A stretch of 64,000 nucleotides of DNA from Liolophura sinensis (Eukaryota > Mollusca > Polyplacophora > Chitonida > Chitonidae). Positions 1-64,000 of this stretch are shown here, one piece after another. The stretch's first letter is position 1. The number at the start of each line of letters is the position of its first letter. The notes under the pieces were generated by a model. That model was not told the DNA's origin, made no database searches, and saw only the letters and a program-made list of their open reading frames with translations. A program made the position numbers and the translations under genes. The DNA is taken from the NCBI RefSeq assembly GCF_032854445.1, contig NC_088295.1:9349385-9413384 (forward strand), read 5' to 3'.

Positions 1-116
1 ACTATTTAAGCATTTCAATAAACGTTGGTGCTCTAGTTTTACTCTCTATACTGTACGTCCTTAATTCTATTGTTAAGATGAAGATCTAAGGATGTTTCAT
101 TGATATTGTATTACAG

Positions 117-1428
117 GAGCCTACTATTGTCTGAATATGATAATGATAACGGTGTCAACCATTCTGGCCTGTGTGGGTGCCAACATGTTCTTCAGAGGTG
201 TCCGTAGGAACAGAGCACCAAAATGGCTTCGTATAGTGAGTAATCACCTACAGTTACCATTCTTAGTTATCACGTACTTGTAATTACATTTCAATTGTAT
301 TAGGTATAACATAATTACACTTTACATGATATAATTACACTTAACGTGTCGTAGGTATGGCATAATATCTCTTAGCATGTCGTTGTTATCATGGGCTAGA
401 TATCATTTCAGTTATGAAATATACTGTTTTCATGTGACTTAGCCATAATATATTGGGTTGTCCCTTTTGGGAAGCATAAGGATGCTACACATCCTCCTGA
501 ATAATTCATCTTTTCCCGACTTTTTACTTCCAATATATTGCTAAAAGTTCCCAAGAATAAATCCCGTAATTTTTAGTCATGTTTGCTATTCCGTCTCTGT
601 CATCCTCATATTCCACCCACGCTCACATAAAATTTCAACTGGCTACATTTATTATTCCCAAACAGTTTCATTCTTTTTTAATTTCTTCTCACCAACCCGT
701 TGATCATAAAGCTGTTAGCTGTTGTTCCGAGCTTGTTCACGAATGTCTCCAAGCATTGCCCCTTTCCTCATAAACTCAGGGCCGAAACCCTAAATTCTAC
801 ATATGATTCTAGCCGCAGACAGCCATTCCTAGCTATTTATCCATGATTTATATAATCTTAGCACCTTATTCTAGAGCCTTACTGCATTACCCTGTCGCAA
901 GGCCAAATTGCTGCTCGGGTAAAATCAATGGTTTTCTGTAGGATGAGTTTACTCACAGAAAGTATTTTTCAGATGATGATTCACGGAGTGGCCAAAGTGT
1001 TACGTCTTCGCAAGGATTTGATCGATGTGGATGACGAGACCTCGAAAAAATGGAATTCGCGCGTTCTCAACGACGGCAAAAAGAGATTTAACAATCACGA
1101 AGTGAAAGTGGCGAAAATTCGTCTGCTTGATACGCCGAATGGTAAAGATGCTGGAGAGAAGATGTCCACGGTACACGAGGTTCTGGACACGAGCCGATGT
1201 AGTGGGTTTAACCCCAGCGCTGAGGATAAGTCGGCTGTCGTGGAGGAGCTAAAGGCGATAAGACAGATGCTGGAGCGCGTGCGTGATCAACGCGGGCGTC
1301 GCGAGGAACAGGAACGCTTCCTGCGGGAATGGCGCGTGATCACGTGTATAACTGATCGTCTGTTCTTCATCATTTATGTCATATGTAACCTGGTTTCCAT
1401 TCTGCTGATATTCTTCTCGGGTTCGTAG
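117..1428 (+). CDS. Nicotinic acetylcholine receptor subunit, 3' part only (M3, intracellular loop, M4)
   Basis: This is the end of a Cys-loop ligand-gated channel subunit of the plasma membrane. Two exons are visible. Exon 117-235 follows a TTACAG acceptor and ends at a GTGAGT donor. It encodes the start of M3 (AYYCLNMIMITVSTI) and the post-M3 motif APKWLRI. Exon 973-1428 follows a TTTTTCAG acceptor and stops with TAG at 1426-1428. It gives 151 residues: the cytoplasmic loop, a charged amphipathic helix (VVEELKAIRQMLERV), and M4 (DRLFFIIYVICNLVSILLIF). The M3 exon begins in phase 1 and joins the last exon in phase 0, exactly as in the complete nAChR gene at 37182-45918, so the two are paralogues. 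The ligand-binding domain, M1 and M2 lie before base 1, so alpha or non-alpha type and ion selectivity cannot be judged. Another acceptor (TAG at 939-941) gives the wrong reading frame. Bases 236-972 are intron with no feature seen. Confidence 0.9.
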
Positions 1429-3397
1429 TGAGACCAGGCCAGAAATAAATTCACACGCGACTTATATCGTTAATTCTGTGGAACACCTGTACACAAGAGA
1501 TATATATATATATAGCCACATCTGCAGAGTGACTGCAAGTCAGGACAGAAAAACTATGCAAACAGAAAGACGCCATATTTGTCATAGTCGGAGGAGCAAT
1601 GACGGCCGTGGCCATGTCTTCGTCTATGGCCAATAGTTCGATTAACTGTGAGCTAATAATGTAAATAGCGATAGATAGCCTTTTATGTGTTCCACAGAGT
1701 AACAACAACATAGAAGGGACCTGGTGCAGGGATAAAGGCTGTAAATATTATTATATAGGCTCTACCCACCAGTGGTCCAAACAAGCGAAATGCGGGGTTT
1801 TGTATATAATTTGTAGTTGATTCCTGTACAGTAGATATCTTGGATATACATAAATAACGTGTTATCTAGCAATACAATATCTGCTTAGAAAACACTTTGT
1901 GGGATAAGCGTCACAGTCTGTTTTAGTGAACTGGTATTTGTATATATGGATCTTCATATTGTTTAGAGTGATGGAAAACTCGAGCATTGATCACAAAGAA
2001 AGCAGATTCGGAATCATTTCTTCCACTAAATGTCTTCACGTTATGATGGCCTGCGTTTTGTATTTTTTGACATTATTGTCCATTTTTTGTTAACACACAC
2101 CACTGGACACTGAAGTGGACACTAGTGTGGACACTGATGAATTGATCATCTTATGGACACGTTGTGGGTACAAGTTAGCGGGATCACTTCTGGGATACCG
2201 TGATGTTTTACTCAACATAAATTGTACAGATGTATATATGAATACACATACAGCGAACAGAACGTCAGCGGCTTAGGTCTATGCATTATTCTACTGTGCT
2301 CGTGAAGATTATAGCGTAAGTGTGTACATCGTCGAAAAAATGTAAACTACTTAGCCAATCGAGTCGTTCACTTATCCCTATGCATGAATAATATCTGTAG
2401 ACGTTTGACGCCATCCCAGGCTGGTGGGAATTGCCTCTAAACCGGGATTACGTCTACTTGCAAAGATGTCTGGAGAAAGGAGCGGATCGCCGCGTACATC
2501 CGGGCCCGTTTGCGCAGGCACAGAGCATGAGAAAGAGCCGTCGATATACTGTAGAGCACTAACTCACTTATCAATCATATTACTGGAAAAACACGAGAGG
2601 GTCGATTTGAATTCTATTGCCACCCCTCTTTCACGCAATCACGCCTACAAGCATTGTCCACAATGATAGCCAAACCAGTTGTTCATCCTCTAAATGTATG
2701 GTTCTCAAGCTCCTTCCCCTAGGACGGCCTCTCGGGTGGCGAAATAGCCTAGCCACATAACCTGCTTTGATTTGATTCTCACGCGATACAAGTCTAGAGC
2801 GGACACTTGAGATAGTTTTTGTCTACAGAGTGGACTCTTGAGATAATTCTTGTCTATGGAGCGGACATTTGAGATAGTTCTTGCGGCCGTTGTCGTGACA
2901 GTTATCAAGTGATAACCAAAATGTGTCTGAAAAGCGGTAACCTTCCGATGACTCGGTAAGCCTGGCTCGGACGTCGCTATAAGGAAGTTAGAAAGGTTCA
3001 GTCATCTCTGACTGTCTATTCACGCTCAGAGCTGGAACATCCAGCACCTTTCCTTCTGATATATGGTTTTCCCATGAGAAACTCCAAGGTCGACGAGTTG
3101 CGCACTTTGGTCGGATCGATGACCACTATCGTGGAACTAAATCATCTTTATAGTGGACAGAGAGGGTGTAAGCGTCGCGGAGAAGGCCTTTCCTGTTGAT
3201 TACTGTCCCGGAATTGCATTAGTGTCGTCATAATGGAATAGAGTTCTCAGCCTATATCGCTATGATCGAAAACTGTGTTCGTTACTATAATAATCTGGGA
3301 GGATTTTCCTTGATAGGACTCCATCTCCGCTAAATTCTGTATATTGCATTGACCACAGAAGGCCGTGTGTGGCCCTTTCGGTGAGATGTATATGTAA
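1429..3397. other. Intergenic stretch, no gene recognised
   Basis: This follows the nAChR stop codon. Short open frames exist, but none has recognisable protein content or splice-linked partners. There is a short TA run near 1500-1512. Nothing else is supported. Confidence 0.6.
1444..1449 (+). promoter_or_regulatory. Possible polyadenylation signal of the upstream nAChR gene
   Basis: An AATAAA hexamer lies 16 bases after the stop codon. That would give a very short 3' UTR, so the true signal may be further downstream. Confidence 0.3.
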
Positions 3398-4116
3398 ACA
3401 GTGCAACAAAAGTAAGTTTCCCCCAAAACGTTGTTTGATATCTCCCTTGATATGTACCAGATCGCAATGAAATTTTGCACACACCATCCCAGTAATCCGG
3501 CGGACGTGGTTTATCAAGGATTAACGTGCAGGTGTAGTTGTGCGCTAATGGGCATGCGCAAACTGAAAATCGGTCGATTTTGAAAATTTCACATATTTTG
3601 ATTTCATCAGGGAATTCGTGTTACCAGTCCTGAAATATTCGCGCGGGTGGGCATTAAGGACATGACACACACCACAAGAAATTCATGCGGTTAAACATGA
3701 CCTGCATCAGGTCTGAGACGCCACCTTCAGGGAGAGTGGTTAACCATCCTGCAACGTCGGATCGAACGCCTAATCAACACAATGCGAGCGCGTTGCCGAA
3801 ATGTGATACAATCTCGTGGCGGTTACACACGATATTTATAATTACTGGTCATCGAGTGAAAATGATCGAATTCTGTGATAAAATAAAGAATTGCCGTTGA
3901 AAAATCTGGTTGACTCCTTTTATAATATTTTCAAAATCGACGGATTTTCAGTTTGCGCATGCCCATTAGCGCACAACTGCACCTGCACGTTAATACTTTA
4001 TATACCACGTCCGCCGGATTAATGGGATGGTGTGTGCAAAATTTCATTGCGATCTGGTACATAACACGGGAGATATCAAACAACGTTTTGGGGGGAACTT
4101 ACTTTTGTTGTACTGT
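3398..4116. mobile_element. Fold-back (MITE-like) element with ~190-bp inverted arms
   Basis: The arm at 3398-3587 is repeated in reverse complement at 3927-4116 with only scattered differences. Shared blocks include CAACAAAAGTAAGTT at the outer ends and GGGCATGCGCAAACTGAAAA near the inner ends. The 339 bases between the arms are unique and have no recognisable coding content. Outside the arms the similarity stops abruptly. This is the structure of a fold-back or MITE-type element. No transposase and no clear target-site duplication was found, so the family is unknown. Confidence 0.75.
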
Positions 4117-4738
4117 ATATTTGCAGTGGACTCAAGCAAAAATGGCGGACGAATTTGTTATTGTTAATAAGTTGTTTATCAGTTGAACCTTAAGTGATAA
4201 TCTAGAGCTGTTATAAATACAACAACTATGCTTACATGTTACGCCGCTGCTGTTATCACCAATAAAAATGAAGAAAAACAGGTTTCCGTTTCTGGCTTTT
4301 TAACAATGCGTGCTCGCATCGAGGAAACATGTCTTTGTAGTGGTTTGATACGTAAAACAACAGGTGATTGGTGAGGTGGCTTGGAACCTACCCTACCATA
4401 ACCTCCTTTCCTAAAGATTTCAGACCTGCCACATTCCACCTCGACAGCGATCCTTTCACAATCAATGGAAGCAATGAGAATTGCAGTTCACGAAGTCGTA
4501 ACGGACTTAATGCTGATTGAAATTACTTACGTTAAAGGGATAATTTATTCATAGATATAGAACTCGAATATCAACTGAAGGGCATTGAAGGACACATTCC
4601 AAGAATTTTGAGTGGGGCGATTCTGTACGCAAAATGTTCTGGCATGGTATTTTCTATTAAGCAAAGGTACCATTGACAAATATGGGATGAAAGCCTACTA
4701 AACCCGTGGAACTAACTAAATGTACTGTATGTTCCTCT
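4117..4738. other. Intergenic stretch
   Basis: AT-rich sequence between the fold-back element and a SINE. No gene, RNA or repeat is recognised. Confidence 0.5.
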
Positions 4739-4934
4739 CACCAATGCGGTCGCTGTGAGTTCAAGTGCAGCTTATGCTGGCTTCCCCTTCGGCTGTAAGT
4801 GGGAAGGTTTGCCAGCAGCCTGTGGTTTCCTCCGGGCACTGCCCGGTTTCCTCCCACCGTAATGCTGGCTGCATTAACTGAAATATTCTTGAGTATGGCG
4901 TAAAACACCAATCAAATAAATAAATACATAAATA
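4739..4934 (+). mobile_element. tRNA-derived SINE (family I), 5'-truncated, forward
   Basis: The order is the box-B-like region (GTGAGTTCAAGTGCAGC), the body with GGTTTCCTCCCACC, then GAAATATTCTTGAGTATGGC, GTAAAACACCAATCAAATAA and a TAAA-type tail. The same sequence recurs in both orientations through this window. The copy lacks the box A part of the tRNA-like head. Confidence 0.8.
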
Positions 4935-5020
4935 TGCCCAGTCTGTTCGTTGAAAATCACGTGGTCCCCCTTAAAGTATTACGTTACAGGTGAGAAAGTT
5001 TGCTTCTAACTTGCCAAAGG

Positions 5021-5142
5021 CTGATGGTTCGCTCCAGGTCTTCGGATTTCCACTACCCATAAAACCGATCGCCATAGCATAAGAGAGTTAGTGAGTGGAC
5101 GGGGTAAATCAATAATCAAACTAATAAATACATAAATAAACG
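5021..5142 (+). mobile_element. Degenerate SINE 3' fragment
   Basis: It has the arrangement of the other SINE tails: a GATGGTTCGCTCC-like segment, CCCATAAAACCGATCGCC, then AATCAAACTAATAAATA. Related fragments lie at 46350-46443 and 58570-58690. Heavily diverged. Confidence 0.5.
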
Positions 5143-7281
5143 AGAATCTGTATAAAGCAGCCAAGCAGTCAGAAATAATGAATTCTGAGAGAAATGTAAT
5201 ATGATTTATATTTGAATAATTTAATTCTTTGAATGTAGCCCATTAAATATATTTAAACATATTTCTTATTGCATTATTTATACATTTCCGGATTATACGT
5301 CATTATTCTTCGTTTAAAACTGTAACATCGCCGGAATATTGCCTGTAGCATTCTCATAGCAGAAAGGCGTTGTTGATCAAGCACTGTGTATCACCCCAGT
5401 ATTCCACAAGACGTACCCACGCTTGGCTATCCCAAAAGGCAAATAAATAACCCCACAGGTAGGGCCGCAAGAGTATTAGCTTTGAGAGATTTGCGCTTTT
5501 TTTAATCCCTGAGCATCTCCGATAAAATAGCGAAATATGATTTCCTCAATAATGATAACACCATTACTATTCCTGTGGGAAATTTCCATGGGAAATTTAA
5601 AACGTCTTGTCTTTTTTTATAAGTCTTGTTTCCTTGCGTTCTCCCAATGCAGACACCTCGTGGCGTCAAAATCGCTTTTTCTGGGTGTATCCCAAAGCGA
5701 GCATACACTACAGAATACCAAGGTTGATATGTGTTTCCAAGTTTCCAGATAAATCTTCAGCTCATTATTGAGGTGGATTTAAGCTTATCAGACTTAGAAC
5801 CTTAAAGCATTCACGCTCTGGTGGATTCAAGCGTGAAAAGGAACACTCAACATGGCCTGGTAATGGATTTACATTAACCTCTCTGAGTTAGAATTTATTA
5901 TACTTGCAACATTGTTCTCTGGGGTAAGTTTGAACTATTCATTGGGGCGGCAAAGCTGTAAGAATCATGGAGTGGTGTCCACTAATCAAAGTTAGGCGGG
6001 TGTAATAACATTACAGACCGGGCTTCCAATGTTGTATGACCAGAACCTCCGGTCTTTTCTCTACTGAGCGGGCCGTGTTAATGAGACGTGCTTATCTTGG
6101 GGTTTAATCCCGTTTTTGTACAGCAAAGCCGAGGAGATGGAGAAAGTGTGACTGTACTATTGATCTGAAATCGTGATGAACGTCTTCAAAAGTCAACCAG
6201 CTGAACTTAGGGAGATCTACAATGCAATAAGGAGCTTCTCACTGTCAGTTTGATCAGTTTCTGCGGACAAAACGCACCATCGATATCATTTTCTGGACGA
6301 AATTGGCCCGGTTCTAACTGCGCAATGGTGGGGAGTCACTGCGTTAGGAGGCATATTCCGCCAGTTGCAGGCCCTAACACTAAATCTGAAGAACCTCCCA
6401 ACATCTAGCAACCTTCAACCTGATCATTATGCCATAAAACAGCGTATTGTCCCTAAATGTTGCATGCATATCCACTACTATTGCCAGAAAAAGAATAGCT
6501 ATTTATCCTTTACTCCTGTTAATTCGAACTAGTTTTTTAAAAAATTTTATCTCGATTTTAGTGAGTTCCCAAACGTTTGCGAAGCTTATCAGTCAGTAAG
6601 ACAGATAAGATCCTTTAATGTGTGTCATTTTATGAGATCACAGGTACTGTTGCATCTCCACATCAGCATATAGTCTTTCCAATGCTTTTCGTTTGTAATG
6701 CGTCGTGGAGACCTACTTTTAACTAGGCTGTAAAGCTTGAAGACGACAGTATCAGTCATTTATGAATAATATCTAGGTTAAACAAAACCTTTGATGCTGA
6801 CAAAAGTGGAAGTTGGAAAGATGGAGTAAGAACACAGTTACATGTACCATTATGGTCCAACTTTTCCCTGGAATCATCAAATCTCAACATTGGGGTTACT
6901 TTCACAAACATTGGAGATTGCCATACCACACCACTGGATTACCGTACTTCAGCATGAGGATTACCCTGTCATAGCAAGGAATCCTTTACTCAAAAAACCA
7001 AAACAGATCACACAAGGAATGCTGTTTTGCTACCCCACGAGATCACTACTATAGCATCATGACAAGTCATTCAAGGCATGTTGACCATTCTGTCGTAACG
7101 TCTTTCATACCATGGCTACCATCCTGTTGCAATGTGGGAGTCATTCTGTCTTAACGTAATGGCAATCCGACTTGTACAATATGACAATTCTGTCTCAAAG
7201 TTGGCATCGGCTCAACAAATGTTTCAACTGGTTATACATGAACATTTGAAGCAATTTTGTCATCAGACTTGAAGTACGCTG
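5143..7281. other. Intergenic stretch
   Basis: No supported gene. Bases 7060-7200 hold loosely repeated ATTCTGTC- and CATTCTGT-type words, perhaps a decayed tandem repeat before the 114-bp array. Confidence 0.5.
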
Positions 7282-9437
7282 ACACAAAGACATCACACAT
7301 GCACCATCAATATCTGTACTTTCATTTCAATTTGTTTGGCCTCTGCTACTACGCTCCCCACTTCTCACCCTAGGGGAATCTACTGGTAACAAATGCACAG
7401 ACATCACACATGCACCATCAATATCTGTACTTTCATTTCAATTTGTTTGGCCTCTGTTACTACGCTCCCCACTTCTCATCCTCGGGGATTACACTGGTAA
7501 CAAATGACACAAAGACATCACACATGCACCACCAATATCTGTACTTTCGTTTCAGTTTGTTAGGCCTATGTTACTACGCTTCCCACTTCTCACTCTCGGG
7601 GATTACACTGGTAACAAATGACACAAAGACATCACACATGCACCATCAGTATCTGTACTTTCATTTCAGTTTGTTAGGCCTATGTTACTACGCTTCCCAC
7701 TTCTCACTCTCGGGGATTACACTGGTAACAAATGACACAAAGATATCACACATGCACCATCAATATCTGTACTTTCATTTCAATTTGTTTGGCCTCTGTT
7801 ACTACGCTCCCCACTTCTCACCCTAGGGGATTGCACTGGTAACAAATGACACAAAGACATCACACATGCACCATCAATATCTGTACTTTCATTTCAATTT
7901 GTTTGGCCTCTGTTACTACGCTCCCCACTTCTCACCCTAGGGGATTACACTGGTAATAAATGACACAAAGACATCACACATGCACCATCAATATCTGTAC
8001 TTTCATTTCAATTTGTTTGGCCTCTGTTACTACGCTCCCCACTTCTCACTCTCGGGGATTACACTGGTAATAAATGACACAAAGACTTCACACATGCACC
8101 ATCAATATCTGCACTTTCATTTCAATTTGTTAGGCCCCTGTTACTACGCTCCCCACTTCTCACCCTAGGGGATTGCACTGGTAATAAATGACACAAAGAC
8201 ATCACACATGCACCATCAATATCTGTACTTTCATTTCAATTTGTTTGGCCTCTGTTACTACGCTCCCCACTTCTCACCCTAGGGGATTGCACTGGTAACA
8301 AATGACACAAAGACATCACACATGCACCATCAATATCTGTACTTTCATTTCAATTTGTTTGGCCTCTGTTACTACGCTCCCCACTTCTCACCCTAGGGGA
8401 TTGCACTGGTAACAAATGACACAAAGACATCACACATGCACCATCAATATCTGTACTTTCATTTCAATTTGTTTGGCCTCTGTTACTACGCTCCCCACTT
8501 CTCACCCTAGGGGATTGCACTGGTAACAAATGACACAAAGACATCACACATGCACCATCAATATCTGTACTTTCATTTCAATTTGTTTGGCCTCTGTTAC
8601 TACGCTCCCCACTTCTCACCCTAGGGGATTGCACTGGTAACAAATGACACAAAGACATCACACATGCACCATCAATATCTGTACTTTCATTTCAATTTGT
8701 TTGGCCTCTGTTACTGCGCTTCTCACTTCTCACCCTAGGGGATTGCACTGGTAACAAATGACACAAAGACATCACACATGCACCATCAATATCTGTACTT
8801 TCATTTCAATTTGTTTGGCCTCTGTTACTACGCTCCCCACTTCTCACCCTAGGGGATTGCACTGGTAACAAATGACACAAAGACATCACACATGCACCAT
8901 CAATATCTGTACTTTCATTTCAATTTGTTTGGCCTCTGTTACTACGCTCCCCACTTCTCACCCTAGGGGATTGCACTGGTAACAAATGACACAAAGACAT
9001 CACACATGCACCATCAATATCTGTACTTTCATTTCAATTTGTTTGGCCTCTGTTACTACGCTCCCCACTTCTCACCCTAGGGGATTGCACTGGTAACAAA
9101 TGACACAAAGACATCACACATGCACCATCAATATCTGTACTTTCATTTCAATTTGTTTGGCCTCTGTTACTACGCTCCCCACTTCTCACCCTAGGGGATT
9201 GCACTGGTAACAAATGACACAAAAACATCACACATGCACCATCAATATCTGTACTTTCATTTCAATTTGTTTGGCCTCTGTTACTACGCTCCCCACTTCT
9301 CACCCTAGGGGATTGCACTGGTAACAAATGACACAAAGACATCACACATGCACCATCAATATCTGTACTTTCATTTCAATTTGTTTGGCCTCTGTTACTG
9401 CGCTTCTCACCCTCGGGAATTACACTGGTAATAAATG
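7282..9437. repeat. 114-bp tandem array, about 19 units
   Basis: Units begin with CATCACACATGCACCATCAA at 7291, 7402, 7516, 7630 and then every 114 bases to 9340. The first unit is 111 bp. Early units carry CTCTCGGGGATTACAC in their last third. Units from about 8200 to 9330 are nearly identical and carry CCCTAGGGGATTGCAC. A variant with TGCGCTTCTCAC occurs in one inner unit (near 8716) and again in the last unit. The period is a multiple of three, so early units stay open as a 38-residue peptide repeat, but most units have an in-frame TAG. I therefore read this as satellite DNA, not a gene. Confidence 0.95.
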
Positions 9438-11845
9438 CTTTTACCTTACTTCAGCGGCAATATTTTAAACCAAGGATTATGAGACGCCCGGAGTATTTCG
9501 CAGGTTATAGTTCTCAGAAAATGATAGATTCTGCTAAATAGACACAAGCATCAGTCAAAGATGACATATCCTCGGGTTGAGCACGGTTGCAAATGAGTTG
9601 TGAACCTTTTGCTCGTTTAAAGCAGCTGATACACTAGAGCAAATCTTCAGTCACTGTAAAACTCACAAGCTTTTTTTATGCAACATGTTAAAAGTTGCAC
9701 AAGAGATTCATAAGCCCTAGCTTTTTTAAAGTTCAGATTTATTTTTCAAATAGGAATAAATTAATTCATAAATTAATAAATTAATTAGTATATCTGTAAA
9801 AAAAAACCCAGAAAATCTGTTGGAAACAGGTAACTTGGGAAACAATCGAACAGAATCAAACAGTACATTCACAAAACCTCTCGAGATTCGAGAAGGAGTT
9901 GTGTCTGACGTAAGAACTCCCAGACGGACAGACTCTCAGATAAAAACCTGCTGGTTAAATCCCTCACATATATGCCGGCGCTGACAAAAATGCTTATCAG
10001 CCAGTTTCAGATTAACGTATAAAAAAAGTGCAAACTCATTTCTGAAGGCAGAAAATGGTGAAGTACCAGTGAACCCATACACGTATATAAGTTGTAAACA
10101 CCTAATCGTCAGTTTAGGAGTTGATGTATAAAAACGTGTGACCCAGCGCTCAAGAAATATCTCTGACCTTTAAACTCACAAACTGCAATTCATGCATCAC
10201 ACACATTAGCATATCTGTACAGTGTACAAAGCCAACCTTAGGTCAAAGAAACAAAATCTAACCGGATACCTACACCAAAACATTTCCACATCGGCACATT
10301 GTCTTCACTTACTCTGCAATGGCGCGATAAAATGTGGGTGAAACTGGGTTTTTATATGTTGTAAAGATAAGTGCAAGCCACACGTTATGGTCTGGCATAT
10401 GGTATGACAGGAATGTCTGGTGACATATATATCTGAGTTGAAGCCGACAAATTTCCAACTTGATAAATAAAGGAAACCAATGCCTTTGTGTAGCCTTATG
10501 CAAATCTGTTGTCCAAACCGGAAACTTTCAATATATGCAAATAATTTTATCTTAACATGGGGAGCATCCGATCTTATTGTAGAGATTTTCAGTAACATTT
10601 TACATACATCAGGAGCAGCACTACCCTTCAAGACTCTGCTTATAAAACACACTTTTTGATCAGTAGTAATTTGTAAAGCCTGTGCATAAATAAATAACAA
10701 AACAGTCAAATTACAAATCCCCTTTGCCATTTACTTTTGAACAAAATATTGACTGATTGATTAATTCAATGGTGTTTAACACCATGCTCAACACCTTTAC
10801 TCTTACATGAAGGTGTGTTGATGAATGGGGGCGCCGGTGTACCCAGACACAACCAAATATTATATAGGACACTTTGACGATCTACAATCCGTCATTTTTA
10901 ACATCAAACAATACAGTAACTTTAAATATTTTTTAGCAATGTGATCAGCGTCAGTAGCAGGGATTTTATCTGGTAAAACATCATTAGAACAAAAAATAGA
11001 AAGTAAGCAGGTATAGTTTTTATCCTCAAATGAAAATTGAAGACGTAATTCAAGTTGATTATCTTTGAAACAAAGGGAACGCCAATGAAAAAAATGTACA
11101 GAAACAACACCTTTTCTGTTGACTACACCTTTTGAAAACAAATTACTTCACATCGGAATTTGTGTGCCGCTGAAGGTGATAGTTAAGTTGAGAGTGGCAC
11201 GCGATCTATTTGTCACCAGCCGTCCATTGAGAATAACCTCAACACAAAAGAATGTGTCCGTAAGAGCAATCTTTCTATTTACACGCCAATGCACAAGGCC
11301 GCTGTATCCATCCCAGGCAGATCAAATAAATCGGCAGGAAAGGGGGTCGTTAGATCAAACAGCAATTTCAATGGAATACCAATGAAGAAGAGCTTATCTG
11401 TGTTGGCGTAAGTGTGTTTGTCCATGTCATCATTAGGTTTTGGCGCACAAATTATTGGCTTGTCAATGGCCGCTATTCAACAGCGACTGGACAACTAAGC
11501 CACAGACACTTCGTCCTTTCCACGAGTGTTCCTGTCATGCGCAATAGTAATCTCCCACCAAAGAAGCCAAGAGATCACGCTTGGACACTTTCTATCGGTC
11601 ACGGGCGTCAGAATATAAAACAATCTCCTCAGAAACTACAGGATTCTTTAAACTACCGGAAAGTTTTTGATGCTATTGCCTTGAATAGTAGGCCTATATT
11701 CCATACTTTGCAATGTCACTCGTGATTCTATGCTGACTAAATTTGTTTGTTTTTTTTTTAACCTGATTCGTGGTTAACGCCGTACTCAATAGGTTTTTTT
11801 ACTTGTATATCAACAGTGAGATTTATGGGCGGAAGAAAGATTGCA
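9438..11845. other. Intergenic stretch
   Basis: AT-rich. Near 10750-10800 there is a short segment resembling a SINE tail (TGGTGTTTAACACCATGCTCAA). Open frames on the minus strand around 10305-11141 have no recognisable domain, signal or splice context. Confidence 0.5.
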
Positions 11846-12250
11846 AAGTACAGTAAATGATCTTCACATATTGTGCTAGCTATAAATGTACAAATACTAC
11901 ATACAGGGTGGAGGGAATTAGGCCGAGTAGAGTAAGTGACCTTGACATATTGCTTTGCTGCAAATAGACACACACTACATGTACAGGTTTTACAAAGAGT
12001 GGAGGAAATTAGTTAGAGTACAGTAAATGACCTTGACACATTTGTGCTGGCTACAAATGGACACACACTACATTACAGATTTTACAAAGAGTGGAGGAAA
12101 TTAGTTAGAGTACAGTAAATGACCTTGACATATTGTGCTGGCAAAAAATGTACACACCATACATTACAGGTTTTACAAAGAGTGGAGGCAATTAGGCGGA
12201 GTGGAGTAAATGATCTTGATATATTGTGCTGGCAACAAATGGACCCAGAA
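11846..12250. repeat. ~91-bp imperfect tandem repeat, about five units
   Basis: The motif CAGTAAATGACCTTGACA recurs near 11851, 11930, 12021, 12113 and 12204. It alternates with ACACACTACAT and TTTACAAAGAGTGGAGGAA. Units three and four are nearly identical; the outer ones have diverged. Confidence 0.85.
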
Positions 12251-12300
12251 TATATGTACTTGAATTACTCTGGAACAAAACTACTGCATATGTAATCAGT

Positions 12301-12440
12301 TCATTGGGGGATCAGACTACACACAAATAGAGATCAGACAATATAAACATAAGGGATCAGATGATACAAACTGAGAAATGAGACATTGCAAAATTAGGGA
12401 TTAGACGACATAATTCGGAATCAGACATGCAGTGGGTGAT
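12301..12440. repeat. Degenerate short tandem repeat (GGGATCAGA-type)
   Basis: Variants of GGGATCAGAC or GGAATCAGAC recur about every 30 bases: GGGGGATCAGAC, AGAGATCAGAC, AGGGATCAGAT, AGGGATTAGAC and CGGAATCAGAC. It is too diverged to define a consensus unit. Confidence 0.5.
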
Positions 12441-13150
12441 TTAGGGAGTTGAGACTTCTGTTGGCCATTTCTAAATGTTATGCATGCACAGGAAGCAACA
12501 CACCTTTCCAAGATTCTTTCTCATAACATACAACAGAGTGAGGGATTGTCACTTGGCATGGATAGTATGAACGTCGCTACAAAAGCACTTATTCTGCATC
12601 ATGGGAGACAATCCGCCCCGTTGAAACTGAGTAATTTAAGAAACCTTTAACACCTGCACGAGTACGCCACACCTTTTTGAAAGTTGACGCTAGTAGCAGC
12701 CATAATTATACGAAACCTAGCTTGTACATGCCTTGTCATTGTAATTACCACCATTGGTAAACCTCTCGTCACAATTTATTACACCTTTACTAGTATCTGT
12801 CCCGCGGGCATGAAATGAAGTCCCAAGAATTCCTGTGGTACAGGTTATTTACCGTGTCAGGACATTTGTGGGCTTTCGTATCCTTGGCCATACTTTCTGC
12901 ATCAGCAATTCTTAACCCCCATGTAATCGGATTGCCATACCGCAGACGATCGGTAGAGTAATTACTAGATTGTGTAAAGGCTAACCAATCTGCCCTGGGG
13001 CCGTTTAAATTACTAAAGTGCTTGGGTATATGCCATGCAACCTTGAAAGGTGTGTGATACTGAAGATCCGGGTAGGAAAAAAGATTTTGGTAAGCAACCT
13101 ACGCGATAACAGCTGCTCAATAGACATACATACTTACAGATTATGGTAGT
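12441..13150. other. Intergenic stretch
   Basis: No gene, RNA or repeat recognised. Confidence 0.5.
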
Positions 13151-13385
13151 ATTTATTTATTTATTTATTTGATTGGTGTTTTACGCCGTGCTCACTATTT
13201 ATTTCACTTATTATTTCACTTATTTATTTCACGGCAGCCAGCTGCCGTCGAATAAGTAGAAAGCGAGTAGAGAAACCGAGTAGAGCCCGGGAGAAACGCA
13301 CGACCATCCGCAGGTTGCTACAAGATCTTCCCACTTGCGGCCGGAGAAGAAGCCAGCATGAGTTGGACTTGAACTCACAGCGACA
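13151..13385 (-). mobile_element. tRNA-derived SINE (family I), reverse, 5'-truncated
   Basis: On + it reads as the reversed tail (ATTTATTTATTTATTTGATT), GGTGTTTTACGCCGTGCTCA, then CGAGTAGAGCCCGGGAGAAA, then the box B complement (TTGAACTCACAGCG). An expanded TTATTTCACTTATTTATTTC segment near 13190-13230 is peculiar to this copy. Confidence 0.85.
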
Positions 13386-13728
13386 CACAAGTAGTATCCA
13401 TCAACTCCTACGTATGTAAGTACGTATATCCCTAATGCGGCGTGAAACATAGATCAAGCATTCATTTACAAATTTACCGCTGGTCCAAAGTCTACATAAA
13501 TCATAAAATAAAAAAAAAGAAATTTTCTACTGTCAAGTAGAACCTGAATCACATATTAACGTTTGGGTTTATAATGTATCGACCTTGGTCAATGAATGTT
13601 TACGAGATGATAGGCCTACACACTAAAAATAAGTTCGTTTTTTAAACAAATTTCTGTTACAGTTCAAAAACGCGTAGTCGTGTTTAATCATAAAAAGACT
13701 TTTATCATAGTAAGTGTTTATCATAGTA

Positions 13729-13921
13729 TTTATTTATTTATTTGATTGGTGTTTTACGCCGTACTCAAGAATATTTCACTTATACCACGGCGGCCAGCAT
13801 TATGGTGGGTGGAAACCGAGTAGAGCCCAGGGGAAACCCACGACCATCCACAGGCTGCCGGCAGACCTTCCCACGTACGACCGGAGAGGAAGCCAGCATG
13901 AGCTGGACTTGAACTCACAGC
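13729..13921 (-). mobile_element. tRNA-derived SINE (family I) with 13-bp target-site duplication
   Basis: The body is as in the other copies. It is bracketed by perfect repeats of GTTTATCATAGTA at 716-728 past 13000 (13716-13728) and at 13922-13934. The copy is 5'-truncated just after the box B region. This shows insertion by target-primed reverse transcription. Confidence 0.9.
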
Positions 13922-13994
13922 GTTTATCATAGTAAATTCGTGAAATGCTCACATAGTGAGGTGATGGATATTTTCAATAAACACAAATAATTCA

Positions 13995-14114
13995 GTAAAC
14001 ATGACTGTCTTTATATTATATGTAAACATGTAACATGTTTACTTAGTAAATGTCACATGTTCACCATGTAAACATGTTATATGTTTACTATAATAAACGT
14101 GTTTACATGTTTAT
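13995..14114. repeat. Cluster of palindromic GTAAACA / TGTTTAC words
   Basis: GTAAACA or its complement occurs at 13995, 14022, 14036, 14068, 14082 and 14100. At 14022-14042 the sites form a perfect palindrome with 10-base arms, GTAAACATGT and its complement, around one base. At 14068-14088 there are 8-base arms around GTTAT. GTAAACA is the forkhead-type binding consensus, but no gene is close by. It may equally be a decayed microsatellite. Confidence 0.6.
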
Positions 14115-17100
14115 CGGCTTAGTACAATTTAGACTGTACAAGTGTCTAGAATCTAACTAAAGCAGTCGTCCCTTTCCATCCCCAAACTTTTACAGCACAT
14201 TATAAGGGTCTTTCAAGCTTGTAATATAAATCCACTTCAGGCCAAGAGATGGGATAGATAAGTAAAAGTTACCTATGAAACTAAGCACAGTAGTCCTACC
14301 CTATCTTTCCAAAATCTTAAAACATATTAACTGTTAATTACATCTGCCCAGACCGGGTCTGTGTTTTGCACATAAGTCTCCTTGGTTTGGTATTATCACA
14401 TTGTTTCCATGCAACTATTTATTAAAGGTGTTGATAACGCAGCATTTTGAGTAATTCTAGAACAGTCCCATCCATTAAACTGTGATCAATTTAACAGTGT
14501 TTGTTTTTCCTTAGTTCTACTTTGGTCTAAATTGCTATTTACATGAACCGTTAGAATAAGCCCTTACTACCTAAGGTAAACTAACAAGGGACCGGGTGTC
14601 ACCTGTGTACGTGTGACCATTTGTCTACAGTCATGATTGTGCACGCTGTTGTCGCTACATTGGTTTTACCCCCTATGACAAAATGTTTTTGATTTATTTG
14701 TCTGTTCATGTCTGTCTGTCAGTCAGAAAACTTAACGGAAACAGTTATTCACAGATTTTTTTATCACATAAAATTTCGTGGACAGCCTGGCATACGACAA
14801 AGCAGCAATCCATTAAATGATTATGATCCGGATTTTCTGCAGGATTCTTAATGGATTAACAAACAAAACAAATAAGAGTACTGTCCTTTGGTTTGTAGTT
14901 CGGCAATCTGTACATGTCACTGCATGTGGTGGAGTTTTGAGTTGTGCAACAACTTTCATTACTCCTGACGCAAAACTGCATGCGATGTAAAAATACTGTT
15001 AAAACGAAAATTCCATAATTAAACTTTAATTTTTAATAAATTTGACTTTAACACCAATCGTATCGTTTGTCACTGCAGAATTTCAAAAGGGTACTCAATT
15101 ACGTTTTTCTTTGTATATATCCGTCTACGATATAGAAATGGTACAAATGTGGACAACACGAATCCATGTACAACAGTAGCTTCTTTCCTATTCCAAACCT
15201 TTATAACACATTTTTGGCCAAGGTTTTTTAAAGCTGTAAAATATCCTCATCACACACGACATGAATTTCTCCAACTTAATTGTAATCAACAGTTTCGACG
15301 GACATTTTGTCAGAATCCTCTTATAATGTGTGACGTAAGTAACCCAGAGGACACTTTAATCTAAATTAAAATTCCAGATGGCCTTCTTATTTGGCTTAAA
15401 AAGCTCCTGAAAATTATTAACTAGCTTGCGGCCTAGTGTTAAATTATTACGCGGTAGTGAACATTTAAAAATAAATCAAGATCTATCGTGGACAAATTGT
15501 GTCCGTTTTATCTCACTCGACAACCTTTGGTCCACATCCTGTTGTTAAGTTACAATTCTTGATCGAGGGAAGTTTGACAGTTTAAATTTTATAAACTTGC
15601 ATGAAGACTTGTTGAATTCACATTGAGACATCATCCCACTGATATTTAAATCCATATATTCACCAGGTGCACACAAAAAACTCAAAGTTAAATCTGAGGT
15701 TTTTTTTTTTGCCGAAGATGAATACCACAGTACGCATTAACACGTGGTCTTGTGGAATGTGTTGGCTTTTTACCTCGTGACGATTTTGTCTAACATAGTC
15801 GTGAAAGAGTTGCCTCCCTTTTGTCTTAAAGCCGAACCCATCTTCAATGTTAAAAAGTTTGTTTATCAAGAGGCTACCCTCATTGTGTCTCCATAGATAA
15901 CTCTTCTGGGTACATCAAGGAGGCATACTGGACAAAGATAACTAGCGAATGTTCAGTCACCCCTAATAAAGTACATGTACTAGTCACCCATTAGACTGGG
16001 ATACAAGAAATAGTTCTGCAGGAAAGTTACCTCGATCGCCTGCAAGCGCAACATCTGTAAGAGCTTGACTCGCCCGATTGACACAACAATGGCCTAGCGT
16101 TATAAATTGATCCCTGGCTGGAGACGACATTTTCTGAACTGTAAATGCTAATTTTGTCCCGCCTTTTGTGGACGTGCTATGTTAATGTGGCTAATAACCA
16201 AATTAGCACACTGCTTCGACGTGACCACTTGGTTTGACAGCTGTGCTGACGGCACTGAGTTAGCCATTAGAGACACTGACTTTAAAGAAAAAGTATTTAA
16301 ACGTTTAAATTTTACTAACACTTATTTTTTCTGAATATAGGGAGTAGGGTCTGTGAACCGGTTTTTCCGTCATCAACGATGTAAGCACGCCTAATTATCG
16401 TGCCATCCGTGAACGTGTGGTGAAATGAACATTTGTTAACGGTACTGAAGAATCCGATTGGAGTCATTTTCAGTATTTTCAAGACTGTCCATTACAACAC
16501 AACTTAATCTACTGGATAATCGCCCATATATCGTGTCGGTTCGATAACGCGTGGAATTCTATCGCGAGCGGGCAAATATCTTTGGACATATATCTAGTAA
16601 CGTTCTTGTTTTTTACTATATGGGCGGGCGGGGCTTGCTCTTGTACTTGGTTGCAAAACTGAACTTAAGTCAAGAGAGCACCTTCACACTTCCTCAGTTC
16701 GGCGTCCCAGTGCTGTTCACAAACGGTTTCTGTGAAAACTATACATAGTAGTCTGTGTCAAAGAGGGAGAAATAATAGTTTCCATGAATGCTTAAGTGGG
16801 TGACAAAAGTCCGCATACAGTTCTACCTTTAAAATCAATGGGGAGTTTCGAGTTCGAACGCTTTTGTCCTTCAAGGTGAAAAGAGTCCCACTGTATCGTG
16901 TGATAATGTTATCGTGATAAATGTTAGGCAACCTTTGTTGAGATTAATTTATCGATGACATGTCTCACTTACACATGGCACAAATGGCACAAATGACGCT
17001 CACAAACGTTCAGTTCCTTATCTGCATCGTTTGTTTACTCTAGATGACTTCTGTGAAACTCTTTTCAGACACCCACGTTCAAAATGTTACAGTAAATGTG

Positions 17101-17378
17101 ATCAGCAATAAACGCCTAACATTTTTGACAGGTCACATAATATAGTAAGACTTTCTTTTTTACCTTCAACGATAAGAGAGTTCTAATCTAAAACTGGTAC
17201 AACTCCATCCACCCTTAATACAAGTCCAAAGCACCTTTGGTCCTTTCCTACGCACCATTTCTGTTCTTTCTTGTACAGAATTACATTTTTCAGCCCTTAC
17301 GCAGTAAACAATCTATGCAACACTACACCAGAAAACCATGTGCTTTTTTGCAATTTAGACATTTTATGTAGCCCACTA
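14115..17378. other. Intergenic stretch
   Basis: No supported gene in about 3.3 kb. A GC-box-like GGGCGGGCGGGGC lies near 16622, with no gene recognised downstream. Confidence 0.5.
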
Positions 17379-20300
17379 CAGGGCTTCCAGTGGCCCTATT
17401 TTTCCTATTTTCCCTATATTTTAAGTCTTTCCCTGCTTTTCCCTATATTTTTACAAATTTGCTCGATTTCGCCCTCTAATTCCTATATTTTTGCAAGACT
17501 GGGTCGCACATTTCTGAAAACCATCATATAATGATGTGTTAATCAGTACAAATTATAACCAATATGCTGCACAAATACTCAGAGTTTAGGTATACAAACA
17601 TTCTATTCGTCATATACAGTAACAAACTAACATATGTTTGTACCATTTACAGTTATGCATAAGCCTTGCAGTGTCTGCAGTCTGTCCCAATGACGAAGTG
17701 ATTGGTGTAAAACTATGGTGTATGGCAATGGATGCAAACAAGTAACTATCTGAGACGCCAGTTTGTCATAGTCCATGCATTTATGACACTGATTCAGACC
17801 TGTTTTGCTTCTGTTATGATTAGGGTTGTGTTTGATTGAAACAAGTATTTCTGCGGATCAGTTAGATTAGCTAAGATTGTAAACTATTGACTTTGATTTG
17901 TAATACATATTACATAACCATGGTACAACTTATATCTCTATTTTTTTCAGCCCAGAACAATGGTGACCCACAACATAAACAAAACATAATAAAAGCATTT
18001 AAACCACAGATGCCTGCTCCGCACGAATATATATGTCTTATGATTTTGATGCCATGTTCTTTTCCAACGCCTCGGCTTGCTATGTGAGCATACATTTATA
18101 TCCATACTTATGTTTTTAAAGTGAATTTGCAAAGAACAACTATACAAGAGTGTGTCTGAGAAACTGGTAGCAAGATGACTATAGTTGAAACAGTTGTCGT
18201 CTTACCGTATCACTCCAATCCAAGTTTGTATAGCTAACTGCCACCTCACAAAGTGACAACTGTGCTTGTCTTTCAACAAGGAAACTTACAGAGAGTGTGC
18301 TCGTGTAATTGATCACAACCACAATGGACTTATTTTCCCGCTAGTATCATTCACGTGATCACTTGAAGAGCCATAATAATGCAATACAGTGATTGATGTG
18401 TTTATGGTGTGAGTATGAATACTCAAGAATACTCATTTAAGAAAATGTTTGCAGACCACTCAGACTCAAAGAACAGCGTGACATCCTGATGCCATTCTGG
18501 TCAGAGACGAAGAACGAAGTGGTGGGGCGTTTCTTGAAAGCTCTGATGTTTGGCCAATCAAAATCTGCAGATTTGTCAAAAGGAATTCAGGATACGTTAC
18601 AGGATCCAGGTTGCCAAATCAGTTTGGAATAATATCAATGAGCAAGTGAAAGAAGCTGGCTTTCCAGGTCTTCAAACTTCATTCCATACATCATTCATGT
18701 TGCACACAATGCCATCGGAAAAGGTTTGACAGAGTAAGGAGAAGAGGTGGAAGAGTTGAATCTAGATATATTCTACTGGTTCAAGCTTTCTGCCTGTCTC
18801 CGACAATACTTCTCTGACACCCTTTCCGACTTGGGGTTAGATGAGGAGATATTCATCAGACATGTCCGCTTCACGCTGTTGAAGGCTCTTGAAAAGATTT
18901 CCAAGAAGTTGGAAGCTATACGGCACTATTTTCTAGAGGAAGCGCCAAAGTTGGCTCGGAAGGATCACACGGAAAAGGCTCTAAGAGTCCAATGATAGAT
19001 ACAAACGTATCTGTAGAAAGTTGACAGACCCAAGAACCTTTGTGCAGCTGCAGTTCCTTCCTTTTGTTTAGACCTTTTTCCAACAAATTTCTGCTTTTCT
19101 TTCAAACAGAGAGTCCCCTGATTCACGTTAAGCATGACGAAATGTCAGAGCATGTCAAGTCTTTCATGAAAAGGTTCAAGCCAGATGCGATGCCCAACAA
19201 GAGTGGCAAACAGTTAATGAACATTGATATTGGGAACACAGAGAATCTGTTCTCAGATGAAAGGGTAGAAATCGGGTCGTAAGCACGAACAGCCCAGGGA
19301 AGCGTGCCCCGGGACCAACGGAAGCTGGTCTTCTTTGGGATGAAAAAGTTCTTCCAGGTTGTGATCAAGTATCTTGTGACACATTCCCCGCTAGACACTC
19401 AGTTTCTTAAAGATTTGGTCGCTGGTCACTGATGAGTGGAAGATATATGTGGGTGAGAGCGTCCCCGATGTGTGCTTCCGAGTAAACAAAAAAAAACCAA
19501 GATGAACAGGGAAATGATTTAACACATCGGTGTACAAGAGAATAGACCACTACTGGCGTTCAGCGTTAGAGCTCAAAAATCTACAAAGAAAAGTATTCTT
19601 CCACGACTTGTGAAAGATACACTGTGCTTAGCTCATGGAAATGCAGATGTTGAAAGGAGTATCTCTGCCAACAAAAGAACAGTGTCTTCAGATAGAGCAT
19701 CCCTTGGAGTGGATGCAACAAATGGACTGAGGCACATCAAAGATGTAGTTCAGACACATCAACATAATCCAGTAAATGTGTTGATCACTGCAGGAATGAG
19801 AGCAGCCGCAAAACATGCTCATTCTGAATGGTCTAAGCGAGTGACTGAAGAGGAGCGTGCAAGATGTAAAAAGGCCCAGGTAAAACTCTATGCAGAGCGG
19901 CAAGCACAATGCAAGACAAGTGCGCAAGAAGGGCTGGATAAAGACAAAAAGTCATCAGAAGAAAAAGAGAAAGCTTTGGAAGCAGAACAAAGGGAACAAA
20001 GTTGCATGCTGCCTAAAATCGGTTTCGCGAGGCAAAGGTGGGACTCAAAGGGGTCATGAAGAAGAAAGACGTCTCGGAGGCTAATAATGCTCAAGGTTTG
20101 CTAGATGTTGTAAAGGGAAAAATGGAGTCTGCAAGACAGGAACTTTTAAACTGCAACGAGAAGAGGAATGAAGTTGATTCCAAAAAACGAAGACTGCTGG
20201 AAGATCACCCATCTTAATTTTTTTTTCTTGTTACTACTTTAATAAAGGTGATATTCAGTTAAGACAGGATAGGCCATGTATTACTCAGAGCTAACCAGGA

Positions 20301-20770
20301 ATGTCTTTTTCTGAAAGCAGCTGATGACCAACAGTACTCGGGCAGTTGAAGTGTAATTCGTATGTACATCTGTAAAAAAAAAAAAAATCGGACTATTGTT
20401 GTCATTACCATGCAAATTATCATGCTATTTTCAGAAGAGATATGGATCACACGGGTTTGGGATCGACAAATAGTTACGCGTTTTCTTTGTTGTATCTTAA
20501 CTTCTTTGTGCAAATAAAGTTTCTATACCAGAGTTCCACATTTAATAGAATTAAAATGATTTTGGGGGATGCATTTATACCACAAATTGGGGGAAGTGTT
20601 AAGCATCTTTACCAAGTATAGTGGGGGTGGTGATTGGCATGGATGTACGGGGGGAGGGGAGGAGGTACTGATGTATTATATTAAGTTGTGCAAGCTTCCC
20701 TAAACTTACCCTTATTTTAGCCCTATGTTCAAATATAGCCCTATATTTTTTTCAGAAAATTGCTTTTTTG
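17379..20770 (+). mobile_element. Decayed hAT-like DNA transposon (boundaries tentative)
   Basis: At 17379 the sequence CAGGGCTTCCAGTGGCCC has the CAGGG start typical of hAT terminal inverted repeats. It is followed by repeated CCCTATATTTT words. Related words (TAGCCCTATATTTTTT) reappear near 20720-20755, beyond the transposase remnant at 18440-20216. A clean matching right terminus and an 8-bp target duplication were not found, so the right end is a guess. Confidence 0.45.
18440..20216 (+). pseudogene. hAT-family transposase-like pseudogene
   Basis: Three open segments on + (18747-18995, 19040-19282, 19610-20059) read as successive parts of one protein, interrupted by stops and frame changes. 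The first holds DIFYWFKLSACLRQYFSDTL and the second holds KSGKQLMNIDIGNTENLF. Between the second and third, the frame at 19318-19420 reads RKLVFFGMKKFFQVVIKYL. The third begins LCLAHGNADVERSISANKRT, which matches the hAT C-terminal dimerisation motif (HGNADVER), and ends in a Lys/Glu-rich coiled-coil-like tail. The tail continues in another frame to about 20216. AATAAA lies near 20241. The breaks mean it cannot make transposase. The family assignment comes from recognition of this motif only. Confidence 0.7.
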
Positions 20771-20847
20771 GAAAGGATTTAACCCTTAGACTAATAAATA
20801 TCTCACGGCTATGACGTAAAGCACACACCACTGCAAGCATGTATATC

Positions 20848-20972
20848 ACTTGATTGGTATTTTACAACTTAAGAACATTTCACTTATACGACGACGGCCG
20901 ACATCATGGTGGGACGAAAAGGGGCAGAACCCGAGGGTAACCCACGACCATGCACAGGTTGCTGGCAAACTG
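20848..20972 (-). mobile_element. tRNA-derived SINE (family I), reverse, truncated
   Basis: It reads TTGATTGGTATTTTACAACT, then ATTTCACTTATACGACGACG and CCCACGACCATGCACAGGTT, which are the central parts of the family I SINE. The tRNA-like head is missing. Confidence 0.75.
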
Positions 20973-21328
20973 CGGTATATATTATATCGCGTGGGCAAAA
21001 AAAAAAAAAAAAAAGAAAATGGGCCGTACTTTGATGCTGCATTACTCCATTATCCTTTGTTCATAGCCTTTCAAACTTTACACATTCAAATGGCATAATA
21101 TTGTTAATATACTGACCAGTTTTCAAGGTCATAGCTTGAGTAGTCTGTACACAGGATTAAAATGAAAACAGTCTCAAAAACGCACGTTCTGGTGACCCAT
21201 ATTGCATCTCCTGTTAGGTGTCATGATATTTTTTATAATATATGTATATTATATGAGCAGTATAAATGAATATGAGCAAAATGAATTGATTCACTCCAAG
21301 TCCACTTTCAGTTTGTATTTTTTTCCAC

Positions 21329-21334
21329 TTTATT
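21329..21334 (-). promoter_or_regulatory. RACK1: Probable polyadenylation signal of RACK1
   Basis: AATAAA on the minus strand, about 82 bases after the RACK1 stop codon. The position is sensible for a short 3' UTR. Confidence 0.6.
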
Positions 21335-21415
21335 TAATGTTTCACCACTATTCATCATCACATGGTCGTATCACTGGAGTGATACCTCTGGCAGGGCCAG
21401 GCTTATAGGGTGTGT

Positions 21416-24400
21416 TTATCTCTGTGTGGACATGGACACCTGCCACACTCGTATCAAATTGTCAGTGTAGCCAGCAAACAGTGTCTGACCATCAGATGAC
21501 CAGGCCAGGCAAGTGCACTGTGGGGGCTTTGTACCAGTGGTCAACACGTCCAGTCTCAGCTCGTCCACCACCAGCTTTGCCTCCAGATCCTGCAACAAAA
21601 ACAGCGCACGCCTGTACTGCCAGTATCAACATGCATAATCCGTACCACATTTGTATGTATGAACGTATGCTTGGGGTTTAACGCACTGCTTAATTTTTTA
21701 CTCATATGACGTGGAGTCATAAGGCACTGCTGCCACTGATCTGAAGGCCAACCTAGGCAGCAGCAAGAAAAATTTTAAAAACCTTTAAGGTAAGTATTTT
21801 GGTCATACCCTCATAATTGCAGGACATTGTTTTCACTGCTTCTGCTCACCAGCTAATACATGTCTTCTCTGAAATCACTGGGTACGAAGTCGTAATAAAG
21901 ATTTCTATCGCAACTAGATGCTTCATTATACATATATTCATCATTAATTTTAGCTAGAAATGAATTCAAATAACCCTAAAACATCAGCAGAAATCACTCT
22001 GCTTGGTGCAATAGACACATTTTCTACAGTTTGAATGTAGAATGAGTACATATCCAACAACCTTAGCAAACACTCATTTCAAGGGGATTGAGTTAAAAGG
22101 AAATCAACAACTCTATCTGGCCTGCCCTGATGATCACTTACCCAAATCTTGATTGTTGGTCCAGTAGCAGCACACAGCCAGTACCTGTTGGGGCTGAAGC
22201 ACAGGGAGTTTATGATCTCTCCTCCCTCCAGTGTGTACAGGTGCTTGCCTTCATTCAGGTCCCACAACATGGCACGACCATCCTAAAACACAACACACAC
22301 ATGTACAGTAAGAAGCTCGACAAAAAATATGTACACATGGCTCCAAGAAGAAAAGAATAAAGAACAGAATCATTCAACATTAAAACAAAACAAGTCGCTA
22401 GTTCACTGTATTAACACAGGAAAGATTAATTCTGCACCTTATTTTTGTTAACACGCATTTGATTAGTGTTGAATGCAGTACTCCAGAATACTGTTCTTCA
22501 CTTAGGACAGAATTACCAATACTGAAAACATGAAGCATTCGGTTCTGATTTACTCATCTATTTCACTGTTATTTACACAATGCTCAAGAACCTTTCACTA
22601 ATTGGATGGTAGTCAGGTCAGATTTATGGGCGGAGGAAAATGTGTGGTAAACCAACAATTCTTTGCAAATTAATGACACGTGACATACAGATGATATGCA
22701 CACCATATTAATGCAAGATATGTGATCTTCAATGAGCATACTGCGTAAACAACTACACAACCATCACTAACAACTTATTGTCACCAAGTCCCACATACAG
22801 TGAGAGCGCAGGAACCTACAAGTCCCTGTTCAAGGCCAGGTTTGATTTATTTATCTATTTATTTGATTGGCGTTTTACGCCGTACTCAAGAATATTTCAC
22901 TTATACGACTGCGGCCAGCATCATGGTGGGAGGAAAGGGGGCAGAGCCCGGGGGAAACCCACAACCATTCGCAGGTTGCTGAAAGACCTTCCCACTTACG
23001 GCTGGAGAGGAAACCAGCATAAGCTGGAATTGAACTCACAGCGACCGCATTGGTGAGAGACTCCTGGGTCATTACACTGTGCTAGTGCGCTAACCAACTG
23101 AGCCACATAGGCCCAGGCCAGGTTTGAATCACACCTGCTGTGCACACGTGATAAGATGGCAAGTACATTACCCACTAGGTGAAGGCCCGCTCTCTGATGG
23201 TGTTTCTTGACATCCCCTCTGTTGGGAAGAGCAGTGAATAGAGACCACCTGCTGAACTCACCTTTCCTCCAGATGCACACAGGGAACCATCAGGAGAGAC
23301 CGTTACACAGTTCAAGAAGCCAGCATGCCCAAAATGGTTCGTCTTCAGCTTACAGTTGGTCAAATTCCAAACCTAAAACAGAATGACAGAATGTAAATCA
23401 ATCATAAGAAAAAAACTTCACCTCATCTAGGGTTTGATAGTTTTACATCTAAAGCTTATTTTGCACGGCAAGAAATTGAAGCAAGGGGAGATAGTCTGTG
23501 TCCACATACATAACATATTTACCTCCCCTGCTAACAAAATGCGTTCCACATCCATGCCACAAGCATGAATGAACAAAAGCATTTTAACCATGATAGAGAT
23601 ACCCTCATAATTGCAGGACTTCGTTTTCACTGCTTCTGCTCAACAGCTAATACATGTCTTTTTTGAAATCATAGGGTATAAAATTTGTGTTAAACGAAAT
23701 GTTAAATCCTGAGGGGAAAAGGAACAAAGGTGATACAGGCGAAGGCTGAATAAAATTCATTGAACAGACTACCTACAACATATTTCAGGTTATGTTAAAT
23801 ATCAAAATTCTATCTTCAATGAATACACACTTTAGTAAAAATATAGATACGTTTCACCTATTTCTTGATTGCCAGATATGCAGCAACTATTACCTTTAAT
23901 AATAAACATTTCGTTTTTTAGTAAGTAAAAGCAGCAAAGTTGTTTTAAAAAAAAAAAAAAGAAAATAAGAAAGACACACAATGACCTAGGCAAATATATC
24001 ATTTAGGAAGAGAACCTGTCAGAGTTTAATATAATAAAAAACACATATTAAAACACAGAAAAACTTAAGCAAATACATCCTAGGAATTTGCACGAAGTTA
24101 TATCATTCTTGTTACTAAAACTGCATTACATCGGAGAATATCCTGAAAACATCTATTATTTATTTAGCAAGTGCTGACGCCTCTTTTCGCCTCTTACTGC
24201 TTTGTAAGGAATTGAGAGAGGGAGAGAAAATCGTCTGTGTTCCTACACCTTAACACCAACCATATCTGGGTAACATTCAGTCCTTTCAGCCATCAATGAA
24301 CAAGTATTTAGCCAGGACACCCTCATAAATGCAGGACTTATTTTCATTGCTTTGCTCAACAGTTAATACATGTTTTCCTTTAATTCATTGGGTATGTACA

Positions 24401-27400
24401 GTGTGTGTACCTATGCTAGGGGATTAATGTCGTGCTTAACAATTTTTCAGTCATATGACCATGAGGAGTCAGAAGGTGTGTGTACATACATTGTGTCCTC
24501 TTGTGGCATGGAAAGTCCATGCCATCAAAATGCTGCCACCACCCAAGTATATGTTGAATACACCAGACAGGACACATCACGCAGTCAGAATATACAGAGA
24601 GCAGGCCAATCAGTCCTGTTTCCTTGCTCTAACCTCTCAGTGCTGAGCACCAAGTGAGGCAGCAAAAAGTACCATTTTTAAAGTCTTTGGTACGACCCGA
24701 TCCGGGTTTGATCCCGGGCCTCCCGACTTTGTTGTTGCAGGACAGATTTCCGCCGCCCTTTTATCTAGTGCTGTTTCACTCCGACGACTTATCGAAGGCA
24801 AGCAAGCTGACCCACCTGCGCCATTATACTGATACAGATCAACCAGTTGTTGCACTATCCCCTTCATGCTAAACGCCAACTTCTTCTTTTAAGGTTTTAC
24901 ATGTGAACCGACTTAGGATTGACCCTGGATATACAGCCTTCCTAAAAGGATGCTCTACAAACTGTACTATCGGGGCTGGACTCCTGACTTCGAGACGGAT
25001 GCTCTAACCATTAGAACACATTAAGGAATGTTGGCTGCTTTTGAGAATTCAATTCAAGGGCTGTACTAATTGATTTCTGTTTCCATATAAGTTGTCGTCT
25101 ACATCACTGACCTGACATTATTATACATGCTTGACATGATGTCAAATATTTTAACCACCTGATTTTATATCTGAGTGAAGCCTTTCTGAAGATTTTTGCA
25201 CTTAGAGCAGTCAGGTTTTTGTGTGTTGTAGAAATTTTAACATATCAAATTTAAGAATTCATGGTTTTCAACAACAAATATCACAACTATAACCTAAATC
25301 CTATCACACAACAGAACACTTCTGTACATCTTAGAGCCTCATCCTTGATGAAAATGCCATTAAGTATCAATTTCGAAAATTCCCTTCACATGGAGTTCTC
25401 TACCTTCACAAGAAGTGAATGTCTATTACATGTACATCAATTCCAGCCTTTCGTTAATTTAACCCTTGGGTAGTATAAAACGGACTTGCTTCATTTATTT
25501 GATTGGTGTTTTACTCAGAACTCAAGAATATTTCACTCATATGATGTCAGCCAACATTATGGTGGGAGGAAATCAGGAAAACTAACTCGGTGGTGATGGG
25601 GTAATTTTGTTAAGATGAAATATAGACATAGATACCCTCATAATTGCAGGACATAGTTTTCATAACTGATGTTCAACAGCTAATACATGTCTTTTTCTTA
25701 ATCATAGGGTATAGCTTGAAGACAAACTTGTCCTGAAGAAAATGACAAAAAATGCATGTTTTCTATCCAACCTTATTCTTTAAATCTTGACCTCCACTAT
25801 CAACATTGATTTAAGCAATCTGCCTGTCCTATATTTTTGATATTTAAAGCCTCTGGTGAAGACGGTGTTGTAACACAGAAAACAATTCAATGCTTGAGTA
25901 ATGTCCCCTAACCAAACGCAACTGGTTCCTTAGTTCCCTAGATTACAAAGCAAGGGCGTCCTAAACTTTTCACTCCTTGTCTTTAATGGGCGGCAGGATT
26001 GACTGACAGAGCAGAGGAGATATTCTGTGTTAAATACTACAACGCTGGTCAGGCTTCAATACATGTTTTACACCTCTAACTCAGCTGAGGCAGAGCATTC
26101 TGTTAATTTGCCTATCTCTCACACCAGCCAAACTGCAATGGTTCTATCCTTTTAACCTATTCCCAACAAGCACCAAAATACAAAACACATATAGCTGTAG
26201 TAGTATGCTAATGTTGCGCGATATATAAGGCCATGTCCTCACCTTGACAAGTTTGTCCCAGCCACAAGACACAATGATGGGGTTACTGGTGTTTGGGGAG
26301 AAACGTACACAAGAGACCCACTCGGAGTGACCATCCTCCTAAAAACATAACAAAATACACATCACATCTGTACAGAGCATCAGATATCTACTCCTGTACA
26401 CAAAGGACAAAATTCACCCTATACCCACATTCCTATCACACTAGTTAATCAACACACTAGAGTTAAATCGTAGTTAATTACAGTCTATTAACAATGAAAT
26501 CAAAAATTAGCAACAATGCATTAGCCTAAAGTGTCAAAGGATCAGTTGTCCAAACTTATCTCTTCGTGGGAACGTGGGGTGTTTTCACACAGACGAAAAA
26601 GTGGTTTCTTACTAGATGTATTAACGAAGTGTTACGCTGGTAAAGACAGTGGTCATGTCTAACTCACCTGTATGGTATATTTACAGACACCCAGCGTGTT
26701 CCACAACTTGATCGTCTTGTCTCTGGAGCCTGACACAATCTGTCGGTTGTCTGCTGAGAAAGCTACACTCAGAACATCCTTAGTGTGTCCAACAAATCGC
26801 TTTGTGCTCATGCCACTAGTAAACAGAACAAATGGCCAATTATGAAGCATGATGGGGTAAGCATAAAAGAACACAAAAAACAAGCTGTCAGTGACCGCAA
26901 ACATGTTGTTCACTAACACTCCTCACCTTCCATACAGTAAGTAATGTAAATGGTTCAGTCTAAGACTTCTAATGGACAAGACATAAAAGTCAAGATGTTA
27001 CCATAGAATGGCAAAGCTTTTTGTTGCCATCTTTGTTGCAAGCATGTAAAAAACCATGAGAGACAAGTCCATGTCAAATCATTTCTTTTGGGCATTTTTA
27101 TTTCTCTGTTAATTTCTGTAAAATCACTCTTTTCCTTGGGCAAAATCAAAAATTCCCTACCATTACTTACTGGCATACTTTGTTTAATTGCGTTTAAACA
27201 ATTCATTAAACTTAAGCATCCAAATACGACTCAGTTTCATGGACAGAGGAAGCTCAAAGAGCAAGACAAATGAACCACAACTTCCCTACCCTGTGAGATC
27301 CCAGAGTCTGAGTGTACCGTCCCAGGATCCAGACAGAGCAAACTGCCCATCTGAGGACATCACCACGTCGGACACGAAGTGTGAGTGGCCTTTCAATGAG

Positions 27401-29085
27401 CGCTGCGGTATACCGTAGTTGGTCTCATCCCTGGTTAACTGCCACATGATTAGAGACTTGTCTGCAACACAATGATCACCAGGTTTAATAATACACGTTC
27501 TAATATTAAGACACACGATTACTATCAACTGAGAAATTGCATATTGTTCACAGCGTGAAAGAAATTTTTAACTATTAGAAGCCTGGCTAGTTACTCTCAT
27601 AATTGGAGGACTTGGTTTTCATAACTCAAGTTCAAAAGCTAATACTCATAATCACAGAGTAACAAGGCCAGCTAAACTACAGATGAGGAGAATGAGGGAA
27701 TAATCTTTAAACTGTTATCAGATTCAGTGAAAGCATTTTTACTCCAGTACACATGTTACCAGCTGTAGCTGTACAAATGCATTGTTTAATATGCAGGAAA
27801 AATCCATCTAGTTAGAGTTCTGAGATAGATCCTAGCACAACGATACCTCTCACTGCAGATTTCCAAACATCAACTTATTGAAACTGATTACAAGTTCTTA
27901 AGATTCAACCACAGAATGACACAAACAAGAGAAACGGTAGCAAGTTTGATTGTGAGAAGTGGGTAGGTGGGAGTTTGAAACGTGAAAAAAGGTTTGAGAG
28001 GTGGACTCCCTGTCATGATGGTCAGAATATCACAATAATCCATGTCTATCTACATGCACTAGTAAAACCCTTTATTACCATCAGAAGGGCCCACCATCAC
28101 AAACCCTGATGGATAAATCGAATCTATCCAAGATTTATTTAACTTGATTGGTGTTTTACGCCAGCATTATGATTTATTTTATTTATTTATTTGATTAGTG
28201 TTTTACACCGTACTCAAGAATATTTCACTTTTACGACAGCGGCCAGAATTATGGTGGGAGGAAGGGTGGAATAGACAGGTTGTTGGCAGGCCTTCCCACG
28301 TACAGCCATAGCGGAAATCAGCATGAGCTGGATTTGAACTCACGTGACCGTATTGGTGGGAGGCTCCTGGGCCATCGCACCGTGCTAGCGTGCTAATCCC
28401 CTAAGCCACGGAGTCCCCTAATTTATCAACCAGCCCATAGTCTCAGATTCAGACAAGTATATGACGTCTTGACTAAGGTACAGTATACATCTCATTATAT
28501 AACAGACGTTGACAATACTTTGACAATCATAGAATGTTATGAACCACTACAGTTTACAAAATAGACTACGTGAATCAAGTGGGATAGAAGGAAGAGGGGA
28601 GCAAGGTTGAGGCTATTTTGACGTAGAATTTCGGACTTGCCTTAACATTACAAAGTTATAAACGAAGGCAACAAGCATTGCTCTATACACAGCGTGCCCG
28701 GAACATCCATTCTACATTCTAATGTTATCGGTACGTCCTATCTTGGGCTTACAGAAGTGTACAACAACAACATCATACAAGTCTGCAACGCAGCCGCTTC
28801 TGCATGCGTTTCTGAGGAAGTAAAATATCACATTCAAGAGTGTGTAATCAGCGCTCACAGGGTGATATTGTTTAGCTTTTTTTCTTTAATTCTCTTAAAT
28901 TAACACTGCCACGACGTTAACTGAACAGAAACATTTGGTGACAAATGAATGACAACCATGTTGTGATACCGCGTACCTCGGGAGGCAGACAAAATCATGT
29001 TCGGAAATTGTGGTGTAGTGGCGATTTGGGTAACCCATCCAGAATGACCCATGAGGGTACCCCGTAATGCCATCATTTCAGCCAT
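21416..29085 (-). CDS. RACK1: Receptor for activated C kinase 1 (RACK1), complete, seven coding exons
   Basis: A seven-bladed WD40 scaffold of the 40S ribosomal subunit that also binds protein kinase C. Exons in transcript order: 29085-28977, 27461-27290, 26815-26668, 26338-26243, 23372-23262, 22282-22142, 21589-21416 (stop included). All introns are GT-AG and phases agree. The joined length is 951 bases, 316 residues, the family's usual length. It starts [20 protein letters not shown] in a good context (AAAATGG). Recognisable family words are [52 protein letters not shown] and [14 protein letters not shown]. Arg36 and Lys38 in SASRDK correspond to the ribosome-contact residues of blade 1. 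No frameshift or missing blade is seen. Introns 1, 4 and 6 carry snoRNA-like elements, and introns 1, 4 and 5 carry SINEs. Transcription probably starts at the pyrimidine tract near 29187. Confidence 0.97.
21664..21760 (-). mobile_element. Fragment of tRNA-derived repeat family II
   Basis: GGGGTTTAACGCACTGCTTA, then CTCATATGACGTGGAGTCAT on +, match the equivalent stretch of the longer copies at 24400 and 48690. Only the tail-proximal part is present. It lies in RACK1 intron 6. Confidence 0.6.
21806..21884 (-). ncRNA. Box C/D snoRNA-like element A (U96-like, dual guide), RACK1 intron 6
   Basis: Predicted 2'-O-methylation guide RNA. On the minus strand: stem TACCC/GGGTA at the ends, C box GTGATTT (21878-21872), D' region TATTAG-CTGG, C'-like AGTGAAA, and D box ATGA (21814-21811). 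The guide before D pairs with AAUUGCAGGACA of 5.8S rRNA (12 bases, 21815-21826). By the fifth-base rule it marks the G, the site assigned to vertebrate U96. The guide before D' (CATGTATTAG) pairs with CUAAUACAUG of 18S rRNA, a site I recall for U45. Vertebrate RACK1 also hosts a U96 snoRNA, which supports homology. The C and D boxes are unorthodox, but their changes are paired. Confidence 0.8.
22846..23115 (-). mobile_element. Full-length tRNA-derived SINE (family I) in RACK1 intron 5
   Basis: A complete copy bracketed by a perfect 12-bp duplication, GGCCAGGTTTGA, at 22834-22845 and 23116-23127. On the minus strand the head has box A (TGGCTCAGTTGG) and a box-B-like GTGAGTTCAATTCC. Then come the body and the tail AATCAAATAAATAGATAAAT. 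This copy defines the family: about 270 bp, tRNA-derived head, and a 3' end reading CGTAAAACGCCAATCAAATA. Confidence 0.92.
23599..23679 (-). ncRNA. Box C/D snoRNA-like element B (U96-like, dual guide), RACK1 intron 4
   Basis: Stem ATACCC/GGGTAT, C box ATGATTT (23672-23666), D' CTGT then TGA, C'-like AGTGAAA, and D box ATGA (23608-23605). The D guide matches 11 bases of 5.8S rRNA (AAUUGCAGGAC). The D' guide CATGTATTAG matches 18S rRNA perfectly. One of the three intact-looking members. It lies 719 bases from element C, and their flanks are also alike. Confidence 0.8.
24317..24395 (-). ncRNA. Box C/D snoRNA-like element C, decayed, RACK1 intron 4
   Basis: Same architecture as element B with losses. 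The stem is weakened by a mismatch, the C box is ATGAATT, and the D box is ATGA. The D guide has one mismatch to 5.8S rRNA at the third base from the D box (GCATTTATGA). The D' guide ends TATTAA instead of TATTAG. Probably a duplicated copy losing function. Confidence 0.6.
24400..25018 (-). mobile_element. Two adjacent partial copies of tRNA-derived repeat family II
   Basis: The first (24400-24740) runs from GGGGATTAATGTCGTGCTTA through TTTCAGTCATATGACCATGA and CTCTCAGTGCTGAGC to GGGTTTGATCCCGGGCCTCC. The second (24750-25018) repeats CCATTATACTGATACAGATC and ends TTCGAGACGGATGCTCTAAC. On the minus strand the end resembles a tRNA with a box A-like TAATGGTTAGAGC and a box B-like GGGATCAAACCC. 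In RACK1 intron 4. Confidence 0.65.
25491..25590 (-). mobile_element. SINE (family I) fragment in RACK1 intron 4
   Basis: TTTATTTGATTGGTGTTTTA, then AACTCAAGAATATTTCACTC and CATTATGGTGGGAGGAAATC give the 3' half of the family I SINE in reverse. The head is absent. Confidence 0.8.
25632..25712 (-). ncRNA. Box C/D snoRNA-like element D (U96-like, dual guide), RACK1 intron 4
   Basis: Stem ATACCC/GGGTAT, C box ATGATTA (25705-25699), D' CTGT, C'-like TATGAAA, and D box ATGA (25641-25638). The D guide matches 12 bases of 5.8S rRNA (AAUUGCAGGACA) and the D' guide CATGTATTAG matches 18S rRNA. Intact-looking, and the third such element in this one intron. Confidence 0.8.
27590..27663 (-). ncRNA. Box C/D snoRNA-like element E, diverged, RACK1 intron 1
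   Basis: It has the best terminal stem of the five (GTTACTC/GAGTAAC, seven pairs), C box GTGATTA (27655-27649) and D box ATGA (27600-27597). The 5.8S guide has a mismatch at the sixth base (CTCCAATT instead of CTGCAATT). The 18S guide has lost its CAT end (GAGTATTAG). It may still guide weakly, or be a relic. Confidence 0.6.
28131..28421 (-). mobile_element. Nested SINE (family I) copies in RACK1 intron 1
   Basis: A short tail piece (28131-28169, TTGATTGGTGTTTTACGCC then AGCATTAT) is followed by a near full-length copy. The latter runs from TTTATTTGATTAGTGTTTTA through AATATTTCACTTTTACGACA to the tRNA-like head complement CGTGCTAGCGTGCTAATCCC. The short piece has lost its middle or was interrupted by the second insertion. 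Confidence 0.8.
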
Positions 29086-29128
29086 TTTTAGCGTCTAACT
29101 GATGTGTTTATGCCCCGATTGAGCCTGA

Positions 29129-29158
29129 TTATGGACAAGGTCCAAACACTTCGCCCAT
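29129..29158 (-). other. Upstream short ORF in the inferred RACK1 5' UTR
   Basis: An ATG at 29158-29156 opens nine codons (MGEVFGPCP) and ends at TAA 29131-29129, 43 bases before the RACK1 start. It is inside the leader only if transcription begins near 29187. Its context (TGCATGG) is moderate. Confidence 0.45.
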
Positions 29159-29177
29159 GCACAGACTGAGATGGGCC

Positions 29178-29187
29178 GGAAAAAGAG
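29178..29187 (-). promoter_or_regulatory. RACK1: TOP-like pyrimidine tract, probable RACK1 transcription start
   Basis: The minus strand reads CTCTTTTTCC from 29187, about 100 bases before the start codon. A C followed by an unbroken pyrimidine run is the 5' terminal oligopyrimidine signal of ribosomal protein genes and vertebrate RACK1, which couples translation to growth signalling. No TATA box is evident just upstream. Confidence 0.6.
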
Positions 29188-30834
29188 CGATTAGCGGAAG
29201 TTGTCTACTTTCCATGACCGAATGTTGGGTTCATCTAAAATTTGTAATAGGTGAACTTAAGAACGAAAACGGACTGGATTTCAGCTTTATTATCTTCTGC
29301 TTCTACGGATCACGCGTAAGTGCTGCTTACAAATTTACTTCATTCACAATTCATAAATCATTAAACCAAAGGGCATAGGCATAGTATTGTGTTGTGTTTG
29401 CACCGCACTTTGACTGGCGTTTAATGTACGGTACCAATAGGCCTACTGCAGAACAAAAACAATCTTTATTTTTTTTTGCACAGCATTTTGAGTAATTATA
29501 TAGCAGTGGCGTTTAATATACGGTGCTGTATTTTTTTAAATTTATTTATTACTGCAATGATGCCGTACAGGGCAATAAAACACTAAGATAAATTGACAAT
29601 AGGTCGGATTTCGCCAGTAATATGTGTTGTATTTCCGACTAAATGTTCCGTAGACAAAATATTTAAGCTATGTTAGTCTGTAAACTGCATTTAAAAAATT
29701 TTATGTTCCCTAGTTCTTTTTACAGAAAAACCCAAAGTTGGACCTTCCGTCTGTCTTGCCGTGGAGCCCTAGCCGGGTGCAGAAAGATCTGCCGGGATTA
29801 GGCCTATGTATTGAAAAGCCCCGCAAAGCATTGCCAAATCCATCCATTAGGCCTACCCACCCTGTGCTGCCCATTCCATAAGCCATCGTAATTTATGTAT
29901 AAGTGTAAATCTATTTAGATTTTATGGGGGGGGGGGGGAGGGGCACGTTTTACTATAATGAACTCACACACATATGTTATGTTATCCCCACAAACAGAAC
30001 TCAAAACTCACATTGCATGGGTAGGTCTACAGGTATGTACATATTTATGGCGATGGTCACCTAAATGCTACAAGATGCGCACAGGCCTGATATATGCTTC
30101 GTATAATTTTTCAGAATTAAAATAATATATGTTCAACAGTGTCCGATTATCATTTTTCACAAAACTGCCCAGGTATGAATTCCCCATCCAAACCCGCATG
30201 ATATTACCGCTGCAATACGCCGTACATATTCTATTCTATTAAATCACACAGTTGCTTTAGTACCTGTGTTGGATACAAATCTTAATTAACACTTTCTCAT
30301 CTCATGATGACTTATTGGTAAATGTAATTTGGAAAGCCGATTAAAGAGACTATACAAAAGATTTGTGTATTCCATGTTTGTTGATCGAATAAATTTTCCT
30401 TATTACCGATAATAGCTCAAAATATTACATTTCAGGAAATGACCCTCGATAGGAAATCGTCCCACTGCGGTGCAGCAGTGAAGTGTTATTTTCATGCAGG
30501 AAACAAGGAACTTTACTTGAACATGAAGTACAATTACTGAAAACATGAGTGCGAAAAAACTGGCAATTTTCAAGCCATATAATGTCTATTAAAGATAATA
30601 TCATATATTCATGATATAATTCGTAAGACAAAACTTGTTTCAATCACCAATTTTACACGGAAAATGATATTGTCCTATGTATTTAACGGCATGCAGTACA
30701 GAGCGACAGGGAGACGATTTCCCATTTAGTTGCAAGGGGTCCTTTTATGTCATGACGATTCTTATACCTGTATTATTCATATAATGTTACAATGGTCCTA
30801 AAGTATGGAGATATTATAAATTTTAAAAACAGTA
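29188..30834. other. Intergenic stretch upstream of RACK1
   Basis: No gene supported. It contains a run of 13 G at 29926-29938 followed by AGGGG, which could form a quadruplex on +. Confidence 0.5.
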
Positions 30835-30990
30835 TTACTGATTTTGAACGGTAACACGTGCACGTGACAAAGCTGATATTTTGGGAAAGGTAATGATTTG
30901 GACTATTCTAAAATAACAGCAAAAATTCGACTGTATTTCTCTGGTCGATATTCTTGCCAAAGCAAAGTTCAACAGAGCCTCTTTATAAGT
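30835..30990 (+). repeat. Dispersed repeat, copy 1
   Basis: GATTTTGAACGGTAACACGT, GCTGATATTTTGGGAAAGGT and AAAATAACAGCAAAAATTCG match, with many changes, the segment at 43925-44075. The family is unknown. No tRNA-like head or coding content. Confidence 0.5.
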
Positions 30991-31019
30991 AACTGTTCTA
31001 TATAGTTATTCAAGATTGA

Positions 31020-31200
31020 CACCTTCTTGGCATAGCACAGATTTTTACGCCGAGTACTCTGAAATATGCCACGACGACAAGAAGCATTATATGGTGAAAG
31101 GAAACCCACAACCGACCTCAGGTCACGTGCAGACCTTCCCGACGTACGATTGGGATTGGAGAGAATATATGTTTTTGAACTCTTTTCATTTATTTGATTA
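31020..31200 (-). mobile_element. Diverged SINE (family I) copy
   Basis: TTTTTACGCCGAGTACTCTG, then GAAAGGAAACCCACAACCGA, CAGACCTTCCCGACGTACGA and TTTTTGAACTC follow the reversed order of the family I SINE. Older than the other copies. Confidence 0.65.
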
Positions 31201-33520
31201 ATGTAGAAAAGACCTCCCTCATAAAAGCGACCAGAAAAATGTGCGTTTATGACGTCATCATTGTGTAATTTTCATACACAATGCGCAATGTTTTGAATAC
31301 CGATACTCAAAAGTGTTAAGTCAATCGGAGGAAGGGCTGTCCAGAAGGACAGATGTAATGTATACGAACTTACATATTTACAGAGACTCGTTCTTTACGC
31401 TTAGATTAACTAACATAGTATCTATGTATTAATGTCAGTAAATGAATTTGAATTTGAATATTCAAGAGATAACGATCTTCAAATCAATTACATTTTGACC
31501 CCTAGTCACTGTGAAGGGGGTTATATTACTGGCATATATAACTGGATCTGTTTTGCGATGTTTATTCTAATTGTTTGTTATTAATTATAGTTTTCAAATT
31601 ATTTTCAACGGTCAGAGTCAGTTCTAACGTGTGGAACTGTCTTTATTCTTGCTGCCCAATATGAAGCGTTTATGAACTACTGCTGTTCGGTTATATACTA
31701 AAGCTTTATAATGTGACTCCATGATGTTGTGTTTTCAAATTCTACGCGTATTAGTTTGAGGCATTGTAATTTTAGGTAATTTATCGCATTAATAGGAGAG
31801 GGATGGGTGGGTTCAGCTCACAATCTGCAATCCCTTCTTCCTTCATGGCCATGCTTGTATAACCTCTAACAAGGCGACTGCTAAACAAAGGTATACATGT
31901 GTGCTGGAACGTGTCTGCCAAGCAGGAAAACAATCGACAGGCTACTATCTGCGCATCTTTACTGACTATATTTTTCACTTGCGTGTGTCTAGAAGATATG
32001 ACGCCCATTTCATGAGAGCAAAGACTCAAAAGTCCAGCGAGAGTTTATTTATTACTGTGCTTCCATGGATGATACATTTATTCACCTGTGAAAACAAACA
32101 CTGTTTTTATCCGCAGATGTATACGGGTTAAGTTTCTTGGCTCGATAATTCCGACACAGAAGCATACAGTGTCAACCACACAGCTCGTGCTTATTCACCA
32201 CGTAATTATAATGCTGATGGCAGTGAGTATCATACGGCCAATAACCTGAATTCTCCCCTTCAGCCTTTCAGGGGTTGTTACATTTGTCCATATAAACACC
32301 TTTGGTTAATGGAAACTATTCCCTGTATACGGCCGCTATAATGGTCATGCAATCGTACAGCTGGTATCTTGTATACATATATACAGCTGTATGTACCAGT
32401 GCACTCGACAAGATTTCGGCTCGTGCTGGTATACATAACAGTTACAATACATCGACCGATTCCTTGATTTACATGCTAACTGTCCCCTGACACATCCGAC
32501 CCTGTGCCGCTGAACTTTTTCATGTCAATGTTGGCCAAAGGAGTCTACATGTATGTCTCGGGCAACTGTATATAGCCTTTAGTTAGACAGTTACGTATAT
32601 TCGGGAAATTATTTTGTCGAGTTGCCTTTGCTCCTAAATCCACCGGTGTCTGTATATACTGATTAGTTGACAGCAGAGTGTAATAAATTAAGTAGCAAAA
32701 AAACAACCAAACATTTTTTCCTCTTTATCCATTATATTGATGTAGTATCTCATATTCTCTGAGATGGTTTTGTTCTGTTTGAAAACTTAATCTTACCTAT
32801 GTAAAAACTTAGGATTATTACTTTCATGGACAGGAACAAAAAATTGGATAGCCTTCTTTCACGGATTTGCAAACGGCGTAAAGAGGTTTTTCGAGTTGTC
32901 TGTCATTATCAAAGACGACGTTGTCTACATGCTTGTGCATACATGTACTTTGATACAGAAGTAGGATCATGTATGTGATCAAATCGAAAATCAAGAAAAA
33001 ATGCTTCTGTCCAAAGCTTACATGTCACACGCCACACATGAAGATTCTGGCGATTATATACTAAAGGCAAAGGAAACACTGATTACAGACATAAGACGAT
33101 TGAATACTGTCCTTGAAAATCGTTTGAATCACGGCTGTGGGTGTGGGGGTCGGGATTGGGGCATTAAGAAAATGCGTTTCAAACATCCATTTTTTTATTT
33201 GTGTCTATCACACCCACATGAACTTTTTGCTTGTAATAGTTCGTGTAAGATCCATTCGGCAAATGTAAATATATTTCAATATGCATATATCTGTTTGAAT
33301 GTAGTCTCTGTATTATAAGTGGCTCACCTGACTGAAAAATTCACCTGACTTTAGACCAGAAAAGGCCACCGTGAAATCCATTGTGTCAAATGCATATTAC
33401 TCAGTTCAAGAAAAAAAAAGAAATCAGACTTTTTTTCCAGGATAGTGATTACTGGTCTGTTATCTGGTATGTATGCCCACACTTCATGTCAGTGTCTGCT
33501 TTGGTTTTAAACATGACTTG
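31201..33520. other. Intergenic stretch
   Basis: No gene, RNA or repeat supported. TGACGTCA, the CRE palindrome, occurs near 31250 without gene context. Confidence 0.5.
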
Positions 33521-33524
33521 ACAG

Positions 33525-33600
33525 AGGTGGTGGCCTAAGAGTTAAGATGCTAATCTTGAGCATGTAATGCACTGGCTCAATCCTAAATCCTCGAACTTTC
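33525..33600 (+). repeat. Possible tRNA-like SINE head relic
   Basis: TGGCCTAAGAGTTAAGATGC resembles a box A region, and TGGCTCAATCC about 45 bases later resembles box B. There is no cloverleaf good enough for a tRNA gene. Confidence 0.3.
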
Positions 33601-36600
33601 GAGATTGCCCTGTTCCCACCGTTCTACTTATGGGCAATCAACAATATTTTATAGCTTGCATGTTTAGTCTGATATGTTTCGGTTTTGATCGGTATTGGAT
33701 AAAGAATACAAGAACCATTCACCAGAGACAATCGAAATGATGACACGATGCTAGCATCGTACCATTGCTTGGCATCATCGTGCCATCGCTTCGTGCCATT
33801 GCCGATGGAACGATGATGGCCTTATTCGGCTTCCATTGCAAAAGATACAAAGAAAGAATACGAAAGAAATGACTATCGGAAATAACCATTGCTTATCTAG
33901 TAACGCCATCGCAACGATACTCATAAGTAAGTAAGGCTTAAGCTTTTGACATTTTTTGGGCATATCACGACGGTGTCTCTTTTGTATAGACCTCGTCTTT
34001 TTGCTTACATAATTACATAGATCCCTCACTGGAATTCGATCCTACACGCATCAGGCAAGACTCCCTACATAGTCCAGTGAAATGACAGCCCTAACAGTGC
34101 TTTGTCTATCTTGTATAAAAGCTGAATTATGCTGAACAAGCTGGGGTAAATGTGCCTTCCTTATTACTCTATATGCGTGTATTAGATTAAGTTTTGAGAA
34201 AGAAAATCAGTTGACCAATCATCCAACAGAGTGATCAAGTTGTATATGCGTACTTGTTTCATGTAACATTGTCGTCTGTAAAGCAACCACTGAAGCAGTA
34301 ATCTTGAGTACATCTAAATAAAACCACGTAACCAATGGTCGACCTAATAATAACATGTATACATGTACCACATGATTATGTATACCCGTATTGCATCATT
34401 GAACTGCGCCTCGATGACGGGTTCCTGTATATGTATAATGCACAGCCATATGTCATTTACCGACAAAAGAGGTCAATCCGGGCACTTTTTATACACCACT
34501 TGTATATGTATTTAAACCAAGCCAGCGAGCATGCTTAATTCATACATATCATCAATAAAGCGCGTTGGCTATTCGCTGTTTTTATCCACAAAGAGATGAA
34601 TAGGATTTATCATCAGGTCAGATCTGTTTTAATGGAGTGAATTAATTATTTTTTTATTTTTGGTTGGTTTTTATAGCTGTATTCTCGCCTGAACTCTTTA
34701 ATTATATTATGGAGATAATTCACTTTTTTGGAAGGCCGAAACCGACTTGATCTAGCTAAACCATCAAACTTTGGCATGGGGAAAGTATTAAGATCAAGAC
34801 AATGACTGTTTTATAGACTTCTGCATTTATTGCATACATGGAGGGAAGTGCAATCTGAGGTGAAGATAACAGGCAGCATTTATAATATGCGCGTAGTAAA
34901 ACATGTTTCAATTTACTAAAATGAAGTGACAAAATAGGAAATATAACAGGATAAAGAGTAATGGAAGGCAATACATCTGAATCATTTACGAACTGTATCA
35001 GATACACATTTTTTTAAAAAAAAAAAAACACTATGGATTATAACAGGAAATATGAGGGGAAAAAAAACACATTTTGTCTATATGAGCAGGAAATACAAAA
35101 ATATAGAAATAGATATTAACATACACGATCGAATAGGCTATAGGCCATGGGCACCTGCAAAAACACAAACTGGACATTTTCTTTCAAAGAAACATATTGT
35201 GTAACAGTCTAGAAAAATCTACACGGAAAATACTGGTAATGATGTTTTCCACCAATTGCTATGTTGTGTGTTACGTGATTATTTTGTTTTAATGATATGG
35301 ATCGTTTAAAGGGTCTTTTCTCAGGTGTTGTTGAGTGACACTGCACAATACAGTAAACGATGGAATACAATTGATATCACCTCCGTACACTGACTGAAGT
35401 CAAATTTTAATACAAAATAAAATATAATATACAAATTGCATAGAACTTAATATGAGCAGGCAAATGCTGTAAATCACCTGAGCATTTCAACAGACACGTG
35501 ATGGGGCTTTCACTCACTTCACATCAGATACTGGATTCTCACCGGAAGTTGAATTTAATTTAAACTTGAATCGTCGGATATGCTATTTGCCATTATCCGC
35601 AAATTGCGTCTCCTCATTTGAATTCAGGAAACCCCCATTTTTGTAAATTGTTAATCACAACAATGTAGCCTGTACGCATGTCACAGACTGATCCACAGAT
35701 CTGATGGCGCCATCTTGGATTAAATGAGCGGTGCTTAATATATGACCAGTATTGGTAATGTGAGTAAATACGTTAGGACAAGCAGTGTTTATTTGTAAAC
35801 TGTGCTCATGTCGGTAGTCTGTCCTCCACTTTCCCACAGTGTCCACTGTGACCACGATCGTTTTGCAATCATAGTTTTTGTAAGTACGGTTTTAGCAAGG
35901 AATCCCTTCTCAAGGAAATCGCCAGAGTACATGTATGTTATGACACCTAATCTGAAGCTTTGTCTAGTATTTAAATTTCTACCAGATGAGTTTAATACTC
36001 GAGCAAGAGGGACCAACACTAGAATAGAAGTATCCGTACAGTTGCCTTCACAAATCGCATATTTCAGAAAGAGTTCAGATTTCTGGTAAGTCAAAAACGT
36101 CAAGAAATAAGACATAGTCAGGTGCAAGGCCTATACAATGGTCTAATCACATCCCAGATATACAGATACGATATAAATGTTCACTGGTTTTGGCCTGACA
36201 TGTCCCAAATCATATGTGGGAAAATGTTGTAACATCGAAGTCGGTCTCCTGGTCATATCTCCCAACCATGGAGTATGTATTACAGTTTGCACCATCACAA
36301 TTGCCAGCACTGACGTATACACTAAACCGGGTGAATCACTGAATGTGTTGTATAAAAAAATATTATTCAGTAACGGTTGGTCCATAGGAAGTTTGGCAAA
36401 CTGCCATAAAATGGCAAAGACTGTCACGCCACGAAGTCCGTGTTGTCCTGTTCGACACAGCAAGGGACATATTCACTGGTCTGAAATTATCATAAGTAGA
36501 CCTATTTACAATACCTTACGCCTGTCTCACTTTAGCTGCACTGTTTACTTCGTGCTGAGTTAAGCTTTGTTTGTATTTTCTTTCCAAAACACCTTAAATC

Positions 36601-36774
36601 CTGCTTGTTTTCAGTAAACGTGAAAGCATTTGTCTTTAGTGCACAACGCTTTCAGGACGGCGTAAAAGCACAAGCATACATGTACACAACGCGTTTATTC
36701 CCATTGGTCGGTTCACTATCATGTACAACGGATGCCGACTATATGTATAAACGATCAAAGTGTAATGGGTTGAT
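33601..36774. other. Intergenic stretch
   Basis: No supported gene. Several 60-130 residue open frames are present, but without recognisable domains or splice context. Confidence 0.5.
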
Positions 36775-37110
36775 CCTTCTGGGTTTACTTCTGTGTAGAT
36801 AATTCTGGGTAAACACTTCTATGTTGATACCTCTGGGTTGACACTTCTGGGTCGATACTTCTGGACTGACACTTCTGCGTTAACAAATCTTTTTCGGCCT
36901 TACAAAAGCTGTCTGTGGTGATCGGTTTGTGTCCTGGTCTTTAGGTCATCTCGTGGTGTTTGGGTCTTCTCATGGTGCTCGGGTCGTGGGATTCTTGTGC
37001 CTGGTCTTCTCGTGGTGCTAGATTTTGTTCTCATGTTTGGGTCTTGTCGTGGAGTTTGCGTTGCGTTGGATTCCGATAATGTTGTACTACTAGGGTCTTT
37101 TCTTGTGTTC
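36775..37110. repeat. Two degenerate short tandem repeats downstream of the nAChR gene
   Basis: 36775-36895 repeats ACTTCTGGGTTGACAC-like words about every 17-19 bases. 36930-37105 repeats GGGTCTTCTCGTGGTG-like words about every 25-35 bases. Both lie just beyond the stop codon of the minus-strand receptor gene, so they may be part of its 3' UTR. Confidence 0.6.
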
Positions 37111-37181
37111 CGGCCTTAAAAAATTGGACACAAGTGGCAAGTGTAAGAAGAAGCACCGTATTCTTAATATGACGACACAGA

Positions 37182-40100
37182 CTACATGCGATTCGGCTGT
37201 GTGAATATTGTTGCCAGTGACACGATGACAGTCGTTAGGTAGATAAGGAAAAAAATTCTGTCCAGCACGAGCGCGAGTTGTTTCCACTCCTTGGCCATTT
37301 TGTCTCTGCGCTCCTTCTCGGCAGTTCTAGCTGCCCACTCGTTTATTCTAGTTCTGATATCGCTCACTTGCTTTTCTAAGTACGACGCCTCATACGATCG
37401 CAAAGGCGTCGAGTTGTTAGACTGTAATGATTCGGAATCGCGTTTTCCTTGAAACAAGTGTTCAGCGGAACTTTTCCAGTTCTCGGACCATTTATTGTAG
37501 CCGTTGGAACACTCGAATCGCTGTCCTGTTAGGTAGCGTCTGTTACGAGGTAAAATCTTCTCATCTTTATCCGACGCCTTCTTTTCCTGGAAACAATCCA
37601 TGCACAGGATTTTTCCCAAGACATCGATGAATACCTGTTAAATACAATCCATAAGAGAAAACACTTAGGAGAGCGCTGCAAATGGTTATTTTGTTATGTG
37701 TGCAATATCACAATCATTTTTTTCCCCCCCAATAGTCTCAGCGTAAATAATTTTATCACTGTTTACATTTTTGAAAATTTGTATATTACTGGTTTGAAAA
37801 TATTGCAGTTGGTTCATGTTCCAACCTGGGATTTGAAAGGTTATGGTCTGATTCTTATGACAATTGCTAATGGTGGACAGTCTGCTGTACCTCTAACCAG
37901 CTTGGATCACTTTTCAAAAGTTACGATCTCACCAATACGGACATACAGTCATCGACTGAAGATATTAATAGAAGCTTAGCGTTTTCTCACATGGGCATTT
38001 AAAGGTAAGATGTTCTCTATATGTTTGGTGAGATCAAAACACAAACTTTTGTCCCAGGCGATGTAGAGCCAACATTTACACATACTGTTTCATCATTATC
38101 CTTTGGACGCATACTGTTTTCACATTAACATTCCTGACTGGAAATGTCCCACAAACACATGCTGAATGTCACAATGTCAAAGTTAGCGGTATGTCCATCA
38201 ATTCCCTCTACTCTAGGAATGTTTGTGTATATACGCTGTGCATGACACACATGGCCTCCCTGCGTCTATGTAATACACCAAAGCGCATAATGCCAAAAAG
38301 GCACATTAATAGCGTGAGTGTAACGTTGCAGACATGGAGAAATCTACTGAGCTATTTCTCCCACACACACTATCACGGCTCGGTCATGAAACCATGTTCC
38401 CATGAGCAAACGCCAACGGTCACGGGTACATGCTAAAACAGTTAAAACTTGCGTGGGCCATCAATGCAGTAGCTTGATATTTTTTTTAGATTTTAGCATG
38501 AAAAGAAATTTAATTGGAAATTGTAACGTGTGGAATCATCCCAGAATAAAAACAAGACGGCCTGATTGCTTACTATCTGAATATCGATAGCTCCCACGCA
38601 TCACAAAAAATGATTAGCATGTGAGAACTCGTATAACAAAGTTAGCTGAGTTAACAATTAATTGAGGCGTTTTTCTAAGTAGCTGGTGGCAAAGCATAGA
38701 GAACATACATTTATTCTAGCATTTGTGGTATGTCAAATGTTTTTATACTCTGTAGATATGTTAGAAAATTAAAACTTTACCTCAATATCACAAACACGGA
38801 TAATACATTCCACGTTTTACATAACATCATATTAATAACTATGACGTCGTTTAAACACACCCGTTTTCAGTTGCCTGTACTCACCTTTTTCAGTATTTTA
38901 GGCATTGGTCCTCTGGCTCCATAAAACGAGAGGTTGACGACGATGACATTGAGGAAAGAGGACAGCGTGATGAGGATCATGTTAAGGCAATAATACACAC
39001 CTGCAACAAAACCAATAGTTACAGATATAATAACCAATATAACGGCTGAGAATTAAGAACCGTGAAGTAAATATCTTACAAAGATACTTCATCGTTACAG
39101 ATCACAAATTATAATACGTCAAAATCTGGGGTTTGAGTATATAGTTTAATCCAGATGGGATTCGAAAAGTTATGGGAATTTCTATGCAGTGCGAACCAAG
39201 GAATATCAAGTTATACATGTACATACAGTTGTAATAAACAGCGGCGTTGATAAACTCCACGTTACTTCGTGATTTTTAGGGGCCTCCGTTGCCGAAGGGA
39301 TTAGCACACCAGCGCATTGAGCTTCCCAACAATGCGCTCGCCGTGAGTTCAAGTACAGCTTACGCTGGCTTTCTCTCCGGCCATACGCGGAAAGATCTGC
39401 CACCAAACAGCGGATGGCGGTGGGTTTTCCCAGGGCTCTGTCCGGTTTTTCTCGCAATAAAACGTGAAATATTCTTGAGTTTGGCGTAAAACACCATTTA
39501 GAAAAATAAACAAATAAATTCGTGATTTTCTTGTTTTCTTTGATTCATTCGGTAAACAGACTTCATTTCAACCAAATTGAAAGCCAAGGGCAATTCCAAG
39601 TTTATCTCGTTGGTTGTCAAACCCGAAATGGCTAAGCTATAAACAACACATTTTTAGTAAAAGTCAAATGCATATATGATAATCGTAAAAACAACTCTCT
39701 TGCTGTATCATATTTGAAAAAAGGCTCACAGAGCAAAACCACGGACCATTGAGATACGCAGTTCGGTTTTGTAGCAGATATAACGAGCATGTCCCTCTTT
39801 CGTGACGTTAATTTATCAGGGCTTGTGAAATAACATACTGGAAACCGTGACACTAATTCGTTCACCTGAGATATAATCGATTAATTTCCATGTGTAGATT
39901 ATCTGTATGTCGTCGGTAGTTTAGTGTTCACACTTAGACAAGAATCTAATCAAAGTCGACATAACGACTATTTGCTGGATAGACGGTGGATTGGTCGCCA
40001 CAAACGCTGTTACTAGGACGTGAATACGGACTGATATAATGTCGACCATAGATTCTGGAGTTTACATAACTGGTTCCGCACACAGTTTCAATGCACAAAT

Positions 40101-43100
40101 TAACAAGGCGCACAAACCCAGTCTGGCTTTATGACAATACATTTCAATTACAGCTCGTGGCCCATTGCCTTTTATCTCGACGCCATGACACCCTAACCAG
40201 CGCTTTGCACGACAATATGAAGCCAACGTCAAAATGGAGAAGTTGTGTTTTGTTTGCCAGTGATTGCTCTCTACTCTGTCCGCTGGTTATTAACACGATC
40301 ATGTCTGTCTGATCAGTGTCCATTTGAGCCATAAAAACACTAAAGCACATGGGACAACGCTATTTAATTATTCTGTGAGCAGTCATGCATTGTCGATATT
40401 TAATGAAAAGATCGCCTTATTTTGTAGCCAGTTTGAGTGGCAATATGAGTTCTCTACCGAAAGGCACGAAGCTTTATATCACATTGCGTCACCCTTCAGA
40501 TCTTCAGTCACAACTAGCTATTATGAGATTAAAAGATAAAAATAGTTTTCATCACTTACATCTAGAGTGAAAGGCTATCAGTTTTAGTACCACATGGTAC
40601 TTCGATTTCAAATAGATCTGGATGAATCAAAACCAGATAATAGAATAAATGCACCATCTACCAGGTATTCTCTGGAATTAGCTTTGAGATTACGTGAACA
40701 TTAATTAATGAGATCCAACATGCCTGTGTTCGTTCGCATCATACTATAGGGCTGTGAACAAATATCCTTAAATTATTACATTGTAAACAGTTTTGTTTAA
40801 TCCTTTAATCCTCACAGATATCAAGAAACTACTGAACCCCTAATACGTGATAGTTAAACCATCTGTCATTTCACCCAAACAGTGTTAGATGAAGAGCCCA
40901 GCCGTTGTTCAGTAATTTTTTTAACACATCAATCCTTGGGGAAGCGTGCTGGTGGCCGCTGGTTTCTTTGGTTAAACATGTGCTCTCATGCAGCTCAAAG
41001 TATATATATCGACTATTATTAAGAAAGAGATCGTGGGTTCGAGTTGAGCTTTCGCTTGGTCATCGGTCAGGTGGTTCTTCCTTTTACGGTAAAGGGCGGT
41101 GGTTTATATTGAATCCCCCAAAACTTAATCAACCCATAAACATGACCGCCGTCGTAAAAGTGAAAATTTTTTGATTGCGTTTATTACCACTTATATATTA
41201 AATTTTCTTTCCTGTTCTTCCAATTCAACATTGATGAGTTTCGATATGTATTTTCTAATATATATTTCTGAACATCGAGTGAAGAGGATAAGAGAGGAAT
41301 GCACCAGTCACGTGATCTTACCGATGAGTGGGATGGTCGATGCCGCCGGTGGAATAGATTCCTCTAACAACAACAGTAAGACGAAGAACGCCACAAATAT
41401 GTTCATACCTGGAAAACAATGAGTTGCATTAGTCCAGAGTAGCTATTTTCGGTTTTACATTTGAAACTATCCCCGTTTAACAAAAATCAATAGCATATAG
41501 TCAGCACTTTGAGGTAAGTATCAAATCAGGGGAAAAACAGAAACTGAGATCAGAATCAGACTAAAAATGTGGAATACACAAATGTGGGATATACGAATGC
41601 CTTCCGATTAAAATATTTTATCGCCGTAATCTGCTTAGAGGGGATTCTGGCCGTACAGCTGTCAAGCATATCCCTTCCAGCTAGTTTTAACCTGGGAGCA
41701 CAAAAGGCCCTTCCAGCTAGTTTTAACCTGGGAGTACAAAAGGCCCTCCCAGCTAGTTTGAACCTGGGAGTTCTAAAGGCCTTTCCAGCTAGTTTGAACC
41801 TGGGAGTACAAAAGGCCCTCCCAGCTAGTTTGAACCTGGGAGTACTAAAGGGCCTTCCAGCTAGTTTTAACCCGGGAGTACAAAAGGCCCTCCCAGCTAG
41901 TTTGAACCTGGGAGTACTAAAGGGCCTTCCAGCTAGTTTTAACCCGGGAGTACAAAAGACCCTCCCAGCTAGTTTGAACCTGGGAGTACAAAAGGCCCTT
42001 CCAGCTAGTATTAGCCTGGGAGTACAAAAGGTTATTATTATTACAAACCATAATTTACATCCTAGCTTGATTATCTGACAAATAAATAAAAAAGATTTCA
42101 TACAATAGTTTTTTGCTCTAAAGCTTCGCATGATTCAGGTACATGTAGTTCGCGACATTAAAGCTCTAGCAGATTAACAAGCTTTTCTGTTGTTTCCGGT
42201 GTCGGGTTTTAATCGAATATCTTTATGTTTAAAAGTTTTATGTCAAACAACTTAACTGTGCGAAAATCACTACAAGATATTTTAAAACGTGAGCTTAGGA
42301 AAAGAGACCAAATGCAGTTGAACAGGAAGCATTTGCATGCATGTCTTTATCTAGTTTATATAGAAATTCCTTTTCAACAATATTATTAGTCACACAGCCA
42401 TGATTATACAAAATTTTGAATAAAAAAATTCATCATATAAAAAGTGTAATACACAGCAACTGTATGTACGACATCAAAAGTGATATTTATCTGAATTTTG
42501 TGTAAATTTTCCACTGACTTGCTGTACACAGGGTGGGGGTTTAAGACGGCTACAAGACGGAGATTTAAATTTTTGCGTGTGTCTAATCTTACGTCCCCAT
42601 ACAGAAGGGCTTTAAATGAAGAGTCAGACAAGCTCAGACAATTTTTTGTCTGAAGTTGTTCCCGTACAAATCAAAATGAATCTACCTGTATATGCGGGCT
42701 TATAATTAGTTCCTACCATCAATTCAAAAAAGTGTGGAAATTCTCAATAAGGTGGCCGGGAAAACTGCACATGCAAGGTGATACCTCGACCTGCCCCGAA
42801 ACTACGCACAGATTTCAAAACTGGTCCGCTGAGAACAGTGACAGTCACAGATAGAGACATAATCCAGTGCGGCGTACGCTAAACCACACTCGAATTGACA
42901 CACCAATCACTTCACTACATTTACATACCCAGCTGCATCTTAGCCGGCGACTCGGGTGGTATCCAGAACAGAACAAGGGTAAGTGTAGACAAGAGGACAC
43001 ATGGCAGGATGAGGATGTAGTTGTAAAACACGGCACTTCTCCGCATCCGGAGGATGAATGTCAAATCGGGGTAAATCTCCGGGCAACAGGTATACTTTAT

Positions 43101-45918
43101 CACATTTTTAATTCCTCTATTTTCAATAATTTCCCACTCCTTGTTCACGATATAATCACTCATGTCGTAAGCCAACATTCCCTTGGCAAATTCCATATCC
43201 ATCTTAAGGCCGTTGTACGTCCACGATCCGAATTTTAATCTGCACTCTTGTTCGTCAAACGGGAAATATTTGATGTCTATAGCACAGGAGCTTTTGTAGA
43301 CCGCCTGGGGCATCCAGAGCACCTGTCCGGAACTGTAAACCACGGCCAAAGCCTGCCGATGTTCATCAATCCTCTGGTCAGCACTGTGACACAAAGAACA
43401 TAAATCATTCCTTAAAAGTTCGTTGAAGACAACGAAAACACCATGCTTCTATGAAATATATATGTTTTATAAAAATCTATTAAACTCTGTCAAGGAAAAT
43501 AATTCTAGATTTGTTTTTAGAATTTTCGCAAGGTTGTAAAATGCATGTGAACCTTCGAATTCTACAGTGAACTTTTCTGATCCTATTGTAATCAGTGACG
43601 GACGACATGTTTCTGCCACCTAATGCACACAACTTGCTAGACTTAATTCTGCAGTCAGAATGCAAATGCAGTTACATATAAAGCTATACTTATGAACCCT
43701 TTCATTCAATGGACCTCGGAACAAACTATATCAAGCAAAACAATAATTAATGGGTCACTATACACATCATTGCAAAACTTTTGGAAGCCTTTTACTCTGT
43801 TGGAGATATCAGAATACAAAATTCTTTCAACCTTCCGGGATTATCCGAATTTCAACGGTATTTCATCTGGCTACAGCTCGAAAAGTTATAATGCGATCAG
43901 CTTTATAAATTTTACTAATTTTATTAACGATTTTAAAATGGTAAAACATGTACAGACGAGGCTGATATTTTGTGAAAGGTAGTTATTCGAGTTAATCTAA
44001 AATGATGGCAAAAATTAGATCAGATTCGATTTTTGCCCAAAAAATGGCTTCTTTGTTGTAAATGAGAACGATATGAAAGTAAAGGTGAGACTATAGGCTA
44101 AATGAACTTAGCCCTTGTCATAATACATGGCCTAATTTCCAGGATATTTGTGGATGCTGAAGTGTTCATGGTGGAACAATCATGTGCTGACTGTATAAGA
44201 AGTTTGACTTCAGTCAGACATGGAGTTCACATCAATGTCTCCAATAAAATCTGCTGCAACGACGGCCATATACTGTTTTATTTCAAATCTTCCATCGTTC
44301 ATAAAAATCCATTTCATAGCAAATCGGCCTATGGGACAATAGCAGCTATTCCGTGCTGTGTACTCACTAGTTGTACAGTTTTATGTCTGGAGTCCAGATT
44401 TTCTCTGCCGGAACACGGACTTCTGTCACGTCTCCAAAGTCGGCGGGGTTCCACCGCAGAAACGTGTCATTCCATTCCTAAACAAATTCACGGAACGTAA
44501 AATTCACAAGTAGGCTGGACAACTTTACCAGCATGATGTAACGGAACCAAACTAATTTGTATTTAGCAAAAAATAAAACAAGCGGCGTCGAATATAGAGA
44601 TATAGGCTATTTGCTTACATATGTATAGCACTGGGCACATTGGATAACAAAAGAACAACCCACATTTAACGTCAACCACCATCAAATACATTTTTTATTC
44701 CCTTGCACTGTTCCCTTGCATCTCTTTTCAACCTGCACATTGAAGTCATACAATATTGAAAGCAAGGAATTTGAAGCATATAGTGTATATTACATACAAT
44801 CCTTAAAGACCCCGTTGAAGACTGATTTATCCTGCCTGCTGTTCACTATCTCTAGCTTAAATTATATACATTGCAAACTCTACCCCATTGACTGATCTGA
44901 TCAAATATTCAGCTTATCCGGAGTTCGGATTAAATTATTAAATTATTATTTTTATTGAATTATCTTGTATTCGTGTCATTGTCATTTAGTGTAAATTTCT
45001 GGTGCTATTGTCCCAACTTCTGTTGCGTTAGTTGAGCATATCTCAGTGTGCTGGCTTCCATGCATTTCTACTCACCAATCTATCCCATACGTTCAGAATT
45101 AACACTTGGTTTTTGGCATCCAGTTCCATTATTTGTATAAGATTAAGTCCAAAATGAACCTTGATAATATCGTGGAAATTCAGAACTGGTCTGCCGTATA
45201 TCCCACGGTCTTCATATTCCTTCAGCAAGATTTTGATCAACTTCTTTTCATCCGACGTCAACGTGCCATTAATTATAGAACCTGGTAAGAAATTAACGTG
45301 AGACAATGCGAAACAAAACAGATTAATCAACATGAGACATAGCGAAACATAGCGACACATCAAGATGAGACAGCGTAACACAGCGACACGTTAACGTGAG
45401 ACAGTGAATAACATAACTACAGAGCAACGTGAGAAACTGAGAAACATAACGACAAATCAGCATGATATACTAAAAACATATACCGAGAAATCATTGAGTA
45501 TGAACACACCACAGCTTAAAAGTAGGAGCGGCTATATTCCAGTGCATTTCATATGACCTTGCACGATTACACATGGAAAAGCGTCAGGACATTGAGTCAG
45601 TTAGAACGCATCGATTTATAGTAGTCCCTACAAATAATTAAAGGATGTACACCAAAACCTGCATCTAAAAGTGCTACACATTTGGGAAGGATATTTTGAA
45701 ATGCTTGGAGCATTAGGCCTTATTAATATTGCAATATTTTCTTGTCAACATCGAAAAGAGTTCACCTAAATTGATAATTAATTACTTGCTTGTATGTATG
45801 CTGGTTAACTGCTTTAGTAATTGACTGGCTAAATGGACATCCTACCTGATCGCTTAGCCGTGACTGTTACCACAACCAGGAAAGACCACCAGAGAAATTC
45901 ATAAATCGTCAACATCAT
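37182..45918 (-). CDS. Nicotinic acetylcholine receptor alpha-type subunit with anion-channel-like M2 border, complete
   Basis: A pentameric ligand-gated channel subunit of the plasma membrane. Exons in order: 45918-45846, 45281-45076, 44477-44368, 43383-42929, 41408-41322, 39000-38885, 37634-37182. All introns are GT-AG with consistent phases. The sum is 1500 bases, 499 residues. Residues 1-25 are a signal peptide. Ligand-site residues are Trp95, Tyr128, Trp184, Tyr227, the vicinal pair Cys229-Cys230, and Tyr234, so it is alpha-type. The Cys-loop is Cys163-Cys177 with 13 residues between. M1 is about 250-272, M2 279-298, M3 about 312-335 and M4 about 470-492. The M1-M2 linker reads ESPAKMQLG: Pro276-Ala277 replace the Gly-Glu of cation channels, as in the Pro-Ala-Arg of glycine receptors. 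M2 is unusually hydrophobic (Asn at 6', Val at 9', then FFVLLLLL). Introns hold a SINE and a 36-bp VNTR. No AATAAA was seen close after the stop codon. Confidence 0.95.
39277..39518 (+). mobile_element. Full-length SINE (family I) antisense in an nAChR intron
   Basis: Bracketed by TTCGTGATTTT at 39266-39276 and 39519-39529, an 11-bp duplication. The head reads GGGGCCTCCGTTGCCGAAGG, where the box A region has diverged, with a box-B-like GTGAGTTCAAGTAC. The 3' end reads TTGGCGTAAAACACC, then the A-rich tail. Confidence 0.9.
41670..42030. repeat. 36-bp minisatellite (VNTR), ten units, in nAChR intron 4
   Basis: The unit is about CTTCCAGCTAGTTTGAACCT followed by GGGAGTACAAAAGGCC. Two unit types alternate in the middle of the array: one with TTGAACCT and GTACTAAAGGG, the other with TTTTAACCC and GTACAAAAGGCC. 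This gives a 72-bp higher-order repeat. The period is a multiple of three and lacks stops, so open frames run across it on both strands. It lies between the exon ending at 42929 and the exon starting at 41408, so it is intronic. Confidence 0.95.
43925..44075 (+). repeat. Dispersed repeat, copy 2, in nAChR intron 3
   Basis: GATTTTAAAATGGTAAAACA, GGCTGATATTTTGTGAAAGG and TCTAAAATGATGGCAAAAAT parallel the segment at 30835-30990. Similarity is patchy. Confidence 0.5.
45290..45475. repeat. Degenerate ~35-bp repeat in nAChR intron 1
   Basis: AACGTGAGACAGTG- and GAAACATAGCGACAC-like words recur about five times. It is too diverged for a fixed consensus. Confidence 0.55.
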
Positions 45919-48689
45919 GTTAATCTGTGCTGTAATGCAAAAATTATTGTTGTAAAATGTACCAAATGAGAAGACAAAACAGAATCAGTGTTGCAAATAT
46001 CAGCTCACAAGTGAATTAGCCGACAACACCTGGCTGATTAAAACAGATCACTTACCCCGTATGTGCAGCTCTCGGAAGAGAGCTACTGCGCACATACACT
46101 GTAGAGGAGGAATATGCCATGCCCATATTACGGTATATAGCGATAATATAACCCTCATGCTGAAAGGTGTCATCACACCTATAGACGAAAGGGTTCATGT
46201 TGCTTCATTAGAATACAGCGGTTCTCTTGCCTCAGTCGATTGGCCAAAGGCCTATATGATCGTAAGCTGGAATCTGCCTCTCGTCGGGTTCGGCTACGGT
46301 TTTGAGTCAGTAGGTTTATCTGGTACATGCATAGCGTGAAGTTGTTACTCTGGTCAGTTCGGTTTTCTCCACTCATAAAACCGACTGCCGTGGCATAAGT
46401 AAAACATTCTTGGGTACGACCTTAATCAACAATCAGATAAATACCAGTGCAAAATTACACCTTTGGATTGCGGTCATGGGGTACCGAATACAACAGCGCC
46501 TCGAGTTTAGAATGAGTATTTAGAAAGCAAAATTTAAACTCAAGTCAAGCTCCGTGGAATGATCACTGGAATCGAGGCGCAATACCATATAATGTGTGTA
46601 TCATGTCATCTTCATTAATAAATTGTGTGTCTCAACGTACGTAACCCAACATTGTCTTCAGCTGAAATTACAATTAGTGAGGAAACTTAATCTCTCATTG
46701 TGCTAACAATTGGTGAGAGAACGGTGGGAAATAATGCATCGTGATATATACAGACAACCGAAGAAAAATGTGTCTAACAGATTTCCACGCAAAAAATCTG
46801 CAATGTACGGAATCCTATATTTATGTGTTACATTGTTGATGAATAAAACACATGTTTGCGTGATTCACGTTGAAGACAAGACAGGGAAGGGATTGGCAAT
46901 ATGGCAAAATACTTACTATTGCAAATATGTTTTAGTTCATCCAACACTTTGTTCTTACTTGATGTATTGTAAGCAACTTGGCTCTACACTTGGGCCTAAT
47001 CATGGCCGTTTCTTTCCACTTAATACTTAATGGCTGTTCATCAAAGGGATTGCGCCCGTGCATGAATAGAAACCAGAAGTAAGGCTGAGACAATGACATA
47101 GGCCTGTACTATTGTATACAATACGAGCTGACTTCAGATTAGAAGTCAACAATTTAAGGGTTCTGAGTGACAATCTGAGCAAGTGATTACGTCAGAAGAA
47201 TCCCGCACTTGATCCCCTGGCTAAATCGCCATGACGGACAACTACTGCTCTTCCGCCAGTGCCACAATCTACACATGTAAACAATCATACCTACCGGGCG
47301 CCAACACGTGCGATCTGTTGTGGGCAGTTCCGGGGCTACCGGTACAGAGAGCGGCTCTCTGTCGGGGATTGCCCAGTGGCAGCTAATATAACTGTGCTGT
47401 AGCAGGAGTGAGCGTTTACACACAAGCAGCGCAGACATGGGGATGTACTTTTTCTAATTAAAGATCATCGTTGCTACACGGTTCCTAAATTGAGCCTCAG
47501 AGCTAAGTCTACTGAATATAAACAGAAATGTCAATTGTGCTATAAATTAGGTGTTAAGTGACAGATGAGCGGTATTGAGTCATACCGGCAAGTGTAAACT
47601 AGTGCAAGAAGAGCAACTTTGGTCACATGGCTGTCCCCCTGGCGGCCAGGTAGCAATTTACTAATTATTCTAACCATGAGGTTTATTTGGGCAGTGTGTG
47701 TCGGCGCGGGGGGTGGGGGGGGGGGGGGAGAGGGCTGCTAGAGGCGGCTGTCAGAGCTAATCACAATACCATCAGGCAGTGGGAATATAGTGCCCCGACT
47801 TGCATACATCGGGGACGGGGATTCGCAAGTTTGGAACTCATTGATTAACAGGCAAGGCGTGAAATAATATTTGATAATTGTGGTATAGGTTAACATACAG
47901 ACATTGCTAAGGGCCTACGCAGGACAGGCTGGGATCGGCCTGCCCAGACTCACCCGATCGGGTGAAGCAACAATGAACGTGTAAAGCAAACTGGCCTTTC
48001 ATGCATTAGTCCAAACCGCTGAAGGCTGCAGACATATTAGCACAATTCACACCTAAGCTTATAACGAATCGCAGTATGACAAGATACAGACAGTATAGTC
48101 ATGAACAAAAATAATGTATTTCGTTTTATGGATATTTTGCCCCCACATTTCATTGACTAACGTATTCATGAATGTATTGCATACATGCTAGTAATGACAT
48201 ATTTAGTGAATTTCTTGAGATGTACGTTATTTTTGTTTTAGCTTTCCGTGATAAAAGTAAATTTTTGAAAGAAGAAATACAGATCTATTACATATCAAAC
48301 TTAAAAAAAAAACAATGTGTACGCCTTTATCGTTTTTCCGCAAGCCTTTCATATTACAAGCACCCACCATCGGCTAGCCAATATTTCGATTTATACTTTC
48401 GATCTACTTTATTAAAGTGATACATTATGTGGAATGCCGTAAAAGATGAGTGAATTATAGTGTTACGCCATGTAATGATTGTTTACAGGTATACTACTAA
48501 ACGAGGTTTTACGCCATTTTAAACATTCATAAAGCAGGCCACAGAACATGGAAGTGTTAATTTGACATGAGGTACTCTTAAATTACAGCATTTTCTAATT
48601 ATTTTGTAATGTGTAATATTTCTTTGAATTTAGAAAAATGTTAACCTAGCAATATAATTGCTATCCCTCCTTTACCTCTGAGGAATGAA
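45919..48689. other. Intergenic stretch upstream of the nAChR gene
   Basis: It must hold the receptor promoter, but no TATA box or start site could be singled out. 46350-46443 is a degenerate SINE tail (CATAAAACCGACTGCC, then AATCAACAATCAGATAAATA). 47707-47728 is a G-rich run with 14 G in a row that could form a quadruplex. No other gene is seen. Confidence 0.5.
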
Positions 48690-49046
48690 TAAACGAATGT
48701 TAGGGGTTTAACGTCGTACTTTACAATTTTTCAGTCATATGACGACGAGCAGTCATTAGGTGCGTGTACATATATGGTGTCTTCTTGTGGAAGGGCGAGT
48801 CCAAGCCCCTAATCCTGCCACTGAAGTATCATGACGAAGACACCATACATGACACCTCACCTAGTCACATTATACTGATACAGGGCCAACCAGTTCTGTT
48901 TCCTTGCTCTAGCCTCTCAGTGCTGAGCGCCAAGAGAGGCAGCAACAATTACCATTTTTAAAGTTTTTAGATCACCCGACCTGACCTGGGTTTGATCCCG
49001 GGCCTCCCGACTTCGAGGCGGACGCTTTAACCATTAGCGGCCTTCA
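48690..49046 (-). mobile_element. tRNA-derived repeat family II, longest copy
   Basis: On + it runs GTTAGGGGTTTAACGTCGTA, TTTTTCAGTCATATGACGAC, CTCTAGCCTCTCAGTGCTGA, GGGTTTGATCCCGGGCCTCC. On the minus strand its start resembles a tRNA: a box A-like CTAATGGTTAAAGCG, an anticodon-arm-like CCGCCTCGAAGTCGG, and a box B-like GGGATCAAACCC. It is distinct from family I in both head and body. Confidence 0.7.
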
Positions 49047-49428
49047 CCACTGAAGAAATGTTGAATGTAACATTATAAAAGTTTTACATAACATTTCAGT
49101 TTTAAAAGAACAGCTAAATTAAATAAATATCATTAAATCATAAGTATCATAAATTAGAGAGGCCAGTAATAAAGACACTGGGCAGGTTGGTACATTCGCA
49201 AGGAATACAACGAATAAAAATATAATGGGCACCCACCGATGGTCAAACAGGACAGAATTAAGACATGTTCATGTACACAGAGTTTATTTTTGTGTCATAA
49301 ACTACATAGAGACCACCTCCACCAAGCCCTGCTGTGTAAATGTTAGACTGCAATATTGTTGATTTCAGTACGGCATATGTAATTTTAGTTTGTCAGAGAT
49401 ACTTTTGAAGTCATTTAGAGGATGATTT

Positions 49429-49593
49429 TGATGATAAATTTATTTATTTATTTATTTATTTATTTCACTGGTGTTACATACGCCGTACTCAAGAATATTT
49501 CACTTGTACGACGCCGGCCAGCATTATCGTGGAAGTAAACCGGGCAGAGCCCGGGGGAAACACACGACCATCCGCAGGTTGCTGCCTGACCTT
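49429..49593 (-). mobile_element. SINE (family I), 5'-truncated, with 11-bp target duplication
   Basis: Flanked by GAGGATGATTT at 49418-49428 and 49594-49604. The tail is a long run of TTTA units (49439-49465), and the body ends at CCGCAGGTTGCTGCC. The head is missing. Confidence 0.88.
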
Positions 49594-49604
49594 GAGGATG
49601 ATTT

Positions 49605-51475
49605 GTATCTTATGGTTAAATTCTGCAGGATTTATTTTAATTTTCCCTTGCTCAAACAGTTTTCAGTTAGGCCTACATGACGGCGATCAAGTTTATGAGT
49701 TCGGGAAACCGGAGTGTCCGGCAATTCTTCACGATAACCAATAATAACTCCTGTCATCCACCACACTGTACCACACCAGTGCTCATGCTCCGTTATACAC
49801 ATGAAATTTCGGCGTTGGATACAGGTGGATGCTGAACTGATGTAGGACTACAGGAATACCGTGTTTGCTAATTATCAATAAGTATACTTTTTTACTCACC
49901 TCCTCTGCTTTCTAGGAGTATAAACCATTCGCTGAAGGATGGAGCAAACCTGCCTCAAACCCAGCGCCTCCTGCTACATAAAAGTTGCACAAAACAAACC
50001 TTCATGTAGCGTATGTGTGCAATGATTTGAGATAGCACTATTCTAAGTTACTCTATTCCTCACGGCAAACGAGAGGTCCCACGTGACTGACGGTCAACAC
50101 GACCTGCGACCAGTGGGCAACATCAGGGGCAGACCTGCTAGTTATCAAAGGCTGGTTAGGTAGGCGATTGTAACACATGGTAAACACTAACCAGCTCCCT
50201 GCAAGAATGTGCAATCGCACCCGTTGGAGTAACGGGAGTGTCGTAACCGGCAATCAAATGAGAACGACCAGCCACGGGCTATGCTGTATTTATGGCCATA
50301 GCCTGTAATATTTCCGGATAATTCAAGTAATAGACTGACGGATTGGTAATAAATTTGCATTAAATTACGACCAATGCTGGGACGATAAAGACTAAGTGTC
50401 CATTGTAGGACATCGTTAATACAATATCAAGCCACTGAATCTCGCGTTTGACAAATTTATGTGGAGTTTGGAAATTTCGTTAGTAAAAACCATTTGTTTC
50501 TGCCATGTATAGACACACCTATCATAGCACTCTCCCATCTCACTGCCTTCATCTCACATGTAGGCTTCTTCCCGTGTTCCCACTCAACTCTAGAAAATAC
50601 AGAATAGAAGTACGACGTTAAATCCCAAGCACTCACTCAAAGATTAACATTCGGTGGTGGGAGATTTTGTTGTTATTGTTTAAGAGTGGGTGTATATTTC
50701 TGCCATGCTGGTATACATCCTGCTCTGTAAATTATTGAATCAAATTGCCGTCAGACTTTTAAATTGCCGTCAGATTTTCTTTCTACTGTTCTTTAATAAT
50801 GAAAGCGATACCTAATTTGACTTTTTGACAAAACAATGTTTGATATGCCTTAGCGCTCAGAAAGTATCTCCTGAATGTTCCTCGTATATCTGTTCCCAAA
50901 GTAATGTGTAAAAAATAATACATTAATAGTAAATAAAGCAAGTAACACGTAAGAGACAAGATGGCAACAGTTTTGTATGATGCAGGGAAGACAGCTGATA
51001 TTCCCGGCGTGACATCCAATTCAAATTTCAATTTCACATCCGTGAAAAATTTCCATGTCGAATACAAATACAGATATTTCATTTATACCACTATTGTAGC
51101 TGTTAATGAAAACTCTTAATCAGATCGCACGAGATCCTGAGCGCTCCGTCCATATTTGCAAATCAGTATTTTAAAGTAATGCTAAAGTTTCAGGGAAAAT
51201 ACATACGATCTCTTTAAAGTTTGAGAACATGATAAACTATCGTTATATACACGTCTTGAAGTCTGTATATGTTCCATTCTCTTAGTAACTTGCTTAAGTC
51301 ACCAAGTGAATAAGACCTTTTCTCCAAGAATTCAATGACAATCAAACCGTTTCCTACGAAGTTACCATCACATACAGTAAGAGAACACAATGTCACCACA
51401 ATTCAGTTCGATTTTATTTGGTTGGTGCTTTACGCCGTACTCCAATTCAGTTCGAACTCGTGATCTCATTGCCAT
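49605..51475. other. Intergenic stretch
   Basis: No gene supported. 51411-51441 is a 31-base remnant of a family I SINE tail (TTTATTTGGTTGGTGCTTTA, CGCCGTACTCC). Confidence 0.5.
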
Positions 51476-52342
51476 TTAGCTGGATGTGATCATGTAGCTG
51501 GATGTTGTCATGTGGCTATATGTGCTCATGCAGCTGGATGTTGTCATGTGGCTGGATGTTGTGATGTGGTTGGATGTGCTCATGTAGCTGGATGTTGTCA
51601 CGTAGCTGGATGTTGTCATGTAGCTGGATGTTGTCATGTAGCTGAATGTGATCATAAATAGCTGAAACTAGTGATCTAGCTGGATGTGATCATGTAGCCG
51701 AATGTGATCATGTATAGATGAAAGTGGTCATTAAGCTGGATCTGATTAAGTTTAGCTAAACGGCACAATGTAGCTTGATGTAACCATATAGCTGGATGTG
51801 GTTATGTGTCAGGATGGTGTGGATGTAGCTGGATGTGGTTATGTGTCAGGATGCTGTGGATGTAGCTGGATGTGGTTATGTGTCAGGATGGTGTACATGT
51901 AACTGGATGTGGTTGTGTCAGGATGGTGTACATGTAGCTGGATTTGGTTATGTGTCAGGATGCTGTGGATGTAGCTGGATGTGGTTATGTGTCAGGATGG
52001 TGTGCATGTAGCTGGCTGTGGTTATTGTCAGAATGACGTGCATGTAGCTGGATGTGGTTATGTGTCAGGATGGTGTACATGTAACTGGATGTGGTTATGT
52101 GTCAGGATGGTGTGCATGTAGCTGGATGTGGTTATGTGTCAGAATGCTGTGCATGTAACTGGATGTGGTTATGTGTCAGGATGGTGTGCATGTAGCTGGA
52201 TGTGGTTATGTGTCAGAATGCTGTGCATGTAACTGGATGTGGTTATGTGTCAGGATGGTGTGCATGTAGCTGGATGTGGTTATGTGTCAGGATGCTTTGC
52301 ATGTAGCTGGATGTGGTTATGTGTCAGGATGGTGTGCATGTA
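51476..52342. repeat. 37-bp tandem array preceded by related ~18-bp units
   Basis: From 51476 to about 51780 the unit is near GTAGCTGGATGTTGTCAT, 18 bp. From about 51790 it becomes AGCTGGATGTGGTTATGTGT followed by CAGGATGGTGTGCATGT, 37 bp. Late units alternate GTAACTGG with GTAGCTGG and AGGATGGTG with AGAATGCTG, giving a 74-bp higher-order unit. The longer unit appears to be two short units grown together. Confidence 0.95.
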
Positions 52343-53125
52343 ACACGTTTCGCGGATTCTCAGCGATATGTCCAGGATGAATATGTAATGGCGTATGAAG
52401 GTCCTTTAGGAAGTTGGTGTCTGCTTAGGTTTTGCCTGTAGCAAGAGTGCATTTGTCACCTGCATGACATCATGCCGCCCTACAATGTTTACTTCTGCAA
52501 TATTAATCACCGTAAAGCGTCATACTGGCTATCATATCAATAAATCACCTATAAGTTATAGGTTTTAGGCAGGTAACGCATGAATCTTAGCCGAAGTTCA
52601 TGACCGCCGTATTGACCGTACATTTATATACCTGTGTTTATTATGTTTACCTGTGTTTATTATGTTTACCTGTGTTTTCCATTACCATAATACTGTGTGG
52701 ACATCGGTATGTTTATTTCCCTGCATTGTGTATTGATGTGCTGAAGAAATCACCTCTGTGTTGTTATTTACGAATCATCTAGTGAATTGATATACATGAA
52801 CAAGCAGTGAGGTGAAGGTCACGATGTCACATTGGTTTCCTACCTGGCCATATGAAAGAATACGTATTGCCAAAAAATATATCTTAAATGGTTTCACTCT
52901 CAGAAATAGGTTCTCCACCTGACAGTTGATCAAGAGATTTCATCCAAGGTTTTCCAGAGCTTAGGGTAAAAACAAGTTCAACGACTTGCCAAAAACATAA
53001 TATGAAGACGGTTTGAAAATAAAGCTAATAATGGCTACCAGCCAAACATGTATGTACTTTCGCGTTTGTCAGAGGTTTTCACATGAGCCGTTTTCGCTGC
53101 AGCTATTTTCAAGATGCTGTGACAG
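52343..53125. other. Spacer between tandem arrays
   Basis: No gene. TTATGTTTACCTGTGTTTAT is locally repeated near 52635-52675. Confidence 0.5.
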
Positions 53126-54075
53126 TCCACAGCCCGTCATGTCGTATCATTATCCTTCACAGCCCGTCACATTGTACCCTTTCCCGCCCACAGCCCGTCA
53201 CATTGTGCTCTTACCAGTCCACAGCCCGTCATATTGTGACCATACTCGTCCACTTCCCGTCACGTTGTGTCCTTACCTGTCTACATAACGCCACGTTGTG
53301 TCCTTACCTGTTCACATCCTGTTACGTTGTGCCCTTATCCGTCCACAACCAGTCACGTTGTGCCATTAACTGTTCACATCCCGTCGCGTTGTGTCCTTAC
53401 CTGTCTACATAACGTCACGTTGTGCCCTTATCCGCCTACAGGTCACCACGTTGTGTCCACAGGCCGTCACATTGTGTCATTACCTGTCCACATCCCGTCA
53501 CGTTGTACCATTATTCGTCCACAGGCCGTCACGTTGTGCCATTACCTGTTCACATCCTGTCACGTTGTGTCCTTACCTGTCGACATCCCGTCATTTTGTG
53601 CCCTTATCCGTCTACAGCCCGTCACATTATGTCAATTCTCGCCCACAGCCCGTCACATTGTGCCCTTATCCGACTACAACCCTTCACATTGCGCCCTTAT
53701 CCGCTACAGCCCGTCACGTTGTGTCCTTACTCGTTCAGAGCCCGTCATATTGTGCCCTTATCTGACCACAACCCGTCACATTGTGTCCTTATCCGTCCAC
53801 CTCCCGTCACGTTGTGTCCTTACCTGTCCACATCCCGTCATATTTGTGCCCTTATCCCTCTACATCCCGTCATATTATATCCTTACTCGTCCACAGCCCG
53901 TTATATTGTGCCCTTACCTGTCCACAACCCGCCATATTATGCCCTTAATCGTCCACAGCTAGCCCGTCAAATTGTGCCCTTACCCGCCCACATCTCGTCA
54001 TATTGTGTCGTTATCCACCCACAGCCCGTCATATCGTACCCTCATCCGTCCACTCTTGTCACGGTAGTGTTCTCA
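53126..54075. repeat. 31-bp tandem array, about 30 units
   Basis: The unit is about CACAGCCCGTCACATTGTGC followed by CCTTATCCGTC. It is variable, with CATCCC or CAACCC for CAGCCC and GTGTCC for GTGCCC. The unit rarely contains a stop in any forward frame, so all three forward frames stay open for hundreds of bases and give Cys/His/Pro-rich peptides. There is no conserved start, splice context or codon preference, so I read it as a minisatellite. Decayed units may continue to about 54200. Confidence 0.95.
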
Positions 54076-54639
54076 TGCGTCTGTCATTAGTCATATCGTG
54101 TGCCGTCAAATGTCATCTCCAAACATTCGCCATTCATGTAACTTGTCCATGTACCATTTCTTTGTCACCATGCAGTCACATTACGCCCCCTTCTTTACAT
54201 TGCCTATCACAATGTGTTCTTATTCAGCCATATCCAGCCTCCGGCAACGATATTTGATCTTCCGTGAAACAGAGCATGGAATATAGACTGACGGAAGCCA
54301 TGGCACTACCAGATCACTGAAAGGTTTTCATATCTAATTAGATCAATTCTGAATAAATAATACGTTTGGAGTCCCCAACACTGGCTCCATGGAAGGATAT
54401 ATATTGCAAAAAAAAAACATAAATAATAAAAATATCTGAGATGGTTTCATTCCCTGAAATCGATATGCGTTCAGTATAGTAAACCATCAACAGAAGGCCA
54501 CGTCTACTGGTATACGCGTGAGTAATTGTTCATGTCTGTAAAACACGGTACTGACAGACCGTCTTATGTAACAACATGCAATGATTACGTCTGTGTCCAG
54601 CGCACCATTTTCCATAAAGGGGTTATAGGTTATGATTAC

Positions 54640-55290
54640 ATTGTCGGACACAAAAACGTCAAAAACTGCTTATGTCTGCGAGCCATTGTCGATATCTGTA
54701 TGACAGGTTATTGGCAGTGTGACACAATGACTCTACTGCTTACGTCTGAGTCTGTGCACTAAGAGCCACTGTCCATACCTGTATGACAGGCTATTGGCAC
54801 TGTGACGCAATGACTATACTGCTTATGTCTGAGTTTTGTGCACTGAAAACCATTGTCCATACCTGTATGACAGGTTATTGGCACTGTGACACAATGGTTC
54901 TACAGCTTACATGTATGTCCGAGTCTGTGCACCGAGAGCCATTGTCTATACCTGTATAACAGGTTATTGGCAGTGAGACGCAACTACTCTACTGCTTACC
55001 TCTGAGCCTGTGCACCGAGAGTCATTGTCTATACCTGTAAGACATGCTGTTGGCACTGTGACGCATTGAGTATACTGCTTATGTCTGTCTGTGCACTGAG
55101 AGCCATATCCGTATGACAAACTATCAGCGGACAACCTGACACAATAAGGTCAGCCGCTTACAACTGAGTGCATACTCTGGAGAGCATTGTCTATACCTGT
55201 ATCACTGACTATTGACAGTTTACTGCCTACTCCTGGGTCTGTGCTCTGAGAGTTAATGCCTATATACCTATATTAACTGGTTTTCAGTGG
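54640..55290. repeat. ~83-bp imperfect tandem array, about seven units
   Basis: CCTGTATGACAGGTTATTGG-like words recur at 54697, 54780, 54864, 54953, 55036, 55110 and 55198. They are separated by GTGACACAATGACTCTACTG, CTTACGTCTGAGTCTGTGCA and GAGAGCCATTGTC. Units decay toward the right end. Confidence 0.9.
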
Positions 55291-58200
55291 ATAGTATATC
55301 GAAATAACATGTACAAGACATAAACATATACGTGCATACAAAACAAAAGACTGCAGTGAGAGAGAGAAACTAAAGCAGCAACGAAAGCGTAATAGTTGCC
55401 AAATGCCCACATGCCCGGTGAAATCTATCATTTTTTTCACTTATATTGCTTAAAAAGTAACAATTAACTTTCAGGCCTGGTAGCACCGTAACTAACAAGG
55501 ATACAGAATCGATTCCGATTGGCTGATGTGAGAGATAGGCTCATCCAGGTAATGTCCAGCTTAAGCTGAATTTTAGTAATGGCAGATTTATTCAACCGTG
55601 ACTACAGTGTTCAACCCAGGAAACACTATATTCATTGCCAGCCAATCAGCGTCGCTTCTGTATCCCTTTAAGCTGAATTAGGTAAACCAAAAAAAATGCA
55701 GTGAGGTCGGCTTGCCATTGATCTAGGGTAAGCCTTATACCGATGAAGTGGTTGGAGATGGAGAATGTCTAATGAAACGACATGTATATATATATATATC
55801 TTGTAAGCAACTGTTTCTAAGATACGCACATGCGTATTTGTAAGGACAATTGCAGACGGAGTAGTGGGATGCAGAAATCACCCGATAAACCAACACCTAC
55901 ACATAACGTCTGTAAGAAACTGTCTCAACATTTTGTCAATTATTATGCTCAATTCATGGTGCTAGGACTGTACGTTGCTACTTTTTAAACATAGATATGA
56001 TCAGCTAGAATAAAATCCTTATCCGGATTTCACCAGTAATACTGTCGTAACCGCTCTTGTGTTTACTCACCGCTGTAAGTCTTTTATTATGTTCTAGAGT
56101 ATAATCGTACGTATTTGTAAAAAAGACGATCACAGTTGTGAGAAATACCGATGGTCGGATAAACTAATATGTACAGATAAGGTCTCTTGGATTATATACG
56201 TATTGGCCAACAAAGTCACCTGCCGACGGCGCGGTGAGACCCTGAGATTGTCGGATGAGTTACCAAGCACGTCTGTGTCTGTGCGGGTGCGTAAGCCGTC
56301 ACACTCTAGTTTTACATAACACACTAAATGTGGATTCCTATCTAGATGCCGTTATGTCTGGTTCTCGGGATAACCAATGCCAATTTGACTTCGATGACAG
56401 CGACATGGACAGCTGCTGAATGCTAACATCCAGTATACATCAATGGAGGCAATTACTGCTTGTGTGCGACTGGCGTCGGTATGGAGGTGCATACAGCATA
56501 TACATCTGGAATGATAGAATAGTGGTTTTTCCGATGATCGAGGGAAGTGTGCGAGTGTTTTGACTGCGTGCCCTGAATTAAGCCTGACACCGAACTGTGA
56601 TGCTAGAGTACCAGATGAGTTTGGACGAAATAACTTGTAACTCATAGTGATGCAATGGTTAATTCACAAAAGGTCTTGACTGATTTGTCCATCTCATGTA
56701 GCTGTCCAAATTGAAGATAGGTTGTGTTCAGTCATAAATCAAGTCGGTGACATTTCTCTAAGTTTCATCGAAGCACGCGTGCTGTTGCCAACACATCAAT
56801 GATATAGGGAAAAACACATTCTTAAAAGACTCTGTCCGGTCTCCTCCAAGCATTACTCCGTCAATGTAGAAGTGAAATATTCTTGAGTGCGGCGGAAAAC
56901 TCCTACCAAATAAATGAAAAAATATGAATATACAAAGATCATGATTGCATTTAGACGTTGTTGCTGTAAACAACATTTAATACTGCGCTATTATAGTCCC
57001 CAGGATCTGTGTAGGAAAATGTCAGCAACGGAATGCCAGCAGTATCAATTTACAAATGACGATGGCGTTAGGACCGTACTCGAGAGTTTTACGTTATCTG
57101 TGATAGGGTAATAGCTTTAAAATCGTAAGAGGCTGTAGGGGTCACTGTTGCATGACACAGCTCCGCACTGGCGTTTTAAGGTCTAAGATAGGTCTACGGT
57201 TACAAAAGATGAACTTCTTTAATGTGAGTGGTATACGAACTCACGGATATATGTTACAGAACAACCATAGCAAAACAAGAAAACTATGTTCTGTTAAGCA
57301 AAGGAACAAGAAATCAGTGGTGCCGTATAAATAATAAAAAATATATATTAAATCACGAGAGATTGGCCTTAGTCAATCATAACACACCTGTTGGGTGGGT
57401 TCTAACTTCTCAAGTGTCATTGCCTTAACACTATATCGGCAATAGTTCGTTGTTTTCAATTCCCCTTACTCATCGTTTATTGGCTTGTGGGGTGTGGGGT
57501 AAGGGGTGGTCTCGAAATCGACCATAGGTATAGTGGTATTGCCAGGTAAGCCTACAAGTCATGTTGACCGTTATTTGAAGATATTCGCTATATTTAGCAT
57601 AACTTGATATTTACATCTAATGATATAGGCAAATAATGAGAAGTATTCATAAAGAAGTCGGGAAACTGAGGCCACTTTCTTATACGTAAAGGTTAAAATC
57701 GTAAATATCTAGAGTGGCTATTAGCTATATGCATGGATAATGAAAGAGCTACAGTTTTGTATACCGCCTGAAAATAGCAGTGTATAAAGCAGAGGGCAGA
57801 TGTTATATCTTTTGGTAAAGCTATCCAAATGTGTGGGAGTAGATGGAAACATCGATAAACCATAAAGGCTGAAAGTGGATGAAAACCTCTAAAAGCCGAT
57901 GATTATATTAATTAAATGGAAAACAGTAAATAATTTGAAAATGTATGATAGGCTTTTGGGTTGCCAAAGCTAACAACGAAAGATGTAATTATCCCTCCTT
58001 TGTTATGGTAATCTAAAATATATATTTAATGGCGAAGTGTCATGGAAAACATGCTCTTGATGGAACTCGCGATGGTTTCCTCCACATTTCGTTACTTATC
58101 ATATGTTGAATACTGTAATACAATCATTTATTAATTCATTCATACGACAACCCACATGCATTATTGCTCAAGCACTAAATCTCGAGAGCCATGCACATGT

Positions 58201-61200
58201 CATTAATATAAGAAGGTGCTATACAGTATGATGAATAAGGCACAATGACAGAACTTCTTGTAAACTTTGATTATGGTGTCGTCATAAAACGGGCTCATTA
58301 CTCTAACCAATCCATGAGAGCTGGGAATCTCATCATTGCCCAGAACGGTTGCTGACAACGTTTGTTGGATTCCCACTCGCTCGGACATAGCTCGAGGTCA
58401 CATAAGAAGTGGATTCAACATCACTCTTGGACGGGACATTTTCAACATTTCTCAGCTTCCGATGCACTCAGTGTGTTGGTGGGAATAAACAGTGGGCGAT
58501 GCTCTTTCGTGTAGGTTTACATGAAGGTCACTGAAGACCACTTGCCTTTCATCAATGTGGCATATTTCCCGCGTGGGTGAGTTCTTCAGTATATCGCCAA
58601 AAGGTTGATGGTTTCCTCCACCCATCGTGTAAGTGAAACATTCTTGACTATGCAGTTAACCAACAATCAAATAAATAAATGAATAAGTTAAATGAAATGA
58701 AAATTTCCCACATGTTATATGATTATGCAAGATTTCACCTAGGCGTGGGCTGACCATTGTTTATCACGTGATTACATGATTACCAGACATAGAATACAGA
58801 CAGAGAGCCAGAGGCGAAGCGCTGCTCTTGTACAGATGTGCATGTAGAGACGACACAACACGTTGTACATCAAAGGCTTTGTCGCTTGGGCGCACATTGG
58901 ATAACGCCAAATGGCGGACTTTGACATTAACTCTACACTAAAGCACGACTGAAAAAGGGAACGTCATCAAACATATTTTAAGGGCTAGAATCCATCGTAA
59001 TTTTGATTTACATTATATTGTGCTATACCGATACTATTCCTTGTCTTTTCGGCGCGTTCCCCGTTTTGCAAATTAACCTTTATTGAGTGTATATGTTGTG
59101 AAAACAGCCTGTATACACTAAAATCGGTCAAAACGTCACGAACTGTGTAGAGCCGTTAACCAGGTTGGACTGACACCATATCGTTCACTGCTTTGTTGCC
59201 TTTTTGACCATTGTGTCCAGTTTAAATACACAAGTGCCATATAACGTCAATGGGTCGTGTATGTAGGTGCTTCACCCAAACACAGTTGTCCTACATTGCC
59301 AAAGGAAAACGGCCTTTGTAACGCGATAAATCCAATTAAAAGCCTTGAGAGGTGAGTCGATATATACATAAGTAGTGGAAAACCAAATAAAATCCATTAT
59401 ATCAGTACTTGGTGTGAGAAAATATGCAGCACAAACCTTTGACAAAGATGAATATTGACTGCTCTATTAGTGTACAATTTACAAAAATTTATTAAAAGTG
59501 TTCTCTATGCATTGAGAGTGTAGGTACGCATCTGCTTATAGGCCTATACAGACGACTGCACCGACCTGGCTGTATATTGATGGATGTGGATTGGTTATCT
59601 GTGCACCATGACTAATCTCGAGCCAGGGAAATGGCTTTTACAGGCGTTCTTCATTATCTAAATGTTAGCCTATCTATGTTTAACTTAGAAACAACAGATG
59701 GCATCAAGAACATGCTGTAGTCCTAACAGTTTGGGTGTTGAGGGAAATAAGACGCCTATATGTCTGTGTAGCAGTCATTTCTTTATCTACAAATGCTTTA
59801 GCGGTTACTTTGCGACCTCTTGGTTTAAGAGAGATTGAGATCTAATCTCTTGTAAACAGTTGCCAAACATATACCATACCATTTCTTCTCTATGTGGATT
59901 AGAAGACAAGAACCATTCACGAAGACATTAATCTTGACAGAGCTATAGATGGTCAGCGAATACGGGGATAATTTGGTACGCCGAAGTAGATTCGGGTTTT
60001 AATTCAACAATTGACTTTGTATAATGTAATAACCTGAAAAGCACGTACGACATTGTAGTCATTTTTCAAAAACGCCTTAATTACCATTGTCGGTCATCCT
60101 CAAACCTTAAATTACTACTTGTCTGAATGGCAAGACGTAGACGGAGAAATCATTTTGCTTAATCCCACTTAAGGCGAAAAAGACCATCGAAGAGCGGAAG
60201 CACAGAGTCACCCATGTACAGTAATCATCCCATTGGCATGTAACACATGGGTTTATACCATGTTCTTGTATTCTCACGAGACCACGATTTTTACATAAAA
60301 CTAACTTTTATGTAGACAAATTTCATTTGTTCGTCATTTATTTTCAATCTGAGAATATTGTTTAAACTGAGATTACTTCTAATATACATTGAGTTGAATC
60401 CTGAGGTGGCATAACAGAACATAAAAATCTTATCTAAAGTAAACCTTTTTTTCATTATTCTTCGTTTTTTTGCATTGCATATGTTTTCGGAATCTGAATT
60501 GCAATATGAGCGGTTTCCTGAATACTAGTATGCACTGTTTGCCGGGAGCAAATGAGATTTCACAAGCAAAATGTTATGAAAAGTACTAAATTGTATCACC
60601 GAAGTCATTATAATGTGGTACCTAATGGCCAGGGTCCATCACAGCATGTTTGTAGAGCCTTCTAGAAGTTTTACAGACCTCATAAGTACAAACAGAGAAT
60701 GACTTTGGTCGTGTAACTCATAACCATGCAGTGTTCTTTCCCCATCGACAACTTTCGTGAAATTCCAAGCAGGCTGTTAGGCAGTAAATTGTCTAATTAT
60801 TACTTAGGCATCCTGGCCTGTCTTAACAGGTACATTTCAGATTACCAAATACTGTATAATACAGGTGAACTTCCATGCGCCAGATGCCAACCTGCATGTA
60901 CGAACTATAGACCATCAGTAGCACTAGTGGAACAGATTTCCATAATGAAAGACATAAACTATAAAACTAAGTGCCTCTGCTCATTTAAAATGTATTAGTA
61001 CTGGAACTTACCTAGTTATGTTCTGATTGTAAGCAGCTGCGTGTACAAGGCACGCCCAGGCGTAGCAAGATTGCAGGGCTAGAGGACTAGACTTGACAGG
61101 AGTTAGACGATCCCGAGCTTACGTTGGATCATGAAAGCACTCGCTCCACCGAGCATCCGATGCCTCACAACCATCTGGTCAGTACGTTGTGATCAGTAGG

Positions 61201-62951
61201 TCCAAAACTATAAGCCGGGGTCGGCAAAACTACACCTATCAATCCTCGGACCAATTCCTGATCTCACACACCTGGCTCAGGTAGACAAATTGCTCCTGTT
61301 CACAACTCTCGGCATCTTTAGCAGTTTACGGTAAGATATCCGGTACATTCATGGGATAGACATGCAGACAGTTGCCATCTTTGTAGGCACGTGTGTTCCG
61401 GACTACATGTTAGATGGACATGTAAACTGCAGACCCTGCGGTAGGCACGTCCCTCAGGCTTTAGCTGATTAAAGTGGCTCAGAGCTGAACGATGGACGTG
61501 TTGAGTGATTCCGTGTATACGCATGGCTGACAAATTGCTGATATATGGGAAATTGATGGACCATATCCCAGCCAACAGCCAATCGTCTGCCAAATTTGTC
61601 CTCCCCACTGTGACGTCACCAGTGAGAGAAGTCAAAGGTCAAGCCAACGGTAATGCCTATGAACCTGGCATTGTTAATTACTTTTTTGTGTCTGCAGTCG
61701 ATCTATCAACACACTCGAACATTGCTCCTGTCAATGACGAGAAAGCATGGGATGGCGACACCTCGAATACCGAAGCCTTACCTACACGGCACTAGGATAC
61801 GCTGAATGCCATCACACCATTTCCTGCTTTCCCCGTTGGTAACGGGCTAGTTGTTTAGATGGGCCATCATGTCACCAACATAGATATATCACCAGGCGAT
61901 GAAAGGATATTGCAGTTATGTGACAAGTTGGATTGCACAAACCGTTAACTTGTTTGAGCCTTGACAGGGGAATCCTGGCGCCAACATGCATGCCTGACTC
62001 GCGCCAATGTCGCTTCTATGCATGCATTATACGAATAACAATGAATGATTCATGGGGCCATATCACAAGTGGGCACGTTTCTGTATAAACACGGTATAGA
62101 CATCCAGGGTATTTTCGACTAATCAACAGTAATAGAGATAAGACATTTTGCGCCCTTCAGACAATGTCAATCCGTGACAGAAAACAATGGAATATAAATA
62201 GTTTCTGGATCAAAATCGATCATTAAATGGTCAGTTACTACAGGTAAAATGCTCCACATTTATGGTGATTGGTTTTTGATCAGATAGTGTCTTTGACCTC
62301 TCAGTGTGGCAGGTGTTCTGTGAACAGCTTGGCATTGTCTTGGCATTCCGTATATCATACCTGAATAGAAACCTCTTTTTTCCACAAATAACATTCATCG
62401 ATATAAAATACATTGGGCTTATCTCGTTTTTGAGGATGTTCTATTTTGGGCTGCTAATATGGGATATGGGAGCATGTATATCGGGATCTATATATGAACA
62501 CAACTCTTCCCGAGAGCGTCTGTGTCAGGCATATAATACAATACATGAAACTCCTACACGTTGATCACACTGTAATGTGCTGAGATACAAACTGTACACA
62601 CAATCGCACCACAACGTTGTTGAGATGGTTACCTGATGAGGCACAGTATGCGTGATATGTAAAACTACTTTGGCTGTATGTAGATTTATGTAGATTAGAT
62701 ATTAATTCATTTGCCTAGAATATTCCTTTTTCCTCTCCGTCATCACTGAAAAATGTTGACTGCTTCCCTTGTCATGAATCCTTCTAAACTTCTTACTTTG
62801 TATACTTTTGCAACCCTTTGATGGTTTGTTTCGAATTCTGCTTTGGAAATTACTCTTGCTATTATTCACCCGGAACGTCCATTATGGTTGACGGCTGACA
62901 TAGGAATGTCTGTTTTGGTGAATAAATCATGAATATAGGCGGCTGTCTGTA
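55291..62951. other. Intergenic stretch
   Basis: No supported gene in about 7.7 kb. It contains SINE-tail fragments at 56830-56930 (GAAATATTCTTGAGTGCGGC) and 58570-58690 (CTCCACCCATCGTGTAAGTG, then AACAATCAAATAAATAAATG), and a short TATATA run near 55786. A CRE palindrome TGACGTCA lies near 61612. No RNA gene recognised. Confidence 0.5.
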
Positions 62952-63330
62952 GATGATGTGTACCATGAATACGGTGCGCTCGGTTCTCATGACTTAACAG
63001 TTGGCGGTTATATTTGGGTGGTGATGTGTACCATGAATACGGTGCGCTCGGTTCTCATGACTTAACAGTTGGAGGTTATATTTGGGTGGTGATGTGTACC
63101 GTGAATACGGTGTGCTCGGTTCTCATGGCTTAGCAATTGGAGGTTTTATTTGGGTGGTGATGTGTGTACCATGAATACGGTGCGCTCGGTTCTCATGGCT
63201 TAGCAGTTGGAGGTTTTATTTGGGTGGTGATGTGTACCATGAATACGGTGCGTCCGGCTCTCATGACTTAACAGTTGGAGGTTATGTTTGGGTGGTGATG
63301 TGTACCGTGAATACGGTGCACCAGGACCGC
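62952..63330. repeat. 68-bp tandem array, about 5.5 units
   Basis: GATGTGTACCATGAATACGG recurs at 62955, 63023, 63091, 63159, 63229 and 63297. It is followed by TGCGCTCGGTTCTCATG, CTTAACAGTTGGAGGTTATA and TTTGGGTGGT. One unit has a two-base GT insertion. Confidence 0.95.
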
Positions 63331-64000
63331 ATGTCTTACAAGTACATGCAGGCTTATTTCAGTAAACAGAGACAGGCCGCTATCCTATAATATATCAATA
63401 TACTCTTGTTGTTCACTGCATATGCATGTGTAGATATACTGTAGATTTTACGTCAGGCAAGAAATGTAAATTTGTCCCTTATCATCAGCATATCCACACG
63501 TGTTAATGGCAGTAAGCTTAATGTTTCTAGTGATAATCGAATTTTCAGGAATACTATACGTCATCAAGACAAGCCATAACGTTACATTGCAACGGTGTTA
63601 TTGTATGTGGGTGTACACAATCTGATTTTAGCGCACAGTAATACACGTTTATGTTCCATGAGCGATAGTTCCTCATGATAAGACAGCATATGTACATCAG
63701 ATGAGACAGAAAATGCATATACGACGTTTCAACATTGCATGAATATAACTACCCATATAACTGATAACCTCTCAGCCAAAAGATTTAAGCTTTTTGCACA
63801 GACATGCTTTGTGTGATATTTTGTCCCCATGGCATATAATGTCGTATCTGTAATTTCATTATTTTATCAAGAGTATACCTCCGAAAATGCCACACCCAAT
63901 TCAATAAAAACGTCAAGTTTGAGAAATCCTTAACATTTTAAACGCTTTGTTATGTCTGTATTCAGAAAGCAGCACAGAACCAAAGCAAAAGTATCAATCT
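63331..64000. other. Intergenic stretch to window end
   Basis: Nothing recognised. Confidence 0.5.

Follow-up and report, generated by a model that had tools for sequence, protein, structure and literature searches.

Two vertebrate snoRNAs are among the closest described systems for the elements reported here, U96, which guides modification of 5.8S rRNA at G75, and U45; in human numbering, position A-158 of chicken 18S rRNA is A159. As a modified residue, 5.8S-Gm75 appears in the legend of a published figure (PMC5597630), and human U96A is found within the second intron of RACK1 (PMC3941584). The 18S rRNA site U172 has been assigned to SNORD45A and 45B, which carry the guide in the D' position and have RABGGTB as host gene (PMC8210301). 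In chicken U45A/C the counterpart site is 18S-U-171, guided by 13 nt on the 5' side, and the 3' guide is for 18S-A-158 (PMC2653536). Other pairs of guides have been reported in Neurospora crassa, where CD32 joins a U45-type 18S guide in D' to a U44-type guide in D, and CD29 combines guides for 5.8S and for U2 (PMC2780460). Guiding functions have been recombined among chicken C/D RNAs, with intragenic duplication (PMC2653536), and human C/D families lie mostly within one host gene (PMC8178906).

In the 64-kb stretch of DNA analysed here (the window), five short elements, named A to E, were located in the introns of a RACK1 gene. Their features strongly favour the view that they are intron-encoded box C/D snoRNAs in which one RNA would guide the methylation of both 5.8S G75 and 18S U172.

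Host gene, elements and kink-turn

The RACK1 gene occupies positions 21416–29085 of the minus strand, with seven coding exons (29085–28977, 27461–27290, 26815–26668, 26338–26243, 23372–23262, 22282–22142 and 21589–21416) whose borders were picked by reading; all introns are GT-AG. The joined exons gave a 316-aa frame, the product of which matched a PDB chain named G-beta-2-like 1 at E 9.5e-194. The PDB matches at E ≤ 1e-100 comprised 47 distinct chain sequences, the majority of them named RACK1, G-beta-2-like 1 or an orthologue. These results agree with the host gene given in an initial annotation of this DNA, and the range that it had given for the elements (21806–27663) fits the coordinates found here (21805–27663). 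All five elements have the orientation of RACK1 (minus strand) and are 74–81 nt long. Element A (27590–27663) lies in intron 1, elements B (25632–25712), D (24317–24395) and C (23599–23679) in intron 4, and element E (21805–21885) in intron 6; the copies are thus in RACK1 introns as previously proposed, but not one per intron, since B, D and C share intron 4.

A covariance model built from the same five elements and run on the window recovered them at E 8.3e-23 to 9.5e-17 (A, 81.7 bits; B, 105.0; D, 92.5; C, 107.2; E, 101.7), scores that are to be expected because these five built the model. The informative part is the absence of a sixth copy from the 64 kb; apart from the five, the model matched just the opposite strand of B (E 0.44) with the limit set at E 10. 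A strict scan for C/D snoRNAs in the six RACK1 introns returned A and B only and, having overlooked C, D and E, says little on further C/D snoRNAs there. Comparison of the 300-nt flanks of the copies by BLAST showed two 13-nt matches on the opposite strand (E 0.01) and no same-strand similarity at E ≤ 0.05; from the latter, the copies are either old or were exactly copied.

Alignment of the five copies agreed with the anatomy previously described for A to E on the minus strand, namely a terminal stem with C, D', C' and D boxes. All 36 letter cells of the terminal stem were paired, and two pairs were changed on both sides. The same pairing was reached by 33 of 500 shuffles, which makes this a weak control, and when the partner columns were offset by 1 to 3 positions, 31–56% remained paired. 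The stem letters of B are ATACCC...GGGTAT, and those of A, which has the longest stem of all copies (8 bp), are GTTACTCT...AGAGTAAC. Box C reads GTGATTA in A, ATGATTA in B, ATGAATT in D (AUGAAUU in the RNA), ATGATTT in C and GTGATTT in E, and box D is ATGA in all five; D'-like and C'-like boxes are present in every element.

A kink-turn of the usual type, with RUGAUGA as box C and CUGA as box D, has base 6 of box C paired with base 1 of box D. In all five elements U6 of box C faces A1 of box D, and the adjoining pair is U-U in four copies and A-U in D, so that, by sequence, the C and D boxes are able to form a kink-turn on the terminal stem. Read in this way, the replacement of G-C by U-A in all five is a compensated kink-turn pair, for which reason AUGA is not read as a decayed box D. 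A Drosophila guide with a replacement of the U-U to A-U type stayed fully active in Xenopus oocytes, although in nuclear extracts changes of this kind are reported to have weakened or eliminated the binding of core proteins (PMC6770171). On the extract result, the A-U pair of copy D would count against its function as a snoRNA.

Several other features were recorded in the window. An interspersed repeat with the tail GTGAAATATTCTTGAGTACGG..., which we take to resemble a type typical of mollusc genomes, was found at 4878–4915, 13742–13779, 22863–22900, 25499–25536 and 28191–28228 with up to 3 mismatches (0 in 100 shuffles); three of these five copies are in RACK1 introns 5, 4 and 1. A tandem array with a 114-bp unit (18.7 copies, 97% match) extends from 7280 to 9404 and contains an open frame at 7410–7826. 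Two open frames on the minus strand, at 42921–43394 (PF02931 and PF02932) and 37182–37619 (PF02932), matched neurotransmitter-gated ion channel domains in Pfam and are probably exons of receptor genes of this class.

Guide segments and their rRNA targets

Targets were set by the D+5 rule against human rRNA segments, and human numbering is used. The segment upstream of box D complements 5.8S rRNA, its fifth position selecting G75, and the one upstream of D' complements 18S rRNA, with U172 as the residue selected. Both residues are known to be methylated, and the numbers obtained agree with the published sites (PMC5597630, PMC8210301). Both pairings had been put forward in the initial annotation, the first with the G of vertebrate U96 as its target and the second as a U45-type guide, and both stand, although the sequences CATGTATTAG and GTCCTGCAATT are exact in only three of the five copies (B, C and E), with one mismatch each in D. 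In B, the D-box guide TGTCCTGCAATT (25642–25653) is directed to G75 and the D'-box guide CATGTATTAG (25680–25689) to U172; the corresponding guides are at 23609–23620 and 23647–23656 in C, and at 21815–21826 and 21853–21862 in E, all on the minus strand. Copy D has, on the same strand, a mismatch at D+3 in the D-box guide (24327–24338) and another at the position adjoining D' in the D'-box guide (24363–24372). In copy A, also on the minus strand, the D-box segment AGTCCTCCAATT (27601–27612) is mismatched to 5.8S at D+6 and the D'-box segment TGAGTATTAG (27639–27648) has no more than 7 nt paired to 18S. At least 10 nt antisense to rRNA upstream of D and D' are therefore found in B, C and E (11–12 nt against 5.8S, 10 nt against 18S) and not in A, the pairing in D being of 8 nt to 5.8S and 9 nt to 18S. 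Since both guides are exact in B, C and E only, the "five dual guides" proposed earlier are too strong a statement: it holds for these three, D has one mismatch per guide, and A drops out.

Predicted duplex energies for B, C and E were −17.8 to −18.7 kcal/mol with 5.8S and −11.4 kcal/mol with 18S. The values for D were −15.3 (8 pairs) and −9.9 kcal/mol (9 pairs and 2 past a gap), and those for A −11.1 and −6.5 kcal/mol, respectively. The joint pattern CATGTATTA, 10–60 nt, GTCCTGCA and box D occurred four times on the minus strand of the window (B, D, C and E), never on its plus strand, and in none of 200 first-order Markov sequences. Among B, C, D and E, 7 of 50 columns were variable in stems, boxes and guides versus 17 of 31 elsewhere (Fisher p 1.5e-4, a value that is not blind, the functional columns having been marked after the alignment was seen), and each guide has one variable column. 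Copy A was excluded from this count on account of a gap of 9 nt and the changes in its guides.

The combined guide pattern had no exact match in viral_contigs or in genome_contigs, where few animal sequences are expected. The 18S and 5.8S target patterns gave no matches in viral_contigs, and in genome_contigs the 18S pattern was found at 12 loci that appear to be contaminating eukaryotic sequence; the presence of the target at these loci is circular because the search pattern contains it. An 18S gene was confirmed by Rfam in all four of the 12 loci submitted, with the target at 159, 163, 163 and 166 of the match. A 5.8S sequence was present in two of these four; one (L014) has AATTGCAG at position 70 and then diverges from the animal sequence, and the other (L005) is without AATTGCAG, so that universality of the 5.8S target was not borne out. 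In a protostome, a fly 5.8S primer supports GCAGGACACA, and Drosophila 5.8S carries Gm74 (PMC13228274). This is probably the same residue as G75, in which case G75 methylation in an invertebrate is plausible.

Two features set copy A apart from the other four: 9 nt are missing from the stretch that separates box C from the D' segment, and the terminal stem is extended. It keeps good kink-turn letters together with mispairing to both 5.8S and 18S and, judged from its letters, is a scaffold whose guides have been lost or altered. Through a single change its D guide has come to match fly U2 snRNA over 10 nt (within a 22-nt segment), an effect that no other of the 33 single changes has; U2 as target of copy A is a lead only, found post hoc and resting on a fly primer. 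A U2-type pattern derived from the copy A guide matched three viral contigs.

Proposed function and alternative readings

According to the dual-guide explanation, the RACK1 introns would be spliced, debranched and trimmed by exonucleases back to the terminal stem capped by the C/D kink-turn, which would recruit 15.5K, NOP56/58 and fibrillarin. The guide before box D would then pair with 5.8S rRNA, leading to methylation of G75, and the guide before box D' with 18S rRNA, leading to methylation of U172. Besides the observed anatomy, pairing, host gene and concentration of variation outside guides and boxes, we infer that the RNAs are transcribed, processed and active in methylation. The elements would be old copies within one gene, of which B, C and E retain both guides, and D probably still works. 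This explanation is weak in that B and D lie a long way from a 3' splice site, three copies occupy one intron and the C' boxes are degenerate.

In the seven-exon model, the distances from element to 3' splice site are 128 nt for A, 2259 for B, 226 for C, 944 for D and 215 for E. Even those of A, C and E exceed the usual distance of vertebrate snoRNAs. These distances, together with guides that are broken in A and slightly so in D, favour a reading in which A and the copies deep in intron 4 (B and D) are decaying pseudocopies and expression is confined to C and E, which lie near 3' splice sites. We regard it as a serious possibility, though less likely than not, and it would narrow the dual-guide explanation without excluding it; however, at 2.3 kb from the splice site B has its boxes, stem and guides all intact, and A keeps its 8-bp stem and kink-turn letters.

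That a single guide works in vivo (5.8S G75 through D, or 18S U172 through D'), with the other kept as a conserved relic, is in our judgement unlikely. The degenerate C' boxes would fit such a relic, as would the fact that many snoRNAs are single-guide, double guides making up about 15% of 83 chicken C/D guide RNAs (PMC2653536); yet both guides are exact in the same three of five copies, each has one mismatch in D, and each is limited to the single variable column mentioned above.

A mobile or structural repeat without snoRNA function, its guide matches being coincidental, might be suggested by a short element in five copies and by the interspersed repeat also present in RACK1 introns, but is scarcely credible given that all copies follow the gene orientation and that the guides are in the correct register for two known methylation sites; the mobile-repeat form of this reading was rejected, no copy being found outside RACK1 in the window and the flanks lacking same-strand similarity.

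A wider version of the dual-guide explanation is very improbable as a whole. It would have a snoRNA family of this lineage, with fused 5.8S-G75 and 18S-U172 guides and a switched kink-turn pair, multiply in RACK1, tying methylation of both subunits to the output of a ribosomal scaffold gene, and would have copy A keep its scaffold with the guide moved to a new target.

If the dual-guide explanation holds, guides for two ribosomal subunits that are on separate RNAs in vertebrates would be united in one element, with the host gene shared with one of them. The locus would represent a case of guide reshuffling that is datable by comparison with relatives, and a natural kink-turn base-pair switch, and its five paralogues in one gene would allow guide loss to be followed.

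Comparison with described C/D RNAs

No Rfam family reached its cut-off in the window. An Infernal-type comparison with SNORD96 and SNORD45, which the initial annotation had indicated as a check, gave weak matches to SNORD96 only, well below its cut-off. Single scans, which covered A, B and E, gave SNORD96 (RF00055) on B with 18.1 bits (cut-off 43; fifth by score among 11 weak matches) and on E with 14.9 bits (cut-off 43; best of 3 weak matches); it was absent from the weak matches of A. Rfam also holds a SNORD45 model, which had no match at its cut-off in the window and none among the matches up to E 10.

The end of the SNORD96 consensus, CUGcAAUUCUGA, resembles CUGCAAUUAUGA of the elements, so that the same rule gives 5.8S G75, and the RACK1 host is common to human U96A and the elements, although the intron numbers differ (1, 4 and 6 for the elements). 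The U96 comparison of the initial annotation thus agrees in both the guide before D and the host. In contrast, the SNORD96 consensus has box C GUGAUGA and box D CUGA, whereas the elements have mostly RUGAUU and always AUGA, and the segment before its presumed D' (AUCUUUCGGGaCUGA) is unlike CATGTATTAGCTG of the elements. Most of the agreement falls in the stem, in box C and in the guide before box D. The consensuses of SNORD97 (RF01291) and U54 (RF00206) show the same box combination as the elements, U at position 6 of box C with AUGA as box D, but their guides are different, and the matches (21.4 of 45 bits to B and 19.1 of 40 bits to A) fall mostly in stem and boxes.

With SNORD45A/B the elements share the 18S U172 guide in the D' position (PMC8210301), in accordance with the U45 comparison made previously. 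They differ in the second guide, which is for 18S in that family (A-158 in chicken) and for 5.8S here, and in the host, RABGGTB there and RACK1 here. Neurospora CD32 likewise has a U45-type 18S guide in D' with a different partner guide, and CD29 likewise joins a 5.8S guide to one for another RNA, but its 5.8S site is A42 and not G75. In these vertebrate and Neurospora RNAs, as here, the U172 guide is in D' and the partner guide varies. The initial annotation knew of no description of the combined 5.8S and 18S guides, and no published description was recognised among the literature matches listed, which came largely from outside the subscription literature. Since guide reshuffling and intragenic copies have already been described, it is the combination that appears to be new, and not the kind of RNA.
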